Below, one piece after another: positions 1 to 64,000 of a stretch of DNA of 64,000 nt (position 1 is its first letter; each line of letters starts with the position of its first letter). The DNA comes from Sphingomonadales bacterium (GTDB taxonomy: Bacteria; Pseudomonadota; Alphaproteobacteria; SMXS01). The stretch spans positions 1 to 64,000 of the forward strand of contig JALHLV010000017.1 in the NCBI GenBank assembly GCA_022844405.1, written 5' to 3'. A program made the position numbers and the translations under genes. The notes beneath the pieces are model-generated. The model did not search any database. It saw only the letters and a list, made by a program, of their open reading frames with translations, and was not told the DNA's origin.

Positions 1-1
1 C

Positions 2-271
2 GCCGAAGCCGGCCAGCCTCGCGGGCAGCGCGGCGAAGGCCGGCGGGGCGACGGCAAGCGTCCGGCGTCCTACACCGTCCACGTCCTGGGCGAGGACGGA
101 CCCGAGGAACGGCAGATCCTGGTCGGGCTGATGAACCGGACCGATGCCCAGGTGCTGAAGGGCCTGAAGGAAGGCGAGAAGGTGATCCTGCCGATGGCGC
201 CCGCGTCCGACGCCAAGCCCGAGCGGGACGAGCGCGGCAGCCGCCGTTTCACGCCGGGGCCGCGGCTATGA
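2..271 (+). CDS. macA: MacA-like efflux adaptor (membrane fusion protein), C-terminal fragment
   Basis: Only the last 89 codons are inside the window; the gene begins upstream of base 1. The reading frame starts at base 2 and ends with a TGA that overlaps the ATG of the next gene (ATGA, 268-271). The tail contains a Gly/Arg-rich linker, then a beta-barrel-like stretch ending GLKEGEKVILP, which is the usual closing strand (V..GLK.GE.VV) of RND/MacA-type periplasmic adaptors, followed by a polar tail. Family knowledge: MacA bridges the inner-membrane ABC pump MacB and a TolC-like outer-membrane channel. The identification rests on this short tail plus the overlapping macB, so the family is likely but the substrate is unknown. 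Confidence 0.75.
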   Translation, partial: AEAGQPRGQRGEGRRGDGKRPASYTVHVLGEDGPEERQILVGLMNRTDAQVLKGLKEGEKVILPMAPASDAKPERDERGSRRFTPGPRL

Positions 272-2229
272 ACTTCTCTCTGGCCGAGGCCGACCAGCGC
301 GACGCGGTCATCCGGATCGACGGCGTCTCCAGGATCTACCAGAACGGCGAGACGGAGATCCGCGCGCTCGACCGGGTATCGCTGACCATCTTTCCGGGCG
401 AGTTCGTCGCCATCATGGGCCAGTCCGGCTCGGGCAAGTCCACGCTGATGAACATCCTGGGCTGCCTCGACCGGCCCGACGAGGGCACCTACGAGGTCGC
501 GGGCACCGACGTGGCCGGCCTGACCCTGGACGAGCTGGCCGCGCTCAGGCGCGACACCTTTGGCTTCGTCTTCCAGCGCTACAATCTGCTGTCCGGGGCG
601 ACGGCGGCCGAGAACGTGGAGGTGCCGGCGATCTATGCCGGCACGCCCAGGCGCGAGCGCATCGAGCGCGCCCACGCGCTGCTGGAGCGGCTGGGCCTCG
701 GCGATCGGACCGGGCACCGGCCCGGCCAGCTTTCCGGCGGCCAGCAGCAGCGGGTGTCGATCGCGCGGGCGCTGATCAACGGCGCCGACGTGATCCTGGC
801 CGACGAGCCCACCGGCGCGCTCGACAGCCGCAGCGGCGAGGAGGTGCTGGCGCTGCTGGGCCAGCTCAACGACGAGGGCGCCACCGTCATCCTGATCACC
901 CACGACGCCAATGTGGCCGCCCATGCGCGGCGCATCATCCAGTTGCAGGACGGCCGCGTCACCGCCGACAACCATACCGGCCACAAGCCGGTGAAGGCCC
1001 GGGCGCGCCGCGCCGCCGCCGAGCATGGCGCCGCCCGGCTGCTGGCCGAAATGGGCGAGGCGGTGAAGATCGCCCTGCGCCAGCTCCGGGTGAACCTGTT
1101 CCGCACCGCGCTGACCCTGCTGGGCGTGGTGATCGGCGTCGCCGCCGTGGTCACCATGCTGGCGATCGGCGAAGGCGCGCAGCAGAAGGTGTTGCAGGGC
1201 ATCCAGAACATGGGCACCAACCTGCTGCTCGTGCGCACCGGCGGCCGCGGCGCGCGCAGCGACGACAGCGTCACGCTGGGCCTGCCCGACGTGGAGGCGA
1301 TCCTGGAGCTGCCCAACGTCCAGGCAGCGGTGGGCGAGCGCAACACCAACTCAACGCTGCGGTTCGGCAATATCGACTACCGGGCGCGGGTGCAGGGCAC
1401 CCAGGAGAGCTATCCGCTGGTGCGCGACTGGCCCGTCGGCGACGGCACCTTCTTCAACGCCGAGGACACCCAGAGCTTCGCGCCGGTGGCCGTGCTGGGG
1501 ACCACCGTGGCGAAGAACCTGTTCCCCGACGGCGAGGAGCCCGTCGGTCAGTACGTCATGATCGGCAACGTGCCGTTCCAGGTGATCGGCGTGATGACCG
1601 AAAAGGGCGCGTCCGCCTTCGGCCAGGACATGGACGACATCGCGCTGGTGCCGATCACGACCGGTTCCATGCGGCTGTTCGGCACCCAGAGCATCCAGAG
1701 CATCAGCGTCAAGGTGGAGGACGCGGGCAGGATCGAGGAGGTGGAGAGCGCCATCGGCGAGCTGCTGCAGCAGCGCAAGCCCGGCAAGGAGTTCGAGATC
1801 CGCAACACCGCCTCGCTGCTCGAGATGGTGCAGGAAACCCAGGGCACGCTGACCGTGCTGCTGGGCTCGGTCGCCGCGATCTCGCTGCTGGTCGGCGGCA
1901 TCGGCGTGATGAACATCATGCTGGTCAGCGTCACCGAGCGAACCCGCGAGATCGGCCTGCGCATGGCGACCGGCGCGCGGATGAAGGACATCCTGGTGCA
2001 GTTCAACACCGAGGCGCTGGTGGTGTGCGCCATCGGCGGCGTGGTCGGCGTGGTGCTCGGCGTCGCCGTCGCGCTGGTGCTCGGCCAGTTCGGCGCCGCG
2101 ATCAAGTTCACGGCGGGGCCGGCCATGCTGGCGTTCTCGTGCGCCATCGTGACCGGGCTGGTGTTCGGCTATCTGCCGGCACGCAAGGCCGCGCGGCTCG
2201 ATCCCGTCGTCGCGCTGGCGTCGGAGTAG
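268..2229 (+). CDS. macB: MacB-type ABC exporter, fused ATPase and permease
   Basis: 653 aa, the expected length for MacB. An N-terminal ABC ATPase has Walker A GQSGSGKST (51-59), signature LSGGQQQ (155-161) and Walker B VILADE (175-180). It is followed by a first membrane segment near residues 276-300, a large periplasmic domain (MacB_PCD type, about 300-520) and three C-terminal FtsX-type membrane segments containing GGIGVMNIMLVSVTERTREIG-like sequence. MacB works by mechanotransmission: ATP hydrolysis in the cytoplasm drives periplasmic movements that push substrates (macrolides, peptides, toxins, siderophores in known examples) through MacA and a TolC-like channel. The start overlaps the macA stop and the outer-membrane partner gene follows 5 bp after the stop, giving a complete tripartite pump operon. 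Substrate cannot be inferred. Confidence 0.95.
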   Translation: MNFSLAEADQRDAVIRIDGVSRIYQNGETEIRALDRVSLTIFPGEFVAIMGQSGSGKSTLMNILGCLDRPDEGTYEVAGTDVAGLTLDELAALRRDTFGFVFQRYNLLSGATAAENVEVPAIYAGTPRRERIERAHALLERLGLGDRTGHRPGQLSGGQQQRVSIARALINGADVILADEPTGALDSRSGEEVLALLGQLNDEGATVILITHDANVAAHARRIIQLQDGRVTADNHTGHKPVKARARRAAAEHGAARLLAEMGEAVKIALRQLRVNLFRTALTLLGVVIGVAAVVTMLAIGEGAQQKVLQGIQNMGTNLLLVRTGGRGARSDDSVTLGLPDVEAILELPNVQAAVGERNTNSTLRFGNIDYRARVQGTQESYPLVRDWPVGDGTFFNAEDTQSFAPVAVLGTTVAKNLFPDGEEPVGQYVMIGNVPFQVIGVMTEKGASAFGQDMDDIALVPITTGSMRLFGTQSIQSISVKVEDAGRIEEVESAIGELLQQRKPGKEFEIRNTASLLEMVQETQGTLTVLLGSVAAISLLVGGIGVMNIMLVSVTERTREIGLRMATGARMKDILVQFNTEALVVCAIGGVVGVVLGVAVALVLGQFGAAIKFTAGPAMLAFSCAIVTGLVFGYLPARKAARLDPVVALASE

Positions 2230-2234
2230 GGGCG

Positions 2235-3629
2235 ATGGCAACGAAGATGACTGCGCGGCACGCCGCCCTTGCCGTTTCGCTGGCCGCGCTGCTGGCCGGC
2301 TGTTCCCTGTCGCCGAAATATGAGCGGCCGACCATCGACACGCCGTCCGCCTGGTCGACGCCGGCCGGGACCACCGCTGTCGGCGAGGCCGGCAACGTCG
2401 CCTGGTGGGAGCGCTTCGGCGATCCCGAGCTGACCGCGCTGATGCGCGCGGCGCTGGCCGGCAACTACGACCTCGCCGCGTCCATCGAGCGCATCGAGCA
2501 GGCGCGCGGCGCCGTGAAGGTGGCGGGCGCGGCGCTGTTCCCCACGCTCGACGGCGGCGCCGGCGTCTCGCGCCGCACCGAGAACCCCGAAGGCGGCCCA
2601 GCGGGTTCCTTTAACGATTATTCGGCCACTCTGCAGATCAGTTACGAGCTCGACCTGTGGGGCAAGAACCGGGCGCGCCGCGATGCGGCGCGGGCCGATT
2701 TCCAGGGCACGGTATTCGACCACAAGGCGCTGGAGCTGGTCGTCCAGTCGGACGTGGCGGCCACCTATGTGGGCCTGATGGCGCTGCGCCAGCGGCTCGA
2801 CCTGGCGCGCGGCAATCTGAAGGCGGCGCGCGAGCTGCTCGACCTGGTGGAGTTCCGCTACCGGGAAGGCGCCATCGGCGGCCTCGACGTCACCCAGCAG
2901 CGCGGCGCGGTCGCCTCGTTCGAGGCGCAGGTGCCGGCGCTGGAGCAGCAGGTCGCCGCCAGCGAGCACGCCCTCGCCATCCTGGCCGGCAGGACGCCGC
3001 AAAACTTCTCGGTCAAGGGCGCGGCGGTTGACGCGCTGACCTTGCCGGTGATCGAGGTCGAACAACCGTCGCAACTGCTGCTGCGCCGGCCCGACCTGCG
3101 CGGCGCCGAACAGTCGCTGCTGGCGGCCAACGCCGACATCGGCGCGGCACGGGCGGCGTTCTTCCCGACCATCAGCCTGTCGGCCAATGGCGGCCTGTCG
3201 GGCAACATCTCGCCCGACGCCACCTCGACCTTCATCTCGCTGGCGTCAGGGCTGGCCGCGCCGATCTTCCGCGGCGGCGCACTGACCGGCGATCTGCAGT
3301 CGGCCAAGGCGCGCCAGCGCGAGCTGGTCGCCACCTACCGGCAGGCGGTGATCACCGCCTTCGGCGAGGTCGAGGACGCGCTGGTCGCCGTGGAGAAGAC
3401 GGAGGTCCGCTACCGGCATCTGGCCGAGGCGGCGGTGCAGGCGCGCGAAACCTACCGGATCGCCCAGCTCCGCTACAAGGAGGGCGCGGACGATTTCCTC
3501 ACCGTGCTCGACGCCCAGCGCAGCCTGTTCAGCGCCGAAGACACGCTCGTCGACGCCCAGGCCGCCCGCTACCAGGCCGCCATCGACCTGTTCCGGGCCA
3601 TGGCAGGCGGGTGGTCGACGACGGGATAG
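2235..3629 (+). CDS. outer-membrane efflux lipoprotein, NodT/TolC family
   Basis: 464 aa. The chosen ATG (2235) follows an AGGGG ribosome site and gives a lipoprotein signal peptide with lipobox LLAGC (Cys23), then SPKYERP and later AWWERFGDPEL, both hallmarks of the RND outer-membrane lipoprotein (NodT) family. Two repeated outer-membrane-efflux halves follow; the second contains RRPDLRGAEQSLLAANADIG and the C-terminal TYRIAQLRYKEGADDFLTVLDAQR, matching the family's R..Y..G...YL.VLDAQR motif. It should form the trimeric barrel and periplasmic alpha-tunnel serving the MacAB genes just upstream. An in-frame extension further 5' has no signal peptide and overlaps macB, so it was not used. Confidence 0.93.
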   Translation: MATKMTARHAALAVSLAALLAGCSLSPKYERPTIDTPSAWSTPAGTTAVGEAGNVAWWERFGDPELTALMRAALAGNYDLAASIERIEQARGAVKVAGAALFPTLDGGAGVSRRTENPEGGPAGSFNDYSATLQISYELDLWGKNRARRDAARADFQGTVFDHKALELVVQSDVAATYVGLMALRQRLDLARGNLKAARELLDLVEFRYREGAIGGLDVTQQRGAVASFEAQVPALEQQVAASEHALAILAGRTPQNFSVKGAAVDALTLPVIEVEQPSQLLLRRPDLRGAEQSLLAANADIGAARAAFFPTISLSANGGLSGNISPDATSTFISLASGLAAPIFRGGALTGDLQSAKARQRELVATYRQAVITAFGEVEDALVAVEKTEVRYRHLAEAAVQARETYRIAQLRYKEGADDFLTVLDAQRSLFSAEDTLVDAQAARYQAAIDLFRAMAGGWSTTG

Positions 3630-3772
3630 GTGCGAAGGTGAAGCCGAAGAAGCGCAATTAAGTGCACTGTCACCGAAACGCGCGAAACCCGCCGCCGTTT
3701 GTTGGCTTCCATTGATTGTCCCCAAACGGGCCTCATGCTATGAGTCTGCAATAGTTCGTTGGGGGTGATCGG

Positions 3773-4150
3773 ATGCACTCAGGTTCATGTCTTTGTGGTG
3801 CAGTCAAGTTTGAAGTCGATTGCGAATTGCCTCAACCGGATATTTGCCACTGCTCGCAATGCAGAAAGCAGTCGGGCCATTGCTTTGCGTCGGTTGATGT
3901 TCCCAAGACGGCTGTCAAAACATCAGGCGAAGAGTTTGTGACATGGTTTCAATCTTCGGAGAAGGTCAGGCGGGGTTTTTGTAGTCGATGCGGTTCATCT
4001 TTATTCTGGGATCCAGTGCACCGTGATTGGATCGGCGTGGCGATGGGGGCATTTGATGGCCCGACACAGACGTCGGTCAAAATGCACATCTTTGTTGCGG
4101 ATAAGGGCGATTACTACGAAATCGCAGACGGCCTGCCGCAGAACGCATGA
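3773..4150 (+). CDS. GFA/CENP-V family zinc protein (glutathione-dependent formaldehyde-activating enzyme-like)
   Basis: 125 aa. The start gives MHSGSCLCGAVKFEV, the typical GFA opening. Cysteines at 6, 8, 25, 27, 30 and 37 (CHCSQCRKQSG) and CSRCG at 70-73 form the structural and catalytic Zn sites of the GFA fold. Founding members were proposed to speed condensation of formaldehyde with glutathione, but most family members are untested and some are hydrolases, so the reaction here is unassigned. The gene is flanked by AT-richer intergenic DNA (3630-3772 and 4151-4233) and its own base composition and codon use (TGT, TTT, ATT) are clearly AT-richer than its neighbours, which suggests recent acquisition. 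Confidence 0.85.
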   Translation: MHSGSCLCGAVKFEVDCELPQPDICHCSQCRKQSGHCFASVDVPKTAVKTSGEEFVTWFQSSEKVRRGFCSRCGSSLFWDPVHRDWIGVAMGAFDGPTQTSVKMHIFVADKGDYYEIADGLPQNA

Positions 4151-4233
4151 AAGATAAGTAGCCGCGACGGCACGACACGTCGAAAAGTTGAGGCGGAGCC
4201 ACATTGGCAGTGTATTCAACGCCTCCAGCAAGA

Positions 4234-4362
4234 TCAGGTGTGGAAACCGAAGTGCCAGGCAACCGTGCTGACCAGCATGAGCACGGCATAGACACTTAGC
4301 CCGAACAGGACGGCGATGCCGAAGACCTTCAGGTGCCGCTTGACGCGGGTCCAGAGGCTCAT
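4234..4362 (-). CDS. 42-aa single-pass membrane peptide, translationally coupled
   Basis: Reading leftward from 4362 gives a 42-codon frame beginning MSLWTRVKRHLKVFGI and ending in TGA at 4234. It has a basic N-terminus (R6, K8, R9, H10, K12), one hydrophobic helix at about residues 13-36 and a short aromatic/His tail. Its ATG overlaps the stop codon of the DUF945 gene as ATGA (4359-4362), the arrangement used for translational coupling, which is the main evidence that it is real. No family recognised. It would sit in the inner membrane with the basic end in the cytoplasm; a role linked to the upstream YdgA-like protein is inference. Confidence 0.6.
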   Translation of the reverse strand: MSLWTRVKRHLKVFGIAVLFGLSVYAVLMLVSTVAWHFGFHT

Positions 4363-6113
4363 GGCACTTTCGGCGCCAGGTCGGGGCGGGCGACGCCGTT
4401 CAGCACCACCTTGCCGTCGCGGAACTGCGCTTCCAGCACATAGGCGTCGCCGTCCCTGCGGAGCACGGCCTGTTTCTCCAGATCGGCGAGGTCGGCCTTC
4501 GCGGCCCTGGCGGCGAGCCTGGCGATGGTTTCCTCGGGCAGGTCGCGGCCCTGCTCCTGCAGCCGGGCGCGCAGGCTGCGCGCGCTGTCGCGGGTCAGCG
4601 CCCAGATCAGCGCGCCTTCCGACACCCGCGCCTTCAGCACCCCTTCCAGCCGCTTGATGATCTGGTCGGCCGAGGCATAGTCGAGCGGCTCCTCGCCCCT
4701 GAAGCCCAGCTCGCCGCTCGCCGTCGCCGTGCCCTCCGGCATGGTGATCGCCACGTTCTCCAGGTAGAGCCGGGTCTGCGGCCGGATGATGGCGAGCGCC
4801 TTCTGGTTCATCACCAGCTGCATCTCCGCCTCTTGCCGCGGCTCGGGCATGGCGGTCGCGACGATGCGCACGAAGTCGCCGTAGAGCGCGCCCAGCATGT
4901 CGCCGTCGAGCCGCGCCAGCCGAAGCCGGCCGGTGCTGCCGGTCATCCTGATCCCGTCATAGTCGAGCGCCTCGATCTTCTGGTCGATGGTGATGTTGAC
5001 GTCGCCGGCCTTGCCGTCGATGCCCAGCGCGGTCGTGCCCTTGTAGACCGCGAACGGCCCGTCGGTGGCGATGGCGACGGCGGTGCGCAGTTCGACCGGC
5101 GACGAGAACAGGCCGGTGAGCGACTGGCTCAGGAAGCGGTCGAGGATGGCGCGCTGCGCCTCCGGCCGGTCGCCGGAGTCGAGGAACTGGTTGTACAGGT
5201 CGTAGGCGTCGTCGAGCGCGCCGGCCGACAAATTGTTGATCTCCAGCGTCCAGGCGCTGGGGCCCAGGGTGCCGCCCTCGAACTCGGCCCGGCCGATCCC
5301 GAAGACGGCGCTGGCGTCGAGGCGGTCTGATCCGTCGGCCACCGTTTTCACCACATAGTCGAGGCCGTCGATCCAGGCGGATTCGCCGGATTCCGGGTTC
5401 ATCAGCCGGATCTCGCCGACGCGGACATCCGTATTGCCCAGCCAGACGTGCCGGCCACGCTTCTTCTGGTCGCTCCTGACCGACATGCCTCGCACCAGCA
5501 GCAGGCGCTCGTCGGCCTCCCATTTGAACAGCGGCATGTCGAGCTGTACGTCGAAGGCGCGCCGCCCGGTGCCGATCCGGCCCGAGGCGCCGTCCCATTC
5601 CACCGACGTCTGCGGTCCCATGCCGCCGGTGTAGTCCGGGTTGCTGACCAGCGTCGTGGAGCGGCCGAACAGCCCGAAGGTGGTGCGGAAGGTCAGGAAG
5701 GGCTTGCCCTGCAGATAGCGGGCGAGCAGCGTCTCGATCACCTCCGGCAGGCGCAGCTGGGTCTCGGCGTGGGCGTAGCCGATATAGGGAAAGGCGCCGC
5801 GCGGCAGGATCGGGCCGTGGCTGATGGTGTGATCGAACCGTACCGCCACCGCCGTGCCGGGGACGAGGCCCAGCGCCCGTTCCAGGGTCTCGGCGTACTG
5901 GCCTTCCAGCACCAGCCTGCTGGTGGCGTGGGAGCTGAACCAGCCGCGCTCGAAGCCGACCAGCTCGATCCGGTAGGCGCCCTGCTGCGAGATGGTCTTG
6001 AGCGTGGCACGCAGCGATTGCTCGGCCGAGGATCCGATGAGTCCGGGCAGCGTCAGCAGGATCGCCGCGGCGATGCCGGCGGCGGCACTGGCGCCCAGGA
6101 CGCCACGCTTCAT
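4359..6113 (-). CDS. YdgA/DUF945 family periplasm-facing protein
   Basis: 584 aa. N-terminal anchor/signal segment (MKRGVLGASAAAGIAAAILLTL) followed by GLIGSSAEQSL and IELVGFERGWFSSHAT, which match the DUF945 consensus (G..AE......L...G...... .FERGWFSS.A.). The rest is long, beta-rich and AsmA-like in texture (repeated IDGLDY / GTTALGIDG / RLRLARLDGD). DUF945 proteins such as E. coli YdgA are envelope proteins of unsettled function. The start has a modest ribosome site (GGAGGACTTCC upstream of ATG at 6113). The 42-aa membrane peptide is coupled to its stop. Divergent/neighbouring genes give no functional clue. Confidence 0.8.
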   Translation of the reverse strand: MKRGVLGASAAAGIAAAILLTLPGLIGSSAEQSLRATLKTISQQGAYRIELVGFERGWFSSHATSRLVLEGQYAETLERALGLVPGTAVAVRFDHTISHGPILPRGAFPYIGYAHAETQLRLPEVIETLLARYLQGKPFLTFRTTFGLFGRSTTLVSNPDYTGGMGPQTSVEWDGASGRIGTGRRAFDVQLDMPLFKWEADERLLLVRGMSVRSDQKKRGRHVWLGNTDVRVGEIRLMNPESGESAWIDGLDYVVKTVADGSDRLDASAVFGIGRAEFEGGTLGPSAWTLEINNLSAGALDDAYDLYNQFLDSGDRPEAQRAILDRFLSQSLTGLFSSPVELRTAVAIATDGPFAVYKGTTALGIDGKAGDVNITIDQKIEALDYDGIRMTGSTGRLRLARLDGDMLGALYGDFVRIVATAMPEPRQEAEMQLVMNQKALAIIRPQTRLYLENVAITMPEGTATASGELGFRGEEPLDYASADQIIKRLEGVLKARVSEGALIWALTRDSARSLRARLQEQGRDLPEETIARLAARAAKADLADLEKQAVLRRDGDAYVLEAQFRDGKVVLNGVARPDLAPKVP

Positions 6114-6206
6114 GGAAGTCCTCCCGATTACAGGCTTATTTCCCCTTGTACCTGCCTGCGCCGGGTGTTTTCCAGCGGTATCCGAAGGACGTGCGCGGAC
6201 CGCGTA

Positions 6207-7622
6207 TCATTCGTCGCCGGGTGTGACAACTTTGCCCGGATTCAGGGTGCCCCCCGGGTCCAGCGCCCGCTTCAGCCGGTGCATCAGCTCCATCTCGACC
6301 GGGCTCTTGTAGCGGACGATCTCATCCACCTTGAGCTGGCCGACGCCGTGCTCGGCGCTGATGCTGCCGCCCAGCATGGCGGCGATGTCGTGGACCTTCT
6401 CGCTCATGGTCTCCCAACCGTCAAGAAAGACCTGTTTGTCCATGCCCGGCGGCTGGCTGACGTTGAAGTGGATGTTGCCGTCGCCCATGTGGCCGAACGG
6501 CACCGGACGGCAGCCGGGAACCAGCGCGGTAACCGCCGCCGAGGCGGTGGCGATGAACTCGGGAATGCGGGCGATGGGCACGGAGATGTCGTGCTTGATG
6601 CTGCCGCCTTCGTATTTCTGCGCCTCGGACAGGTCCTCGCGCAGCTTCCAGAGGTCGCCGCGCTGGGTCTTCGACCGGGCGACGGCCGCATCGGTCACGA
6701 GACCGGCTTCCAGTGCGCGCTCCAGCAGCGTTTCCATGGCGTCGTGGAGGTCGCTGCCGGCGGCGGCCGTGGTCAGGTCGATCAGCACGTACCACGGCGA
6801 CGGCGCGGGCAGCGGATCCCGGTTCCCCTTCCTGTGACCGACCACGAAGTCGAGGCCGATGCGCGGGATCAACTCGAAGCCGCTCACCCGGTCGCCGGAG
6901 GCTTCCCGGGCCAGCGACAAAAGCGCCACCGCCTCGGCGACGCCGGGCACGGCGGCCAGCGCGGTTTCCTGCTGCCTGGGCGCGGGAAACAGCTTCAGCA
7001 CGGCGGCGGTGATGATGCCGAGCGTGCCCTCGGACCCCAGGAACAGCTGCTTGAGGTCATAGCCGGTGTTGTCCTTGCGCAGCGCCTTCAGGCCGTTCCA
7101 GATGCGCCCGTCGGCCAGCACCACCTCGAGCCCCAGCACCAGGTCGCGGGCGTTGCCGTAGCGCAGCACGGCGTTGCCGCCGGCATTGGTCGACAGCACG
7201 CCGCCGATCTGCGCCGAGCCTTCGGAGGCAAGGCTCAGCGGAAACAGCCGGTCCGCCTCGGCGGCCGCCTGCTGCGCCGCCGCCAGCGTGCAGCCGGCCT
7301 CGATGGTCATGACGAAACCCTGCGGGTCGACGCCGCGGACCCGGTTCAGCCGGCCCAGCGACAGGACGATCTCGCCCGCGCCGGGGTGCGGCATGGCGCC
7401 GCCACACAGACCGGTATGTCCGCCTTGTGGCACCAGTTTCAGGCCGTGCCTGGCGCAGTGGGCGACCACGTCGGCGACCTGGTACGTATCGCGCGGCCGG
7501 GCGACCAGCGGCGTGTCGCCATGCCAGCGGTCGCGCCACTCGGTCAGATAGGGCGCCATGTCGGTCGGATCGTCGATGTAGCCGCCGGGGCCGAGCAGGG
7601 TCTTCAGCGCGTCGAGGCTCAT
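6207..7622 (-). CDS. FAD-linked oxidase (GlcD/D-2-hydroxyacid dehydrogenase type)
   Basis: 471 aa from ATG 7622, which overlaps the stop of the upstream Sua5 gene (ATGA, 7619-7622). FAD-binding type-4 (PCMH) domain with VPQGGHTGLCGGA (64-76) and LSTNAGGNAVLRYGNARDLV, then a C-terminal FAD-oxidase domain with HMGDGNIHFNVS and the conserved SAEHGVGQLK near the end. These are the signatures of the D-lactate / D-2-hydroxyglutarate / glycolate-oxidase-D group, which oxidise D-2-hydroxyacids at FAD and pass electrons to a carrier. The substrate cannot be chosen from sequence alone; the HMGDGN metal site favours D-lactate or D-2-hydroxyglutarate. An in-frame extension upstream of ATG 7622 only reads across the Sua5 gene and was rejected. 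Confidence 0.9.
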   Translation of the reverse strand: MSLDALKTLLGPGGYIDDPTDMAPYLTEWRDRWHGDTPLVARPRDTYQVADVVAHCARHGLKLVPQGGHTGLCGGAMPHPGAGEIVLSLGRLNRVRGVDPQGFVMTIEAGCTLAAAQQAAAEADRLFPLSLASEGSAQIGGVLSTNAGGNAVLRYGNARDLVLGLEVVLADGRIWNGLKALRKDNTGYDLKQLFLGSEGTLGIITAAVLKLFPAPRQQETALAAVPGVAEAVALLSLAREASGDRVSGFELIPRIGLDFVVGHRKGNRDPLPAPSPWYVLIDLTTAAAGSDLHDAMETLLERALEAGLVTDAAVARSKTQRGDLWKLREDLSEAQKYEGGSIKHDISVPIARIPEFIATASAAVTALVPGCRPVPFGHMGDGNIHFNVSQPPGMDKQVFLDGWETMSEKVHDIAAMLGGSISAEHGVGQLKVDEIVRYKSPVEMELMHRLKRALDPGGTLNPGKVVTPGDE

Positions 7623-8596
7623 GGGCGGCCCTCCCGCGGCGCGGCGGCGCGGCGCAGCCGGTCGTTGACGGCCAGGCCCAGGCCCGTGTCCGGGATCGGC
7701 ATGACGGCGATGACCGAGACGCCCGGATGGTCGAGCGCCCGCAGCATGGCGAACAGGTTGGCCGCCGCCTCCGTTGGGTCGCCCGCCGGGCTGAGGTTGA
7801 GCGTGATCCTTGCGCCCGGAATCGGCAGCCCGAACGCCAGCAGCGCCTCGCCGTCGCGCACCTCCCGCGCACCCAGCCGCAGGACGGCATCGGGCGCATA
7901 GTGGCTGGCGAGTTGGCCCGGCGCGCTGACGCCATTCTCTGGTGCGTGGCGAGCCAGCGGCGCGCCGGCCAGCGCCTCGATGTCCTCGACCGCAATCCCG
8001 CCCGGCCGCAGCAGCATGGGCGCCTCGCCGTCGAAACCAATGATGGTGGATTCCAGCCCGACCGCGCACGGCCCGCCGTCGACCACCAGCGCCACGGGCA
8101 GTTCCTCGATGACGTGATGCGCGGCGGTGGGGCTGACATGGCCGGACCGGTTGGCGCTGGGCGCGGCCAGCGGCCCGCCGAACGCCCGCAGGATGTCGCG
8201 CGCCGCCGGATGGGCGGGCATGCGGACCGCCAGCGTGTCGAGGCCGGCCGAGGCGAGCAGCGACACCGTGCAGCCGGCGCGGCGCGGCAGCACCAGGGTG
8301 AGCGGCCCGGGCCAGAACCGGGCGGCGATGCGCCGGGCGAGCGGCGTCATCTCGACCAGTTGCTCGGCTTGCGCCATGTCGGCCACATGGATGATCAGCG
8401 GGTTGAAGCTCGGCCGGCCCTTCATCTCGAAGATGCGCGCCACGGCCCGGTCGTCGCAGGCGTCGGCGGCGAGGCCGTAGACGGTCTCGGTCGGCAAGCC
8501 GATGGGCTGCCCGGCGCGCAACAGGGCGACGGCGCGGGCTGTGGTCGCCGGGCCGGCCTTGAAGATCGCGTGCTCGCTGGGCGCTGGTCTGTTCAT
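7619..8596 (-). CDS. L-threonylcarbamoyladenylate synthase (Sua5/YwlC/TsaC)
   Basis: 325 aa from ATG 8596. The N-terminal YrdC/Sua5 domain contains the nucleotide/threonine-site motifs GLPTETVYGLAADA, KGRPSFNPLIIHV and PLAAPSANRSGHVSPT, and the C-terminal third is the Sua5-specific domain (GQLASHYAPDA linker, then a Rossmann-like domain), so it is the long Sua5 form rather than the short TsaC form. It makes threonylcarbamoyl-AMP from Thr, bicarbonate and ATP, the first step of t6A37 formation on ANN-decoding tRNAs. A possible upstream ATG at 8626 would add ten residues but is less conserved-looking. It is coupled to the FAD oxidase gene through an ATGA overlap, an association with no known metabolic reason. 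Confidence 0.93.
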   Translation of the reverse strand: MNRPAPSEHAIFKAGPATTARAVALLRAGQPIGLPTETVYGLAADACDDRAVARIFEMKGRPSFNPLIIHVADMAQAEQLVEMTPLARRIAARFWPGPLTLVLPRRAGCTVSLLASAGLDTLAVRMPAHPAARDILRAFGGPLAAPSANRSGHVSPTAAHHVIEELPVALVVDGGPCAVGLESTIIGFDGEAPMLLRPGGIAVEDIEALAGAPLARHAPENGVSAPGQLASHYAPDAVLRLGAREVRDGEALLAFGLPIPGARITLNLSPAGDPTEAAANLFAMLRALDHPGVSVIAVMPIPDTGLGLAVNDRLRRAAAPREGRP

Positions 8597-8721
8597 GCGC
8601 GCTATATCTAAAGCGGTTTGGCGCAAAGCGGAACGCTTGCTGTCGCCGGGCCAAATGGCGGTTGGTTTCGCCAGGCTTCCTCTCTACGATGCCCGCAACC
8701 TGATTACCGCTCGGTAAAGAC

Positions 8722-9825
8722 GTGGATAAGCCCAGCCTCACCTACCCGTTCGACGACCTGCCGGCTGCCGGCACGACGCGCATGATCGCGCCCGGCATCA
8801 AGTGGCTGCAGATGCCGCTGCCCTTCGCGCTCGATCACATCAATCTCTACCTGCTCGAGGACGGCGACGGCTGGGTGCTGGTGGACACGGGCATCCGCGG
8901 CGACAAGACCCGCGATCTCTGGCTGGAGATCTTCGACAACGAGCTGGACGGCAAGCCGATCACCCGGGTGATCGCCACCCACATGCATCCGGACCATCTG
9001 GGCCAGGCCGGCTGGCTGTGCCGGCACTTCAACGCGCCGCTGCTGATGAGCCGGACCGAGTATTTCTACGCCCGCACCTTCTCCAACGAGAACGCCCGGG
9101 TGCTGCCGCCCGAAGCGGTTCAGTTCTACGAACGCGGCGGCATCCCGGAACCCATCCTGGCCGAGATCCGGTCGCGGGGCTGGGGCGGCTTCAGCAACAA
9201 TGTGGAGCCGATGCCCATCGGCTATCACCGGCTGATCGACAACCAGGTGATCACCATCGGCGGCCGGCAATGGCGCGTCGTCACCGGCAGCGGCCACTCG
9301 CCCGAGCATGTGTGCCTGTATTGCGACGAACTCGACGTGCTGATCTCGGGCGACCAGGTGCTGCCGCGCATCACCTCGAACGTCAGCGTCAACGCCAACG
9401 AGCCCGAGGAAGACCCGCTGCACTACTGGCTGGACTCGCACCGCAAGTTCCTGTCGCTGCTGCCGGACACCGCGTTCGTCCTGCCGTCGCACAACCGGCC
9501 GTTCTACGGGCTGCACGCGCGGCTGCTCTACCTGATCGACCACCACGAGGACCGCATGCTGGCGTGCGAGGAGAAGTGCGTCACGCCGCAGACCGCCCAC
9601 GACCTGCTGCCGGTGATGTTCTCGCGCGCGCTGGATTCGTTCCAGATCATGCTGGCGCTGGGCGAATGCATCGCCCATTTGCACTGCCTGATGGGCCGCG
9701 GCCGGCTGGAGCGCACGCTGGACCAGGACGGCTGCTACCGTTACCGCAGCATCGATCCCAGCCTGCCCGCGCGCGCCGATCCGGAGGGCCACGACAGCCC
9801 CGACCTCGCGCCGCTGATGGTCTAG
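8722..9825 (+). CDS. MBL-fold metallo-hydrolase
   Basis: 367 aa from a GTG start. The metallo-beta-lactamase signature THMHPDHLG (HxHxDH, about residues 90-98) is followed by the later His in GSGHSPEHV and an Asp in SGDQVLPRI, so both zinc sites look complete. The C-terminal about 110 residues form a helical extension after LPSHNRPF, typical of glyoxalase-II-like/thioesterase-like members. Exact substrate unknown. Only 9 bp separate it from an acyl-CoA ligase gene in the same direction, so a thioesterase or ester-hydrolase role linked to acyl-CoA metabolism is reasonable inference. The 125-bp upstream gap (8597-8721) has a short AAGCG/CGCTT hairpin but no clear promoter. Confidence 0.85.
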   Translation: MDKPSLTYPFDDLPAAGTTRMIAPGIKWLQMPLPFALDHINLYLLEDGDGWVLVDTGIRGDKTRDLWLEIFDNELDGKPITRVIATHMHPDHLGQAGWLCRHFNAPLLMSRTEYFYARTFSNENARVLPPEAVQFYERGGIPEPILAEIRSRGWGGFSNNVEPMPIGYHRLIDNQVITIGGRQWRVVTGSGHSPEHVCLYCDELDVLISGDQVLPRITSNVSVNANEPEEDPLHYWLDSHRKFLSLLPDTAFVLPSHNRPFYGLHARLLYLIDHHEDRMLACEEKCVTPQTAHDLLPVMFSRALDSFQIMLALGECIAHLHCLMGRGRLERTLDQDGCYRYRSIDPSLPARADPEGHDSPDLAPLMV

Positions 9826-9834
9826 GAGCCCGGC

Positions 9835-11526
9835 ATGGACCGGCCGTGGCTCGCACATTATCCGCCCAATGTTGACTGGCACCAGGAATTCGAGCCGCGC
9901 CCGGTCTACGCCGCGCTCGATTCCGCGGCGGCCCAGTGGCCGGACAATGTCCATCTCGATTTCTTCGGCCGCACGTTCAGCTACCGCCAGACACTGGCCA
10001 TGGTCGCCCAGGCCGCGAAGGGCTTCCAGACGCTAGGTGTCGGCAAGGGCGTCAAGGTGGGACTGTTCCTGCCAAACTGCCCGCAACAGGTGATCAGCTA
10101 TTTCGCCGTGCTGAAGGCGGGCGGCACCGTGGTCAACTACAGCCCGCTCTATTCCGAGAACGAGCTGCTCGCCCAGATCGAGGATTCACACACCGACATC
10201 ATGGTGACGCTCGACCTGTCGCTGCTCTATCCCAAGGCACGCGACATGATCGACAGGAGCCGGCTGCGCAAGCTGGTGGTGTCACGGCTGTCCGACACCA
10301 TGCCATTGCTCAAGGGCGCCGCGTTCCGGCTGCTCAAGCGCAAGGCCATCGCCGCGCGCCGCTGGGATGACCGGCAGATGACGTGGCAGGACCTGCTCGA
10401 CAATGACGGCGGCTTCGAGCCCGCGCCGATCGATCCGGTCGAGGACGTCGCCGTCCTCCAGTACACCGGCGGCACCACCGGCGTGCCCAAGGGCGCCATG
10501 CTCACCCACGCCAACATCTACATCAACGGCTGCCAGAACCGGGCGTGGTTCCCCGACTTCATGCCGGGACAAGAGACCACCATCGGCGCGCTGCCGTTCT
10601 TCCATGCCTTCGCCATGACCACCATCCTGGTGATGGGCACCATGACCGGCTGCCGCATCGTGCTGCACCCCAAGTTCGAGCTGGACGCGGTGGTCGACGA
10701 CGTCATCGCCAAGAAGCCCAGCTCGCTGCCGGGCGTACCGACCATGTTCACGGCGCTCGCCAATCATCCCAAGGTGAACAAGCGGTCGTTCGCATCGGTG
10801 CGCTGGGCCATGTCGGGCGGCGCGCCGCTGCCCAACGGGGTCCGCCACCACTTCGAGGGCGTGACCGGGGTGAAGATACTGGAGGGTTACGGCCTTACCG
10901 AATGCTCGCCGACGGCTACCTGCGGGCCGGAGGTCGGCGTCAACAAGGAAGGTTCCATCGGCCTGCCGCTGCCGCGGACCGACATCGTCATGGTCGACCG
11001 TGACGATCCGCACAGAGTGCTCCCCGCTGGCGAGACCGGCGAAATCTGCATCGCCGGTCCGCAGGTGATGAAGGGCTACTGGAACAATCCGGACGCCACC
11101 AAGGCCGCCATCGTCGACGGCAGGCTGCGCTCGGGCGATGTCGGCTACATGGACCCGGACGGCTACACCTTCATCATCGACCGGATGAAGGACCTGATCC
11201 TGGTCGGCGGCTTCAACGTGTTTCCGCGCTATGTGGAAGAGGCGATCCACAAGCATCCGGCGGTCAAGGAGGTCACCGTCATCGGCATCCCCGACGACTA
11301 TCTGGGCGAGGTGCCCAAGGCGTTCGTGGTGCTGAAGGACGGCGACGAGAAGCTCGACGCCGAAAAACTCATGGAATTCCTGCGCGACCAGATCGGCAAG
11401 CACGAGCTGCCGCGCGAGATCGAATTCCGCAGGGAGCTGCCCAAGACCGCCGTCGGCAAGCTGTCGAAGAAGGAACTGGTGGCGGAAGAGGCGGCGAAGC
11501 GGGCGAAGACCGCGACAGCGACCTAA
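9835..11526 (+). CDS. AMP-binding acyl-CoA synthetase (FadD-type long-chain fatty acid-CoA ligase)
   Basis: 563 aa, full family length. The phosphate-binding loop YTGGTTGVPKGA starts at residue 210, the A5 motif EGYGLTECSP and the A7/A8 region SGDVGYMDPDG...IDRMKDLILVGGFNVFPR are all present, and the acyl-adenylate catalytic Lys lies in PKTAVGKLSKKEL at the C-terminus. The enzyme activates a carboxylate as acyl-AMP and transfers it to CoA in the cytoplasm; the ANL architecture and NVFPRYVEEAI match bacterial FadD. It lies 9 bp after the MBL hydrolase gene and is probably cotranscribed. Its TAA stop interlocks with the TAG stop of a convergent antitoxin-like gene at 11523. Confidence 0.93.
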   Translation: MDRPWLAHYPPNVDWHQEFEPRPVYAALDSAAAQWPDNVHLDFFGRTFSYRQTLAMVAQAAKGFQTLGVGKGVKVGLFLPNCPQQVISYFAVLKAGGTVVNYSPLYSENELLAQIEDSHTDIMVTLDLSLLYPKARDMIDRSRLRKLVVSRLSDTMPLLKGAAFRLLKRKAIAARRWDDRQMTWQDLLDNDGGFEPAPIDPVEDVAVLQYTGGTTGVPKGAMLTHANIYINGCQNRAWFPDFMPGQETTIGALPFFHAFAMTTILVMGTMTGCRIVLHPKFELDAVVDDVIAKKPSSLPGVPTMFTALANHPKVNKRSFASVRWAMSGGAPLPNGVRHHFEGVTGVKILEGYGLTECSPTATCGPEVGVNKEGSIGLPLPRTDIVMVDRDDPHRVLPAGETGEICIAGPQVMKGYWNNPDATKAAIVDGRLRSGDVGYMDPDGYTFIIDRMKDLILVGGFNVFPRYVEEAIHKHPAVKEVTVIGIPDDYLGEVPKAFVVLKDGDEKLDAEKLMEFLRDQIGKHELPREIEFRRELPKTAVGKLSKKELVAEEAAKRAKTATAT

Positions 11527-11684
11527 TCATTGATGTACTTCGCGAAGATCGCTTCGATCTCTTTATCCGAAACGAATTCTCCCTTGTCCGCGCTCTTGAG
11601 GGCTTTCTTGATCCCGGCGAGCTGCCACGCGGACACCTCATCCAGACATGGATCTATGGAACGGTCTGATGGTTCGTCGTTCAT
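11523..11684 (-). CDS. orphan ParD/RHH-type antitoxin-like small protein
   Basis: 53 aa from ATG 11684 (an ATG at 11708 would add eight residues; neither has a strong ribosome site). The core AWQLAGIKKALKSADKGEFVSD followed by KEIEAIFAKY resembles the C-terminal half of short type-II antitoxins (W..E.I..GI.EAD.G.F.SDEEV.A.F.K). Such proteins normally bind a RelE/ParE toxin encoded immediately downstream. Here the gene runs head-on into the end of the acyl-CoA ligase gene with no toxin on either side, so it looks solitary. Assignment is from motif resemblance only; it may be an unrelated small protein. Confidence 0.55.
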   Translation of the reverse strand: MNDEPSDRSIDPCLDEVSAWQLAGIKKALKSADKGEFVSDKEIEAIFAKYIND

Positions 11685-11766
11685 CACGTGGAGAGCCGGT
11701 GCGGCCATCTGTTCGACTGTGTGACATTCTATCTCGCGTCTCTATGATCTGGCGACAGGTGCATGC

Positions 11767-12702
11767 ATGACAACGCTGCTGATCTCCCATTCCGACTGCC
11801 TCGACCACGATACGTCGCCTGGCCATCCCGAATCACCGGACCGGCTGCGGGCCGTCATGCGGGCGCTGGAGGCCGATGAATTCCGAACCCTCCGCCGGGA
11901 GGAGGCGCCCGTCGCGACCGACGGACAAATTCTCCGTGCCCATCCCGCCGAAATCCTCCGCTATATCGCCACGGCGTCCGAGCAGGCTGGTGACGGCTAT
12001 GCGCGGATCGACGCCGACACCATCGTCTCGCGCGGCTCCGAACTGGCCGCGCGCCGTGCGGCGGGCGCGGTGTGCCGCGCCGTAGAGGCGGTGGCGCGGG
12101 GCGAGGCGCGCAACGCCTTCTGCGCCGTGCGGCCGCCGGGGCATCACGCGGAATCGGTCAGGCCCATGGGCTTTTGCCTCTACAACAACGTGGCCATCGG
12201 CGCGCTGGAGGCCCGAGCGCTGCATGGGATGGCGCGCGTCGCGGTGGTCGACTTCGACGTCCATCACGGCAATGGCACGCAGGAGTTGTTCGAAGCCGAC
12301 GCGACCCTGTTCTATGCCTCGTGCCATCAATCGCCGCTCTATCCAGGCACGGGCATGGCCGGCGAGACCGGTGTCGGCAACATCGTCAACGTGCCGCTCG
12401 CCGAAGGCAGCGGCGGTGCGGCCCTGCTGCGTGCGATCAGCGACCGGATCATTCCCGCGCTCGAGGCATTCCAGCCCGACCTGCTGATGATTTCCGCGGG
12501 CTTCGACGCCCACGAAAACGACCCGCTGGCGGGCTTGAACGTGGCCACGGAGGACTTCGAATCGGCCACCGATCTGCTGTGCGCCACAGCGGAACGCTTG
12601 TGCGGCGGACGAGTCGTCTCTACCTTGGAAGGTGGCTACAACTTGAAAGACCTCGCGGCGAGCGCCGCGGGGCATGTCCGTTCTCTCATGCGGCACGGCT
12701 GA
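11767..12702 (+). CDS. histone deacetylase-like amidohydrolase
   Basis: 311 aa, the class-II HDAC/acetoin-utilisation family length. N-terminal SPDRLRAVMRALE, the catalytic VRPPGHHAES (tandem His about 126-127), zinc-binding VDFDVHHGNGTQE (about 161-173; D and H ligands) and SAGFDAHENDPLAG (about 241-254; second Asp) and the closing EGGYNL (active-site Tyr) are all intact, so it should be an active Zn-dependent deacylase. Bacterial members act on acetylated polyamines or proteins; the substrate is unknown. It lies upstream of xseB, ispA and dxs, an order that recurs in alphaproteobacteria and is not an indicator of a shared pathway. Confidence 0.92.
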   Translation: MTTLLISHSDCLDHDTSPGHPESPDRLRAVMRALEADEFRTLRREEAPVATDGQILRAHPAEILRYIATASEQAGDGYARIDADTIVSRGSELAARRAAGAVCRAVEAVARGEARNAFCAVRPPGHHAESVRPMGFCLYNNVAIGALEARALHGMARVAVVDFDVHHGNGTQELFEADATLFYASCHQSPLYPGTGMAGETGVGNIVNVPLAEGSGGAALLRAISDRIIPALEAFQPDLLMISAGFDAHENDPLAGLNVATEDFESATDLLCATAERLCGGRVVSTLEGGYNLKDLAASAAGHVRSLMRHG

Positions 12703-12735
12703 AGGCAGCAGGCGGCGGACACACAAGGAAACGTG

Positions 12736-12993
12736 ATGGCGGATACGCAGACGATACGACCCGACGACATCGCCAGCATGACATTCGAGCAGGCCCTTCA
12801 AGAGCTGGAGACCGTCGTCGCCAAGCTCGAGGGAGGCCGCGTCGGGCTGGAGGAGTCGATAGAGATGTACACGCGCGGAGCGCACCTGAAGCAGCATTGC
12901 GCGGCCAAGTTGGCCGATGCGCAGGCGCGGATCGAAAAAGTGGTCGTGGCGAGTGACGGCAGCCTGTCGGCGCAGCCGGCCGACATCGGTTGA
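12736..12993 (+). CDS. xseB: exodeoxyribonuclease VII small subunit
   Basis: 85 aa. ATG 12736 is preceded by AAGGAA at 12725-12730; a GTG one codon earlier is less likely. The sequence MTFEQALQELETVVAKLEGG then LEESIEMYTRGAHLKQHCA is the conserved two-helix XseB core (F E.AL..LE.IV..LE.G...L..S...YE.G..L...C). XseB binds the XseA large subunit in a multisubunit processive single-strand exonuclease; xseA is not in the window. It sits between the HDAC-like gene and ispA, with ispA beginning 4 bp after its stop, as in many proteobacteria. Confidence 0.95.
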   Translation: MADTQTIRPDDIASMTFEQALQELETVVAKLEGGRVGLEESIEMYTRGAHLKQHCAAKLADAQARIEKVVVASDGSLSAQPADIG

Positions 12994-12997
12994 GCCG

Positions 12998-13915
12998 GTG
13001 AGGCAGAATTTGAGCGCGACTCCGGACATCGCCGTGCTGCAGGCCGAAATGGGCAAGGTGGCCGAGGCCATCGACCAGGCGCTCGAACGTCTGCTGCCGC
13101 CGGTGGAAGGCAAGGAAGCCCAACTGATGGAGGCCATGCGCTACGCCACGTTGGCCGGCGGGAAGAGGCTGCGGCCGTTCCTGGTGCTAGCGAGCGGCGC
13201 GCTGTTCGATGTGCCGACAGACCGGTCTACCCGGGTAGCATGCGCGCTGGAGTGCATCCATACCTATTCGCTTGTGCATGACGACCTGCCCTGTATGGAC
13301 GACGACGACCTGCGGCGGGGCATGCCGACCACGCACCGGAAATTCGACGAGGCGACCGCTGTCCTGGCAGGCGATGCGCTGCTGACCTACGCCTTCGAGA
13401 TCGTCTCCGATCCGCGCACGCATCACGACCCGCTGGTCCGCGCCGAACTGGTGCATGCCATGGCCCGTGAGGCTGGTGCCCACGGCATGGTCGGCGGCCA
13501 GATGATCGACCTGCTGGCCGAGACCGAGGAGCTGGACATCGGCGCGGTCACCCGGCTGCAGCAGATGAAGACCGGCGCGCTGATCCGCTTCGCCGTCGAC
13601 GCGGGGGCGATCATGGGCCGAGCCAGCAAGGAGCAGCGCCAGGCGCTGCAGAACTATGCCCATGATCTGGGACTGGCGTTCCAGATCGTCGACGATCTGC
13701 TCGACGTCGAGGGTACCGAGAAGGAAGTCGGCAAGAAGGTCCGCAAGGACACCGATGCGGGCAAGGCGACCTTCGTCTCGCTGCTCGGCGTCGAGCGCGC
13801 CCGCACCCAGGCCCAGATGCTCGCCGACCAGGCGGGCGTCCATCTGGAGATGTTCGACGAGAAGGCCGAGCTGCTGCGCCTGCTGCCCCATTTCGTCATC
13901 AACCGCCGGCATTAG
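12998..13915 (+). CDS. ispA: (2E,6E)-farnesyl diphosphate synthase (polyprenyl synthetase family)
   Basis: 305 aa from GTG 12998. TTG 13010 is an alternative start and has a better-placed ribosome site (GAGG at 13000-13003, 6 nt spacing). The first aspartate-rich motif is [14 protein letters not shown] and the second is [21 protein letters not shown] and GQMIDLL are also conserved. The spacing in DDLPCMDD (DDxxxxD) is typical of bacterial short-chain FPP/GPP synthases. It condenses IPP with DMAPP and GPP in the cytoplasm to supply farnesyl-PP for quinones, undecaprenyl-PP and hopanoids. Directly followed by dxs (14 bp), so two isoprenoid genes are cotranscribed. Confidence 0.95.
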
Positions 13916-13929
13916 AGGTTGGCCGCCCG

Positions 13930-15843
13930 ATGAGTGAGACACCGCTTCTCGATACCATCAAGACGCCGGCGGACCTCCGCAAGCTGCCGTCCAAGCAGCT
14001 TCGCCAGGTGGCCGACGAACTGCGCGCCGCGACCATCGACACGGTCTCGCGCACCGGCGGCCATCTCGGCGCCGGCCTGGGCGTCGTCGAGCTCACCACC
14101 GTGCTGCACTACGTCTTCGACACGCCGCGCGACCGGCTGATCTGGGACGTGGGCCACCAATGCTATCCGCACAAGATCCTGACCGGCCGGCGCGACCGCA
14201 TGCTCACGCTGCGCTCGGGCGGCGGCCTTTCCGGCTTCACCAAGCGCGCCGAAAGCGAGTACGACCCGTTCGGCGCCGCGCACAGCTCCACCTCGATCTC
14301 GGCGGGCCTGGGCATGGCGGTGGCGCGGGATCTGTCCGGCGGCCGCAACAACGTCATCGCGGTGATCGGCGACGGCGCCATGAGCGCGGGCATGGCCTAC
14401 GAGGCCATGAACAACGCCGGCTCCATGGACAAGCGGCTGATCGTCATCCTCAACGACAACGACATGTCGATCGCGCCGCCGGTCGGCGCCATGAGCGCCT
14501 ATCTGGCCCGGCTGCTGTCGTCGCGGCAGTATCTGGGCCTGCGCGAGATCGCCAAGCAGATCGCCAGCAAATTCCCCAAGTCCATCGAGCAGCGCGCCAA
14601 GCGGGTCGAGGAATATGCCCGCGGCATGGCGACGGGCGGCACCCTGTTCGAGGAACTGGGCTTCTATTACGTCGGTCCCATCGATGGCCATAATGTGGAG
14701 CACCTGCTGCCGGTGCTGAAGAACGTCCGCGACGAGATCGACGGCCCGGTGCTGGTGCACGTGGTGACCCAGAAGGGCAAGGGCTATCCGCCGGCCGAGG
14801 CCGCCGCCGACAAGTATCACGGCGTTTCCAAGTTCGACGTGGTGACCGGCGCGCAGGTGAAGGCCAAGGCCAACGCGCCCAGCTACACGCGCGTTTTCGC
14901 CGATGCGCTCATCAAGGAAGCCGAGCACGACGACAAGATCGTCGCCATCAGCGCCGCCATGCCGTCGGGCACCGGCCTCGACCTGTTCGCCGAGCGCTTC
15001 CCGGGGCGCTGCTTCGACGTGGGCATCGCCGAGCAGCATGGCGTGACCTTCGCCGCCGGTCTCGCCTCGGAAGGCTACCGGCCATTCGCCGCCATCTATT
15101 CCACCTTCCTTCAGCGCGCCTACGACCAGGTGGTCCACGACGTGGCGATCCAGTCGCTGCCGGTGCGCTTCGCCATCGACCGCGCCGGCCTGGTGGGCGC
15201 CGACGGGCCGACCCATGCCGGCTCGTTCGACGTGACCTATCTGGCGACGCTGCCGGGCTTCGTGGTCATGGCCGCGGCCGACGAGGCCGAACTGATGCAT
15301 ATGGTGGCGACCGCCGCCGCCATCGACGACCGGCCGTCCGCGTTCCGCTATCCGCGCGGCGAGGGCATCGGCATCGAGATGCCGGAAAGAGGGATTCCGC
15401 TGGAGATCGGCAAAGGCCGCGTCATGCGCGAGGGCTCGTCGGTCGCCATCCTGTCGTTCGGCACCCGGCTGCAGGAGTCGCTGCTGGCCGCCGACATGCT
15501 GGCGGCGCGGGGATTCTCGACCACGGTGGCCGACGCCCGCTTCGCCAAGCCGCTCGACCACGACCTGATCCGCCGGCTGGCGAAGGAGCACGAGGTGCTG
15601 CTGACCATCGAGGAAGGCGCCATCGGCGGATTCGGGGCGCACGTTCTGCATTTTCTCGCCGAGGACGGCCGCCTGGACAAGGGCCTGAAGGTTCGCACCA
15701 TGGTGCTGCCCGATATCTTCATCGACCAGGACAAGCCCGAAGTGATGTACGCCGTGGCCGGCCTCAACGCCCAGCAGATCGTCGAAAAGGCGCTGGGCGC
15801 CATGGGCATGGACACGGCGTCGATCCGGCAGGAAAGCGCGTAA
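13930..15843 (+). CDS. dxs: 1-deoxy-D-xylulose-5-phosphate synthase
   Basis: 637 aa, full length. ThDP-binding motif [18 protein letters not shown] (about 147-164), N-terminal [14 protein letters not shown] and [12 protein letters not shown], transketolase-family pyrimidine domain with [13 protein letters not shown] and [15 protein letters not shown], and a C-terminal transketolase domain. It condenses pyruvate and glyceraldehyde-3-phosphate to DXP, the entry and main flux-control step of the MEP isoprenoid pathway, and DXP also feeds thiamine and pyridoxal phosphate. Follows ispA by 14 bp. A long open frame on the opposite strand across the whole gene is a GC-rich mirror and is not counted. 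Confidence 0.98.
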
Positions 15844-15880
15844 AGCGTTCAATTGAGGATAGGCCTTTCACGCTGAGAGA

Positions 15881-15997
15881 CCCCCTCACCCGTCGGCTTC
15901 GCCGCCACCCTCTCCCGCGAGGGGAGAGGGGACCTGGCCTTTGACCCTTCTCCTCGTGGGAGAAGGTGGACGCCCGCAGGGCGGCCGGATGAGGGGG
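15881..15997. repeat. dispersed ~115-bp palindromic repeat, copy 1
   Basis: Intergenic element between dxs and tlyA bounded by CCCCCTCACCC on the left and GGATGAGGGGG on the right. Inside are two stems: CCCTCTCCC/GGGGAGAGGG around GCGA, and CTTCTCC/GGGAGAAGG around a short loop. The same boundaries and inner stems recur at 20437-20549, 29782-29895 and 33817-33928. It looks like a BIME/REP-type non-coding repeat. Confidence 0.8.
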
Positions 15998-16034
15998 CGC
16001 CGCGCGAGCGGCATCTGTTTGGTATCGATTTCTC

Positions 16035-16775
16035 ATGCCGAAAATCCGCGTAGACGTCCTGCTGGTTGACCGTGGCCTCGTCGAGAGCCGCAGCCGGGCG
16101 CAGGCGCTGATCATGGCGGGCGCCGTCTATACCGGCACCGAACGCATCTCCAAGCCCGGCCAGACGCTGCCCGAGGACGCGCCGCTGGAGGTGAAGGGGC
16201 GCGACCATCCCTGGGTCAGCCGCGGTGGCCTCAAGCTCGACCACGCCCTGAAGCAGTTCGACGTGGACCTTGCCGGCAAGGTGGTGCTCGACGTCGGCGC
16301 CAGCACCGGCGGCTTCACCGATGTGGCGCTGCATCGCGGCGCGGCGCGGGTCTACGCGGTCGATGTGGGCCATGGCCAGCTTGCCTGGTCGCTGCGTCAG
16401 GACCCGCGCGTGGTGGTGCTGGAGAAGACCAATGCGCGCCACCTGACAGCCACTGAGATTCCCGAGCCGGTCGATGCGGTGGTCTGCGACGCCAGCTTCA
16501 TCGGCCTGCGGACCGTGCTGCCCGCGCCCATGGCGCTGGCCGCGCCCGGCGCCGTGCTGATCGCGCTGATCAAGCCCCAGTTCGAAGTGGGCAAGGGGCA
16601 GGTGGGCAAGGGCGGCGTGGTGCGCGACCCGGCATTACACGAGGAAGTCTGCGCCGGCATCCGTGAGTGGCTCGACAACGAACCCGGCTGGAGCGTGATC
16701 GGCCTCACCGAAAGTCCGATCACCGGGCCCGAAGGCAACAAGGAGTTCCTGATCGCGGCCCGCCGCGCACCCTGA
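16035..16775 (+). CDS. TlyA family rRNA 2'-O-methyltransferase / S4-domain protein
   Basis: 246 aa. N-terminal S4 RNA-binding domain (VDVLLVDRGLVESRSRAQAL and ISKPGQTL, residues about 5-62), then an FtsJ-type methyltransferase with SAM loop DVGASTGGFTDVALHRGA (about 86-103), VYAVDVGHGQLAW, VCDASFIGL and LIKPQFEVG. TlyA enzymes 2'-O-methylate cytidines in 16S and 23S rRNA (capreomycin sensitivity in mycobacteria); some relatives are called haemolysins from heterologous phenotypes, which should not be taken as function. The position after dxs is conserved in many bacteria. Separated from dxs by repeat DNA and followed by hairpins. Confidence 0.93.
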   Translation: MPKIRVDVLLVDRGLVESRSRAQALIMAGAVYTGTERISKPGQTLPEDAPLEVKGRDHPWVSRGGLKLDHALKQFDVDLAGKVVLDVGASTGGFTDVALHRGAARVYAVDVGHGQLAWSLRQDPRVVVLEKTNARHLTATEIPEPVDAVVCDASFIGLRTVLPAPMALAAPGAVLIALIKPQFEVGKGQVGKGGVVRDPALHEEVCAGIREWLDNEPGWSVIGLTESPITGPEGNKEFLIAARRAP

Positions 16776-16791
16776 TATTGTGACGGCCGCA

Positions 16792-16835
16792 CTGGAGCAG
16801 CCTGCGTTCGCTTGAACGCAGACAAGCTGCTCCAG
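16792..16835 (+). terminator. two-level stem-loop after tlyA, possible terminator or REP-like element
   Basis: Outer arms CTGGAGCAGC / GCTGCTCCAG (10 bp perfect) enclose inner arms TGCGTTC / GAACGCA (7 bp, loop GCTT). It begins 16 bp after the tlyA stop. There is no U-tract, so it is either a Rho-type/attenuating hairpin or a palindromic repeat rather than a classical terminator. Confidence 0.45.
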
Positions 16836-16847
16836 AATCTTAGAATC

Positions 16848-16871
16848 GATCATCCCGAAGGCGGGATGATC
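16848..16871. repeat. perfect 10-bp inverted repeat just upstream of an ABC transporter gene
   Basis: GATCATCCCG, AAGG loop, CGGGATGATC. It ends 16 bp before the ATG of the ABC ATPase gene (16888). It could be an operator, a hairpin shading the ribosome site or a REP-type palindrome; sequence alone does not decide. Confidence 0.5.
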
Positions 16872-16887
16872 TAGGCTCGGAATCCCC

Positions 16888-17814
16888 ATGATCGTCGCCA
16901 ACGCCGTCTCCTACGAATACCCGAATCTGCGGGCGCTTTCGGACGTCAGCTTCACCATCGGCCAGGGCGCAATCGCCGCCCTGATCGGCCCCAACGGCGC
17001 TGGCAAGACCACGCTGATGCGCTGCCTGGCGGCGCTGGAGCTGCCCTATTCGGGCACCATCGAGATCGACGGCATCGACACCGCCGAGCATCCGCGCGAG
17101 GTGCACAAGCGCATCGGCTACCTGTCCGACTTCTTCGGTGTCTACCGCGATCTGACGGTGGAGCGCTGCCTGCGCCACGCGGCCATGGCCGGCGGCGTAC
17201 CGCCCGAGAATGTCGGCGCGGCGGTGGCGCGCGCGGCGGCCCGCGTCGATCTGTCCGACCGCATGGGCGCCCTGTCCGGCACGCTGTCGCGCGGCTTGCG
17301 CCAGCGCCTCGGCATCGCCCAGGCCATGATCCACGACCCGACCGTGCTGATTCTCGACGAGCCGGCCTCCGGCCTCGATCCGGAAGCAAGGCACGATCTG
17401 TCCGAGCTGCTGAAGGTGCTGCGCGACCAGGGCATGACGCTGCTGGTGTCGTCGCACATCCTGTCCGAGCTGGAAGACTACGCCACCGAGGTGCTGTTCA
17501 TCCGCGACGGCCGGCTGGTGCAGCATGCGCCGCTCGGCACCGCGGCCTCGTCGCCGACGGTGCGGGTGCGCCTCGAGATGGCCCATGCGGTGCCGAACCT
17601 GGCTGCGGCGCTGTCGGCCGTCGCGGGGATCACGGTCGAGAGCGCCGACGAAACCCACGCCATCGTTGTCTGCGGCGTCGACGCCGAGGCCCGCCGTTCC
17701 GCGCTCGCCGCGCTGATCGCGGCCGGTCTGCCGGTGAGCGCGTTCGCCGAGCACAGGGAACGGCTGCAGGAATCCTACCTGTCGTTCGTCGATGGCCTGG
17801 AGGCGCGCCAATGA
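16888..17814 (+). CDS. ABC transporter ATP-binding protein
   Basis: 308 aa. Single ABC ATPase domain: Walker A GPNGAGKTT (about 34-42), an atypical signature GTLSRGLRQRL (about 131-141) and Walker B VLILDEPASGLD (about 152-163), then switch His in LLVSSHILSELED. A C-terminal about 80-residue extension of the CcmA/NatA/Bcr type follows. It energises the membrane protein encoded by the next gene, which overlaps it by ATGA (17811-17814). ABC-2 type exporters of this class move drugs, lipids or polysaccharides, or assist envelope steps; the cargo is unknown. Confidence 0.9.
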   Translation: MIVANAVSYEYPNLRALSDVSFTIGQGAIAALIGPNGAGKTTLMRCLAALELPYSGTIEIDGIDTAEHPREVHKRIGYLSDFFGVYRDLTVERCLRHAAMAGGVPPENVGAAVARAAARVDLSDRMGALSGTLSRGLRQRLGIAQAMIHDPTVLILDEPASGLDPEARHDLSELLKVLRDQGMTLLVSSHILSELEDYATEVLFIRDGRLVQHAPLGTAASSPTVRVRLEMAHAVPNLAAALSAVAGITVESADETHAIVVCGVDAEARRSALAALIAAGLPVSAFAEHRERLQESYLSFVDGLEARQ

Positions 17815-19154
17815 ACCCGGAACTGCTGCGCAATGTCTGGCTCGAGCTGACCATGCGCCGGCTGATCGCCATGCCGCTGGTGTTGGGCGCGCTGTTGATG
17901 CTGTGGAGCTCGGGCTCCTTCGTCGCCGATCTGGCGGGAACCTTCTTCTTCGTCATCACCATCCTGTGGGGCACGCGGCAGGCTGCCGACGCCGTGGCAT
18001 CGGAGGTTACCGAGAACACCTGGGACTGGCAGCGGCTGTCGACCCTGTCGGCGTGGCAGCTCACCTGGGGCAAGGTGATCGGCGCTACCCTGTTCACCTG
18101 GTACGGCGCGCTGATCTGTCTTGGCGTGCGCTTTGCGGCCCTGCTCAAGGACCACGACGTCGTGTCGCTGGTGCACGGCACGCTCTACCTGATCGGCGCG
18201 GCGCTGATGGCGCAGACCGTGTCGTTCCTGCTGGGGCTGCAGTCGGTCCGCCTGCGTGGCCACCGCACCAGGGTCGGCACCCTGGTGAGCCAGATCATCG
18301 GCATCGCCGTCGGCTATACCGCGCTCAAATATGCCGGCATGGTGCCGGGCGCCGACATCGGCTGGATCAGCGAGAACCGCGGCGACACGCTGCTCCAATG
18401 GTACGGCATCCCGGTCGGCGCCAGCATCATGGCGACCGTCGGCATCGCCGCCTTCCTGGGCTGGACGCTGCTGGGCGCCCACCGGCTGATGATGCGCGAG
18501 CTGTCCTACCGCACGCGGCCATGGGCGTGGCCGGCCTTCGTGCTGTTCACCTGCGCGTTCATGGCTGGCTTCCCGCCGTCGGCGGCTGCGCCCTCGGGCG
18601 ATTTCGTCAGCCTGGAGATCGCCGAGCGGCTGGCCATCGCCGCCGTCACCGCCGCCGCACTGACCTATGCCGCGCTGTTCTGGGACGACAAGGATCCGGT
18701 GATGTTCCGACGTCTGATCCGGCTGTACGAGGCCCAGCGCTGGCGCGAGTTCGCGTCCTATACGCCGACCTGGCTGGTCTCGCTGGCGATCACCGCCGTA
18801 CTCGCGGTGCTGCTGCTGATCTTCGGCGGGGGTGGCAAGGTGGGCGGCGTCACTCTTTGGGCGGCGATCGTCGGCGGCCTGCTGTTCATGGCGCGGGATA
18901 TCGCCCTCAACCTGTATTTCTGGCTGTCGCCCAACCCGGCCCGCGCCAACCTGATCACCCTGATCACGCTCGGGCTGTTGTACCTTGTGCTGCCTGGCGT
19001 GACGGGGTTCGACGACGACGTGATGTTCGTGTTCTATCCGTTTGCCCCGGCGGCGCCGGTGTTCACGCTGTGCGCGGCGCTGGCCCAGTTCGGCTTCATG
19101 GTGCTGCTGCTGGTCCTGCGCTGGCGCAAGCGCTTCGTGCTCGCCGCCGCCTGA
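17811..19154 (+). CDS. ABC transporter permease, multi-spanning membrane protein
   Basis: 447 aa with about 10 hydrophobic segments, for example near 20-45 (LIAMPLVLGALLMLWSSG), 115-135, 190-215, 250-275, 325-350 and 385-440. Starts at ATG 17811 inside the last codons of the ATPase gene, so translation is coupled. It resembles ABC-2-type permeases only in membrane layout; I see no signature that names a substrate. The pair has no periplasmic component in the window, supporting an exporter rather than importer. The RNA methyltransferase gene starts 4 bp after its stop and may be cotranscribed. Confidence 0.8.
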   Translation: MNPELLRNVWLELTMRRLIAMPLVLGALLMLWSSGSFVADLAGTFFFVITILWGTRQAADAVASEVTENTWDWQRLSTLSAWQLTWGKVIGATLFTWYGALICLGVRFAALLKDHDVVSLVHGTLYLIGAALMAQTVSFLLGLQSVRLRGHRTRVGTLVSQIIGIAVGYTALKYAGMVPGADIGWISENRGDTLLQWYGIPVGASIMATVGIAAFLGWTLLGAHRLMMRELSYRTRPWAWPAFVLFTCAFMAGFPPSAAAPSGDFVSLEIAERLAIAAVTAAALTYAALFWDDKDPVMFRRLIRLYEAQRWREFASYTPTWLVSLAITAVLAVLLLIFGGGGKVGGVTLWAAIVGGLLFMARDIALNLYFWLSPNPARANLITLITLGLLYLVLPGVTGFDDDVMFVFYPFAPAAPVFTLCAALAQFGFMVLLLVLRWRKRFVLAAA

Positions 19155-19158
19155 GCCG

Positions 19159-20421
19159 ATGACCGTTCCCATCGACGTCCGGATCACGGCGCTCGGCGCC
19201 CAGGGCGACGGCGTCGCCGAGGCGGGCGGCGAGCGGCTTTACGTGCCGTTCACCGTTCCTGGCGACCTGGCGCGCATCCTGCCCGGCGAGAAGAAGGGCG
19301 AGGGCGTATTCGCCCAACTGTTGGAGCTCATCGAGCCCGGTCCGGCGCGCATCGATCCGGCCTGCATCCATTTCGGCATCTGCGGCGGCTGCGCCCTGCA
19401 GCACCTCGACGATGCGTCCTACACATCGTTCAAGCGCGACCAGGTGGTGCGCGCGCTGTCCCATCACGGGCTGGACGACGTCGAGGTGGCCGCGCCGCTC
19501 GTCGTCCCGGCCCGCGCCCGGCGGCGCACGAAGCTGACGGCGCGGCGATCGGGCGAGCGGGTACTGCTGGGCTATCTGGAGCGCGGCAGCCACCGCATGG
19601 TCGGGGTGACCGAGTGCCCGGTGATCCTGCCGCGGCTCGAGGCGCTGCTGCCGCCGCTGCGCGCCTTGCTGGCCGACCTGCTGGGCGTGAAGGATACGCT
19701 CAACCTCACGCTGACGGCGACCGATACGGGCGTCGACCTGCTGATCGCGGGCGAGCGGCGGCCCAACATGCGCGGACTGCAGAGCCTCGCCACCTTCGCC
19801 GAGGCGCAGGACCTGGCCCGGATCACCTGGGCCTCGAAGGAGGGGCCGGAAACCGTCGCCGTCCGCCGACCGCCGACCGTGCAGCTCGGCCGGGCCGGCG
19901 TGCCGCTGCCGCCCGGCGCGTTCGTGCAGGTGACCAAGGACAGCGAAGACTGGATGATGGACATGGCCCGCGACACGGTGGCGGGCGCGAAGACTGTGGC
20001 CGACCTGTTCGCCGGCTGCGGCACCTTCACCGCCGTGCTTGCAGAGCGCGCCGCCGTCTCGGCATTCGAATCCTCGGTCGAGATGGTCGAGGCGTGCCGG
20101 CGCGGCCTCAACCACGCGCGCGGCCTGCACCCGGTGACGTTGTCGCGCCGCGACCTGTTCCGCGAGCCGCTGACGGTCAAGGAACTGGCCCGGTTCGACG
20201 CCGTGGTCATCGATCCGCCCCGCGCCGGCGCGAAGGCCCAGACCGAGACGCTGGCCGTCTCGAAGGTGCCGGTGGTCGCGGCGTTCTCGTGCAATCCGGC
20301 CACCTTCGCCCGCGACGCGCGCGCCATGGTCGACGGCGGCTACCGGCTGGACCGGGTCACGCCCATCGACCAGTTCCGCTGGTCGGCGCATGTGGAGCTG
20401 GCGGCGGTGTTCAGGAAATAG
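19159..20421 (+). CDS. class I SAM-dependent RNA (uracil-5-)-methyltransferase, RumA/RlmD type
   Basis: 420 aa from ATG 19159. N-terminal TRAM-like beta domain (VRITALGAQGDGVAEAGGERLYVPF), an iron-sulfur-type Cys cluster around CIHFGICGGCALQHL (about 69-83) with a further Cys in TECPVI, SAM-binding DLFAGCGTFTAVLAE (about 283), VIDPPRAGAK, and the nucleophilic Cys in AFSCNPATFARD (about 376). This is the RumA/TrmA architecture; 5-methylation of a 23S rRNA uridine (U747 or U1939 type) is the expected reaction, but which base is not decidable here. Follows the ABC permease by 4 bp. Confidence 0.92.
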   Translation: MTVPIDVRITALGAQGDGVAEAGGERLYVPFTVPGDLARILPGEKKGEGVFAQLLELIEPGPARIDPACIHFGICGGCALQHLDDASYTSFKRDQVVRALSHHGLDDVEVAAPLVVPARARRRTKLTARRSGERVLLGYLERGSHRMVGVTECPVILPRLEALLPPLRALLADLLGVKDTLNLTLTATDTGVDLLIAGERRPNMRGLQSLATFAEAQDLARITWASKEGPETVAVRRPPTVQLGRAGVPLPPGAFVQVTKDSEDWMMDMARDTVAGAKTVADLFAGCGTFTAVLAERAAVSAFESSVEMVEACRRGLNHARGLHPVTLSRRDLFREPLTVKELARFDAVVIDPPRAGAKAQTETLAVSKVPVVAAFSCNPATFARDARAMVDGGYRLDRVTPIDQFRWSAHVELAAVFRK

Positions 20422-20436
20422 GTCGCTTCGCGCCCT

Positions 20437-20549
20437 CCCTCATCCGGCGCTTCGCGCCACCTTCTCCCCGGCGGGGAGAAGGGATTCCCGGATGTGCCGT
20501 TCAGGCGTGATCCCCTCGCCCCGCCGGGGAGAGGGTTAGGGTGAGGGGG
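20437..20549. repeat. dispersed ~115-bp palindromic repeat, copy 2
   Basis: Lies between two convergent genes. Left boundary CCCTCATCCGG, right boundary GGTGAGGGGG, with inner stems CTTCTCCCC/GGGGAGAAG and CCCCTCGCCCC...GGGGAGAGGG. Its right edge abuts the stop codon of the leftward gene at 20550. Same family as 15881-15997. Confidence 0.8.
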
Positions 20550-20894
20550 CTACCGGCGCCGGCCGTAATTGGTGGCCAGGTACTCGACGATGCTTTCCTT
20601 CTCGTCGGCTTCGAGCGGTTCCTGCTTGCAGTCCCTGAGCATCTGGTCGACCGCCAGATCCCACTCGGTGCGGGTCAGCTTCTGGCGCTTGATCCAGCCG
20701 ATCTTGAAGCAGTTCTGGAAGGCGTAGAAGGTGCTCTCGCGGCCTTCGCCGGGGGCGAGGCCCTCATATTTGTCGTCGCTGCGCAGAAACGTGCGCTCTT
20801 CCGGGATCGGACTCTGGTATTGCGTTTCGGGCTGGGCCATCGCCGTGCCGGCCATCAATCCCAGCAGCGCCGCGCCCATCAGCAAAGTCTTCAT
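20550..20894 (-). CDS. secreted cytochrome c-like paralog lacking the heme site
   Basis: 114 aa with a signal peptide ending AMA (residue 20). From residue 51 it aligns with the protein encoded just upstream (20954-21367): GRE-T-Y..., -K--R--W, EP-E---E--I--YLA--YG are shared. Where the neighbour has the heme motif CSPCH this protein has FQNCF (59-63), and the neighbour's candidate axial Met (EPME) is Leu (EPLE, L94). It is therefore a degenerate paralog that should not bind c-type heme covalently. The second Cys of the motif (C62) and another at 89 remain. The product is periplasmic; function unknown. The gap to the neighbour is 59 bp, so they are probably cotranscribed. Confidence 0.75.
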   Translation of the reverse strand: MKTLLMGAALLGLMAGTAMAQPETQYQSPIPEERTFLRSDDKYEGLAPGEGRESTFYAFQNCFKIGWIKRQKLTRTEWDLAVDQMLRDCKQEPLEADEKESIVEYLATNYGRRR

Positions 20895-20953
20895 CGGATT
20901 ATCCCCTTGGCGAACCTCATCCTAGCGGAAAACGCGCGGCCGGGCCATGCGGT

Positions 20954-21367
20954 TCACGGCACGTTGGGACCATATTGCTTGGCCAGGTAGTCGAGGATGA
21001 TCTCGCGCTCCTGCGGCTCCATCGGCTCGTAGGGATACTTCTCGAGAATCCTCTCGATGGTCGCCGACCAGTCGGCGCGGGTCTTGCGGGCGGCCTTGAT
21101 CCGCGCGTCGGAATGGCAAGGGCTGCAGAAATAATAGGTTTCCTCGCGGCCGTAATCGGGCCGCAGACCGCCCCAGTCCGACACGGTCGGCAACCGCTGT
21201 TCCGGCGGGATCGGATTGTGGAAGCCCTCGTCGATGGGCCTGGTGGCCGGATTCATCTGGTCCGGCGTGGAGGGATTGACCGGCTCGGCATCCATGTTCC
21301 GGGCCATCGCCGTCGCGGCCACGCCGATCAGCCCCAGGCCGAGCACGGCCGCCCAAACCTTGTTCAT
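20954..21367 (-). CDS. small periplasmic mono-heme c-type cytochrome-like protein
   Basis: 137 aa. Signal peptide with cleavage near ATAMA-R (residue 22), a Pro/Asn-rich linker, then a CXXCH heme-attachment motif CSPCH at 81-85 and a probable axial Met at 116 (EPMEPQE), with conserved W100 between. The short C-terminal domain (about 65 residues) is the size of minimal single-domain cytochromes such as the SorB or quinohemoprotein cytochrome subunits. An electron-transfer role in the periplasm is expected, but no redox enzyme gene lies adjacent, so the partner is unknown. The downstream gene encodes a paralog that lost the heme ligands. Confidence 0.75.
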   Translation of the reverse strand: MNKVWAAVLGLGLIGVAATAMARNMDAEPVNPSTPDQMNPATRPIDEGFHNPIPPEQRLPTVSDWGGLRPDYGREETYYFCSPCHSDARIKAARKTRADWSATIERILEKYPYEPMEPQEREIILDYLAKQYGPNVP

Positions 21368-21443
21368 GCGGATTCCTTCCGAAGCGAAGCCACGTCTCTA
21401 CCTGAAGTAAGTGCTTTGGCCGGCAAAGCTACAGCGCTTTCAG

Positions 21444-21518
21444 CCAAGGCGGAATCGCCTTGGCGCCCGAAAGCCGCGGCGATAGCTGCTGGAGTGGTCC
21501 AGCGCCTGCTGGACCACT
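21444..21518. repeat. two adjacent stem-loops downstream of aroC
   Basis: First hairpin CCAAGGCG-GAAT-CGCCTTGG (21444-21463). Second hairpin AGTGGTCCAGC-GCCT-GCTGGACCACT (21493-21518), a perfect 11-bp stem that begins directly after the aroC stop codon on the leftward strand. No T-tract on either strand. Likely a 3'-end structure of aroC mRNA or a REP-like palindrome; the rest of the 151-bp gap to the cytochrome gene shows nothing recognisable. Confidence 0.5.
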
Positions 21519-22592
21519 TCAGCCGACCTGGCCGCGGTGACGCAGCATGTGATCGGCCAGCACGCAGGCCATCATGGCCTCGCCCACCGGCACGGCGCGG
21601 ATGCCGACGCACGGGTCGTGGCGTCCCTTGGTGACGATGTCGGTTTCCTCGCCGTCCACGGTTACCGTCTGGCGCGGCGACAGGATCGACGAGGTCGGCT
21701 TGACCGCGAAGCGCACCACCACGTCCTGGCCGGTCGAGATGCCGCCCAGGATGCCGCCCGCCTTGTTGGACATGAAGCGCGGCTTGCCGTCGTCGCCGGC
21801 GCGCATCTCGTCGGCGTTGGTCTCGCCGGTCAGCGTGGCCGCCTCGAAACCGCTGCCGATCTCCACGCCCTTGACCGCGTTGATGCTCATCATGGCGCCG
21901 GCCAGGTCGGCGTCGAGCTTGGCATAGAGCGGCGCGCCCCAGCCCGCCGGTATGCCCGAGGCATGCACCTCGATCACCGCACCCACCGAGCTGCCGGCCT
22001 TGCGGATGCCGTCCAGATAGTCTTCCCACAGCGCGGCGGCCTTGGCGTCGGGCGACCAGAACGGGTTGTCGCCGGTGATGCTCCAGTCCCAGTTGGCCGG
22101 GTCGATGGCGTGCTCGCCGATGCGCACCAGGGCGCCGCGGATGACGATGCCGTCGCCCAGCACCTTGCGCGCGACGGCGCCCGCGGCGACCCGCGAGGCG
22201 GTCTCGCGCGCCGACGAGCGGCCGCCGCCGCGGTAGTCGCGGATGCCGTATTTGGCCACGTAGCTGTAGTCGGCGTGCCCCGGCCGGTACTTGGCGGCGA
22301 TGTCGCCATAGTCCTTCGACCGCTGGTCGACATTCTCGATCATCAGTTGGATCGGCGTGCCCGTGGTCCTGCCCTCGAACACGCCGGACAGGATCTTCAC
22401 CTCGTCCGGCTCGCGCCGCTGGGTGGTGAAGCGCGACTGCCCCGGCCGGCGCTTGTCCAGGTACTGCTGGATGAACGCCTCGTCGATGGCAAGGCCCGGC
22501 GGCGTGCCGTCGACCACGCAGCCGGTGGCCGGCCCGTGGCTCTCGCCCCAGGTAGTCACCCGGAACAGATGGCCGAAGGTGTTGTGCGACAT
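21519..22592 (-). CDS. aroC: chorismate synthase
   Basis: 357 aa. All three family signatures are visible: [19 protein letters not shown] near residue 16, the [20 protein letters not shown]-type segment near 118-137 ([18 protein letters not shown]), and the C-terminal [19 protein letters not shown] followed by [18 protein letters not shown]. It converts 5-enolpyruvylshikimate-3-phosphate to chorismate using reduced FMN, the last common step for aromatic amino acids, folate and quinones. It starts 3 bp after the fabI stop, so fabI-aroC form a leftward operon, a pairing seen in other alphaproteobacteria. Confidence 0.98.
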
Positions 22593-22595
22593 GGT

Positions 22596-23423
22596 CTATT
22601 CCTGCGCCGCGCCGCCGATCACGATGTCGGGCGCGGATTCGTCCTTCATGCCGATGATGTTGTAGCCGTTGTCCACGTAATGGATCTCGCCGGTGACTCC
22701 CGACGACAGGTCGGACAGCAGGTACAGGCCCGAGCCGCCCACCTCCTCGATGGTTACGTTCCGGCGCAGCGGCGAGTGGTACTCGTTCCACTTCAGGATG
22801 TAGCGGAAGTCGCCGATGCCCGACGCGGCCAGGGTCTTGATCGGCCCGGCCGAGATGGCGTTGACGCGGATGTTCTTCTCGCCCAAATCCTTGGCCATGT
22901 AGCGGACGCTGGCCTCGAGCGCGGCCTTGGCGACGCCCATCACGTTGTAGTGCGGCAGCACCTTCTCGGCGCCGTAATAGGTCAGCGTCAGCAGGCTGCC
23001 GCCACCCGGCATCAGCTTCTCGGCCCGCTGGCAGACCGCGGTGAACGAGTAGCAGGAAATGTTCATGGTCATGGCGAAGTTGTCGGCCGTCGTGTCGACG
23101 TAGCGGCCCTTCAGCTGGTCCTTGTCGGAATAGGCGATGGCGTGGACGACGAAATCGATCGTGCCCCAGGCCTTCTCCAGCGCCGCGAAGGTGGCGTCGA
23201 GCTGCTCCGGCCGGGTCACGTCGCATTCCAGCACCAGCGTGCTGCCCAGCGAATCCGCCAGCGGCCGCACGCGCTTTTCCAGCGCCTCGCCCTGGAAGGT
23301 GAAGGCCAGCTCGGCGCCATGTTCGCGCAGTCGCTGGGCGATGCCCCAGGCGATGGAGCGATTGTTGGCCACACCCATGATGAGGCCGCGCTTGCCGGTC
23401 ATCAGACCGTTCGGTGAAGTCAT
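22596..23423 (-). CDS. fabI: enoyl-[acyl-carrier-protein] reductase (NADH), FabI
   Basis: 275 aa from ATG 23423 (MTSPNGLMTGKRGLIMGVAN); a longer in-frame start at 23474 adds residues not typical of FabI. Divergent-SDR nucleotide motif GVANNRSIAWGIA, and the FabI catalytic pair in YYGAEKVLPHYNVMGVAKAA: Tyr then Y-x6-K (YNVMGVAK). The substrate-loop SAGPIKTLAASGI is also conserved. It reduces trans-2-enoyl-ACP in the final step of each fatty-acid elongation round and is the target class of triclosan and isoniazid-like inhibitors. First gene of the leftward fabI-aroC unit. Confidence 0.97.
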   Translation of the reverse strand: MTSPNGLMTGKRGLIMGVANNRSIAWGIAQRLREHGAELAFTFQGEALEKRVRPLADSLGSTLVLECDVTRPEQLDATFAALEKAWGTIDFVVHAIAYSDKDQLKGRYVDTTADNFAMTMNISCYSFTAVCQRAEKLMPGGGSLLTLTYYGAEKVLPHYNVMGVAKAALEASVRYMAKDLGEKNIRVNAISAGPIKTLAASGIGDFRYILKWNEYHSPLRRNVTIEEVGGSGLYLLSDLSSGVTGEIHYVDNGYNIIGMKDESAPDIVIGGAAQE

Positions 23424-23569
23424 CGGTTTCTTGCTGCTGCTTTCGCGGACGAAGGGAGCCGCATCGTACACCAACGGGGCCGGTCGTCAAACCAACCCGG
23501 ATCCGCTCCGATCTCCCCCGACTTGGGCCGTTCTTGCCGGCACTTAGGTCATGGCGTCCGGTGCGGCGA

Positions 23570-23598
23570 TTGACAGCAAATTGGCGAGGCGATACCTC
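23570..23598 (+). promoter_or_regulatory. possible sigma-70-type promoter for the CsgG-like gene
   Basis: TTGACA at 23570-23575, 17-nt spacer, TACCTC at 23593-23598. The -35 is consensus, the -10 is weak. It lies about 70 bp before the ATG at 23667 in the 243-bp gap between divergent fabI and the CsgG-like gene. Confidence 0.3.
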
Positions 23599-23666
23599 TA
23601 GCTGGCGAGCCGCCGGCCAATGATAATCCGGTGGCAACCCGGTCCAACAAGCGAGGGGTTCTGAAC

Positions 23667-24590
23667 ATGCGCGCGATTGCAATTGCCGTGGCGGCGGCCG
23701 TGGTCCTGGCCGGCGGTCCGGCCCTGGCCAAGAAGACGCCGGAAGAGAACCTCGAGATTCCCATGTGCCCGCAGGTGCTGGGCACGGTCGCGATCAAGGA
23801 CAGCCAGAACGAGTGGTGGCGCCAGTACAATCTGGGCAACCCGGCGGCGGTGATCAAGCTGATCGTCATGCGGTCGGGCTGCTTCCAGCTGGTCGATCGC
23901 GGCCAGGGCATGCAGATGATGAAGGAAGAGCGCGAGCTGATGGGCGAGGACGAGCTTGAGCGCGGCTCGGACATCGGCAAGGGCCAGATGAAGGCCGCCG
24001 ACTACTTCATCCTGCCCGACCTGGTCACCCAGGATTCGAACACCGGCGGCAGCGCCATCGGCGCGGGCATCGGCGGCGCCATCGGCGGCGGCTGGGGCGC
24101 GGCGCTGGGCGGCGTCAGGACCAAGAAGCTGGAAGCCCAGGCGCTGCTGACGCTGACCAACGCCCGCACCGGCGTGCAGGAGCTGATCGCCGAAGGCACC
24201 TACAAGAAGACCGACGTGTCGTTCGGCCTCGGCGGCGGCGGCTGGGGCGGCTTCGGCCTGGCGCTGGCGGCGGCCGGCGGCGGCTATGCCGACACCGACA
24301 TCGGCAAGGTGATCACGCTGGCCTACATCAAGGCCTACCGCAACATGGTGACCCAGATGGGCGGCCTGTCGGGCAGCGCCAGGATGGCGGCCCCGCTCCC
24401 GGCCCAGCGCCTGCTGGAGCGCACCGCCCTGCTGTCGGAGCCGCGCGAGGACGCGGCGCCGGTGCGCGGCCTGCGCGAAGGCATGGTCCTGCACCCGACC
24501 GGCAACAAGGCCGGCCTGTTCTGGGAAGTCGAGGAGCCCAACGGCGACCGCGGCTGGGTACCGTCCGAACTGCTGGAGTTGGCGAAGTAA
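23667..24590 (+). CDS. CsgG-like secreted protein with C-terminal SH3-like domain
   Basis: 307 aa from ATG 23667 (GCGAGGGG ribosome site). Signal peptide ending GGPALA. The middle reads like the CsgG/HfaB fold: PAAVIKLIVMRSGCFQLVDR, then an E-rich segment, KAADYFILPDLVT, a Gly-rich GAGIGGAIGGGWGAALGG hairpin and VEAQALLTLTNARTG-like strands (KKLEAQALLTLTNARTG). The C-terminal 40 residues (GLREGMVLHPTGNKAGLFW to GWVPSELLEL) look like a bacterial SH3 domain. No lipobox Cys follows the signal, unlike true CsgG. CsgG proteins form outer-membrane export pores; this relative may be an envelope accessory. The family call is motif-based and function unknown. Confidence 0.65.
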   Translation: MRAIAIAVAAAVVLAGGPALAKKTPEENLEIPMCPQVLGTVAIKDSQNEWWRQYNLGNPAAVIKLIVMRSGCFQLVDRGQGMQMMKEERELMGEDELERGSDIGKGQMKAADYFILPDLVTQDSNTGGSAIGAGIGGAIGGGWGAALGGVRTKKLEAQALLTLTNARTGVQELIAEGTYKKTDVSFGLGGGGWGGFGLALAAAGGGYADTDIGKVITLAYIKAYRNMVTQMGGLSGSARMAAPLPAQRLLERTALLSEPREDAAPVRGLREGMVLHPTGNKAGLFWEVEEPNGDRGWVPSELLELAK

Positions 24591-24611
24591 ATTTCGGGTT
24601 CGATCCGAAGG

Positions 24612-24636
24612 AAAGGGGGCTTCGGCCCCCTTTTTT
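24612..24636 (+). terminator. Rho-independent terminator
   Basis: AAAGGGGGC-TTCG-GCCCCCTTT stem with UUCG tetraloop followed by a run of Ts (24631-24636), 22 bp after the stop of the CsgG-like gene. Textbook intrinsic terminator. Confidence 0.95.
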
Positions 24637-24656
24637 CATATCCGTGGGAATCGCTA

Positions 24657-24682
24657 TTTCCCTCTCCCCGGGGAGAGGGAAA
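24657..24682. repeat. perfect 26-bp palindrome, half unit of the dispersed repeat
   Basis: TTTCCCTCTCCCC joined directly to its reverse complement (13-bp arms, no spacer). It matches the inner stem of the ~115-bp repeats and lies 4 bp past the end of the leftward lipoprotein gene, where it could act as a 3' hairpin. Confidence 0.7.
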
Positions 24683-24686
24683 CAGG

Positions 24687-25169
24687 TCACCCGTTCTCGT
24701 CGATCAGCCAGGTGCCGTCGGGCGCCACGCAGGCGGTGCCGTAGCCGGTGGAGCGCTTGCCGCTGGCGGTGAACGCCTGCTGGAATTCGCGGCAGCTCTT
24801 GCCGTTCATCGGGAACTGGGGCTGCGGCGTGATCGAGCCGCTGGCGCCGGTCTTGGGATTGGACCAGTGGACGGCCTTGCCGGCGGCGCCGGTGGCCAGC
24901 GCCTTCTGGGTGATCTTTTCCATGATCGCCCGGTCCTCGGCCTGCAGGAACCTGGCGGCGGCGCCGCCCACGTCCCGGCCGGCGACCTTGCCGGTTTCGC
25001 GCGGCACCACGGTCGGCGACGGCGGTGGTGGTGGTGGCGGTGGCGGCAGTTGTGGCGCCGGTGACAACGGCGGCGGCGGCGCCTCGCTTACCGGATCCCG
25101 GTGGTCGCTGGCGCAGGCCACGAGAGTCGCGGACAGGAGCGATAGGCACAGAAGCCGTTGCATGCGCAT
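24687..25169 (-). CDS. surface-antigen-like lipoprotein (RT0821/Lpp0805-type domain)
   Basis: 160 aa from ATG 25169. Lipoprotein signal with Cys19 (ATLVAC), then a proline-rich spacer with ten consecutive Pro residues near 42-50, then a C-terminal domain of about 95 residues: DRAIMEKITQKAL, GKAVHWSNPKTGASGSITPQ, SCREFQQAFTASGK and ACVAPDGTWLI. This pattern (W.NP.SG..G.VTP...G..CREF...DG.W) is that of the rickettsial 17-kDa antigen / RT0821 surface-protein domain. It is expected to be anchored in the outer membrane; the polyPro spacer would extend it through periplasm or peptidoglycan. Function unknown. Separately transcribed from its convergent neighbour. Confidence 0.75.
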   Translation of the reverse strand: MRMQRLLCLSLLSATLVACASDHRDPVSEAPPPPLSPAPQLPPPPPPPPPSPTVVPRETGKVAGRDVGGAAARFLQAEDRAIMEKITQKALATGAAGKAVHWSNPKTGASGSITPQPQFPMNGKSCREFQQAFTASGKRSTGYGTACVAPDGTWLIDENG

Positions 25170-25323
25170 GGAGCGATCCTCGAATTGCAGACCAGCAGTA
25201 TAGGCAACCGGCGCGGCGCGGCCAGTCAGAATGGGCAGGTTCACGCCGCGTCCGCGCCGCGCTTGGACGCGGCGCGAGGAACCGCTACAACACGGCATCG
25301 CTTTCAACGTTCCGGGGCGGCCG

Positions 25324-25911
25324 ATGACTTCCGATACCGATCCCTTCATCCGCTTCGAGGAATGGTTCGCCGACGCGCGCCGTTCCGAGCCCGACGTGCC
25401 TGAGGCCATGGCGCTCGCCACCGCCGACGGCAGCGGCATGCCCGACGTGCGCATGGTGCTGCTGAAGGCGGGCGGCCCGTCCGAAGGCTTCGTGTTCTAC
25501 ACCAACACCGAAAGCGCCAAGGGCGAGGAACTGGCCGCCAACCCGCGCGCCGCGCTGTGCTTCCACTGGAAGAGCCTGGGCCGCCAGGTGCGGGTGCGCG
25601 GCCCGGTCGAGCGCGTCTCCGACGCGCAGGCCGACGCCTATTTCGACAGCCGCGACCGGGGCAGCCGCATCGGCGCCTGGGCGTCGAAGCAGTCCCGGCC
25701 GCTCGAGGGCCGCTTCGCGCTGGAGAAGGCGGTGGCGTCCTACGCCGCGCGCCATGCGGTCGGCAGCATCCCGCGCCCGGACTACTGGACCGGCTTTCGC
25801 GTCATTCCCGAGGCCATCGAGTTCTGGCAGCACCGCGACCACCGGCTGCACGAGCGTCAGCTGTTCACCCGCGCGGGCGACGGCTGGACCGTGCAGTGGC
25901 TGTATCCATGA
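25324..25911 (+). CDS. pdxH: pyridoxamine 5'-phosphate oxidase
   Basis: 195 aa from ATG 25324. Conserved [68 protein letters not shown] (FMN-binding strands), and the C-terminal PP-binding [18 protein letters not shown]. It oxidises PNP/PMP to PLP with FMN and O2 in the cytoplasm. Length is in the normal range (about 195-218). The next gene (a CDF transporter) begins 10 bp after its stop; pdxH heads a small rightward cluster. Confidence 0.97.
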
Positions 25912-25921
25912 GCATTGGACC

Positions 25922-26863
25922 ATGAACGAGCGCGGCCGCAGCGAGCTGGACCGCGCCGCCATCGACATCCGTCAGGCAGCGCCGCTGATGAAGCGCGCCG
26001 CCTATGCCTCTCTCGCTGTCGCGGCGCTGCTGATCGCGATCAAGTTCGCCGCCGGCCTCTATACCGGTTCGGTGGCGATTCTGTCGTCGCTGGTCGATTC
26101 GGTGCTCGACCTCGTGGCCTCGGCGGTGAACCTGTTCGCCATCAGCCAGGCCATCGCGCCCGCCGACCGGCAGCACCGCTTCGGTCACGGCAAGGCCGAA
26201 GCCATCGGCAGCCTGGTGCAGGCCGCGATCATGGCGGGTTCGGCGGCCTTCGTGGTCTTCGAGGCAGCGACCCGGCTGGTCGCGCCGCCGCAGGTGCGCA
26301 ACCCGGAAGCGGGCATCGGCGTCATGGCGGTCTCCATTGCGGCCACCGTCGCGCTGGTGCTGTACCAGCGCCGCGTGGTCCGCAAGACCGGCTCGACCGC
26401 GGTCGCGGCTGATTCGCTGCATTACACCAGCGACCTGCTGACCAATCTCAGCGTCATCGCGGCCCTGGTGATCGCCGGATACACCGGCTTCGCCTATGCC
26501 GACCCGCTGTTTGCCATCGGCATCGCCTTCTATCTGGCCTGGAGCGCGTTCTCGATCCTGCGTGTGTCGTTCGACGTCCTGATGGACAAGGAATTGCCCG
26601 ACGTGGACCGGAACACCATCAAGGACCTGGTGCGCGGCCATCCGGGCGTGCTCAGCCTGCACGACCTGCGCACCCGCTCGTCGGGACCCAACGTGTTCAT
26701 CCAGTTCCATGTGGAGGTCGACCGGGAGTTGTCGCTGATCGAGGCGCACCGGATCATCGACGACATCGAGGGAGAGTTGCTCGAACGCTATCCCGGCGCC
26801 GAGGTGATCATCCATGCCGATCCCCAGGGCGTCGTCGAACGGCGCGACCGTTTCGAGAGGTGA
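25922..26863 (+). CDS. cation diffusion facilitator (CDF/FieF-type) transporter
   Basis: 313 aa from ATG 25922. Six membrane segments in the N-terminal 215 residues and a cytoplasmic C-terminal ferredoxin-like domain (about 220-310, HDLRTRSSGPNVFIQFHVEVD). The Zn site of FieF/YiiP is present: DSVLD (DxxxD) in TM2 and HYTSD (HxxxD) in TM5, and HRFGHGKAEAIGSL follows TM3. It exports Zn(II), Fe(II) or related divalent cations in exchange for protons as a homodimer. It is located between pdxH and an ArsC-family gene (4 bp gap) with no metalloregulator next to it. Confidence 0.95.
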   Translation: MNERGRSELDRAAIDIRQAAPLMKRAAYASLAVAALLIAIKFAAGLYTGSVAILSSLVDSVLDLVASAVNLFAISQAIAPADRQHRFGHGKAEAIGSLVQAAIMAGSAAFVVFEAATRLVAPPQVRNPEAGIGVMAVSIAATVALVLYQRRVVRKTGSTAVAADSLHYTSDLLTNLSVIAALVIAGYTGFAYADPLFAIGIAFYLAWSAFSILRVSFDVLMDKELPDVDRNTIKDLVRGHPGVLSLHDLRTRSSGPNVFIQFHVEVDRELSLIEAHRIIDDIEGELLERYPGAEVIIHADPQGVVERRDRFER

Positions 26864-26867
26864 GCAC

Positions 26868-27215
26868 ATGATCGACGTCTACGGCATCAAGAACTGCGAC
26901 ACGGTGAAGAAGGCGCGCGACTGGCTGGAGGCGAACGGCGTCGACTACCGCTTCCACGACTTCAAGGCCGAAGGGCTCGATGCGGCGACGGCCGGACGCT
27001 GGATGACGGCGCTGGGCCAGGATGTGGTGATCAACAAGCGCGGCACCACCTGGCGCAAGCTGACGCCGGCCCAGCAGAGCGTGGGCAGCGATGCCGACGC
27101 GGTGACGCTCGTCGTCGCCCAGCCGTCGCTGGTGAAGCGCCCGGTGTTCGACACCGGCAAGACGCTGTTGGTGGGCTTCGGCGACGAACAAAGGCAGGCC
27201 CTCAGGTCGCTGTAG
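26868..27215 (+). CDS. ArsC/Spx/YffB-family thioredoxin-fold protein
   Basis: 115 aa from ATG 26868, starting MIDVYGIKNCDTVKKARDWL. A single redox Cys (C9) in KNCDT and the family motifs YRFHDFKAEG, VVINKRGTTWRKL, SLVKRPVFDTGKTLLVGF match the YffB/ArsC-like subgroup (KNCDT-KKA...). YffB-type proteins bind glutathione and may act as thiol-dependent reductases; true arsenate reductase activity is not implied. Starts 4 bp after the CDF transporter stop, so the two are cotranscribed. Confidence 0.9.
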   Translation: MIDVYGIKNCDTVKKARDWLEANGVDYRFHDFKAEGLDAATAGRWMTALGQDVVINKRGTTWRKLTPAQQSVGSDADAVTLVVAQPSLVKRPVFDTGKTLLVGFGDEQRQALRSL

Positions 27216-27256
27216 TGCTAGGCTGCCGGCTTTGGGGGATGCGATAGAGGCGGCAC

Positions 27257-29017
27257 ATGAACGACGTCGAGCAGCAAGAGGACCAGGGCGGCCATATGTT
27301 CCGGATCGTGCTCGCCGCGGTCGGGCTGGTGCAGGGGCTCGGCTTCTTCGTGCTGGCCGAAGTCAACTGGAACAATAGCCATGACATCTGGCTGATGGCC
27401 GCCGCCACCTTCTGCCTGCTGGCGCCGTCCACCTTCCAGCTCACCTTCCGGCTTGGGCCGCTCCAGCGCGCCCTTGCCGCCAGCCTGGGCTTCGCGGGGC
27501 TGATGACGCTGCTGGCGCTGTGGTTCGGCTGGCGGATCGCCCTGCACGGCGAATATGCCTTCGACGACTACCGCGACGTGTTCTTCTGGACGCTGCCGAT
27601 CGTCGCCTACATCGCCTGGGCATTCCTGCAGACCTGGACCGATCTGGGGGAGCGGCGCTTTCCCTATGCCAGCCTGTTCCGCTTCGCCTGGAGCAACATC
27701 CTCATCGCGGCCATCGCGGCGGCGTTCCTCGGGGTGTTCTGGCTGGTGCTGCTGCTGTGGTGGTCGCTGTTCGACCTGATCGGCATCCGGTTCTTCAAGG
27801 ACCTGTTCCAGGAGTCGATTTTCGCCTGGGTGTTCTCGGGGGGCGTGGTCGGCCTGGGCATCGCCATCGCCCGCGAGAACGGCAAGCTGGTGCCGGTGCT
27901 GCGCCGGGTGGTGCTGATGCTGTTCCAGGTGCTGGCGCCGGTGCTGGCGGCGGCTTCGCTGCTGTTCCTCGCCGTGCTGCCCTTCACCGGCCTGCAGGTG
28001 CTGTGGGCGACCGGCTCGGCGACGCTGGTGCTGGTGTGCCTGCTGTTCGCGCTCAGCCTGTTCGTCAACGCGGTGGTGCAGGACGGCGGCCATCCGGTGC
28101 CGTTCGGCCGCTGGATGAACTGGCTGATGATGGCGACGCTGGTCGCCATGCCGGTGTTCGCCGCCATCGCCATCTATGCGGTGCGGCTGCGCATCGGCCA
28201 GTATGGGCTGACGCCCGAGCGGTTCATCGGCCAGCTCATTGTCATCGTCGCCGCCCTGCACGCGCTGGCCTACGCCGCCGCCGTCGTGCCGAAGCGCGGC
28301 GGCTGGGCCGGCTTCGTCACCCGGGTCAATCCATGGATCGCCGCCGGTGTCGTGGCGCTCGCGCTGCTGATGCTGACCCCGGTCGCCGATCCCTACAGCT
28401 GGAGCGCCCGCGCCCAGGTCGCGCGGCTGCTGGACGGCAAGGTCGCGGCGGAAAAATTCGACTTCGGATACCTCAAGTTCCAGCTGGGCAAGCCCGGAGC
28501 CGCTGCGTTCGAAAAACTCAAGACGGTGAAGGGCCAGCCGCAGCAGGCGGTGATCGACCGGAAGCTGGCCGAGGCCGACAAGGCGCAGAGCTACTGGGAT
28601 ACCGTGGGCAATCCCAACACGGTGGAACCCGATGAGCTGCGGCTGATCCGTGACAAGCTGGTGGTGCGGCCCGCGGGCGCCGCAGTGCCGGACGAGGTGC
28701 TGAAGGCGGTGAACGATCAGCGCGGATGGGCGTTCAGGAGCTGCCTTGACGACAAGGACCAGTGCGGCGTGTTGGAAACCGACGTCGATGAGGACGGCCA
28801 GCCCGAATATCTGTTCCTGTCGAAAGGCTACGTGCTGTCCGGCCCGCTGCTCTATAAGGACGGCGACGGCTGGCTGATGCGCGATCCCGGCGTGCCCATG
28901 CATCCGGGAGACAACAGCAGGGAAGGCCTGTGGGACGCCTTCCTCGCCGGGGATATCGAATTGGTCCAACCCGAGTATTATGATATCCGCATTGGCAAGA
29001 GTCGCTTGCACTACTGA
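27257..29017 (+). CDS. DUF4153-type multi-spanning membrane protein
   Basis: 586 aa. The first about 390 residues contain about 10 hydrophobic helices (for instance 14-36, 45-66, 75-97, 110-128, 148-178, 195-215 and so on) with short polar loops and aromatic-rich WNNSHDIWL; the last about 190 residues (from DPYSWSARAQVARLL) are soluble and periplasmic or cytoplasmic, with SCLDDKDQCGVLETDVDEDGQPEYLFL-type segments. This layout and FLQTWTDLGERRFPYASLF resemble the DUF4153 family. Function unknown. The C-terminal domain contains an Asp-rich EF-like loop (DVDEDGQPE). An SDR gene begins 11 bp downstream. Confidence 0.75.
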   Translation: MNDVEQQEDQGGHMFRIVLAAVGLVQGLGFFVLAEVNWNNSHDIWLMAAATFCLLAPSTFQLTFRLGPLQRALAASLGFAGLMTLLALWFGWRIALHGEYAFDDYRDVFFWTLPIVAYIAWAFLQTWTDLGERRFPYASLFRFAWSNILIAAIAAAFLGVFWLVLLLWWSLFDLIGIRFFKDLFQESIFAWVFSGGVVGLGIAIARENGKLVPVLRRVVLMLFQVLAPVLAAASLLFLAVLPFTGLQVLWATGSATLVLVCLLFALSLFVNAVVQDGGHPVPFGRWMNWLMMATLVAMPVFAAIAIYAVRLRIGQYGLTPERFIGQLIVIVAALHALAYAAAVVPKRGGWAGFVTRVNPWIAAGVVALALLMLTPVADPYSWSARAQVARLLDGKVAAEKFDFGYLKFQLGKPGAAAFEKLKTVKGQPQQAVIDRKLAEADKAQSYWDTVGNPNTVEPDELRLIRDKLVVRPAGAAVPDEVLKAVNDQRGWAFRSCLDDKDQCGVLETDVDEDGQPEYLFLSKGYVLSGPLLYKDGDGWLMRDPGVPMHPGDNSREGLWDAFLAGDIELVQPEYYDIRIGKSRLHY

Positions 29018-29028
29018 CGGGAGACCCT

Positions 29029-29772
29029 TTGTCGTCGAACGAGGAACGCAAGACGCTGATCCTGACCGGCGCGAGCCGGGGAATCGGCCACGCGACGGTG
29101 AAGCGCTTTTCCAGCGCGGGCTGGCGCGTGATCACCTGCTCGCGCATGGCGTTCTCGGAAGATTGCCCATGGCTCGGCGGCCGGGACAACCATGTCCAGA
29201 TCGATCTGGCCGACCCCGAAAGCCGGTCGAGGGGCATCGAGCAGATGCGCGATCGGCTGCAGGGCAGCCCGCTCAACGCGCTGGTCAACAATGCCGGCGT
29301 CTCGCCCAAGGGACCGGGCGGCGCGCGGCTCAGTTCCATCGACACCCCGGTCGATCTCTGGCACCGGGTTTACGAGGTGAACCTGGTCGCGCCGCTGCTG
29401 CTGGCGCGTGGACTGATGGACGAGTTGAAGGCGGCACGCGGCGCCGTGGTCAACGTCACGTCGATCGCCGACAGCCGGGTGCATCCTTTCGCCGGCACCG
29501 CCTATGCTACGTCAAAGGCGGCGCTGGCGGCGCTGACCCGGGAAATGGCGTCGGACTTCGGCCCGCACGGCATCCGCGTCAACGCCATCGCGCCGGGCGA
29601 GATCGACACCTCGATCCTGTCGCCGGGCACCGAGAAAATCGTCGAGCTGCTGCCCATGCGCCGCCTGGGCACGCCGGAAGAAGTCGCCAAGGCGATCTAT
29701 TTCCTGTGTTCGGAACAGGCCAGTTACGTCACGGGCACCGAGCTGTTCGTCAATGGCGGCCAGCATGTGTAA
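29029..29772 (+). CDS. SDR family NAD(P)-dependent oxidoreductase
   Basis: 247 aa from TTG 29029 with ribosome site GGGAG 10 nt upstream. Nucleotide motif TGASRGIG (14-21), NNAGVS, and the catalytic Ser (VTSIADS) with Y-x3-K (YATSK), followed by DFGPHGIRVNAIAPGEIDT, the classical SDR pattern; the C-terminal ELFVNGGQHV closes the Rossmann fold. It reduces or oxidises a carbonyl/alcohol at NAD(P); no substrate can be named. It sits downstream of the DUF4153 gene. Confidence 0.9.
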   Translation: MSSNEERKTLILTGASRGIGHATVKRFSSAGWRVITCSRMAFSEDCPWLGGRDNHVQIDLADPESRSRGIEQMRDRLQGSPLNALVNNAGVSPKGPGGARLSSIDTPVDLWHRVYEVNLVAPLLLARGLMDELKAARGAVVNVTSIADSRVHPFAGTAYATSKAALAALTREMASDFGPHGIRVNAIAPGEIDTSILSPGTEKIVELLPMRRLGTPEEVAKAIYFLCSEQASYVTGTELFVNGGQHV

Positions 29773-29781
29773 GGGAAGGAA

Positions 29782-29895
29782 CCCCTCACCCTAACCCTCT
29801 CCCACAAGGGGAGAGGGGACGCGGTCGGATCGCTGCATCAACCCCTCTCCCCTTGTGGGAGAGGGTGGACGTCCGAAGGACGGCCGGGTGAGGGG
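29782..29895. repeat. dispersed ~115-bp palindromic repeat, copy 3
   Basis: Boundaries CCCCTCACCC and GGGTGAGGGG. Two 24-bp arms at 29795-29818 and 29842-29865 are exact reverse complements of one another (each itself a CCCTCTCCC/GGGGAGAGG hairpin), spaced by 23 nt. Fills most of the gap between the SDR gene and the His-rich small gene. Same family as 15881-15997. Confidence 0.85.
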
Positions 29896-29941
29896 ACCAC
29901 GAACGAACAGCCGCGAAGCGGACATTTCGAAGGAAGGCATC

Positions 29942-30274
29942 ATGGCCAAGGACAAACTCAAGCTGAACCCGCTGCAGAACAGGACGCTGGCGCTGATGCA
30001 GGAACTGGCGCGGCACCGGGAGACCTCCATCGTGGACGAGAAGACCGGCGACGTCGTCGTCACTCATATGCCGCACGCGCACGGCGATCACGTCCATATC
30101 GGCGAGTTCGTGGTGTCCACCAGGGACATCACCGGCTTTTCCAACGAGGCGGTGTGGATCGCGCTCGAGCGCAAGGGCCTGGCCAAGTCCCATTTCCCGG
30201 TCGCGATCACCCTGACCAGGGCGGGCCTGGAATACGACACCGGCCTGCTCAACGCCGCCCGTTCCGATCACTAG
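29942..30274 (+). CDS. 110-aa hypothetical protein with a His-rich metal-binding-like motif
   Basis: 110 aa from ATG 29942, preceded by a strong GAAGGAAGG site. Unrecognised. The middle contains a cluster HMPHAHGDHVHIGEF (five His in eleven residues plus Asp/Glu), a plausible Zn/Cu/Ni-binding site, flanked by a helix (NPLQNRTLALMQELARHRE) and a beta-like C-terminal half ending TLTRAGLEYD. No signal peptide or membrane segment, so cytoplasmic. The next gene (TPR-like secreted protein) starts 4 bp after its stop, so they are probably cotranscribed. Confidence 0.7.
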   Translation: MAKDKLKLNPLQNRTLALMQELARHRETSIVDEKTGDVVVTHMPHAHGDHVHIGEFVVSTRDITGFSNEAVWIALERKGLAKSHFPVAITLTRAGLEYDTGLLNAARSDH

Positions 30275-30278
30275 GTCC

Positions 30279-31769
30279 GTGCGCTTCCTGGCCGCTGTCG
30301 CCTTCGCAACCGCCGCTGCCCTCGCGGCGCCCGCACAGGGTGCGGCGGACGCGCCGTGCTACCGGGAGGCGCGTGGCAAACCCATGCTGACCTGCCTGCT
30401 CGACGGCGCCGAAGGGCTGCTGAAGGCCGATCCTGGCAAGGACCCGGACGAGACGGCGGTGCTCTGGGTCAAGCTCAACCAGGTGTCGGCGGACGCGGGC
30501 GACCTGCAGCGTGCCCGGCGCAGCGCCGACAAGGTCGCGCCGGGCGGTCAGCGCAGGCTGGCCGAGGCGCGCGTCGCCGCGCTGATGGCGAAAAAGGGCG
30601 ACCGCGCGGGCGCCGGGGCGATCCTCGATGCCATGCAGAAGCAGCCGCTGCCTTTGGGCCAGGTCGACTGGGCGGCGGCGAGCATCCTTGCGGCGCTGAA
30701 CGATCCGGTCCGGACCAAGGCCTGGCTCGACTCGCTGCCGCCCGATCGCCGGGTAGACGGCCTGCTCGCGGCGGTGCGCGCGCAGCAGGAGGCGAAGCGG
30801 CCGCAGGAGGCCGAACGGCTGTTGCGGGAATTCGCCGCCGCGTTCGGCAAGGACGCGCCCGCCGATACCACCGCGATCATCGTCCATTCGCCCACCGCGA
30901 TGGCGTTCATCGCCGCCGGCAGGCTCGACGCGGCGCGGCGCATGATCGGGCTGCTGCCGGACCTCGACCGGACCCGGCTCGAGGCGCGCCTTGCTCTCAA
31001 ACAGGACCAGCTCGGCAAGCGCGCCGAGGCGCAAAAGGCGCTGGAGGCGTTTGCCGCCCGGCCGCGATCGGGCGACGCGCGGCTCGCCCTCGCGGTACTG
31101 GCCGCGCGGCACGGCGACTTCGCCGCGGCGCAGAAGTGGTTCCCGCCGTCGCTCAGCTACGACCAGGCGCTGCTCGACGAGCTGTTTTCGCTGCTGGGCA
31201 AGGCCGTGCAGGGCAAGCCGGCGCTCGCCATGATCGACACCATGAACAACAGCAAGGACAGGGCGGCGACGCTGGCGCAGCTTGCCATCGTTTCGGTCAA
31301 GGCCGGGCGGGCGGGGGAGGCCGCTGCCTATCTGCACCTGACGCGCAAGATCATGGATCCGCTGGTCGATCTGGATCATGGGGCGGCGCAGACGCTGATC
31401 GACTTCGCCACCGCGCTCGAGCGGACGGTCAGGGCCATGGTGGCGCTGGACCAGGAGAGCGATGCGATCCACTTCATCAGGAAGCTGGAGAACGCGGTCC
31501 AGACCGATCCCTACGGCCTGGCGCGTCCGGGCGTGATGGCCGGACTGATCGGCGCCAACAAGGCGCTGTACGAGGGCCGGCTGGCGGAAAACGACGCCGC
31601 CGGCGTCCGGCGGCTGCTGGCGCGAAGCTGGCGGGTGGCGGCCGGCGTTGCCGCCTATCTCGACGCCGGCCTGGTGACCGAGGCGGCGTTCGTCGCCGAG
31701 CGGGAAGCCCAGGGGCTCGCCAGAGCCGAGAATTCTCTCGCCGTCGCCCAATACATCGCGAAACACTGA
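30279..31769 (+). CDS. periplasmic TPR-like helical repeat protein, unknown function
   Basis: 496 aa from GTG 30279. Signal peptide ending AQGAADA, then almost wholly alpha-helical with Ala/Leu/Arg-rich helix pairs of about 34 residues (GDLQRARRSADKVAPGGQRR, KRPQEAERLLREFAAAFGKD, GRLDAARRMIGLLPDLDRT, KRAEAQKALEAFAARPRSGD, HGDFAAAQKWFPPSLSYDQ, GRAGEAAAYLHLTRKIMD), the texture of TPR/Sel1-like scaffolds though motifs are degenerate. A scaffold or adaptor in the periplasm is the best guess. Neighbours: the His-rich gene upstream (4 bp), crotonase downstream (33 bp). Confidence 0.7.
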   Translation: MRFLAAVAFATAAALAAPAQGAADAPCYREARGKPMLTCLLDGAEGLLKADPGKDPDETAVLWVKLNQVSADAGDLQRARRSADKVAPGGQRRLAEARVAALMAKKGDRAGAGAILDAMQKQPLPLGQVDWAAASILAALNDPVRTKAWLDSLPPDRRVDGLLAAVRAQQEAKRPQEAERLLREFAAAFGKDAPADTTAIIVHSPTAMAFIAAGRLDAARRMIGLLPDLDRTRLEARLALKQDQLGKRAEAQKALEAFAARPRSGDARLALAVLAARHGDFAAAQKWFPPSLSYDQALLDELFSLLGKAVQGKPALAMIDTMNNSKDRAATLAQLAIVSVKAGRAGEAAAYLHLTRKIMDPLVDLDHGAAQTLIDFATALERTVRAMVALDQESDAIHFIRKLENAVQTDPYGLARPGVMAGLIGANKALYEGRLAENDAAGVRRLLARSWRVAAGVAAYLDAGLVTEAAFVAEREAQGLARAENSLAVAQYIAKH

Positions 31770-31802
31770 ACAACCAAGCCCAACGAATCAGGGGAAGATG
31801 CC

Positions 31803-32675
31803 ATGACTGTCTACAAGTCGCTCAAGACCGATGTGAAGGACCGCATCCTGACCATCACGCTGAACCGGCCGGAACGCCTCAACGCCTTCAACTTCGACAT
31901 GCAGTCCGAGATGGTCGAGGTGTTCAGGAAGGTGAACGACGAGGACGAGGTGCGCGCGGTCATCGTCACCGGCGAAGGCCGCGGCTTCTGCGCCGGCGCC
32001 GATCTGGGCGCGGGCGGCGCCACCTTCGACACCGACAAGCGGCCCAGCATCGACAAGGTCGGCCCCGGCGGCCTGTGGCGCGACGGCGGCGGGCGCGTGA
32101 CCCTGCAGATCTTCGAGTGCCTGAAGCCGGTGATCGCCGCCTGCAACGGCCCGGCGGTCGGCGTCGGCGTCACCATGCAGCTGCCCATGGACATCCGCCT
32201 CGCCTCGACCGAGGCGCGTTATGGATTTGTTTTCGCCCGCCGCGGCCTGGTGATGGAGGCCTGCTCCAGCTGGTTCCTGCCGCGCCTCGTCGGCATCGAG
32301 CAGGCCGCCAAATGGTGCTTCTCCGGCCGGGTGTTCCCGGCGCAGGAAGCCAAGGACGGCGGCCTGGTCTCCGAGGTGCTGGCGCCCGAGGACCTGATCC
32401 CGCGCGCCCGCGAAATCGGCCGCGAGATCGCCGAGAACACGTCCGCCGTGTCGGTGGCGCTGATGCGCCAGATGATGTGGCGCATGATGGGCGCGTCCCA
32501 CCCGATGGACGCCCACAATATCGACAGCCGCGGCATCGCCACCCTGGGCAAGATGGCCGACGCCGCCGAAGGCGTCACCTCGTTCCTCGAAAAGCGCCCG
32601 GCCGAGTACAAGCTGAAAGTGTCCGAAGACATGCCCGGCTGGTTCCCCTGGTGGGACGAGCCTCGGTTTGGGTGA
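31803..32675 (+). CDS. enoyl-CoA hydratase/isomerase (crotonase) family protein
   Basis: 290 aa. Crotonase motifs: GEGRGFCAGADLGAGG (oxyanion-hole region, about 59-74) and CNGPAVGVGVTMQLPMDIRLAS with the second oxyanion-hole Gly, then ARRGLVMEACSSWFLPRLVG, where the catalytic Glu position is occupied (E in VMEACSS). Chain-shortening beta-oxidation hydratase or a related isomerase is likely; the substrate is not decidable. Residues after about 255 form an unusual tail (SEDMPGWFPWWDE). A hairpin with T-rich 3' side follows the stop. Confidence 0.88.
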   Translation: MTVYKSLKTDVKDRILTITLNRPERLNAFNFDMQSEMVEVFRKVNDEDEVRAVIVTGEGRGFCAGADLGAGGATFDTDKRPSIDKVGPGGLWRDGGGRVTLQIFECLKPVIAACNGPAVGVGVTMQLPMDIRLASTEARYGFVFARRGLVMEACSSWFLPRLVGIEQAAKWCFSGRVFPAQEAKDGGLVSEVLAPEDLIPRAREIGREIAENTSAVSVALMRQMMWRMMGASHPMDAHNIDSRGIATLGKMADAAEGVTSFLEKRPAEYKLKVSEDMPGWFPWWDEPRFG

Positions 32676-32683
32676 TTGGGTGG

Positions 32684-32705
32684 AAGGGGGCCTTCGGGCT
32701 CCTTT
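32684..32705 (+). terminator. intrinsic terminator after the crotonase gene
   Basis: AAGGGGGCC-TTCG-GGCTCCTTT stem-loop with one G bulge and a T-rich tail, starting 9 bp after the stop. Confidence 0.8.
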
Positions 32706-32717
32706 CTTCTGCTTTGG

Positions 32718-33026
32718 TTAGGACTGAGGCACGGTTTGATCGAGTTCGTGCCCGCAGTGCTTGCAACGTTTGGCAATCCAGAGGGAATTGGAGGCTGCCC
32801 AAGTCTGGCGACCTCTGGGTGCATAAAGGAAACCGCCGCAAGAGGCACACTTGCAAGCTCTTGTCCAGAAAGCCCAGACGAGTCCTGCCAGCGCATACGC
32901 GGCGACCGTCAACCCCACCACCGTCCGAAGATCATCCCACACGAAAAACATTGCCGCCATCCCCGCCGCGAACACGGCGATCCAGCTATTGTGGAGCCAT
33001 CGATACATGGTGTTGCGCGTGGCCAT
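32718..33026 (-). CDS. 102-aa membrane protein with C-terminal zinc ribbon
   Basis: 102 aa. Two hydrophobic helices (about 14-30 and 34-52), then a cytoplasmic-looking tail with CASCGG (CxxC near 61-64) and CKHCGH (CxxC near 88-91), a four-Cys zinc-ribbon-like arrangement, spaced by a segment rich in aromatic and Arg residues. No named family recognised. It lies convergent with the crotonase gene and is AT-richer than its neighbours, with codons such as TGG, ATT, TTT, so recent acquisition is possible. Confidence 0.6.
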   Translation of the reverse strand: MATRNTMYRWLHNSWIAVFAAGMAAMFFVWDDLRTVVGLTVAAYALAGLVWAFWTRACKCASCGGFLYAPRGRQTWAASNSLWIAKRCKHCGHELDQTVPQS

Positions 33027-33163
33027 ATCTCGACGATACGGGACGGGCTCGTAACGGTCCAGTCATGGGCCTCGAAATTTGGAGGTGGGTGGAAAGCGGT
33101 CGCGTGAGTTCCTAATGTCCAAGGACGGCATGGCTAGCCTGAGCAACCACCCGGAGCGATAGG

Positions 33164-33808
33164 ATGTCCATCACCATCACCGCATTTGAAGCATCTCCTG
33201 ATCGCGGCCAAGGGCTGGCGCGCGACATGCGGGTTCGCTGGGCTCTCGAGGAAGTGGGCCAGCCTTACGACGTCCGTCTGGTTTCATTCGAAGAGATGAA
33301 GCAGTTGGCGCATCTGGCGCTGCATCCGTTCGGGCAGATTCCGACCTATGAGGAAGACGGGCTCGTGCTGTTCGAATCGGGGGCGATCGTGTTCCATATC
33401 GCGCAGCACCACGCAGGCCTGCTGCCGGACGACGCTCATGCCCGGGCGCGCGCTATCGCCTGGATGTTCGCCGCGCTTAACACGGTGGAGCCTCCGATCG
33501 TCGATCTGGAACAATCCGAATATGCGGAGGGCGACAAGAGCTGGTTCGAGGAGCGGCGGCCCATGATCCATGACCGCATCCGCGGGCGGCTGGACCAGCT
33601 TTCCACCCGCCTCGGCGACGCCGACTGGCTCGCTGGCGGGTTCAGCGCCGGCGACCTGCTGATGGTGATGGTGCTGCGCCGGCTGGAGGGAACGGGCATT
33701 TTGCAGGACTATCCGATCCTGTCAGCCTACATCGCCCGCGGCGAGGCGCGGCCTGCCTACCGGCGGGCGTTCGCCGATCAACTGGCGGTGTTCGAAGCGA
33801 GCCGCTGA
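33164..33808 (+). CDS. glutathione S-transferase family protein
   Basis: 214 aa. N-terminal thioredoxin-like domain with the G-site region HPFGQIPTYEEDGLVLFESGAIVFHIA (PxxQIPxxxxDGLxLxESxAI) and a C-terminal all-helical domain ending LVMVLRRLEGTG-like segment (LLMVMVLRRLEGTGILQDYPIL). Typical of the GST-like plant/bacterial beta or nu groups. The N-terminal catalytic Ser/Tyr/Cys position (EASPDRGQGLA) is not obvious, so catalytic activity is uncertain. Cytoplasmic. No operon partner; palindromic repeat follows the stop. Confidence 0.85.
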   Translation: MSITITAFEASPDRGQGLARDMRVRWALEEVGQPYDVRLVSFEEMKQLAHLALHPFGQIPTYEEDGLVLFESGAIVFHIAQHHAGLLPDDAHARARAIAWMFAALNTVEPPIVDLEQSEYAEGDKSWFEERRPMIHDRIRGRLDQLSTRLGDADWLAGGFSAGDLLMVMVLRRLEGTGILQDYPILSAYIARGEARPAYRRAFADQLAVFEASR

Positions 33809-33816
33809 CGCGGCTG

Positions 33817-33928
33817 CCCTCATCCGGCGCTGCGCGCCACCTTCTCCCCGGCGGGGAGAAGGGACTTGCGGTGCCGCCGCTCCAGCCAAATCCCCTCGCC
33901 CCAACGGGGAGAGGTTAGGGTGAGGGGG
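33817..33928. repeat. dispersed ~115-bp palindromic repeat, copy 4
   Basis: Left boundary CCCTCATCCGG, right boundary GGTGAGGGGG, inner stems CTTCTCCCC/GGGGAGAAGG and CCCCTCGCCCC/GGGGAGAGG. Fills the gap between convergent genes (GST and FAD oxidoreductase). Same family as 15881-15997. Confidence 0.8.
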
Positions 33929-33976
33929 ACCGCAGAAGCGGTTCTACGGCCTCGGCAATTACTTCGAGAGCCTCCG

Positions 33977-35359
33977 TCAATCGTTCAGTTCTTTCGCGTA
34001 TTTCGCCGCGTTTTCGCCGGCCAGCTTCCCGAACACGAGGCACGGCCCGTAGGAGCCGCCGCCGCCGATATAGACGTCGCCGTGCAGGTTGCCGACGGTC
34101 TCGCCCGCGGCATAGAGGCCGCGGATCGGTTTCTCGGCCTTGTTCATGACGGCGGTGTCGGCGTTGATGCGCAGGCCCGTGCCGGTCCAGCACAGGATGG
34201 CGGGCCGGATTTCCACGGCGTAGAAGGGCGGGGTCCTGATCGGCGCCATCTTCGCCTTCTTGAGGAAGGCGGTGTCCTCGCCGGCCGCGACGCCTGCGTT
34301 GTAGCGCTCGGCCATGCCTTCCAGCCCCTCGGAGTCGATGCCGGCCTTGGCCGCCAGCTCGGCGAGGGTATCGGCGCGGAAGATGCGGCCGTCTTCGGCC
34401 TTCTGCTGCAGCACGTCGTTGACCCAGTAGGCCTGGAATTGCGGGCTCCGCTTGGCGCTGGCGCGCGCCTCCTCGTCGAACACGGCCCAGGCGTTGCCGC
34501 CCTGCTTGTTGAGCAGGCCGGCGATCACCGTGTAGGGCGCCGTTTCGTTGCAGAACCGGTGCCCGTGCTTGTTCACCATGACCAGCCAGCCCGGCATCGC
34601 GACCTCGAGGTCGCGGCTGAAGCCCGGCGTGGCGAGCAGCAGGGCGCGGTCGTGGCCGTCGACGATGCCGCCGACCGCCTGGCCCATCTTGATGCCGTCG
34701 CCGCGCGCGCCGTCGGCCCCGATGTACCAGCGCCAGTCGCCGGTGGCCGCGGCGCGCGGCAGGTATTTCTCGATCATGTCCGGGTTGTTGCCGAAGCCGC
34801 CGGTCGCCAGGATGACCGCGCCGCAGGTCGCCTCGTCGTCGCCGATCCTGATGCCGGTCACCCGGCCCTCATCGTTGGTCACCAGCCCGGTGACGCGCGA
34901 ATCCAGCACCACGTCGACGCCCTTGTTGCTGCGATGGCCGTCCAGCACGTTGATGACCTCCTCGCCCTCGCCTTCGGGCGGGTGCCCGCGCGGCACCGAG
35001 CCGACGCCGGAGCAGTAAAGACCTTCCTTGGGGTATTTCACGCCGAGGCCCAGCGCCCATTCGAGGGTCGGCCCGGACAGGTCGCAGTAGCGCCGCACCA
35101 CGGCCGGGTCCACCAGCCACTGGTTCAGCGTCATGTATTCCTCGAACATGGCGTCGGCGGTGTCACCGGTGACGCCGGCCGCCTTCTGCACCGACGTACC
35201 CGCGGCATAGAAGTGTCCGCCCGACAGCCGCGACGAGCCGCCGACCTTCTTTTCGCTCTCGACCACCAGGACCGAAGCGCCGGTATCCGCCGCCGCGACG
35301 GCGGCGGCCAGGCCCGCGGCGCCCGAACCGACGATGATCACGTCATAGTCTCTTGCCAT
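33977..35359 (-). CDS. FAD-dependent oxidoreductase, succinate dehydrogenase/fumarate reductase flavoprotein superfamily
   Basis: 460 aa from ATG 35359, with ribosome site GGGAGAACGAGCT just upstream; a longer in-frame start at 35563 adds a low-complexity basic stretch and was rejected. N-terminal dinucleotide motif VIIVGSGAAGLAAAVAAADTG, then KKVGGSSRLSGGHFYAAGTS (the FAD-contacting GG region of FAD_binding_2), and C-terminal GLYAAGETVGNLHG and YGPCLVFGKLAGENAA. The family includes fumarate reductases, 3-ketosteroid dehydrogenases, tricarballylate dehydrogenase and NadB; length is short for NadB and the C-terminal helical domain is absent. Neighbouring nadC/nadA could mislead toward NadB, which I do not support. 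Confidence 0.85.
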   Translation of the reverse strand: MARDYDVIIVGSGAAGLAAAVAAADTGASVLVVESEKKVGGSSRLSGGHFYAAGTSVQKAAGVTGDTADAMFEEYMTLNQWLVDPAVVRRYCDLSGPTLEWALGLGVKYPKEGLYCSGVGSVPRGHPPEGEGEEVINVLDGHRSNKGVDVVLDSRVTGLVTNDEGRVTGIRIGDDEATCGAVILATGGFGNNPDMIEKYLPRAAATGDWRWYIGADGARGDGIKMGQAVGGIVDGHDRALLLATPGFSRDLEVAMPGWLVMVNKHGHRFCNETAPYTVIAGLLNKQGGNAWAVFDEEARASAKRSPQFQAYWVNDVLQQKAEDGRIFRADTLAELAAKAGIDSEGLEGMAERYNAGVAAGEDTAFLKKAKMAPIRTPPFYAVEIRPAILCWTGTGLRINADTAVMNKAEKPIRGLYAAGETVGNLHGDVYIGGGGSYGPCLVFGKLAGENAAKYAKELND

Positions 35360-35577
35360 AGCTCGTTCTCCCCTACCGGTCGCTCCCCAAGAGCGCGTCG
35401 AGGGCAGAGTAATCCGGCCACGGCCCTGGGGCCAGCCTCGATCTGTAACGGGCGTTGGCTTTCCATGAGCCGGGCGTCCGGTGTCAAGACGTTGACTCGC
35501 TCGAGCGGCCTTCGTACATGCTGACGGCGCAAGCGGCTGGTCGCGGGCTTGCCGGCGAGGCAACTGGAGGTTCGGTT

Positions 35578-36264
35578 ATGCAGTACGATGACGTTGTCCT
35601 GGGGCGCCGGAGCATCCGCGGCTACAAGCCCGTGCCGGTCCCCAAGGCCTTGATCCGGGAAGTGATCGGGATGGCCATGCGGGCGCCGTCGTCGCTCAAC
35701 ACCCAGCCGTGGAACTTTTTTGTCGTTTCCGGCAAACCGCTCGACCGCATTCGCGCCGGGAACACCGAGCGGATACTGGCGGGCGTGCCGGAATCCCGGG
35801 AGTTCCGCATGCATGGCGGATACCAGGGCGCGCACAGGGATCGCCAGATCGAAATCGCCAAGCAGCTCTTCGGCGCCATGGGAATCGAGCGCGACGACAA
35901 GGAAGGGCGGCAGGATTGGGTGCTGCGCGGGTTTCGCCAGTTCGACGCGCCCGTCTCCATCGTCGTCACCTATGACCGGTCGATCCATGGCGGCGACATC
36001 GGCCCGTTCGACTGCGGCGCGGTGACCAACGCCCTCGTCAACGCGGCCTGGTCCCGCGGCCTGGGATGCGTGATCAACAGCCAGGGGATCATGCAGTCCC
36101 CCGTGGTGCGCGAGCACGCCCGGATACCCGACGACCAGGTCATCATGACCTGCGTCGCTATGGGCTATCCCGACGACTCGTTCCCGGCGAACGCGGTGGT
36201 TTCCCGCCGCAAGCCGGTGGATGAAGCTGCTGTTTTCATCGGTTTCGACGACGAGCGGGCATGA
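35578..36264 (+). CDS. nitroreductase family protein
   Basis: 228 aa from ATG 35578, preceded by TGGAGG. VLGRRSIRGYKPVPVPKALI and AMRAPSSLNTQPWNFFVV give the FMN-binding RxSxRxY and Sx-xxQPW pair; C-terminal ITCVAMGYPDD-like segment (MTCVAMGYPDDSFPAN) closes the fold. It is NAD(P)H-dependent, reducing nitro-aromatics, quinones or flavins in characterised relatives; physiological substrate unknown. Encoded divergently from the FAD oxidoreductase and convergent with nadC (9 bp between stops). Confidence 0.9.
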   Translation: MQYDDVVLGRRSIRGYKPVPVPKALIREVIGMAMRAPSSLNTQPWNFFVVSGKPLDRIRAGNTERILAGVPESREFRMHGGYQGAHRDRQIEIAKQLFGAMGIERDDKEGRQDWVLRGFRQFDAPVSIVVTYDRSIHGGDIGPFDCGAVTNALVNAAWSRGLGCVINSQGIMQSPVVREHARIPDDQVIMTCVAMGYPDDSFPANAVVSRRKPVDEAAVFIGFDDERA

Positions 36265-36273
36265 CGCCCAGCC

Positions 36274-37119
36274 TCAGCCCAGATCCTCGAAATCCATACC
36301 CAGGTCGATGGCCGGGGCGGACTGGGTGAGGCGGCCGACGGAGATGTAGTCGACGCCGGTTTCGGCGATGGCGCGGATGGTCTGCAGATTGACGCCGCCC
36401 GAGGCTTCCAGCGGGATCGGCGAGAAGGCGACGGCCTCGCGGAGCTGGTCGAGGGTCATGTTGTCGAGCAGCAGGCTGTCGGCGCCCGCCGCGATGGCCT
36501 CGCGGGCCTGGTCGAGCGTGTCGCACTCCACCTGGACTTTCAGGCTGGTATGCGCCCGGCAGGCCTTCACCGCCACCGTCACGCCGCCCGCCACGGCGAT
36601 GTGGTTGTCCTTGATCAGCACGGCGTCGTAGAGGCCCATGCGGTGGTTGCCGCCGCCGCCCATCTTCACCGCGTATTTCTCCAGCACCCGCAGGCCGGGA
36701 GTGGTTTTCCTGGTGTCGAGGAGCCGCGCCTTCGTGCCGGCGATCAGGTCCACATAGGACCGGGTGAGCGTCGCCACGCCCGACAGGTGCTGCAGGATGT
36801 TGAGCGCCGAGCGCTCGGCGGTCAGCAGCGCGCGGGCCGGGCCTTCGATGCGTGCCACGACGTCGCCGGTCCGGGCGATCCGGCCGTCCCCGACCAGCAC
36901 CTCGACGGCCGCGTCGGGCGCCAGCCGCCTGACGATGGCGATGGCGACCGGCAGGCCGGCGACGACCAGCGTCTCGCGCGCGGCGATCCGCGCCCGGAAG
37001 CGGGCGGTTTCGGGAATGGTTGCCTCGGCGGTCACATCGCCGGTGCCCACATCCTCGGCGAGCGTCCGGGTGATGAAGTCGTCGAGCGCCTCCCGCGACA
37101 GCGGCTGCGGCTCAGGCAT
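36274..37119 (-). CDS. nadC: nicotinate-nucleotide pyrophosphorylase (carboxylating)
   Basis: 281 aa. [18 protein letters not shown] (N-terminal domain), [17 protein letters not shown], the PRPP/phosphate-binding [18 protein letters not shown], and [20 protein letters not shown] are family-defining; the barrel ends with [26 protein letters not shown]-type sequence. It converts quinolinate and PRPP to nicotinate mononucleotide with CO2 release. Its start overlaps the nadA stop by 8 bp, so they are translated in tandem. nadB is not in the window. Confidence 0.97.
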
Positions 37120-38131
37120 GTTTAGGCGCTGCCGGAGGCGGCGACATGTCGAGCATGCGCTGCACCGAGCGCAGCGCCTTCACCCTGATGTCTTCCGGCA
37201 CCTCGATCCGCGGTGTCATGTTGGCGAGGCACAGATAGAGCTTCTCCATGGTGTTCAGCGCCATGAACGGGCAGTTGTTGCAATTGCACTTGCCGTCGTC
37301 GTTGGGCGCGCCGATGAAGGTCTTGTGCGGCGCCTTCTTCTGCATCTGGTGCATGATGTGGGGCTCGGTGACGACGATGAAGGTGTCGGCGTCGGAGGTC
37401 AGCGCATAGTTCAGGATCGACGACGTCGAGCCCACATGGTCGGCATGCTGCAGGATGTGGCCCGGGCATTCCGGGTGGGCGATCACCGGCGCGCCGGGAT
37501 GCTCGCCCATCAGCTTGACCAGCTCGCGCTCGGAGAACTGCTCGTGGACGATGCACGAGCCCTGCCACAGCAGCATGTCGCGCCCGGTCTTCTTCGCCAG
37601 GTAGCCGCCGAGGAACCGGTCCGGCGCGAACAGGATCGGCTTGTCCCTGGGGATCTGATTGACGATGTACTCGGCGTTGCTCGAGGTCACGATGATGTCC
37701 GACAGCGCCTTCACCTCGGCCGAGCAGTTGATGTAGGTCAGCGAGACGTGGTCCGGATGCTGCTCGCGGAACTTGCGGAACTGGTCAGGCGGGCAGCTGT
37801 CTTCCAGCGAACAGCCGGCCTTCATGTCGGGCAGCAGCACGGTCTTGTGCGGGCTCAGGATCTTCGCCGTCTCGGCCATGAAGCGCACGCCGCAAAACAC
37901 GATGACATCCGCGTCGGTGGCGGCGGCCTTGCGCGACAGGTCCAGCGAATCCCCGACGAAGTCGGCGATGTCCTGGATGTCGCCTTCTTGATAGTAGTGG
38001 GCCAGAATGACCGCGTTGCGCTCCTGGCGCAGGCGCCTGATCTCGGCGGGCAGATCGATGAACGGATCGATCTCGGTGACGTTCAGCGGCGTCAGGTTGC
38101 CCTTGGGCCGGTCGAGGACGGTTGTGTTCAT
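37112..38131 (-). CDS. nadA: quinolinate synthase
   Basis: 339 aa. Motifs [74 protein letters not shown] and the C-terminal [11 protein letters not shown] contain the conserved Cys ligands of the [4Fe-4S] cluster (one each in FCGV, CPGH and NCPF regions). It condenses iminoaspartate with dihydroxyacetone phosphate, an oxygen-sensitive step of NAD synthesis. First gene of the leftward nadA-nadC unit; a nested palindromic repeat lies 131 bp upstream. Confidence 0.97.
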
Positions 38132-38262
38132 GGCATCATCCGGGCTTCTCGCCCGCTCCCGGCTGGATGACGTCTAGCGTGGCGCGTTATGTTGGCGATG
38201 CCGGGCCTGATAACAAGGGAATTCGGCGGAAGGCTGGGATGCGTTTCACCCTCAATCATTGG

Positions 38263-38430
38263 CATCCCGGCGAAGGTCGGGATCCAGGCTCAGTGCGAGA
38301 ACAATCCTATCCGTGTCCCTGAGCTCGTCGAAGGGCCTTGCACGAACGCGGATGCAAGGCCCTTCGACGAGCTCAGGGACACGGTGAAGCTGGCGTATTG
38401 CACGCTGGGTCCTGGCCTTTCGCCGGGATG
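38263..38430. repeat. nested composite inverted repeat with 32-bp perfect arms
   Basis: Within the 309-bp gap upstream of nadA. Outer arms CATCCCGGCGAA (38263-38274) and its reverse complement (38419-38430), surrounding inner arms at 38311-38342 and 38353-38384, which are exact 32-bp reverse complements with a 10-nt spacer and read CCGTGTCCCTGAGCTCGTCG onward. The core CCCTTCGACGAGCTCAGGG is of a type seen as dispersed repeats in other proteobacteria. The remaining bases of the gap show no gene. Confidence 0.85.
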
Positions 38431-38440
38431 ACAGGTTTAA

Positions 38441-39520
38441 CTACTCCATCCCCTCGACCGGCAGGCGCTGGGCGCGCCAGCGGAGCATGCCGCCGGCCAG
38501 GTTGGCGACCTTGCCGAAGCCTTCCTTGTCGAGCATCACCGCCGCCTGGGCCGAGCGCGCACCGGACCGGCAGACCGTCACCACGGGGCGCGCCTTGTCG
38601 AGCGACGCGGCTTTCTGCTTCAGTTCGCCCAGCGGTATCAGCACCGCGCCTTCCACATGGCCGAGGATGCCGTTGAACTCGCTCGGCTCGCGCACGTCGA
38701 CGATCTGCACCTGGGCATGGTGCTCCTCGAGCCATTCGGGCTGCAGCTCCCACAGGCCCGCATAGGTATAGGTCAGCGGCGCCCAGTCGGGCTCGGCCAC
38801 GCTGGGGTCGGTGAGCGCGGCGCCCTCAGGCTCGCCGCAGCGCAGGTTGGCGGGCACGGCGATGTCGATCTTGTTGGGGTGCGGCAGGCCCAGATTGCGC
38901 ATGTAACCGGCGAAGTCGGCCTCGCCGATGTCCTCGCCCAGGCGCGGGTTGAACAGCTTCTCCTCGGCTACGCTGGTGACCGTCGAGCCCTTATAGTCAT
39001 GGCCCGGATAGAGCAGGCATTCGTCGGGGAGACGGAAGATGCGGTCGTGCACCGAGCGGTACATGGCCGATGGATCGCCCTGCTGGAAGTCGGTGCGGCC
39101 GCAGCCGCGGATCAGCAGGCAGTCGCCGGTGAACGCCATGGAATTGTCGTCGAGCACGAAGGTCGAGCAGCCGCTGGTATGGCCAGGCGTGGCGATCGCC
39201 GTCAGGCGGCGGTTGCCGAACGCCAGTTGGTCGCCGTCATTGAAATAGACGTCGGCTCCCTGCACGCCCGAGCGCGCCGACACGGCGATCCGGCTGCCCA
39301 GCCGCTGCCGCAGCAGCCAGCCGCCGGTAACATGGTCGGCATGGACATGGCTCTCGATGGTCAGCTTCAGGTCGAGGCCCAGTTCCTCGAGCAGCGCCAC
39401 CTCGCGGCGGACCTGCTCGAATACCGGGTCGATCAGCACCGCGTCGCGGCTGCGCGGATCGGCCAGCAGATAGGTGTAGGTCGACGACTGCGGATCGAAA
39501 AGCTGGCGGAAGATCAGCAT
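38441..39520 (-). CDS. persulfide dioxygenase fused to a rhodanese domain
   Basis: 359 aa. The N-terminal metallo-beta-lactamase domain of ETHE1/persulfide-dioxygenase type has the mononuclear iron site motif ESHVHADHVTGG (about 56-67), TPGHTSGCST, and FTGDCLLIRGCGRTDFQQGD, with the later LLYPGHDYKG. After a linker (about 210-250) comes a rhodanese domain with VDVREPSEFN and the catalytic loop CRSGARSAQA. Persulfide dioxygenase oxidises glutathione persulfide to sulfite; the rhodanese may transfer sulfane sulfur, as in CstB/Blh-like proteins of sulfide oxidation. No sulfide:quinone oxidoreductase gene is nearby. Confidence 0.9.
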   Translation of the reverse strand: MLIFRQLFDPQSSTYTYLLADPRSRDAVLIDPVFEQVRREVALLEELGLDLKLTIESHVHADHVTGGWLLRQRLGSRIAVSARSGVQGADVYFNDGDQLAFGNRRLTAIATPGHTSGCSTFVLDDNSMAFTGDCLLIRGCGRTDFQQGDPSAMYRSVHDRIFRLPDECLLYPGHDYKGSTVTSVAEEKLFNPRLGEDIGEADFAGYMRNLGLPHPNKIDIAVPANLRCGEPEGAALTDPSVAEPDWAPLTYTYAGLWELQPEWLEEHHAQVQIVDVREPSEFNGILGHVEGAVLIPLGELKQKAASLDKARPVVTVCRSGARSAQAAVMLDKEGFGKVANLAGGMLRWRAQRLPVEGME

Positions 39521-39563
39521 GGCGGCTCCCCGGATTTCGCCGCGCAGTATAGCGCAAATGCAA

Positions 39564-39589
39564 AGGGCCGGAACGTGTGTTCCGGCCCT
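39564..39589 (-). terminator. hairpin downstream of the 1,741-aa repeat-protein gene
   Basis: AGGGCCGGAAC loop GTTCCGGCCCT, an 11-bp perfect stem 28 bp past the stop at 39617 on the leftward strand, followed there by TTTGCATTTG. Weak U-tract but a strong stem; likely terminator. Confidence 0.7.
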
Positions 39590-39616
39590 CGCGGGAGTTT
39601 CGATGCGTGGCGCGGA

Positions 39617-42600
39617 TCAATCGCCGGTGATGCTGTTGGTGGCGCTGTTGCCGATCGACGTGGAGCCGATGTTGTTGCCGCGGATGGTGAACGAGCTGCC
39701 GGTGCTGGCGCCGTTGATGCTGCCGCCGGCGACCAGGCCGATGCCGATCGTCACGTTGTCCACGGTCGACGATACCGTGACGCCGGTGTTGGTCTGGACG
39801 TTGAGGACCGCCGACGACGGATGCTGGAATGTGCCCGTGTCGAGGATCAGCTCGTTCTCGGCATAGTTGCCGGTCGCCCGCGCCAGCACGTTGTTGCCGT
39901 TCACCGCGATGGCGCTGTTGTCGACGCCGCCGGTGCCCGAGAGGTCGTCGACGCCGATGGTGACCGGCTCGGCGGCGCCGCCGATCGTGGCGGTAACGGT
40001 CGATGGTGTCTGGCTGCCGGTGTTCGACTGGTAGTTGAGCACCACGTAGTCCACGCCGGTCGTCGAGGCGAACGGCGCGGCATTGGAGATCGTCGCGCCG
40101 CCGGCGGCGCTTGCCTGCAGCGTGGCGCCGGCCGAGGTCGTCATCGAATTCAGCGCGACACTGCCGCTGGCGGTGGCTAGCAGATCGTTGGAACTCACGG
40201 AGACGGCGCCGTTGAGCACCGCGCCCGCGGCGTCGTCGAAGGTGGCGCTGATGTCCACCGTGTCGATGTCGGCGGTGATCGCGGCGCCGCCTAACACCTG
40301 GGAGCCGATCACCTGGGAGTTGATCAACTGCGACGTCGCGTCGCTGGCGGCGCCAGCGCGGAGGCTGATGGTGTTGCTGGCCCAGAAGCCGCGGGCCGTG
40401 GACTCCACCAGATTGTTGTCGACCGTGACGGCGTCGCCGCTGGACAGGGACGTGATGTCGATTCCCATCCTGGACGATACGATGTCCGACGTGATCGCGA
40501 CGCTGTCGCCCGACCGCTGCGAGTTGACGATGTTGAAATCGCCGTTGGCCGTCGGCAGGCTGGCCAGCGGCGCCGGCGCGGCCGTGCCGCCGACGATGGT
40601 CGCGCCGGAGTTCACGACCAATTCGTTGGTGACGGTGCCGCCGATGGCTGTGCCCGAAGTCGTGTTGCCGGATACCGACGTGGCGCTGGCGCCCGCGTTG
40701 GCGGCGCTGTCGACGGTGATGTTCAGGTTGACGCCGGTGACGGTCGCGCTGGCCGTACTGCCCTCCGCGACCGTCTGCTGCGACGCGACCGACGCACTGG
40801 CGCCCGCGACGCCGAGCGGATCGTCGACCGCGGCGCCGGAGAACAGGCCGAGCCCGTTATAGGCGCCGTGGATGGTACTGCTGGCGCCGACCACGTTGTT
40901 GTCGACGGTCAGCGTGCCGCTGTTGAGCGTATCGACCACGGTCTGGATCGTGGCGCCGTTCACGCTCGTGCTCACCGAATCGCTCACCCCGAGCAGGCCC
41001 TGCGGACCCTGGGCGTTGATCACGCCGTAATCGGCGTTCACGATGACGCGGCTGGCGCCGTCGATCTTCGTGTCCGGCGTCGTGTCGTCCGAGCTGCTCG
41101 ACAGGACCGTGCCCTTCGACACCAGGATGTTGCTGGTGTCGTTGACGGTGCCGACCGCACCGATCGTGTTGCCGTTCAGATTGATGGCGTTGCCGGTGAT
41201 CACAGTCGCCCCGGCACCGTCGGCGTCGACCAGGATGGCCGCGTTCGCGACGTTGGCGGTGACCGTGGGACTGCTCGCCGACTGCTGCACGTTGCCGACG
41301 AAAGCCTGGCCGTCATTGCTGACGAAATCCAGATCCAGCCGGTTCTTCGATGTGTTGGCGCCGGCCTGGGCGACCAGCTTGTTGCCGCTCTCCGAGATGG
41401 TGGTGTTCGAGATGGTGTCGGCGGCATCGACGATGGTCTGGATGCGCACCGGATCGCCCGGCGTGCCGGTGAGTTCGGCGATGACGCTCAGCGCGTTGAG
41501 CTGGTTCGAGCCGATGCCGAACGTCGCGTCGTTGAAGGTGATCTGGCCCGTGGGACCCAGCAGCGTCGCGGTCGGCGCGTTGGCGCCGGGCTCGACGTCG
41601 GGCAGCGTCGTTCCGGTCGCCGCCAGCGTGTTGACCACGGTATTGACCTGGGCGAAGGCGCGAATGTCGTTCTTGTCCTGCGTGATCGTCGCACCGGTGA
41701 TGTCGCCGTCGACATCGCCGCCGGGGCCGTTCATGTCGATGATGGACCGGACGGCGTTTACCGTCGCCGACAGGCCGGCATCGCTGTCCTCTCCAATAGC
41801 CTGCTGGTTGGACGCCAGCATGGCGATCGGGCCGTTTTGCGCCACATCGCCGACGCCCGCGCCGGTCAGGTCGTAGGTCTCGACATTCAGCACGATGCCG
41901 TTGGTCGCGTCGTTGCCAATCGCCTGGGCCATGATCGAGTTGCCGTCGATCTCGGCCACGCTGCCTTGGCCGAAATCGGTGCCGGCCGTGCGGATGTTCA
42001 TGCTGAGATCGGAATTGTCGAGATCGACACTGACGCCGTAGCCGCCCCCGGCATCGGCCAGATTCTCGAAATACTGATCGTTGACCAGCGACACCTCACT
42101 GCCGACATCCACCTCGAAAAAGTTGATGACGAGGTTGTTCGCGGCGGCCGCGGAGGTCCGCGTCAGGGTCTGGGTCTGGGCAGTTTCGGTGATCGTATTG
42201 CTGGCCAGGTTGACCCGGCCCGACGCCAGCAGCTTGTTGCCGTTGATCTGCACGACCACGCCGAGCATGTCGAACGCGCCGCTTTCGACCTCGACGCTGA
42301 TGTCGCCGTCATACTGGTCCACCTCGATGCCGGCCGACTTGCCGTCATTGTCCTCGTCGGCCACCGTCTGCACGTTGACCAGCGACGGCGAGCCGTTGAG
42401 CGAGGTGGTGGTGGCGCCGCCGACGGTGATCGCCGACGTGGCCTGGTTCAGGGTGGCGGCCGAGGTTCCCTTGTTGCCGGATGCCGTCACCTGGGTGTTG
42501 GACATGTTGGTGAGCGACGAACCGGCGCGCAGCCGGATGAAGTCGCTCTGGTTCGGCTCGTCGCCGGTGACCGCGGTGACGATGGCGCCTTCCAGGTCCT

Positions 42601-44842
42601 CGACGGACTGGTCGTTGAGCAGCGCGAAGCCCGCATCGACGGTCGTGACCAGCGCCGAACCCGTGCGGTCGACACTGGCCGCCGGTAGATCGAAGGTGCC
42701 GTCCGAGATGGACAAGCCGGTGAGGGTGATCGAATTGGTGGACGCTTCGACCAGATTGGCCCAGACGAAGGCGCTCATCGCATTGTCGTCGACGTTGACG
42801 GCGGCCTTGCTGAAGGTGTTCGGGAATGCGTCCACCTCGATCAGCGTGGTGTCGGTGGACGAGGTCAGCGTGGCCGACAGCTGCGCGCCGTCCTCCACCG
42901 TCTGGGAATTCACCAGACCGACCGTGCCGCTGGAGCCGCCGCCCGCCAGCGAGTTGGCGTCGATCGTGATGCTGGATTCGCTCGACAGGTTGCCGATCGC
43001 CTGGGCGTAAATCTGGTTGTCGGAGACGCTGACCGTCGCATCGGTGATCGCCGAGCCGACACCGCCATTGCGCGCCGTCCAGGAAATGATCCGCGTATCG
43101 ACGGACGAAACCGCGCCGCCGCCGTCCAGGACCTGGGCGTTCAGCACGCTGAAGCCGGCCTCGACGGCGCCCGAGGTGGTCACATGGTTGACCGAGATGG
43201 TGGGCGCTGCCGCGCCGCCCAGGCCGGTGACCGTATTGCCCTGATCGATTTCGAGGCTGCTGCTCTGCGAGTTCCCGACGGCCTCGGCATAGATGAAATT
43301 GCCGTCGACATAGATGCCGTCGGCCGGCACGGTGCCGGCCGCGCCGGCATCGCCGGCGGCGCGCACAAACAGCTCGCTGCCCGTCACCGTGGCCGTCTGC
43401 AGCCCTTCGGTATACTGGGCGTTGTTGATCGCCGCGATGCCGCTGAGGCTGGTGGCCTTGGTCACGTCGATCAGGTTGACGGCCTCGCTGCCGCTGGAGG
43501 TCGCCGCGATCGAGTTGCCCGTGGCGTTGATCACGCTCGAGGTCATGTCGGAGACGTTGACGTTGAGGTCGCCGTTGGTCACCGTGGCGGTCACCGCGAC
43601 GTCGCTGTACTGCACGTTCTGCACGAACAGGTCGGCCGCCACGCTGGCCACGTCCGGCGCGCCCACGGTGAACGAGTTCTGCTGGCCGCCGGCCACGGCG
43701 TTGCCATCCAGGCTGACGTCGTCGAGCAGGACGCGGTTCAGCGAGCTGTTGTCCGACGCGGCCGCCAGGATCGAGTTGCCGGTGAAGTCGATGGTGGTCG
43801 TGTTCAGGTCGGCGACGGCGACGTCATCGGCCAGATTGGCCGACGTCTTGTTGGTGTTGCCGATCTCGATGGTCGAATCCGTCACCGACGCGGTGAACGC
43901 CACGCCGCCCTGACTGCCCTGGACGCTGACCGCGCCCGCCGAGCCGTCGAGCTTGGTGAAGCCCACGTCCTTGCCGTCGATCAGGTCGATGTCGACCAGG
44001 TTGGCGGCCTCGTTGCCGGTGAACTGCGCCCGGACGGTGCTGTTGGTCAGGTCCAGGTTGACCCCGACCAGGCTGGTCGGGGTGCCGTCGACGACCGCCG
44101 ACGAGCCGATCCGCGATCCAGACACCGCCGCGCTGGCGCCCGTCAGGTTGATGTTCTGCTGCGCCGAGGTGGCGAGCAGGCCGCCGGACACCACCAACTC
44201 GTTGGGCGCGCCCGGGTTGGTCAGCAGCGACGAACCGACGTCGGCATTGGTGAACAGCGGATTGAGCACGCCGGAGATTTCGGTCGACGCCAGATTACCG
44301 CTGGCGTCGGACAGGATCCCCAGATTGTCCAGGATGACCGAGCTGCCGGTGCCCAGATCCTCGAACGCCGAGTTGATGAGGCCGTTGGTGGTCGAGGCGG
44401 TGATGCTGACGGCCGCATTCGTCTGCGGCGCGGTGGCATAGGCGCCGCCGGTCACCACCTTCAGGTCGACGAAGGCGCCCGGATCCGGATCGTCGACATC
44501 GGTGTACAAGCCGTTGACGATGATCGGATCGACGGCGGCGTTGCCGACCGCCAGCGAGAAGATGGTGTTGTAGTCCGCGAGGGCGACGATCGGACCGCCC
44601 TCGACGTCCGCGGGGGTGAAGGCCGGCGGCATGACCAGGGTCACATTGGCCGAACTCGCCGTCACCGACGTGGTGCTGTTCGACTGCACCGTGCCCACGC
44701 CGTGCGAGAAGCTTGCCGCCGCCAAGGTCGGCGGAATCACGCTCAGATCATAGGTCAGCGTGGTCGCCTGGGCGCCGGAGACGCCGGCCGCGGACAGCAG
44801 CGCGAACACGCTGGCCGACGTAAGGATGCGAGAGTTGTTCAT
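39617..44842 (-). CDS. giant (1,741-aa) secreted Asn/Gln-rich beta-repeat protein, adhesin/fibre-like
   Basis: Signal peptide with cleavage near GAQA-TT (residue 26). The mature chain has a strongly biased composition (Ala, Val, Thr, Ser, Asn, Asp; almost no Cys, Trp or aromatic cluster) and consists of about 18 imperfect units of about 60-110 residues. Each unit has a core like NxxxAxAxGNxxxN, e.g. SDNQIYAQAIGNLSS, DGNSIMAQAIGNDATNG, NGNNVLARATGNYAENE, RGNNIGSTSIGNSATN, alternating with a VxNxQ strand, e.g. GLVNSQTVED, ALLNDQSVED, LVNVQTVAD, FNIVNSQRSGD. N and Q at regular places and short strands suggest a stacked beta-solenoid or amyloid-like protein. It ends in a repeat with no autotransporter barrel, LPXTG or type-I secretion tail visible, so the export route is unclear. 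G-rich ribosome site (GGGGGGC) precedes the ATG. Function is inferred only. Confidence 0.8.
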   Translation of the reverse strand: MNNSRILTSASVFALLSAAGVSGAQATTLTYDLSVIPPTLAAASFSHGVGTVQSNSTTSVTASSANVTLVMPPAFTPADVEGGPIVALADYNTIFSLAVGNAAVDPIIVNGLYTDVDDPDPGAFVDLKVVTGGAYATAPQTNAAVSITASTTNGLINSAFEDLGTGSSVILDNLGILSDASGNLASTEISGVLNPLFTNADVGSSLLTNPGAPNELVVSGGLLATSAQQNINLTGASAAVSGSRIGSSAVVDGTPTSLVGVNLDLTNSTVRAQFTGNEAANLVDIDLIDGKDVGFTKLDGSAGAVSVQGSQGGVAFTASVTDSTIEIGNTNKTSANLADDVAVADLNTTTIDFTGNSILAAASDNSSLNRVLLDDVSLDGNAVAGGQQNSFTVGAPDVASVAADLFVQNVQYSDVAVTATVTNGDLNVNVSDMTSSVINATGNSIAATSSGSEAVNLIDVTKATSLSGIAAINNAQYTEGLQTATVTGSELFVRAAGDAGAAGTVPADGIYVDGNFIYAEAVGNSQSSSLEIDQGNTVTGLGGAAAPTISVNHVTTSGAVEAGFSVLNAQVLDGGGAVSSVDTRIISWTARNGGVGSAITDATVSVSDNQIYAQAIGNLSSESSITIDANSLAGGGSSGTVGLVNSQTVEDGAQLSATLTSSTDTTLIEVDAFPNTFSKAAVNVDDNAMSAFVWANLVEASTNSITLTGLSISDGTFDLPAASVDRTGSALVTTVDAGFALLNDQSVEDLEGAIVTAVTGDEPNQSDFIRLRAGSSLTNMSNTQVTASGNKGTSAATLNQATSAITVGGATTTSLNGSPSLVNVQTVADEDNDGKSAGIEVDQYDGDISVEVESGAFDMLGVVVQINGNKLLASGRVNLASNTITETAQTQTLTRTSAAAANNLVINFFEVDVGSEVSLVNDQYFENLADAGGGYGVSVDLDNSDLSMNIRTAGTDFGQGSVAEIDGNSIMAQAIGNDATNGIVLNVETYDLTGAGVGDVAQNGPIAMLASNQQAIGEDSDAGLSATVNAVRSIIDMNGPGGDVDGDITGATITQDKNDIRAFAQVNTVVNTLAATGTTLPDVEPGANAPTATLLGPTGQITFNDATFGIGSNQLNALSVIAELTGTPGDPVRIQTIVDAADTISNTTISESGNKLVAQAGANTSKNRLDLDFVSNDGQAFVGNVQQSASSPTVTANVANAAILVDADGAGATVITGNAINLNGNTIGAVGTVNDTSNILVSKGTVLSSSSDDTTPDTKIDGASRVIVNADYGVINAQGPQGLLGVSDSVSTSVNGATIQTVVDTLNSGTLTVDNNVVGASSTIHGAYNGLGLFSGAAVDDPLGVAGASASVASQQTVAEGSTASATVTGVNLNITVDSAANAGASATSVSGNTTSGTAIGGTVTNELVVNSGATIVGGTAAPAPLASLPTANGDFNIVNSQRSGDSVAITSDIVSSRMGIDITSLSSGDAVTVDNNLVESTARGFWASNTISLRAGAASDATSQLINSQVIGSQVLGGAAITADIDTVDISATFDDAAGAVLNGAVSVSSNDLLATASGSVALNSMTTSAGATLQASAAGGATISNAAPFASTTGVDYVVLNYQSNTGSQTPSTVTATIGGAAEPVTIGVDDLSGTGGVDNSAIAVNGNNVLARATGNYAENELILDTGTFQHPSSAVLNVQTNTGVTVSSTVDNVTIGIGLVAGGSINGASTGSSFTIRGNNIGSTSIGNSATNSITGD

Positions 44843-45148
44843 TGGTAGCCCCCCAAAAAAACTTCGGCCTCATTCCCCCTCAAGCGGATAACCCCGCTCC
44901 ATGCGCGCCGAAGTGATGGCCAGCTTCGCCGCACATTTGAAGTAAAACCATAACGGGTCCGTGAACGATAGACAACCGCTGATGGACGTTTTCATCAAGA
45001 CATCACAAAGCGGTAGCGGAATATGCCCGCGCGCGGATGGCCTGCGCCGGGACACCTGTGGCAGACTGGCGCGGAGGCTGGCGCTGTCCGCGGCCACCGA
45101 AGAACCAATCGCGCGCCGCCGCGTTAGCTCCCCGGAGGGAGCGGCCCG
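44843..45148. other. 306-bp divergent intergenic region, giant repeat gene / tamA
   Basis: No gene seen. The left end holds AAAAAAAC and the GGGGGG ribosome site of the leftward gene, the right end holds GGAGGGAG before tamA. A moderately AT-rich stretch (about 44935-45015) is the likely bidirectional promoter zone; I do not see convincing -35/-10 boxes or CtrA-type TTAA pairs. Confidence 0.5.
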
Positions 45149-47149
45149 GTGGCGACCAGCTCGGCGGCCATGCCGCCTACCAGACGGAGAAGGGTGATTC
45201 GGCCGGCCTTGAGGACAATCGCAATGATGGCGGGCGCCGTGCTCGTGCTGGCTGCCGGCGCGCCTGCGGCGCGCGCCCAGTCAACCATGGCGCAGCCCAA
45301 AGCGCCGGACGCCATAACCAAGGAAGAGAAAGAGACCGAGGAGGCCGACCGCAAGCAGCTCGGGGAAGAAACCCGGCAGCTCGACGAGGAGAAGAAGCAG
45401 GAGGAGGAGGCCGAGGACGCCAAACGCGCGGCCCGGGGGATGCCGTCTTATGCCTACCGGGTCGACATCAACGGCCTGGAGAAAACCGGCCTGGAGAAGT
45501 TGCTGAAGGACCGCTCGGACCTGATGCGGCTGCGCAAGGAAGAGCCGGCGTCGATCTGGGATCTGCGCGCCCGCATCCGCCGCGACATCACCGGCTTCGC
45601 CGACGTGCTGCGGTCCGAGGGCTATTACGGCGCGAAGATCACCTACGAGATCGACCGCAACGCCAAGCCGATCCGGGTCGCCATCACGGTCGAGCCGGCG
45701 GAGCGCTTCACCATCGGCGCCTACGTCATCGAGCTGACCGGCCCCGCCGCGTTGCCGCAGTCGGTGAAGGACGAGGCGCGGAAGATCGCCGAGGCGCAGG
45801 TCGGCCAGCCGGCGCGCAGCGAGACCGTGGCGCTGGCGTTCGGGAAGGTGATGGGCGAGCTGCCCCAGTTCGGCTATCCGCGCGCCAAGCTGGCGCTGCA
45901 GGACTTCAAGGCCGACCACAAGGACCGCAAGCTGACCGCCCGGGTGCGGATCGACACCGGTCCGCTGGTGCGGTTCGGCGAGATCAGGCTGGACGGGCTG
46001 GCGACGGTGAAGCCCGGCTATGTCATGAAGGCGGTCACCTGGAAGACCGGCGACGTCTATGACAGCCGCAAGATCGAGGCGTTCCGCCAGGAGCTGACCG
46101 AGATGAACCTGTTCGCCTCGATCCGGGTCGATACCGACGACCCGCTGCAGGGCGACCGGCAGCCGGTCAGGATCAGGCTGCTCGAGGCCAAGCACCGGTC
46201 GGTCGGCGCCACCGCGTCCTATTCCACCGTCAACGGCTTCGGCGGCTCGGTGTTCTGGGAGCACCGCAACATCTTCGGCGCCGGCGAGCGGCTGGTGCTG
46301 GAGCTGGAAGGCGACCAGAAGCTGGTGCAGTTCAAGGCCGACCTGACCAAGCCGCGCTTCCTGCGCAAGGACCAGAAGCTGCTGTTCGGCGCCGAGGCGG
46401 CGCGCGAGGATACCGACGCGTTCCTGGAATATCGCGGCGTGCTGCGCGCGGCGGTGGAGCGCGAGGTGACCCAGCGGTTGCGCGTGCGGCTCGGCCCGGA
46501 AGTGGCGTATCTCGACACCCGCGACGCCTTCGCGCCGTCGAAGAACTTCCTGGTCGGCCTGCCGGCCATCGTCACCTATGACCACAGCGACGACCTGCTG
46601 GACCCGACCAAGGGCTACCGGCTGGACGGCAAGGTGTCGCCTTATGCGGTGTTCGGCGACGGCAAGCACTTCGTGTCCATGGAAGGCACGGCCCGGGTCT
46701 ATTTCCGGCTCGATGACGGCGGGCGCTTCGTGTCGGCCAGCCGGGTCAAGGTGGGCATGCTGTTCGGCGCCGACGACATCAGCCGCGTACCGGCATCGAA
46801 GCGGTTCTATTCGGGCGGCGGCAGCTCGATCCGCGGTTACGGCTACCAGGCCATCGGCCCGAAAGACCCGGCAGGCGAGCCCATCGGCGGCATGTCGCTG
46901 TTCGAGGTCGGCACCGAGATGCGCATCAAGATCAGCGACACCTGGGGCGTGGTGCCGTTCTTCGAGGGCGGCAGCGTGTTCGACAGCGAATTGCCCGATT
47001 TCTCGCGCAAGCTGCGCTGGGGCGCGGGCATCGGCGTGCGCTACTACACCGGCTTCGGACCCATCAGGCTCGACGTCGCGTTCCCGATCAACAAGCAGCC
47101 CGACGACGACAAGTTCCAGATCTATGTCAGCATAGGGCAGGCGTTCTGA
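45149..47149 (+). CDS. tamA: TamA, outer-membrane translocation/assembly module subunit (BamA/Omp85 family)
   Basis: 666 aa from GTG 45149, chosen because GGAGGGAG lies 8 nt upstream. After a signal peptide (AAARAQ, about 43) comes a highly charged helical segment (58-96, Lys/Glu-rich coiled-coil-like), then three POTRA-like repeats (from YRVDINGLEKTGLEKLL), and a C-terminal 16-strand barrel with the Omp85 motifs RRFLRKDQKLLFGAE-type segments and FYSGGGSSIRGYGYQAIGP (the conserved (V/I)RGY-loop) and a C-terminal QAF. TamA inserts/assembles outer-membrane proteins together with TamB, which follows immediately (TGATG overlap at 47147-47151). Confidence 0.93.
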   Translation: MATSSAAMPPTRRRRVIRPALRTIAMMAGAVLVLAAGAPAARAQSTMAQPKAPDAITKEEKETEEADRKQLGEETRQLDEEKKQEEEAEDAKRAARGMPSYAYRVDINGLEKTGLEKLLKDRSDLMRLRKEEPASIWDLRARIRRDITGFADVLRSEGYYGAKITYEIDRNAKPIRVAITVEPAERFTIGAYVIELTGPAALPQSVKDEARKIAEAQVGQPARSETVALAFGKVMGELPQFGYPRAKLALQDFKADHKDRKLTARVRIDTGPLVRFGEIRLDGLATVKPGYVMKAVTWKTGDVYDSRKIEAFRQELTEMNLFASIRVDTDDPLQGDRQPVRIRLLEAKHRSVGATASYSTVNGFGGSVFWEHRNIFGAGERLVLELEGDQKLVQFKADLTKPRFLRKDQKLLFGAEAAREDTDAFLEYRGVLRAAVEREVTQRLRVRLGPEVAYLDTRDAFAPSKNFLVGLPAIVTYDHSDDLLDPTKGYRLDGKVSPYAVFGDGKHFVSMEGTARVYFRLDDGGRFVSASRVKVGMLFGADDISRVPASKRFYSGGGSSIRGYGYQAIGPKDPAGEPIGGMSLFEVGTEMRIKISDTWGVVPFFEGGSVFDSELPDFSRKLRWGAGIGVRYYTGFGPIRLDVAFPINKQPDDDKFQIYVSIGQAF

Positions 47150-50100
47150 TGGCGGAGGCGGCGATAGAGCACAAGGGCATGACGAGACGGCTGCGCATCC
47201 CGGCCATCGTGCTGGGCGGCCTGCTGCTGATCGTCGTCATGCTCTATGCGCTGGCGCGCGTGGGCGCGTTCAACGGCGTTATCGAGGGCCTCGTCGAGGA
47301 CGCCCTGAGCGATCGCGCGACCGGTACCGTCGCCACAGTCGACGGCCTCGATGGCGATCCGCTGTCGGAGATCGTCATCAAGCGTCTCGTCATCGTCGAA
47401 CGCCGCAAGAACACGGTGGTGGCCGAGGGTATCGTCCTGCGCTGGCGCCATCTGGGCCTGCTGGCGGGACGTGTCCGGGTCGAGGCGCTGACCGCCAGGC
47501 GGTTGCTGATCGCGAGGGCGCCGCCGGGCGCCCCGGACGAGCCGTTGCCCACCGAGCTGCCCAGATTGCCAGTCGACGTGCGGCTCGACCGGCTGAAGGT
47601 CGACGAGGTCCGCTTCGAGGGCTCGCCGACCGTGTTCACCCTGGTGGGCGCCGGCCGTTGGTCCCGCGATCCCGCCATAGAACTGCGCCTCGCGCTCGCA
47701 CCGCAGGATGCGCAGGGCGAATACGCCCGCCTCGCCGTCGACTACGACCCCGGCAAGGACCGGCTGGTGCTGGACGGCAGGCTGGTCAGCAAGGCCGGCC
47801 AGGGCCTGGGCGGATTCCTGTTCCCCGGCGAGCAGGGCGACATCTCGCTGGTGCTGGCGGGCCAGGGATCGGTGAAGAACTGGCGCGGACGGCTGGACGG
47901 GCTGAGCGGCGACACGACCATCGCCGCGCTCGACATCGCCGTCACCGACCGGCTGCATATCGAGGGGTTGCTGGATCCGCGCCCGTTCCTGCCCAGGGAC
48001 GAGATCAGCGCCCTGATCGGCGCGCCGCGCGTGGTCTTCGACCTCGGGCTGAAGGACGGCATGCCCGGCGCCTACACCGCCCGCATCGTCAACGAGGGCG
48101 CCGACATCCGCTTGGCGGGCAGCCTGGCGGACCGGAAGGCCATGCTGTCGCCGCGCTTCTCCATCATCTCCAATAACGCCGCGTGGTTCGCGCCGGTGCT
48201 GGACGGCTGGACCTACGGGACGGCCTCGCTGGCCGGTGCCGTGACCCAGACCGGTGACGGCCCGAACGTGACGGCGGCCATCGCCATCGACCGGCTCGCG
48301 GGTGACGGTTTCGCGGCGCGCAAGGCTTCCGGCAACATCAGCCTGTCCGCCATCGGCGCGGGCAAGGCCATGGTCTATGGGCTGGCCGGCAAGGGCGCGC
48401 TCGAAGGCGTCGACGCCGCCGAGCGGAACCTGCGCGCCGACTGGATGCTGGACGGACGTCACGACCCGGCGAAAGGCCGCATCTCCATCGCCAACCTGCG
48501 GCTTTCCGACGGCGGCTCGCGCATCGCCGCCAAGGGCGACGTGATCCTGTCGCCGCTGTCGGTGAAAGGCTCGGCGACCGTCGCCGTCGCCGATGTGGGC
48601 CGCTGGGTGGACGCGGGCGTGCGCGGCCGCGTCGACGCCGACGGCAGCTTCGAATGGCAGCCCGATTCGGGCCGGCTGATGGTAAAGGCGAAGGGCGCGG
48701 GCAAGGGTCTCAGGCTGGCCGATGCGCGCCTCGCCGCACTGCTCGGCCCGTCGCCGACGTTCCGGCTGGTGCTCGACGATCCCGCCGGCCGCGGCCAGGG
48801 TACGCTGGACGGCGCGGTCGCCGGCGCGCAGGTGAAGGCGCGCCTGAAGGGCCGGATCGGCGAGACCATCGACGCCGCCTATGAGGCACGCTTCGCCAAC
48901 GTCGCCAGCCTCACCGGCGACGGCGCGCTGAAGGCCTCGGGCCCGGTGACCGTGACTGGCACGCTGAAGGGCGACGCCGCGTCGCCCGACGTGACCCTGC
49001 GCGCGGCCTTGGCGCACGCCTCGCTGTCGGGCGTCAGGATCACCGACGTGACGCTGACCGCCGAGGCAGGCGACGTGGCCGGCGCGCCGCGCGGCCGGAT
49101 CGACGCCGCCTTCGCCATGGACGGCGAGCCGATGACCGCGGCGATCCCGTTCGTGTTCGACGAGAGCGGCGCCTGGCGGTCCGAACCCGTCGCACTCAAC
49201 GGCGAGTCGGCGAGCCTGTCGGGCGTGCTCGCCGCCGCGAGCCTGGGCGCGCCGATGACCGGCAAGCTCGACCTGCGCCTTTCGGGACGCGGCGTGATGA
49301 CCGCGCTGGCCGGCACGCCGGCGGCCGGATCCGTCAACGGTACCGTGCTGCTCGATCCGGAGGGCGAGGCGCAGGGGCTGCGCTTCGACCTGGCGGTGAC
49401 CATGGGATCGTTCGCCACGGGCCGGGAGTCCGCCGTCACCGTGGCCAGCGCGCGGCTCATGGGCGACGTCGCCATCGGCGAGGCGCTAGACGTGCGCCGG
49501 ATCACCCTGGACGGCAGGGACGTCACCTATGACCGCGCCAGGCTGGCCAGCCTGACCGCCACCATCACGCCGAGCGGCAACGGACTGGCACTTGCCGCCT
49601 CCGCCAAGGGCGAATTCGAAGGGCCGCTTTCCCTGTCGCTGAAGGGGCGCGCCGACCGCGCGCTGCTGGCGGCGCCCAACACCATTACCCTCGACAGCCT
49701 GAACGGCACCATAGCCGGCCAGAAGATCGCCCTGCTGGCGCCGGCCACGGCGGTGCTGGCGGAGGGCTACACCGATATCGGCCCGGTCCGGATGAGCTAC
49801 AACGGCGCGCCGCTGGAGCTGCAGGCGACGCTGCGGGACGGCGGCAGCACCGCCCGCCTCTCCGGCAAGGATCTGGACCTGGCGGCGTTATCGGCGCTGA
49901 CCGACGGCCAGGACGTGGCCGGCAGGCTGACCATCGACGGCGAGATCGACTTCACCAGCGGCGCGCCGCGCGGCAACGCCCAGCTCCGAATCGCCGGCCT
50001 GATCGTCGAGGACACGCTCGACCGCCGGCCCGTCGACGTAAAGGGCGGCGTGACGCTGGCGGACGGCCGGCTGAAGGGCGGGCTGACCCTCGACACCAGC

Positions 50101-51507
50101 AGCGAACGGGCGCTCGACGTGACACTCGACCTGCCGGTGGCGCGCGGCACCAAGGGTCCGTTCGCGCTCGCGGTCGAGGTCGACAAGCCGCTGACCCTGC
50201 AGCTCAAGGGCAACGCCGAGCTGGCCTATCTGTGGCCGCTGACCGGCGCCTATGAGCACATCCTGGGCGGCCGGGCGACGGTGGATGCGCGGGTCACCGG
50301 CTCGGTCGCCGATCCCACGCTGAACGGCAGCTTCGCCATCGCCGGGATGACCTACCGCAACCTGTCGACCGGCACAAAGGTCGAGGCGGCCAATGTGCGC
50401 TTCGTGCTCAAGGACAGCCTGCTGGAGCTGCCCGCGACCAACGCGACCGACGGCGGCAAGGGATCGATCGTGCTGTCGGGCTGGGTGAAGCCGCTGGCGC
50501 CGGGCGGCACGCAGGCCGACATCACCGCCCGGTTCACCAAGGCGCGCATCCTGAAGCTGCGCGACATGACCGCGCGCGCCACCGGCCAGATCCAATACAC
50601 CCAGGACAAGGACGGCGCGCTGCTCGAGGGCGAGGCCACGGTCAACGACGCCGAGTACACCCTGAACGCCAAGGCGTCGGACGACTTCGTCAGGCTCTAC
50701 GTGGTCGAGCTCAACCGGCCGCCGGGCCTGATCAGCTTGCCGGAGAAGCCGACCGAGCAAACCTTCAAGACCCGGCTGCGAATCGACGTCACCGCCGGCA
50801 ACCGCATCTTCGTGCGCGGCCGCGGTCTCGATTCCGAGTGGCGCGGAGAGGTCCGCGTGCGCGGCACCGCGGACCAGCTCGCGCTGCAGGGACGGGTCGA
50901 TCTGGTGAAGGGCGAGTTCGATTTCGCCGGCCGCAAATTCGTGCTGCAGAACGGCTCGCGGATCGAGCTGCTGGGCGGCACGGATCTCGATCCGGTCATC
51001 ACTGCCCGGGCGGTCTATTCGGTCACCTCGCTGACCGCCGAGATCCGGCTGACCGGGCGCGCCTCCAACCCGCAGATCAAGCTGTCGTCCAACCCGGAGA
51101 TGCCGCAGGACGAAATCATCTCCCGCGTGCTGTTCGGCCAGGGCAAGCAGAACCTGTCGGCGTTCGAGGCCGCCCAGCTCGCCGCCGCCGTCGCCTCGCT
51201 GGGCTCGTCGGGCTCGGGCTTCGACGTCATCGGCAAGCTGCGCGGCGCCTTCAGCCTGGACCGGCTGACTGTCGGCACGCTGGACCGCCCCGGCGCCCGC
51301 GACGAGGGCGGTGCCGGCAAGCCGGTGATCCGCGGCGGCAAGTACATCACCAAGAACATCTATGTCGAGATCGGCAGCGCCACCGAGGAGGAGGACGCCC
51401 AGTCCGCCTCGGTCGACATCGACCTGACCAAGCACCTGAGCGTCGGCACCGAGGCGACGACCAGCGGCAACCAGAAGTTCCGGGTCCGCTACAAGCTGGA
51501 TTACTGA
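47149..51507 (+). CDS. tamB: TamB, translocation/assembly module inner-membrane subunit (AsmA-like/DUF490)
   Basis: 1,452 aa. N-terminal membrane anchor (about 18-42, IPAIVLGGLLLIVVMLYALA), then a very long beta-helical AsmA-like/RBG-type body of repeating strands (GDLNG, GRxxL, VDGxL...), and a C-terminal TamB/DUF490 domain about 1,090-1,452 with RGRGLDSEWRGEVRVRGTADQ and SNPEMPQDEIISRVLFGQG. TamB spans the periplasm to TamA and, by current evidence, also carries glycerophospholipids to the outer membrane. Coupled to tamA by overlapping stop and start codons. Confidence 0.95.
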   Translation: MAEAAIEHKGMTRRLRIPAIVLGGLLLIVVMLYALARVGAFNGVIEGLVEDALSDRATGTVATVDGLDGDPLSEIVIKRLVIVERRKNTVVAEGIVLRWRHLGLLAGRVRVEALTARRLLIARAPPGAPDEPLPTELPRLPVDVRLDRLKVDEVRFEGSPTVFTLVGAGRWSRDPAIELRLALAPQDAQGEYARLAVDYDPGKDRLVLDGRLVSKAGQGLGGFLFPGEQGDISLVLAGQGSVKNWRGRLDGLSGDTTIAALDIAVTDRLHIEGLLDPRPFLPRDEISALIGAPRVVFDLGLKDGMPGAYTARIVNEGADIRLAGSLADRKAMLSPRFSIISNNAAWFAPVLDGWTYGTASLAGAVTQTGDGPNVTAAIAIDRLAGDGFAARKASGNISLSAIGAGKAMVYGLAGKGALEGVDAAERNLRADWMLDGRHDPAKGRISIANLRLSDGGSRIAAKGDVILSPLSVKGSATVAVADVGRWVDAGVRGRVDADGSFEWQPDSGRLMVKAKGAGKGLRLADARLAALLGPSPTFRLVLDDPAGRGQGTLDGAVAGAQVKARLKGRIGETIDAAYEARFANVASLTGDGALKASGPVTVTGTLKGDAASPDVTLRAALAHASLSGVRITDVTLTAEAGDVAGAPRGRIDAAFAMDGEPMTAAIPFVFDESGAWRSEPVALNGESASLSGVLAAASLGAPMTGKLDLRLSGRGVMTALAGTPAAGSVNGTVLLDPEGEAQGLRFDLAVTMGSFATGRESAVTVASARLMGDVAIGEALDVRRITLDGRDVTYDRARLASLTATITPSGNGLALAASAKGEFEGPLSLSLKGRADRALLAAPNTITLDSLNGTIAGQKIALLAPATAVLAEGYTDIGPVRMSYNGAPLELQATLRDGGSTARLSGKDLDLAALSALTDGQDVAGRLTIDGEIDFTSGAPRGNAQLRIAGLIVEDTLDRRPVDVKGGVTLADGRLKGGLTLDTSSERALDVTLDLPVARGTKGPFALAVEVDKPLTLQLKGNAELAYLWPLTGAYEHILGGRATVDARVTGSVADPTLNGSFAIAGMTYRNLSTGTKVEAANVRFVLKDSLLELPATNATDGGKGSIVLSGWVKPLAPGGTQADITARFTKARILKLRDMTARATGQIQYTQDKDGALLEGEATVNDAEYTLNAKASDDFVRLYVVELNRPPGLISLPEKPTEQTFKTRLRIDVTAGNRIFVRGRGLDSEWRGEVRVRGTADQLALQGRVDLVKGEFDFAGRKFVLQNGSRIELLGGTDLDPVITARAVYSVTSLTAEIRLTGRASNPQIKLSSNPEMPQDEIISRVLFGQGKQNLSAFEAAQLAAAVASLGSSGSGFDVIGKLRGAFSLDRLTVGTLDRPGARDEGGAGKPVIRGGKYITKNIYVEIGSATEEEDAQSASVDIDLTKHLSVGTEATTSGNQKFRVRYKLDY

Positions 51508-51620
51508 GCGGCGCTGTTCGACCGCACCGCGCAAAACGGCACGGTCGATTTGGAATACAGCACGCGGCTCCATGTCGGTTCCGCCGCGCAATAGGCGGCC
51601 GGCCGCGTTAAACTTCGTCC

Positions 51621-52301
51621 ATGCAGCTCTATGAACTCGTCCTCAATCACGGCCGCTCGGTCAGCCCGTTTGTCTGGCGGGCCAAGATGGCGCTGGCCCA
51701 CAAGGGCTTCGCGCCCGAGACCGTCGCCATCGGCTATGGCGACAAGGCGACCATCGCCTTTTCCGGCCAGGACCGGGTGCCGGTGCTGGTCGACGGCGGC
51801 ACGGTGGTGTCGGATTCGTGGCGCATCGCCTGCCACCTGGAGGACCTCTATCCGGACCGTCCCAGTCTGTTCGGCGGCGACGGCGGCCGGGCGCTGGCGC
51901 GGGTGTTCAACCACTGGTGCGACAGCCAGTTCCTGTCCAGCCTGTTCATGCTGTGCTGCGCGCCGACCTTCGACCTCACGCCCGAGGCCGACCAGCCCTA
52001 TTACCGCGAAAGCCGCTTCCAGTGGACCGGCATGACCATCGAGCAGATCCGCGAGAAGGGAAACCTCAAGCAGGTCCGCGCCGCCCTGCAGCCAATGCGC
52101 CTCGCGCTGGCCGAGCAGCCTTTCCTTGCCGGCGCCGCGCCGGCCTATGCCGACTACTGCGCGTTCGGCGGTTTCATGTGGGCGCGGATCAGCACCGGCC
52201 CGATCCTCGAGGAGGGCGACATCGTCGAGGGCTGGCGCCAGCGCATGCTCGACCTGTTCGACGGCCTCGCCCGCAAGGCGCCCAGCGCGGAAATCGATTA
52301 G
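51621..52301 (+). CDS. glutathione S-transferase family protein
   Basis: 226 aa. N-terminal domain MQLYELVLNHGRSVSPFVWRAKMALAHKG with a Ser-rich start of the G-site (VSPFVWR), then DRVPVLVDGGTVVSDSWRIACHLEDLYPD, the conserved cis-Pro (VPVL) and ESSxI-like (SDSWRI) elements, and an all-helical C-terminal domain with YADYCAFGGF. Typical GST fold; catalytic activity and substrate unknown. Encoded by a separate transcription unit after tamB. Confidence 0.85.
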   Translation: MQLYELVLNHGRSVSPFVWRAKMALAHKGFAPETVAIGYGDKATIAFSGQDRVPVLVDGGTVVSDSWRIACHLEDLYPDRPSLFGGDGGRALARVFNHWCDSQFLSSLFMLCCAPTFDLTPEADQPYYRESRFQWTGMTIEQIREKGNLKQVRAALQPMRLALAEQPFLAGAAPAYADYCAFGGFMWARISTGPILEEGDIVEGWRQRMLDLFDGLARKAPSAEID

Positions 52302-52364
52302 CCCGGTTTTCCTGTCACGAGGTGTGGGTTAGGCTCGCTGCCGAACTGAAAACGGGAGAGTGCG

Positions 52365-53378
52365 ATGGCGGGAGATGCGGCCTGGCTGGCCAAGGTGCGG
52401 GAGGCGGCGCTGGAGCCGGACCTGCCGATCGTCGATCCGCACCATCACTTGTGGGACCATCCCGGCTCGCGCTACCTGCTCGACGAGCTGCTGCAGGACA
52501 CCGGCAGCGGCCACAACGTCGTCGCCACCGTGTTCATGGAATGCGCCGCCATGTACCGGGCCGACGGCCCGGTGCGCATGGCGCCGGTGGGCGAGACCGA
52601 GTTCGTCAACGGCGTCGCCGCCATGAGCGCCAGCGGCCTCTACGGCAAGACCCGCGCCTGCGCCGGCATCGTCGGTTTCGCCGACCTGACCCTGGGCGCG
52701 GACGTCGCCGAGGTGCTGGAGGCGCACGTGAACGCCGCGCCCGACCGGTTCCGCGGCATCCGCCACGCGGCCGGCTGGGACAAGGACGACCGGGTGCGCC
52801 GCTCGCACACCAACCCGACCGAGCACCTGCTGCTCGACCGCACCTTCCGCGAGGGCTACGCCCAGCTTGGCACGTTCGGCATGAGCTTCGACTCCTGGCT
52901 CTATCATCCGCAGATCCCGGAGCTGACCGACCTGGCCCGCGCTTTCCCCGGAATCCCGGTGATCTTCGACCATTTCGGCGGCCCGCTGGGCATCGGTCCC
53001 TATGAGGGCAAGCGCGACGAGATTTTCCGGCAGTGGAAGAAGGACGTGGCCGAGCTGGCGAAATGCCCCAACGTCAACGCCAAGCTGGGCGGCATCAACA
53101 TGGCGGTGAACGGATTCAACTGGCACAAGCGCGAGACGCCGCCGACCTCGGCCGAGCTGACGGCGGCGACCCGCGACTGGTACCTGCACATGATCGACGT
53201 GTTCGGACCGGAGCGCTGCATGTTCGAAAGCAATTTCCCGGTCGACAAGCTGTCGGTGTCCTACGGCGTGCTGTGGAATTCGTTCAAGCAGATCGCCGCC
53301 GGCTTCAGCACGGCCGAGAAGACGGCGCTGTTCTCAGGCACCGCGAGCCGGGTCTACCGACTGCCGTCCTTCGCCTGA
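52365..53378 (+). CDS. amidohydrolase family (Amidohydrolase_2, TIM-barrel) protein
   Basis: 337 aa. N-terminal PIVDPHHHLWDHPGSRYLLDEL contains the metal-binding HxH; central VIFDHFGGPLG and C-terminal MFESNFPVDKLSVSY supply further conserved His/Asp positions of PF04909-type enzymes (2-pyrone-4,6-dicarboxylate hydrolase, ACMSD relatives). It is expected to be a Zn-dependent C-O or C-C hydrolase or decarboxylase acting on a cyclic carboxylate; no substrate evidence. Likely cytoplasmic, lying 63 bp after the GST gene in the same direction. Confidence 0.88.
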   Translation: MAGDAAWLAKVREAALEPDLPIVDPHHHLWDHPGSRYLLDELLQDTGSGHNVVATVFMECAAMYRADGPVRMAPVGETEFVNGVAAMSASGLYGKTRACAGIVGFADLTLGADVAEVLEAHVNAAPDRFRGIRHAAGWDKDDRVRRSHTNPTEHLLLDRTFREGYAQLGTFGMSFDSWLYHPQIPELTDLARAFPGIPVIFDHFGGPLGIGPYEGKRDEIFRQWKKDVAELAKCPNVNAKLGGINMAVNGFNWHKRETPPTSAELTAATRDWYLHMIDVFGPERCMFESNFPVDKLSVSYGVLWNSFKQIAAGFSTAEKTALFSGTASRVYRLPSFA

Positions 53379-53415
53379 CGGAGGCTATGCGACGCCACAC
53401 GACAGTTCGCACTTG

Positions 53416-53451
53416 CAACATAAAGCTTCAATGTTGTATTGCGGCGCACAA
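53416..53451. promoter_or_regulatory. possible PhaR-type operator upstream of the phasin gene
   Basis: Two palindromic elements: CAACAT-N9-ATGTTG (53416-53436) and the adjacent TTGCGGCGCACAA (53439-53451), a near palindrome of the TTGC/GCAA type used by PhaR repressors in alphaproteobacteria. They lie about 85-120 bp upstream of the phasin start in a locally AT-richer stretch, so this is a candidate only. Confidence 0.35.
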
Positions 53452-53535
53452 GACAACAGCCCCGGCCGGTTGGACCCTTCCCATCACCGAGCATCGGGGT
53501 CGACCCACCGCAAGGCGACAACGAGAGGAACGACG

Positions 53536-53952
53536 ATGGCAAAGAACACCGACACGCCGGCGAATCCCTTCGCCGATTGGTACGAGAACGTCCAGAAGAT
53601 GGTCGGCGGCAGCTTCCCGGCCGTTGACCTGAAGTCGCTGAACGAAGCCGGTCAGGGCAACATGAAGGCCATGGGCGACGTTGCGAAGATCACCGCGACC
53701 GCGCTGCAGGACATCGTCAAGCAGCAGCAGGCGATCGCCACCCAGGCCGTCGCCGAGTGGCAGGCGACCGCCGGCAAGCTGGCCAAGGGCGAGGCCCAGA
53801 CCGTGCTGACCGGCTCGCTGGAGACCTTCCGTTCCAAGGCCGAGGAAGCCGCCAAGAATTTCGGTGACCTGTCGGAGATCGCCCGCAAGGCGCAGACCGA
53901 CATCTGGGGCATCCTGACCGCCCAGTTCGAAAAGAACCTCGGCAAGAAGTAA
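53536..53952 (+). CDS. phasin family protein (PHA granule-associated)
   Basis: 138 aa from ATG 53536 with ribosome site GAGAGGAA. Opening FADWYENVQKMVGGSFPAVDLKSL followed by helical, Ala/Glu/Lys/Gln-rich sequence without transmembrane segments (KITATALQDIVKQQQAIATQ, EAAKNFGDLSEIARKAQTDIW), the phasin_2 architecture. Phasins coat polyhydroxyalkanoate granules and control their number and size. A strong hairpin terminator follows, so it is monocistronic, and a PhaR-like site lies upstream. Confidence 0.93.
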   Translation: MAKNTDTPANPFADWYENVQKMVGGSFPAVDLKSLNEAGQGNMKAMGDVAKITATALQDIVKQQQAIATQAVAEWQATAGKLAKGEAQTVLTGSLETFRSKAEEAAKNFGDLSEIARKAQTDIWGILTAQFEKNLGKK

Positions 53953-53974
53953 GCCAGTTCCCTTTCCGGGATTG

Positions 53975-54005
53975 AACGGCGCTGGCCCCACGGCCGGCGC
54001 CGTTT
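53975..54005 (+). terminator. strong stem-loop terminator after the phasin gene
   Basis: AACGGCGC-TGGCC / GGCC-GGCGCCGTT stem around a CCAC loop, 23 bp after the phasin stop, followed by TTTCTCGTTT. Confidence 0.8.
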
Positions 54006-54093
54006 CTCGTTTGCAGGATCAACCTGCGCGCGTGAATTGCGTCCTGCCCGCTTATCCGTGACAATGCCTCCCGATCTATTGGGGAGAGACCGG

Positions 54094-55641
54094 ATGAGTT
54101 GGGAAGCCGACGTCGCGGAGCTGCGCCGCCGCCAGGCCATGGCGCTGAAGATGGGCGGCGAGGACAAGGTGCTCAAGCAGACCTCGCGGGGCAAGCTGAC
54201 GGTGCGCGACCGCATCGCCCGGCTGGTCGATCCCGGGACGTTCCGCGAAGTCGGCGGTCTCGCCGGCAAGGGCAGCTACGACGAGAGCGGCAACCTGGTC
54301 GAGGTGATGCCGGCCAACACGGTGATGGGCCGCGGCAAGGTCGAGGGCCGCACCATCATGGTGCAGGGCGACGACTTCACCGTGCGCGGCGGCGCTTCCG
54401 ACGCGGCCATCGCCGGCAAGCAGGCCTATGCCGAGCAGATGGCGCTGGAGCTGCGCATCCCGCTCGTCCGGCTGATCGACGGCACCGGCGGCGGCGGCTC
54501 GGTCAAGATGCTGGAGAAGGACGGCCGCACCTACCTGCCGCGCAATCCGGGCTGGGACTACGTGGTCGCCAACATGGGCATGGTGCCGGTCGTGGCGCTG
54601 GGCCTGGGACCGGTCGCCGGCCTCGGCGCCGCGCGGCTCGTCACCAGCCACTATTCGGTGATGGTCAAGGAGATGAGCCAGGTGTTCGTCGCCGGCCCGC
54701 CCGTCGCCAAGCATGTGGGCGAGGACGTCACCAAGGAGGAGCTGGGCGGAAGCTGGATGCACACCCGCAACGGCTCGGTCGACGACGAGGTGGCGACCGA
54801 GGACGAGGCCATCGCCAATGCCCGCCGCTTCCTGTCCTATCTGCCGCCCAGCATCCATGAGCTGCCGCCGCGCGGCCCGGTCACCGACGACCCGGACCGG
54901 CGCGAGGAATCGCTGCTGACCATCGTCCCGAAGGACCGGCGCAAGGTCTACAAGATGCGCAAGATCGTCGAGTCCGTGGTCGATCAGGGCTCGTTCATGG
55001 AGATCGGCAAGTACAACGGCCGGCCACTGATCACCGGCCTCGCCCGGCTCGACGGCTGGCCCGTGGCCATCCTCGCGAGCGACCCGTTCTTCTATGGCGG
55101 CGGGTGGACCGCCGACGCCTCGCACAAGGCGATCCGCTTCGTCGACATGGCCGAGACCTTCCACCTGCCGGTGGTGCATTTCGTCGACAATCCGGGCTTC
55201 GCCGTGGGCGTGGCGCATGAGCAGGCGGCCACCATCCGCCACGGCTCGCGGGCGCTCGCCGCGGTCTACCAGGCGACGGTGCCATGGTGCTCGGTGGTGA
55301 TCCGCAAGGCGTTCGGCGTCGCCGGATCGGCCCACACCAACCACGAGCGGCTGCGCTACCGCTATGCCTGGCCGTCGGGCGACTGGGGCTCGCTGCCGAT
55401 CGAAGGCGGCATCGAGGCGGCCTATACCCAGGAGCTGCGCGAGGCCGAGGATCCGGCCGCCATGCTGGCCGACATCCTCGAGCGGCTGAACCGGGTGCGC
55501 TCGCCGTTCCGCACGGCCGAAGCCTTCCTGATCGAGGACATCATCGACCCGCGTGACACCCGCCCGCTGCTGTGCGAGTTCGCCAACCTGGCCGCGCCGC
55601 TGCGCACGCCGGGCAAGACGCTGTTCCACATGCGGCCGTAA
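54094..55641 (+). CDS. acyl-CoA carboxylase, carboxyltransferase (beta) subunit
   Basis: 515 aa from ATG 54094 (GGGGAGAG 6 nt upstream). ClpP/crotonase-fold carboxyltransferase with RGKLTVRDRIARLVDPGTF, DDFTVRGGASDAAIAGKQAY, GPPVAKHVGEDVTKEELGG and the C-terminal half FVDNPGFAVGVAHEQAATIRHGSRALAA and AGSAHTNHERLRYRYAWPSG. This matches propionyl-/methylcrotonyl-/geranyl-CoA carboxylase beta subunits. The partner biotin carboxylase/BCCP alpha subunit is not in the window, so the substrate (propionyl-CoA in many cases) is uncertain. It transfers CO2 from biotin to acyl-CoA in the cytoplasm. Confidence 0.92.
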   Translation: MSWEADVAELRRRQAMALKMGGEDKVLKQTSRGKLTVRDRIARLVDPGTFREVGGLAGKGSYDESGNLVEVMPANTVMGRGKVEGRTIMVQGDDFTVRGGASDAAIAGKQAYAEQMALELRIPLVRLIDGTGGGGSVKMLEKDGRTYLPRNPGWDYVVANMGMVPVVALGLGPVAGLGAARLVTSHYSVMVKEMSQVFVAGPPVAKHVGEDVTKEELGGSWMHTRNGSVDDEVATEDEAIANARRFLSYLPPSIHELPPRGPVTDDPDRREESLLTIVPKDRRKVYKMRKIVESVVDQGSFMEIGKYNGRPLITGLARLDGWPVAILASDPFFYGGGWTADASHKAIRFVDMAETFHLPVVHFVDNPGFAVGVAHEQAATIRHGSRALAAVYQATVPWCSVVIRKAFGVAGSAHTNHERLRYRYAWPSGDWGSLPIEGGIEAAYTQELREAEDPAAMLADILERLNRVRSPFRTAEAFLIEDIIDPRDTRPLLCEFANLAAPLRTPGKTLFHMRP

Positions 55642-55657
55642 GCGGCTTCCGGCGGCC

Positions 55658-56812
55658 TCAGTAGAGAAACATCGGCTTGCCCTGGACGTGGCGGATCACC
55701 GGGCGGTACTGATCGGTGTCGTAGAGCTCGGCCACGTCGACGCGCTTCTTGCCCTGGACGCAGGTATCGACCGGCACGGTCGTATAGTTGCCGTCGCGGA
55801 TCGCCATCATCAGGCCGCTCTTGCCCTGGGCGAGCTGTTGGATCGCACCTGCGCCATAGGCCGAGGCCACCATCCGGTCGAGCGCGTCGGGCGCGCCGGC
55901 GCGCATCAGGTAGGCGAGCGACTGGTTGACGATGCCCTGGCCGGTGAGCCGCTTCAGCTCGTCGCCCAGGATGTCGCCGATGCCGCCCAGCTTGCGGTGG
56001 CCGTAGGGATCGGCCTCGCCGGTCTCGACGGTCTCGCCGCCCTTGATGGTGGCGCCTTCCGAGATGACGACCATGGCATAGGACGCCGGATTGTCGGTCT
56101 TGTCGCGCATCACCAGCTCGGCGAGCTTCTCGACGTCGAACGGCACCTCGCTGATCAGCACCCGGTCGGCGGCGGCCAGGTAGCCCGAGATCAGCGCCGT
56201 CTCGCCGCTGTTGCGGCCGAACAGCTCGACCACGGCGATGCGCTCGTGGCTGCCGGTGGGCGTGCGCAGCGCGTCGATCGCCTCGACGCTGCGGCTGACC
56301 GCGGTGCCGAAACCGATGCAGTAGTCGGTGCCGAAGACGTCGTTATCCATGGTCTTGGGGCAGGCCATGACCTTGAAGCCTTCCTTGTGGAGGCGCGCGG
56401 CGTAGGACAGCGTGTCGTCGCCGCCGATGGCGACGAGGGCGCCGATTCCCAGCTTCTCCAGCACCTCGAGCACATGGTCGGTGCAGTCGATGCGGGCGTT
56501 TTTGTCGACGGCGTAGGGCGCTTCGAGGAACGGCGGCAGATCCTTCAGCGCCACCCGCCCGGGATTGGTGCGCGACGTGTGCAGCACCGTGCCGCCGGTA
56601 CGGTCGATGCCGCGCACCCGGCCGCGGTCCAGGATCAGGGTATGCATGGCGATGGATTCCTGGTCGTCCGGGTCGATGTTCAGCGGACCGGCCCAGCCGC
56701 GCCGGAAGCCGATGGTTTCCCAGCCTAGTTCCGCCGCGCTGGTGGCCACCGCCTTGATGCAGGGATTGAGCCCAGGCACATCGCCCCCGCCCGTCAGAAT
56801 GCCGATGCGCAT
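55658..56812 (-). CDS. 6-phosphofructokinase of pyrophosphate-dependent type
   Basis: 384 aa from ATG 56812. N-terminal [20 protein letters not shown] is the PFK glycine-rich start. The two residues that distinguish phosphoryl donors both have the PPi form: GGDDT at 130-134 (Asp where ATP-PFK has Gly, GGDGS) and PKTMDND at 152-158 (Lys where ATP-PFK has Gly, PGTIDND). Substrate-binding residues [17 protein letters not shown] also conserved. It phosphorylates fructose-6-phosphate, reversibly if PPi-dependent, giving a glycolytic/gluconeogenic step. Encoded leftward, convergent with the carboxylase gene, and downstream of the secretion cluster at 56916-60285. Confidence 0.9.
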
Positions 56813-56915
56813 GCGCGGTCTCCTTCGTGGGTGATTCGCCGGAGCATCATACATAGCCCCGAAGGGCCGCCTCTAGGAAGCGCAGGGGTGGGACGGTGGT
56901 TCCCGCAGGGCGGCC

Positions 56916-58184
56916 TCAGGGAAATCCAGGACCGCGGGGGGAGCCATCCCTGGAGATCGGCGTCGTCCCGAGATGAGCGATGCCGGGAACCAGCGGAATC
57001 GGCGTTACGATGGTGGCGGTCTGTCCCGGCATGAAGAAAATACCGTTCGGATGCAGCACCAGCGCCAGCGGATCGTGCATGACCGAGACGTAGTTCCGGC
57101 CGCAGCAGTCGTTGAGATGGCGGATCAGCCATTCGCGGCGATCATACAGCGACTGGTCCGACAGCGAGAGTTGCACGAAGCCGGGCTGGTCCCAGTTGCC
57201 GATGGAATAGGCGCTGCGCGCCACCGGCGACGGATCGGACGGATCCTCGGCGCTCTGCAGCGGCTCCACGTTGATGGCCTGGAACGAGTTGACGTTCTCG
57301 AACGAGTTGATCGGCCCCCAGGGCCGGAACCGGCTGCGCGGATAGACCACGAACTCGCCGCTCTCGGGCCGCTCGCCCTTGGCGAACTGGGAGACGTGGA
57401 CCACGCTGACCTTGTCGCCGAGATCGACACCGGCGAGATCGCCCCTGGCGAGAGCGACCATGTAGGCCTTGTCCTCGGCAGGCTCGTCCGGCGCGGCATC
57501 CGGATTAAACAGCGGACCGCCGTCGTAACGCTCCTCGGCGGGAACGTCCTGCAGCGGGCCGTCGCCGGGCAACGGGCCGGTCGCCAGCTTCGGCGGCGCG
57601 CCGGTCTCGGGCAGCGAACGGTCGAACAGCGTGCCCTTGGACCGGCTGCGCGACAGCGGCGCCATGGAAATGCCATCGGCCAGCTCGGCGCCCATCAGCG
57701 CCCCTTCCGGGCCGACGATCGACCGGGCGTGGGCGCGGCTGACCCGCTTCATGAACACGGTGCGGGCGCCGACGCCACCGTTGTCGGGCGTCGCCGCGGC
57801 GGGCCTGTCGAGGGCGTTCTCGACGTTGCTCAGGTCGCTGCCGCGCTGAAAGGCATCAGGGCGGTTGCGGATCGTGGGATCGGCGGCCTCGCCGCGCGGC
57901 GCGGGCGCGGCGTCGCCCTCGATCCAGCGGCGGAAGGAGGGCGAGACATGCTCGGCCCACTGGACGCCGGGCGCCGGCTGGCCCGTGATGCCGGACGGCG
58001 GCGGGGTCGTGGCGGGTGGCGGGCGAACGGCGTATTCGTCATCCACCCCGCCCAGCGGCGAGGCGTCACCGGTGACCGGCTCGACGGACCTCTCCGAGTT
58101 CAACGGCTGGGCATTCGCGGCGGTGGCGAGCCATCCCGCCACCATCGCCGCGACCATTCCCGAACCCAACCGCCATGCTCTCAC
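56916..58184 (-). CDS. secreted proline-rich protein of unknown function in a CsgG/HfaB-like cluster
   Basis: 422 aa. Signal peptide cleaved near ATAANA-QP (residue 26). The N-terminal 60 residues of the mature protein are Pro/Gly-rich (RPPPATTPPPSG), and the remainder is not recognised: the C-terminal part (from about 270) has strands YPRSRFRPWGPINSFENVN, DQSLYDRREWLIRHLNDCCG, and NYVSVMHDPLALVLHPNGIFF, including a vicinal CC. It is the last gene of a leftward operon after the CsgG-OmpA lipoprotein (40 bp gap), so a role in the same secretion or surface structure is likely by association only. Confidence 0.65.
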   Translation of the reverse strand: MRAWRLGSGMVAAMVAGWLATAANAQPLNSERSVEPVTGDASPLGGVDDEYAVRPPPATTPPPSGITGQPAPGVQWAEHVSPSFRRWIEGDAAPAPRGEAADPTIRNRPDAFQRGSDLSNVENALDRPAAATPDNGGVGARTVFMKRVSRAHARSIVGPEGALMGAELADGISMAPLSRSRSKGTLFDRSLPETGAPPKLATGPLPGDGPLQDVPAEERYDGGPLFNPDAAPDEPAEDKAYMVALARGDLAGVDLGDKVSVVHVSQFAKGERPESGEFVVYPRSRFRPWGPINSFENVNSFQAINVEPLQSAEDPSDPSPVARSAYSIGNWDQPGFVQLSLSDQSLYDRREWLIRHLNDCCGRNYVSVMHDPLALVLHPNGIFFMPGQTATIVTPIPLVPGIAHLGTTPISRDGSPRGPGFP

Positions 58185-58224
58185 CGTTGTTCCCCCTGGC
58201 TTGCCAACGGCCGCATCCGGCGCC

Positions 58225-59538
58225 TCACTTCAGCAGGGCGGTATCTTCCAGGATCTGGATGACCACGCGGCGGTTGAGCGGCTCGGCGGTGTTGTCGCCG
58301 GTCTTCACGGCCGGCTGGCTTTCGCCGTACCACACCAGCGAGATGCGGTTCTTCGGAATGCCTTCGCTGACCAGCGCCTCCTGGACGACCACGGCGCGGC
58401 GCCGCGACAGATCCAGATTGTAGACTTCGCCGCCCTGGGCATCCGCGTGGCCTTCGAGCAGAAGGTTCGCGGCCTGGCCGGCCTTGGCGGCGGCCGCGGC
58501 GTCAGCGATCGTCTTCTGCGCTTCCGGCGTCAGCTGCGCGCTGGCGGTGGCGAAATAAACCGTGAAGGTGCTGGCCTTGGCGGGAGCCGGGGCTTCCGGC
58601 GGCGGCGGGGGCTCGGTCGGCGCGACGGCGACCGGAACGCCGGCCACGGAGGGGCACGGGTTGACGCCCTCGAAATTGACCAGCGGCCTCTCGTCGATGC
58701 CCGCCACCGAGCCGACCAGCTGCAGCACGCCCAGTTCCAGGGTGGTGCGGACGCCGAGCTGCAGCGGCTCCTGGCTCTTCATGCCGGCATTCACGTCGAC
58801 CAGCGTGTTCTTGAAGAACTCGAACACGTTGGCGGCGACTTCATAGCCGGTGATCTGCTTCTGGAGGCTGACGGTCTTGAGCACTTCCAGCGACGAGGTA
58901 TCGACGATGCGCAGGTCGACGGCGACGTTGACCGTGAACACGCGGCCCTTGGCGCCGATGCCGTCTACAGTCGCTTCCAGACCGCCCGAGTGCACGTTGT
59001 AGTTCAGCTCGGTGATGCCGCCGACGATGAAGTAGTCGGATTCGATGACCGTGCCGCCATAATAGGGCTTCCACGGAACCTTCTGCGTCCCGCCGGTCTT
59101 GCCGCGCACCTCATGCACCGAACCATCGCCCAGGTAGCGCCGGTCCAGGTAGCGCAGTTCCAGTTCGGTGACCTGGGTGTCGAAACGTTCCTGCAGCCGC
59201 ACCGCGTCGCCCAGCTTGCCGAGCGCCGACATCACCATGAGCGAACCGCCCTGGGTGATCGGGTTGCCGCCTTCCGATTCGCTGAATTTGCCGGTGTAGT
59301 CCTTCACGGTGCCGACCGCGACGCGAATCCTGTTGCGGCCGCTCTCGCGGATCTTCTGGGCCATGCACTGGAACGTACCCTCCAGCGGGGTGGTATTGTC
59401 GGTGACCGGAGGACCCTGAACGGTCGGCGCTTCGTCCGGATTGCGCTTGTAGTGATCGATGGACGCCATGCACCCCGTCAGCGAGATGATCGCTGCGTAG
59501 GTGACGATTTTTCTGCACCAAGTAAAGCCGGTCGTCAC
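58225..59538 (-). CDS. CsgG/HfaB-type export lipoprotein fused to a C-terminal OmpA domain
   Basis: 437 aa from GTG 59538, preceded by AGGGGG. This start gives a lipoprotein signal peptide with lipobox SLTGC (Cys23). The central domain (about 45-290) has CsgG/HfaB features: RIRVAVGTVKDYTGKF, GSLMVMSALGKLG, LQERFDTQVTELELRYL, DYFIVGGITELNYNVHSGG, GRVFTVNVAVDLRIVDT and LEVLKTVSLQKQITGYEV. After a Pro-rich linker (PPPPPEAP) the C-terminal about 115 residues form an OmpA/MotB peptidoglycan-binding domain (FTVYFATASAQLTPEAQK, GHADAQGGEVYNLDLSRRR, WYGESQPAV, PLNRRVVIQ). CsgG forms the outer-membrane nonameric pore of curli export; HfaB is its holdfast counterpart. The added OmpA domain would anchor the pore to peptidoglycan. 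Function in this organism is inferred. Confidence 0.85.
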   Translation of the reverse strand: MTTGFTWCRKIVTYAAIISLTGCMASIDHYKRNPDEAPTVQGPPVTDNTTPLEGTFQCMAQKIRESGRNRIRVAVGTVKDYTGKFSESEGGNPITQGGSLMVMSALGKLGDAVRLQERFDTQVTELELRYLDRRYLGDGSVHEVRGKTGGTQKVPWKPYYGGTVIESDYFIVGGITELNYNVHSGGLEATVDGIGAKGRVFTVNVAVDLRIVDTSSLEVLKTVSLQKQITGYEVAANVFEFFKNTLVDVNAGMKSQEPLQLGVRTTLELGVLQLVGSVAGIDERPLVNFEGVNPCPSVAGVPVAVAPTEPPPPPEAPAPAKASTFTVYFATASAQLTPEAQKTIADAAAAAKAGQAANLLLEGHADAQGGEVYNLDLSRRRAVVVQEALVSEGIPKNRISLVWYGESQPAVKTGDNTAEPLNRRVVIQILEDTALLK

Positions 59539-59598
59539 GATAGTCCCCCTCTTGCCCCTCGTTCCTCGGCTGGCCATTGGCCGGCCTGAACTGAGCGC

Positions 59599-60285
59599 CT
59601 AGTTCAGCGGTGCGCTGGCCGATTCGTTGAAACCGCAGGCCTCGCTGTTGTCGACCGATGCGGTCTGCGGGCTGTCCTGGTTGCCCTGATCCGAATTCAG
59701 CGCGACGTCGGAGGTCCCCCCGGACGAATTCATGCCGTCGACGCTGCCCGAAATGCTGGAATTGTCCACCGTCGCGGTCTGGGGGCTGCCCGTGTTGCCC
59801 TGCGAGGTATTGCTGAGCTGGCCGGCCTGACCCACCGCCGACGACTGCCCGGTGGAACTGCTGTTGGCCGAATTGCCGTCACCGTTGCCGGGAGACGATC
59901 CGTTGGTGGACGTGCTGCTGATATTGCCGGTGGCATCGGCGCCGATATTGCCCGGCATATCGATCACCGGCGACGAGGCGCTGCTGCTGACGCCGTTCGA
60001 CGCCGAATTGCCGATCGCCGACGCCGTCAGGTTGCAGTTGATCTGATCGCCGGCGATGTTGGTCGTGTAGGTGTTGTTGATGTTGGTGTCGAACCCGTCG
60101 TAGAAGCCGCCCTTCTTCTTCTCGCGAAGGTCGACCAAAGAGCCCTTGGCAATCTTGTCGTTGGCCGTATCGAACTGCCATGGGCGATTCTCGAGGAATC
60201 CGTTACCGAAGGCGGCGGATGCGCCTACGACGACGGTAACCACCGAACATACGGCGGCCGTCATCAACTTGTTGGCACGCGTCAT
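59599..60285 (-). CDS. secreted Asn/Gln/Ser-rich protein with curlin-like repeats, candidate subunit
   Basis: 228 aa from ATG 60285, with a very strong GGAGGGGGG ribosome site. Signal peptide (residue about 26, SAAFG-NG). Conserved-looking N-terminal mature segment GFLENRPWQFDTANDKIAKG, then NCNLTASAIGNSASNGVSSS, then low-complexity Ser/Asn/Gly, and two tandem units QGNTGSPQTATVDNSSISG (162-180) and QGNQDSPQTASVDNSEACG (200-218). The Q-G-N plus V-D-N spacing resembles curlin repeats. Two Cys (84, 217) could pair. Encoded first in the operon with the CsgG-OmpA lipoprotein (60 bp away), it is the best candidate for a secreted fibre subunit or HfaA-like anchor. Confidence 0.75.
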   Translation of the reverse strand: MTRANKLMTAAVCSVVTVVVGASAAFGNGFLENRPWQFDTANDKIAKGSLVDLREKKKGGFYDGFDTNINNTYTTNIAGDQINCNLTASAIGNSASNGVSSSASSPVIDMPGNIGADATGNISSTSTNGSSPGNGDGNSANSSSTGQSSAVGQAGQLSNTSQGNTGSPQTATVDNSSISGSVDGMNSSGGTSDVALNSDQGNQDSPQTASVDNSEACGFNESASAPLN

Positions 60286-60670
60286 AGAACCCCCCTCCAA
60301 AACCCCCACGGCTTCGTTAGCGTCGTAAGGCATATCATTGCGTGCTTCGAGCGGCAATGGAATTTTTCGTGTCAGCGCACCCGCGGCCAGCCCCTAACAG
60401 GAGAATATCGCTGAGTTTTTTTCAAACCGGTGCGGCCGCCGCAGGCCCCGGCGGAGGACCTGCGGCGGGACCCGGCCAGTGGTTACGGAATCACAACAAT
60501 CCAGCAGGTCTCGCCGGCGGCGAAAAAATTCCAAGCCAGTCAGACGGAAAGATCGCAGGGATGGCGCCCGCGTCCCCATCGCGCACCTTGCGCCATCGCC
60601 GGAGCCTGCTGGTTGATTTGTCGCTCGGCGGGTCGCACATACACCGCAACGGCTTTTTTTGGGGAATCGC
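60286..60670. other. 385-bp divergent intergenic region, subunit-like gene / SNase-like gene
   Basis: Contains the leftward leader with GGAGGGGGG ribosome site, a short GC-rich palindrome CGCAGG/CCTGCG and a T7 then GGGG run just before the rightward ATG (60654-60665). No gene or recognised binding site. The likely promoters of both operons lie here but -35/-10 elements are not clear. Confidence 0.5.
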
Positions 60671-61228
60671 ATGAGTATGCGGGGATTGCTGACGGGGACG
60701 CTGACCGCGGTCCTTCTGGCGCTGGGCGCGGCGAGCGCGTGGGCCGACCAGACCGGCACCGCCAACGTCATCGACGGCGAGACGATCGAGATGCAAGGGC
60801 AGGTCGTAAAGCTGTTCGGCATCGACGCGCTCGAGGCCGATCAAATCTGCCTGAGCGGCAATAGGCCATGGCCCTGCGGCGAGGAGTCGGGCCGGTCGCT
60901 GTCGGCGCTGATCGGCGGCCAGCCGCTCCGCTGCCAGACGATTCGCAATGTGGGCGGTTACGTCCTCGCCACCTGCGACCTGAACGGGGAGGACCTTGCC
61001 GCATGGATGGTGGCCAATGGCTGGGCCTTCGCCGACCGGTCGGCGAGCGGCGAGTACGCCCCCCATGAGGAAACCGCGCAGAGCGCTCGTCACGGCGTCT
61101 GGAGCGGCGAGTATGTCGCCCCCTGGGACTGGCGCGAGGGCAAGCGCCTGAAGCTGCCGCAGACCCCGCAGACCGAGGAGCAGGACGACGGCCTGCCGGA
61201 CGACGGTCCGCTCAACATGGCGCCCTGA
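60671..61228 (+). CDS. secreted SNase-fold (thermonuclease family) protein, catalytic residues changed
   Basis: 185 aa from ATG 60671. Signal peptide ending AWA, then an SNase-like OB fold: VIDGETIEMQGQVVKLFGIDALEADQ, PLRCQTIRNVGGYVLATCDLNGEDLAAWMVANGWAF, the order of the staphylococcal nuclease core. Compared with nuclease: Asp21-type D is kept in IDGETI, Asp40 and Glu43 kept (GIDALE), but Arg35 is Lys (VKLFG) and the Arg87 position (YGR in nuclease) is Tyr (GGYVLA). Nuclease activity is therefore doubtful. C-terminal tail rich in acidic residues. Encoded divergently from the subunit-like gene. Confidence 0.8.
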   Translation: MSMRGLLTGTLTAVLLALGAASAWADQTGTANVIDGETIEMQGQVVKLFGIDALEADQICLSGNRPWPCGEESGRSLSALIGGQPLRCQTIRNVGGYVLATCDLNGEDLAAWMVANGWAFADRSASGEYAPHEETAQSARHGVWSGEYVAPWDWREGKRLKLPQTPQTEEQDDGLPDDGPLNMAP

Positions 61229-62164
61229 TCACACGACGCGGTTGAGCAGCGCCTCGCCGCCACGCAGCCGGCGGCAGTTCTCCATGGCGATGCGAATGCT
61301 GCGGTCGAGCGTCTCGGGCGTCAGCCAGGCCACATGCGGCGCCACGATCACGTTATCCATGGAGAACAACGGGTTGGAGGCCGGCGCCGGCTCGGTGGCG
61401 AAGACGTCCAGCCCGGCGGCGCGAATCCGTCCGGACCGGAGCGCCGCGACCAGCGCCGGTTCGTCGACCAGGCCGCCGCGCGCCGTGTTGACCAGCACCG
61501 CGCCCGGCTTCATCCGCGCGATGCTATCGGCATCGATCAGCTGCGCGGTGGCGGCGGTCAACGGGACGTGCAGCGAGACCACATCCGACCGGGCGAGCAG
61601 CTCGCCGAGCGGAAGCCAGCCGTCGCCGCCCGCCGTGCGCGAGGTGTGGACGACCTGCGCGCCGAGCGCCCGGAGCACCGGCGCCAGCAACCTGGGGATG
61701 GCGCCGTAGCCCACCAGCCCGACCGTGCGGCCGCCCAGTTCGCCCATACGGTCGAAGGCATCGGCGTCCATGCGCCAGCCCTGTCCCTCGCGGGTCTGGC
61801 GGTCGACCGTCACGGCGCGCCGGAGCGCCGCCAGCATCAGCAGCAGCGCGGCCTCGGCTACCGCCTGGCTGTTGCTTCCCGGCATGTTGCAGACGGCGGC
61901 GCCATGGGCGCGGGCGGCGTCGAGGTCGATGGTATTGACGCCGACGCCGATCTTCTGGATCAGCCGCAGCCGGGGCGCGGCGGCGATCACCGCCGCGGTC
62001 ACCGGCTCCAGCACATGCAGCAGCGCGTCGGCGTCTTCCATCTCGCGGGCGAACGCGGGGCGGTCATCCTCGTCGACGACGGCGAGCGACAGCCATGCCG
62101 GCCGCGCCGCCTCGAGTTGGGCGCGGAATCCGGTGCTGGCGCGGTATTGCAGGACGGCCTTCAA
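61229..62164 (-). CDS. D-2-hydroxyacid dehydrogenase family protein
   Basis: 311 aa. NAD domain with GLVGYGAIPRLLAPVLRALG (the G-x-G-x-x-G variant), LVNTARGGLVDEPALVAAL (catalytic Arg) and PHVAWLTPET (catalytic His), and the substrate domain ending with catalytic region. It reduces 2-oxoacids or oxidises D-2-hydroxyacids at NAD(P); glyoxylate/hydroxypyruvate and phosphoglycerate types cannot be separated here. Its start (ATG 62164) overlaps the stop of the CMD gene by ATGA, so they are translated together. Confidence 0.92.
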   Translation of the reverse strand: MKAVLQYRASTGFRAQLEAARPAWLSLAVVDEDDRPAFAREMEDADALLHVLEPVTAAVIAAAPRLRLIQKIGVGVNTIDLDAARAHGAAVCNMPGSNSQAVAEAALLLMLAALRRAVTVDRQTREGQGWRMDADAFDRMGELGGRTVGLVGYGAIPRLLAPVLRALGAQVVHTSRTAGGDGWLPLGELLARSDVVSLHVPLTAATAQLIDADSIARMKPGAVLVNTARGGLVDEPALVAALRSGRIRAAGLDVFATEPAPASNPLFSMDNVIVAPHVAWLTPETLDRSIRIAMENCRRLRGGEALLNRVV

Positions 62165-62817
62165 GCCGGCTTCGACCAGGCGCGGCCCGCCCAGTCTTGC
62201 ACACCGGGGCCGTCCGGCATGGGGACCTCCTCGATTCGCTCGGGCACGTCGTCATATTCCAGCCGCAGCGCCCGGCACATGGTGGCGTGCAGGGTGTAGC
62301 CGCAGACATGGTAGGTCAGTTCGAGAATGTCCTCGTCGCTCATCAGCGCCTGGAGCGCCTCGAACACGCCGTCCGGCGTCCGGCCACGGTCGTAGACCAG
62401 GCAGTCGGCGTAGGCCAGCACCGCCCGTTCCAGCGGCGTCCATACATCGGCCACCGCCCAATGGGGAATCGCCGCGATCTTTTCCTCGGCAAGGCCGTTC
62501 TTACGGCCCGCCTTGCAGTGCTGCGAGAACACGAACTGGCTGCCGGTGGCGAATCCCGCGCGCAGGATGCCGATCTCGCGAATCGCCGGGTCCAGCTTGC
62601 TGATGGAGCTGTCGGCGAACATGCCGAACATGGCGAAATGGGCGGTGGCGTGGCTGAAGATGGCCGGACGCAGCGCGAACACGGTCCACCAGTTGCCCGG
62701 CGTGCCTGTGGCCGTGCCGGGCTCGGCGACCGGATCGCGGCCGGGGAACAGGGCGTCATAGTATTTCAGCACCTCGGGCGCGGCCTTGGCGCGCGGCACC
62801 TGGCGAAGTCTCGGCAT
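62161..62817 (-). CDS. carboxymuconolactone decarboxylase/AhpD-like family protein
   Basis: 218 aa from ATG 62817, chosen over an upstream ATG at 62853. Helical protein with EIGILRAGFATGSQFVFSQHCKAG (the CMD-family signature region E....R.G...G....QH....; single Cys in SQHCKAG instead of the AhpD CxxC) and SDEDILELTYHVCGY. CMD relatives are decarboxylases or, with a CxxC pair, peroxidases; the lack of CxxC argues against peroxidase. Coupled by ATGA to a D-2-hydroxyacid dehydrogenase gene. Confidence 0.85.
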   Translation of the reverse strand: MPRLRQVPRAKAAPEVLKYYDALFPGRDPVAEPGTATGTPGNWWTVFALRPAIFSHATAHFAMFGMFADSSISKLDPAIREIGILRAGFATGSQFVFSQHCKAGRKNGLAEEKIAAIPHWAVADVWTPLERAVLAYADCLVYDRGRTPDGVFEALQALMSDEDILELTYHVCGYTLHATMCRALRLEYDDVPERIEEVPMPDGPGVQDWAGRAWSKPA

Positions 62818-62915
62818 GGTCGATCTCCCGTTTGCGGCGACGGCTGCGAGCATAGAGCGGACCGGCGCGGATGATCCAGGCGATGCGACGGCGCCCGCCC
62901 GACAAACTGCCGCTC

Positions 62916-64000
62916 TCAGGGCCCCCGCAGCGCGAAGTCCCTGAGCAGCCGGACGGCGAGGCGGACCAGTTCGGCCTGGGTGCTGGTCTGGGTCCGCGCC
63001 AGCGCCGTGCGCAGATGGAACCGGGCGGTGTGGATGGTGACGCCGTTGCCCTCGGCGAAGGATTTAAGGTCGTCGTCCGCCACCAACGCCGCGACCAGGC
63101 GGGCGGCGCCGGGCGTGAGGCCGAGCGCTGACTGCAAGACGGCGGCGGCATCTCGGGGGCGCCGGTCCGGATCGTGGATCAGCACGATCGCCCGGCCGGC
63201 GCCGAACGGTGCGGCGAACCAGTCGTCGCCCGCCGACGGCGCGGGCGCGACCAGCAGCGCATAGCCGGGAGCCGTGTCCGGGCGCGGCACCACCATCGCG
63301 CCGCCGGCGCCGCCGCGGCCGACACCGGCGATCAACCCCGCCAACTGGCCCCGCGCCACGGCCGGTCCGATCGCCAGCCGGCCGCCCCGGTCGAGGCCGA
63401 TGCCGTCGTTGCGGCGGAAGACGGCACGGGCCGACTGGTTGGCAAAGGCCAGCCCACCCGTGGCATCGAGCAGCACGACGCCCGCGTCCAGCCGGTCGAT
63501 GACGTCCTCGAACCTCTGGGACCGCGCCTCGAGGCCGACGAACGAGCGGCGCAACTGGAACGCGCGGACCAGGTGCGGCAGGATGTGCTCGAGGTCCGTG
63601 ATATCCTCGCTGTCGAACGGCGCCCGGCCCTCGCTGCGGTGCAGCCCGAGCAGGGCGAAGCGAGTCTTGTCGGCAAACAGCGCGGCCCCCAGCGTCTCGG
63701 TGAAGCCGTTGGGCCGGTAAAATTCGTTCCAGAACAGGCAGGACTCCTTGAAATCCGGGGCAAACATGCGGTCGGTCATCGACGCCGTGCCCCTCGGCAG
63801 CAACGCGAAGGCGCGCGGCGCCGGATCGAGCGCGGCGACCTCCCGGTAGCGTTCCGCAAGGCCCGCGCTCCAGGCGCCGCTGGTAAGCACCAGATCCGAG
63901 GCCGGAGACTGCAGGTCGAAGAGCACAAACGCGCCGCCGTCGCAATCGTACCGGGCGCCGAGGCCGTCAAGCGCCTTATCGAGCGCGCTCCCGTCGGTCA
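62916..64000 (-). CDS. LuxR-family (HTH) transcriptional regulator, N-terminus outside the window
   Basis: At least 361 codons, frame open to the window edge, so the start is beyond 64000. The long N-terminal part (from LGARYDCDGGAFVLFDL to about 280) is PAS/autoinducer-like in texture (VVLLDATGGLAFANQSARAV, a PAS-like strand), and the C-terminal 65 residues are a LuxR-type HTH: LTPGAARLVAALVADDDLKS, EGNGVTIHTARFHLRTALAR, STQAELVRLAVRLL. It regulates transcription by DNA binding; the signal is unknown. A neighbouring leftward pair (CMD/D-2-HDH) could be its target operon. Confidence 0.85.
   Translation of the reverse strand, partial: TDGSALDKALDGLGARYDCDGGAFVLFDLQSPASDLVLTSGAWSAGLAERYREVAALDPAPRAFALLPRGTASMTDRMFAPDFKESCLFWNEFYRPNGFTETLGAALFADKTRFALLGLHRSEGRAPFDSEDITDLEHILPHLVRAFQLRRSFVGLEARSQRFEDVIDRLDAGVVLLDATGGLAFANQSARAVFRRNDGIGLDRGGRLAIGPAVARGQLAGLIAGVGRGGAGGAMVVPRPDTAPGYALLVAPAPSAGDDWFAAPFGAGRAIVLIHDPDRRPRDAAAVLQSALGLTPGAARLVAALVADDDLKSFAEGNGVTIHTARFHLRTALARTQTSTQAELVRLAVRLLRDFALRGP

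Follow-up and report, generated by a model that had tools for sequence, protein, structure and literature searches.

The giant protein and the genes around it

The window, that is, the whole stretch of DNA analysed here (64,000 nucleotides of contig JALHLV010000017.1 from a Sphingomonadales bacterium), encodes a giant repeat protein between a metallo-beta-lactamase-fold/rhodanese gene and the oppositely read tamA and tamB, and further along an operon for an outer-membrane pore (Table 1).

Table 1. Features of the window and their positions
Feature	Position	Strand	Remarks
Metallo-beta-lactamase-fold/rhodanese protein	38441..39520	-	PF00753, PF00581; other-side neighbour of the giant
Giant repeat protein	39617..44842	-	ORF with ATG start, 1,741 aa; 20 units of 65-103 aa
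C-terminal unit 20, residues 1670-1741	39620..39835	-	Best-conserved unit of the giant family
Signal-peptide-like N-terminus, residues 1-26 (MNNSRILTSASVFALLSAAGVSGAQA)	44765..44842	-	Read from sequence; hydrophobic stretch ending A-Q-A
TamA (Omp85)	45149..47149	+	PF01103, E 1.7e-53; divergent neighbour of the giant, marks the conserved site
TamB	47149..51507	+	PF04357, E 4.5e-56
Secreted-looking Pro-rich protein, 422 aa	56916..58184	-	Next gene after HfaB-OmpA
CsgG/HfaB-type outer-membrane pore lipoprotein with C-terminal OmpA domain (HfaB-OmpA)	58225..59577	-	450 aa, lipobox LTGC
Small secreted-looking N/S/Q-rich protein	59599..60357	-	ENxxWQF motif, two conserved Cys; directly upstream of HfaB-OmpA

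An earlier note on this DNA, made from the letters alone, had described the giant as a secreted-looking repeat protein without Cys, LPXTG motif or autotransporter barrel and belonging to no family that could be named, and these descriptions held. The protein has a signal-peptide-like start, the position of which is kept in the alignment of the family A1 members, and it is rich in Thr/Ser/Ala/Asn with no Cys in 1,741 aa. LPXTG motifs, RTX GGxGxD repeats and the NPNG/NPNL two-partner-secretion motif are absent from its sequence, and no C-terminal barrel domain was found by Pfam search. Sequence searches of Pfam, NCBIfam, PHROG and PDB with the window giant and its family, and of PDB with the family profile, gave no meaningful match. 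Scattered matches of single family members (AmpC, E 0.0017; SecDF, E 0.0022) look like chance. With neither a Pfam barrel nor NPNG/NPNL, an autotransporter or two-partner passenger was rejected, as was an RTX type I substrate from the lack of GGxGxD.

The note had counted about 18 repeats. Sixteen full-length giants from the same genus and family (1,673-1,835 aa) align colinearly over their whole length, with invariant columns that are mostly N, Q and G, and 20 conserved Gln positions split the giant into 20 units of 65-103 aa at a mean spacing of about 86 aa. When the units cut at these positions were compared pairwise as profiles, the mean pair probability was 80% and 88% of the pairs exceeded 50%, against means of 0.25% for column-shuffled and 0.59% for reversed units, with no control pair above 50%. 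The matches between units thus stand above both controls, and therefore the repeat observation is confirmed with a count of 20 units; the note had let its claim depend on periodicity exceeding that of a shuffled protein, and it does so. Motif counts agree with the regular N and Q positions and the alternating VxNxQ strand that had been described: the [VILAS]-x-N-x-Q type occurs 12 times in the window giant (shuffles: mean 1.6, max 8), and the extended ladder N-x-hydrophobic-x-A/S-x-small-x-x-N is found 191 times in the 16 giants against 13.9 (sd 3.7) in shuffled sequences. The proposed core NxxxAxAxGNxxxN recurs in a relaxed form, N...A.A..N...N, which was seen six times in the window giant (shuffles: mean 0.12, max 2), and in its strict form only twice (mean 0.00, max 1). 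Plain N-N spacing in the window giant alone is not significant against shuffles, so the repeat is degenerate and profiles are needed to see it. Unit 20 is conserved above the rest (mean 0.67 vs 0.43-0.57 in the remaining units of the family) and falls inside the region in which the window giant shows sequence similarity to a Variovorax protein and to genome G087; it is possibly an end cap or an export or anchoring signal.

The AlphaFold2 model of residues 1140-1741, for which the window sequence was combined with 12 homologous stretches of related loci, contains beta strands only (pLDDT 84.9, pTM 0.85), while that of residues 463-811, built from 7 sequences, was poor (pLDDT 60), and therefore the fold was tested for the C-terminal third only. 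Foldseek found no match to the model in the PDB at E <= 0.001. A structural aligner run on Foldseek's own top chains, and thus a second look at the same matches, placed curli CsgA first (8c50, Z 12.2, but with an rmsd of 8.4 over 175 residues) and Vag8 second (Z 11.1, rmsd 3.3 over 188 residues), followed by other beta-helix proteins. Because the all-beta model aligns best to CsgA and beta-helix proteins, it is likely that the C-terminal third is a beta-solenoid as modelled, though not necessarily one of the curlin type, in line with the beta-solenoid-like appearance that had been proposed.

The HfaB-OmpA pore and its recurrent partners

The HfaB-OmpA gene of the window was recognised because a distant relative of the giant, on a Variovorax plasmid, is encoded immediately downstream of a gene with a CsgG domain. 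This gene and the small one next to it, 14-15 kb from the giant, had been overlooked in the note, as had the recurring order of the genes, the paralogues within a genome and the divergence of giants at a fixed site. The window protein belongs to the CsgG family (PF03783, E 1.3e-17, 64.2 bits vs a Pfam cut-off of 20.8), its OmpA domain, a peptidoglycan-binding domain, matches PF00691 (E 8.1e-21), and against the holdfast HfaB model NF037935 it scores E 2.1e-68 and 230 bits, below the cut-off of 300, with positions 3-262 of 264 aligned. The HfaB-OmpA fusion is kept within the family of the window genome (f1), where it was found in seven of the eight genomes with clear giants, once truncated at a contig end; it was not detected in G003, a giant-bearing draft of 110 contigs. 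The small protein upstream, about 228 aa if counted from the probable ATG near 60285, has no family match and none to the HfaA model NF037934, which as a positive control finds the HfaAs of holdfast loci at E 1e-21 to 1e-25, and in profile comparison with HfaA it reached 0.44%. Its homologues lie directly upstream of HfaB in f1, G087, G496, one G804 locus and the Variovorax plasmid. The 422-aa protein, likewise without a family match in Pfam or NCBIfam, is kept in the same place at four related loci (L055, L133, L134, L166) and was seen only in f1.

At eight related loci, with genes called by a simple GC3-based script, a giant lies downstream of HfaB on the same strand (G005, G002, G007, G514, G496, two G804 loci and the Variovorax plasmid). 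In G005 and G002 the order on one strand is small gene, HfaB, 422-aa gene and giant, so that in their genus (g1) the 422-aa gene sits between HfaB and giant; in G007 no other clear same-strand gene comes between HfaB and the giant, and in f13 (G496, G514 and twice in G804) and on the Variovorax plasmid it follows HfaB directly. The small gene precedes HfaB in G496, at one G804 locus and in Variovorax; in G514 and at the second G804 locus no clean reading frame for it was found. The series of small gene, HfaB and giant is repeated within f1, among other Alphaproteobacteria and on the Variovorax plasmid. In G087 the small-HfaB pair is present, and two short relatives of the giant (362-404 aa) lie about 1.7 kb off in divergent orientation. 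For the greater part of their length, the f13 and Variovorax giants match the f1 giant profile at a probability of 98.5-99.9% (reversed controls, at most 0.2%). In a protein tree (FastTree), the giant-linked HfaBs form one clade with local support of 0.996, which under midpoint rooting is sister to the HfaBs of holdfast loci.

Another branch of the HfaB family is represented by the G024 genome with five HfaB-like pores, three of which stand in a row with a third type of small gene (L132, 2916-14050), and beside these are proteins of about 380 aa with repeated TATAVGNN-like motifs.

Divergence at fixed sites and distribution

Giants occupy recurrent genomic sites. One lies between the metallo-beta-lactamase/rhodanese gene and tamA in this window and in G005, with one of the two flanks present in G001, G002, G003 and G004; copies of the metallo-beta-lactamase/rhodanese protein beside giants in G001, G003 and G005 are 89-92% identical. 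The giants adjoin tamA divergently (44842-45149 in the window; L054, L173 and L175; G002, G004 and G005) and are not orthologous by sequence. A second g1 site, from the 422-aa gene to a phosphofructokinase-like gene, holds a giant in G005 and G002 and is empty in G000, G001, G003 and G006 (the names of the phosphofructokinase-like and carboxyltransferase-like neighbours were assigned by eye). In G003 the C-terminal end of a giant gene is seen at a contig edge beside the metallo-beta-lactamase/rhodanese gene (L024, 1460-1605), the rest being cut off by the assembly.

Within g1 the giants are 35-60% identical, whereas HfaB is 84-92% and TamA 70-88% identical between the species. At the tamA site, the giants of G005 and G002 share no more than 34-36% identity with the window giant and do not group with it, while the TamA proteins next to them are 84% and 70% identical to that of the window. 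Replacement or very fast divergence explains such differences at a fixed site; that giants diverge so strongly where their neighbours remain 70-92% identical points to diversifying pressure on an exposed surface. Rapid variation is what an adhesive or recognition surface would be expected to show when it meets other cells, phages or predators.

The own genome of the window (3.78 Mb in 41 contigs) has a second giant on another contig, 38% identical to the first, and up to eight copies per genome were found. In a search of 60 relatives the giant family was detected in nine genomes, all from f1 and nearly all from g1. With the f1 giant profile, giants were found in 4 of 289 genomes of the class, all of the same genus, and short matches in one more; the f13 giant occurs in two of 61 genomes sampled from its genus, and of 385 class genomes 6 gave a match to the small protein, a weak one in one case. 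As so few class genomes carry giants or the small protein, the gene set is patchy. A scan of genome contigs with a single giant protein gave no relatives; the C-terminal alignment brought up 11 loci, every one of them in metagenome-assembled genomes (MAGs) with poor names. Public MAG records with the f1 giant family (L032, L033-L036, L038, L041) are named 'Rhizobium sp. Q54' and 'Candidatus Kuenenia stuttgartiensis', and these names look wrong, since a single genus cannot properly bear all of them. No relatives of the giant turned up among viral contigs and phage records, and no description of the giant/HfaB/small-protein gene set was found in the open-licence literature.

Proposed export of the giant and comparison with known systems

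We consider it likely, at roughly 70%, that the giant is a surface-displayed or released beta-solenoid which would leave the cytoplasm by a Sec-type signal peptide, thread in the unfolded state through the outer-membrane HfaB/CsgG-OmpA pore that this window encodes, and then fold on the outside as a long rod, its coils stacked and its conserved Asn and Gln forming ladders. The small two-Cys protein is probably an anchor, a nucleator or an export factor, and the pore is probably held to peptidoglycan by its OmpA domain. Export through the pore is proposed because of analogy: HfaA and HfaD of Caulobacter need HfaB, a protein resembling CsgG, for their surface location (PMC6707917), and CsgA can pass CsgG only while it is unfolded (PMC10192328). 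The proximity of the giant family to a CsgG/HfaB-type pore gene suggests a curli/holdfast-like channel that handles proteins much bigger than the known curli subunits. However, since the known CsgA homologues reach 529 aa (PMC3521004), a passenger of 1,741 aa is a large extrapolation. Also counted against pore export are the distance of about 12-15 kb between the giant and the pore operon in this window, the position of the second giant of this genome on another contig, and the giants of the G003 draft, where the pore was not detected.

Linkage to CsgG/HfaB, a predicted solenoid with CsgA as the best aligned chain and conserved N/Q positions would also be seen if the giant were a functional amyloid subunit polymerising like curli, with solenoid ends stacked head to tail. 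This we regard as unlikely, because the curlin motif N-x5-Q is depleted in the 16 giants (48 vs 77.7 in shuffles), Q-x10-Q and X6QXGX2NX10 likewise stay at or below their shuffle counts, the giant matches nothing in Pfam, the curlin repeat included, and within the genus the length, unit order and C-terminal unit are fixed, as in a defined rod and not in an open-ended subunit. Somewhat less likely still is an S-layer-type lattice protein exported otherwise, for example by type I secretion: the annotation of the Variovorax relative QRF63268.1 as 'S-layer family protein', the size and the Thr/Ser/Ala/Asn-rich, Cys-free composition of the giant and a weak structural alignment of the model to RsaA (Z 7.2) speak for it, but it is at odds with the missing RTX motif, with the recurrent HfaB linkage and with several divergent paralogues per f1 genome, which misfit a single lattice protein. 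It is improbable that the neighbouring TamA-TamB exports or inserts the giant and that the HfaB linkage is incidental; giants are divergent from tamA in G000, G002, G004 and G005, but most giants are not beside it, those of G007, f13 and Variovorax adjoin hfaB, and the giant has no C-terminal barrel domain by Pfam. A polysaccharide-active beta-helix enzyme is very improbable, as many of the best aligned chains are indeed polysaccharide lyases and tailspikes, but in the giant the conserved positions, largely N, Q and G, are distributed evenly across the 20 units, and it matches no Pfam enzyme family.

A rod exported through the HfaB pore, long and with a variable surface, would suit an adhesin or a recognition surface. 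We give about even odds to a wider proposal, in which a branch of HfaB/CsgG with its own two-Cys partner would be dedicated to giant (1,000-1,800 aa) beta-solenoids, carried in some lineages as swappable, fast-diversifying cassettes at fixed sites and forming an undescribed recognition or adhesion repertoire. If giants pass the HfaB pore, export of the curli/holdfast type would not be limited to small curlins and anchors and could build rods of 1,700 residues, and at least one HfaB branch would be specialised for giants. For proteins at present labelled hypothetical or 'S-layer family', this would supply a partner, a gene set and a cultivable carrier (the plasmid of Variovorax paradoxus VAI-C).

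Among known systems, the passengers of beta-helix autotransporters (Vag8, pertactin) share with the giant the beta-solenoid fold of the best structural alignments; unlike them, the giant has no C-terminal barrel found, no sequence similarity to them and another gene neighbourhood. The HfaABD holdfast anchor of Caulobacter is alike in bringing together a small secreted protein, a CsgG-like HfaB pore and an N/Q-rich surface protein. It differs in that the small protein of the window lacks an HfaA match, the HfaB of f1 carries an OmpA domain, and the giants are multi-copy, fast-evolving and more than four times the length of the 374-position HfaD model (NF037936). That model has no match at E <= 1 in the window giant or in five genomes, and finds genuine HfaD in L115 at E 1.8e-109; against a profile of holdfast-locus HfaDs, a thin set of 5 sequences (Neff 1.7), the giant reached 0.07-0.40%, with units no better than reversed controls. 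Curli (CsgA/CsgB via CsgG) resemble the system in the CsgG-family pore, the predicted beta-solenoid, the conserved N/Q positions and the alternating small residues, whereas the units of the giant are about 86 aa long vs 23 aa, its length is about 1,700 aa and its ladders are N-x8-N vs N-x5-Q. With the HfaD model and the curlin motif tests both failing, the giant is by these tests neither an HfaD nor a curlin. The nearest counterpart is QRF63268.1 (plasmid CP063168 of Variovorax paradoxus VAI-C), which at 1,566 aa and about 25% identity, and from the Betaproteobacteria, has the same unit grammar and the same C-terminal unit and is preceded by a small ENxxWQF protein and HfaB; it is a true relative of the window giant. 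By sequence and model, the system is best described as CsgG/HfaB-linked with candidate giant solenoid substrates, and by analogy it may work like the holdfast anchor or curli.

Follow-up and report, generated by a model that had tools for sequence, protein, structure and literature searches.

Three adjacent genes, designated A, B, and C, probably encode an export and anchoring unit, the main cargo of which is a family of giant repeat proteins represented by the gene at 39617–44842 of the window (the entire 64,000-nucleotide stretch of Sphingomonadales DNA that was analyzed). Taken more broadly, and here we see roughly even chances, they belong to an unrecognized surface-fiber system of alpha- and gammaproteobacteria, in which a repertoire of giant proteins with ladders of Asn and Gln is served by a single dedicated HfaB-like pore and A, with an OmpA anchor in some lineages. 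The features concerned are as follows.

59599–60285, minus strand: A, a 228-aa secreted Asn/Ser-rich protein, the homologues of which adjoin HfaB-like genes elsewhere.
58225–59538, minus strand: B, an HfaB-like lipoprotein fused to OmpA (NF037935, PF03783, PF00691, and PDB CsgG matches).
58699–59487, minus strand: HfaB/CsgG-type pore domain of B, with the lipobox Cys codon at 59470–59472.
58270–58557, minus strand: peptidoglycan-binding OmpA domain of B (profile match).
56916–58184, minus strand: C, a secreted, Pro-rich protein (422 aa, family unknown).
39617–44842, minus strand: P0005, a giant protein of 1741 aa with approximately 20 repeats and no cysteine, the proposed main cargo of B.
39623–39712, minus strand: conserved C-terminal half repeat of P0005, containing FTIRGNNIGSTSIGNSATNSI.

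A, B, and C are open reading frames on the minus strand, and the three-gene leftward operon described in the initial annotation was borne out. The intergenic gaps are approximately 60 and 40 bases, which is compatible with a single operon, and the arrangement is kept in relatives. The proteins of these relatives are 61–87% (A), 71–92% (B), and 28–82% (C) identical to those of the window; since this conservation is at the protein level, all three are genuine genes.

B is 437 aa long from a GTG start and 450 aa in the longest frame, which begins at ATG 59577; its domain residue numbers refer to the 450-aa frame. It carries the lipobox LTGC. Among the curated families, it comes nearest to HfaB (NF037935; residues 31–293, 230 bits, 2.1e-68), and the scores of 230–232 bits lie below the curated cut-off of 300, which was exceeded by one gene or more in 19 of the 385 genomes of the class. 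The match to CsgG (PF03783; residues 177–293, 1.3e-17) reached 64.2 bits against a cut-off of 20.8, which makes B a member of this superfamily, and B also matched the solved CsgG structure in the PDB (1.1e-13). OmpA (PF00691) was matched over the whole profile (positions 1–98 of 98; residues 341–436, 8.1e-21, 74.6 bits, above the curated cut-off). On these matches, the description of B as a lipoprotein joining a CsgG/HfaB-type domain to a peptidoglycan-binding OmpA domain was right. B shares this domain with OmpA/Pal-type peptidoglycan anchors and differs from them in that it is joined to a secretion pore. Halomonas has the same fusion; the OmpA domains of Halomonas B and of the window's family are 51–54% identical, compared with 37–44% to the family's other OmpA proteins. 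However, the other members of the system lack it, and the fusion, which had been taken as the distinctive mark, is optional. The conserved set consists of A, an HfaB-like pore, and a repeat protein.

The N-terminus of A is hydrophobic and signal-like. The previously noted size, secretion, Asn richness, and two tandem repeat units were seen, the latter in the form SPQTA(T/S)VDNS; however, A is not rich in Gln (N 12%, S 17%, Q 4%) and is better called Asn/Ser-rich. Its homologues adjoin HfaB-like genes in Halomonas, Arenicella, a Rhizobiaceae MAG, and the genomes G087, G587, G605, and G175. They share a long and non-repetitive N-terminus (NGFLENRPWQFDTANDKIAK..DLREKKKGGFYDGF), an invariant GDQINC, and another invariant Cys close to the C-terminal end. 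C is 422 aa long from a GTG start and Pro-rich, with a signal-like N-terminus, and among the loci examined it is confined to the window's own family; its description as a secreted protein of unknown family stands. The initial annotation had also proposed profile searches with CsgG, curlin, and HfaA. B matched the first of these; A matched none of the curlin, HfaA, and HfaD models (HfaA and HfaD at E<=5), and C matched neither HfaA nor HfaD at the same threshold. The identification of A as HfaA and of C as HfaD was rejected because there was no profile match. Profile searches detected no HfaA in the 10 genomes of the window's family and no curlin repeat (PF07012) in the same 10, and the E. coli control was found.

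In Caulobacter, HfaB is required for the surface display of HfaA and HfaD, as stated in passages of PMC6707917. A-B-C may be read as a divergent HfaA-HfaB-HfaD that displays A (and C) as a polysaccharide anchor, with the giants as unrelated adhesins exported by other means. Both systems have an HfaB-type outer-membrane lipoprotein, with the gene for a small secreted protein just upstream of the pore and that for another secreted protein downstream, an order matching hfaA-hfaB-hfaD at other HfaB-like loci, and among curated families B is closest to HfaB. The giant in the window also lies outside the operon. However, A and C are not HfaA and HfaD by profile, HfaA is undetected in the family, C occurs only there, and B bears OmpA. 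Moreover, B falls outside the true HfaB branch: 16 HfaB rows were split from 12 A-linked rows with support of 99/97, although the midpoint root and the long G175 branch of the tree call for caution. True Hfa loci have HfaD (220–485 aa at the loci examined) where the A-B system has repeat proteins.

P0005 carries approximately 20 repeats followed by the conserved C-terminal half repeat. It has no cysteine, whereas the composition of 11 neighboring genes would predict 13.5 in a protein of its 1741 aa. Eleven of the 12 giants are cysteine-free, and the giants have 2–14 lysines in some 1700 aa. In each repeat, one Asn and one Gln are nearly invariant. A repeat model of 67 positions, built from the 12 giants with a spacing of approximately 85 aa, found the giants of Halomonas (1.2e-88) and Arenicella (3.8e-45), protein S2 of G087 (9.7e-13), and protein S of the Rhizobiaceae MAG (1.1e-7). 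At E<=10, it found none of 200 shuffled sequences, none of nine HfaD proteins, and not the autotransporter P0004 (1935 aa, beyond the right edge; PF03797, 4.5e-62), which was rejected as a family member. The Halomonas giant is 2159 aa long, and the repeat proteins are mostly 1000–2159 aa. Neither Pfam nor NCBIfam showed a notable domain in the giants, and P0005 had no notable PDB match either; since no family model covers them, databases probably carry them as hypothetical proteins. AlphaFold gave a mean pLDDT of 34.5 for the C-terminal 356 aa of the giant (alignment of 15 rows) and 33.9 for A (seven rows), and thus no fold is supported. In hhalign, the giant repeat gave an E of 0.44 with HfaD and 0.09 with HfaA, compared with 0.32 to 1 for 36 column-shuffled alignments; no significant relation to either was thus found. 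By eye, the giant repeat and HfaD have AIGN and NxQ motifs in common.

We examined 14 loci with A beside an HfaB-like B. A repeat protein lies within approximately 1.7 kb at nine of these (G001, G003, G004, G087, G587, G605, Halomonas alkaliantarctica L057, Arenicella L058, and Rhizobiaceae L060). In three relatives (G001, G003, and G004) a giant is the next gene after C, and the A-B pair has a repeat protein as its neighbor in Halomonas, Arenicella, the Rhizobiaceae MAG, and three other alphaproteobacteria. It is on the same contig, approximately 11–14 kb away, at three further loci (the window, G002, and G007); the locus of G006 is ended by a contig edge, and that of G175 has A and B with no repeat protein in 19 kb. 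The G175 locus and the 12-kb distance of P0005 from the operon in the window weigh against export of the giants by A-B-C. In contrast, neither A nor a repeat protein was found in the 1.5-kb flanks of 25 other HfaB-like loci, which argues against a holdfast anchor with unrelated giants, a reading that we consider unlikely. Among 385 alphaproteobacterial genomes, six have the repeat C-terminus, seven have A, and five have both, counts that are phylogenetically non-independent because four of the five belong to one family. A Fisher test (p 1.8e-9) treats these related genomes as independent and is not relied on. We concluded that the giant cysteine-free repeat proteins are an undescribed family and probably the main cargo of the A-B-C unit.

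Curli offers a second comparison. Curli subunits have cysteine-poor repeats with conserved Asn and Gln, in part as given in passages of PMC3521004; the same passages mention CsgA proteins of as many as 22 repeats and large adhesins of Shewanella whose repeats are curli-like. The likeness lies in the CsgG-type pore of B and in the giants, which are repetitive and cysteine-poor with an Asn and a Gln kept from repeat to repeat, and the difference in their 67-position repeat model and spacing of approximately 85 aa. A itself might be the amyloid subunit exported by B, given its small size, its Asn/Ser richness, and its two short repeat units, and the giants might leave in some other way, for instance by TamAB; the gene of P0005 stands divergently next to TamA and TamB, 12 kb away from the operon. 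However, A has no curlin match, and its two invariant cysteines and long conserved N-terminus make it unlike a repeat subunit. The Tam adjacency holds for one giant position only, whereas the giants of G001, G003, and G004 follow C. We regard this explanation as slightly less probable again than the holdfast anchor. A further suggestion, that the C-terminal half of A is a degenerate giant repeat, was set aside as weak: among eight A proteins, that of Arenicella gave 1.2e-7, that of the window 0.25 over its full length (9e-4 for its best piece), and the remaining six 0.16 or worse.

The giants could also be decaying, functionless repeats linked to A-B through shared cluster transfer only. In favor of this, all giant copies in G005, G006, and G007 are broken or partial. 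G005 is also a genome in which neither A nor B was found, so that its having broken giants alone fits the export reading, although assembly damage could account for the breaks (110 contigs). However, there are open frames of 1526–1870 aa in G000 (2), G001 (3), G002 (11), G003 (5), and G004 (5). The giants also have signal-like N-termini, and their C-terminal half repeat is conserved across classes. Decay thus appears highly improbable.

Under the preferred reading, in which A-B-C exports the giants, B would form a CsgG/HfaB-type outer-membrane pore, which its OmpA domain would anchor to peptidoglycan. The giants would reach the periplasm through their N-terminal signal peptides and, having no cysteines, almost no lysine, and no export domain of their own, may pass B unfolded. 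Outside the cell, they might then adopt a repetitive beta structure, possibly amyloid, and make up an adhesive or fibrous coat. A may be a small exported partner, either at the pore mouth or as a nucleator or anchor (a CsgF-, CsgB-, or HfaA-like role); a CsgF-like pore plug was unsupported, the A profile having matched one unrelated solved chain only, at 0.3. C may be a lineage-specific helper. One exporter would serve several giant paralogues, and 2–11 long paralogues are present per single exporter. The suggestion of a variant functional-amyloid or holdfast-anchor machine was plausible, though incomplete, its likely main cargo lying outside the region described.

Small subunits are the cargo for which CsgG-type pores are known. 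If the proposed system is correct, the giants would be, to our knowledge, the largest cargo of such a pore, and an HfaB/CsgG relative dedicated to proteins of 1000–2200 residues would widen the range that these pores can pass. It would also add a new family of natural repeat fibers or adhesins and a case, open to testing, in which one domain of a secretion pore fixes it to the cell wall. Literature searches, confined to open-licence papers, turned up neither a description of a CsgG/HfaB-OmpA fusion nor one of the giants, and neither OmpA nor HfaB occurs in the text of PMC3521004. The combination of A, an HfaB-like pore, and a repeat protein provides a search rule by which giants may be found and named.

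A segment-wise comparison hinted at a closer likeness of P0005, which sits at the Tam locus, to the copies next to C in relatives than to the copy that G002 has at its Tam locus. The second CsgG match of the genome, L001, is a different protein, whose weak FlgT_C match falls below the cut-off; an Hcp-like frame was noted near it by eye.

The three leftward genes of the initial annotation, here called A, B, and C, were found at the same positions when the open frames were re-read. These genes and the features around them are as follows.

59599-60285, leftward: A, 228 aa.
58225-59538, leftward: B, HfaB-like domain and OmpA domain.
56916-58184, leftward: C, 422 aa.
45149-51507: TamA (Omp85/POTRA) and TamB, divergent to the adjoining giant gene.
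39617-44842, minus strand: P0005, 1741 aa, co-oriented with the operon and ~12 kb downstream of C, resembling repeat proteins of other loci.
L017:12-5816 (G000:C17:64012-69816), just past the right edge of the window: autotransporter, 1935 aa, PATR repeats (PF03797, PF12951).

The proposed combination of an HfaB/CsgG-type lipoprotein with an OmpA domain was borne out in B. This lipoprotein, which has a lipobox, matched the HfaB-like domain in the NCBIfam search (NF037935, 2.1e-68) at 230 bits, below the curated HfaB cut-off of 300 bits. In the Pfam search, a CsgG match (PF03783, 1.3e-17) overlapped this domain, and the OmpA domain was complete (PF00691, 8.1e-21). A and C had no meaningful match to Pfam or NCBIfam models, and C had no relative in the PDB. 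A and B were present in the six same-family genomes compared (in one of them, B was truncated at the edge of a contig), and C in all five in which its position was readable. Identities to the window proteins among relatives were 61-87% (A), 71-92% (B), and 28-82% (C). A was found as one copy in 7/10 family genomes, and the same seven carried one copy, full or contig-cut, of B of the window's kind.

P0005 contains ~20 repeats of a 67-position unit, spaced some 85 aa and ending in a half repeat. A model derived from 12 such family proteins (giants), with 241 repeats in total, matched repeat proteins of Halomonas alkaliantarctica (1.2e-88), an Arenicella MAG (3.8e-45), a Rhizobiaceae MAG (1.1e-7), and the alphaproteobacterial genome G087 (9.7e-13 and 5.2e-5). 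At E<=10, it matched 0/200 shuffled sequences, 0/9 HfaD proteins, and not the autotransporter. One Asn and one Gln are conserved in 98 and 97% of repeat copies, respectively; cysteine is absent from 11/12 giants and occurs once in the remaining one, and each of the 12 contains 2-14 lysines. There was no Pfam match of note for three repeat proteins tested, no NCBIfam match for four, and no PDB match for P0005. Giants are multi-copy, with open frames of at least 1500 aa at 2 places in the window's own genome, 11 in G002, 5 each in G003 and G004, and 3 in G001; G005-G009 had no such frame, with pieces in G005, G006, and G007 and one short piece in G009. The likeness of P0005, at the Tam locus, to the C-adjacent copies of other species hints at possible exchange between copies. 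Tandem or near-tandem paralogues were noted at L105, L106, and G002:C46, C83, C81, and C9, with 11 long frames in one MAG.

Repeat genes were linked to A-B. Among 14 loci, the repeat gene was adjacent at nine, near at three, unreadable at one (G006, contig end), and absent at one. The giant directly follows C on the same strand in G001, G003, and G004. It lies ~11-14 kb beyond C, beside TamB, in the window, G002, and G007, in which the gene directly after C is presumably of the phosphofructokinase type. Outside the family, the alphaproteobacteria G587 and G605 encode A, B, and a repeat protein of 1002 or 1029 aa consecutively, and G087 has A-B and two repeat proteins (362-404 aa) on the opposite strand within ~5 kb. 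The HfaB domain of the window's clade, used as a query against named genomes, returned 13 loci, including Halomonas (A, then B with its OmpA domain, a 192-aa frame, and a 2159-aa repeat protein), Arenicella (a 1597-aa repeat protein, A, and B), and Rhizobiaceae (a 467-aa repeat protein, A, and B); five (L061-L065) had HfaB genes of 41-44% identity, which by eye appeared to be true HfaB. In G175, an A-like gene accompanies an HfaB-like one, and the 19 kb read there contained no repeat protein. A 154-aa secreted protein encoded between the repeat proteins and A in G087 (L052, 7873-8337) had no Pfam or NCBIfam match, and its setting recalls CsgH.

The same models were applied to 25 further HfaB-like loci as controls, of which 19 exceeded the curated cut-off and 6 did not. 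Neither A nor a repeat protein was found at any of the 25, within flanks of <=1.5 kb, so short that a distant repeat gene could escape. Above the cut-off, HfaA was present in 12/19 and strong HfaD in 9/19, using models built partly from these control loci. Among 385 alphaproteobacterial genomes, A occurred in seven (weakly in G175 and G236), the repeat C-terminus in six, and both in five. The genome with the C-terminus and without A, G005, had neither A nor B and only broken giants; in an assembly of 110 contigs, an artefact could account for this. Since four of the five shared genomes belong to one family, they represent about two independent cases; loci in Halomonas, Arenicella, Rhizobiaceae, and family f13 are further independent cases.

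The curli subunit is secreted by CsgG, and HfaB is needed for HfaA and HfaD to reach the surface, according to PMC6707917. The comparison with these systems in the initial annotation held for the CsgG profile, which matches B; it did not extend to curlin repeats or HfaA, each found in 0/10 family genomes and in its positive control (E. coli and Caulobacter, respectively). The system is probably neither curli nor the canonical holdfast anchor. In a tree of 34 rows (midpoint root, long G175 branch), the A-linked B proteins were separated from 16 true HfaB rows by a 99/97 branch. The giant repeat showed no significant relation to HfaA or HfaD when profiles were compared, though their motifs look alike. 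G003, which carries A-B-C-giant, has a second HfaB-like gene (C2:1477077-1477811), and another alphaproteobacterial genome has five, at five places of G024:C1.

The OmpA fusion was found in B of the window's family and of Halomonas, and the domain was absent from B of G087, G587, G605, Rhizobiaceae, and Arenicella. Since the Halomonas and window domains are closer to each other (51-54% identity) than either is to three other family OmpA proteins (37-44%), the fusion may have had a single origin, followed by loss or transfer.

In an alignment of seven rows, A homologues of two classes share NG..E......F.T...... in the N-terminal part, as well as GDQINC and another cysteine close to the C-terminus. 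Since G175 has this N-terminal motif, as GGYYDGFDT, next to an HfaB-like gene at a locus lacking a repeat protein, A would more probably act at the pore than as part of the giant. The G175 set (L053, 7862-9576) lacks a repeat protein and comprises an A-like 129-aa protein, the HfaB-like gene, and a secreted protein of 149 aa; it may be a minimal relative of the system.

From the domains, lipobox, conservation, linkage, and repeat homology, we infer that the giants may cross the outer membrane through B and fold outside the cell. A would assist or anchor them, and the OmpA domain of B would hold the pore to the wall. Neither a giant fragment nor A yielded a usable AlphaFold model; therefore, a beta-solenoid or amyloid form of the giants is a guess from sequence.

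The 1935-aa right-edge protein was rejected as a giant because PF03797 and PF12951 identify it as an autotransporter with PATR repeats. At the Tam place, the giant N-terminus and TamA are apparently missing in G007 and G005, as is TamB in G005.
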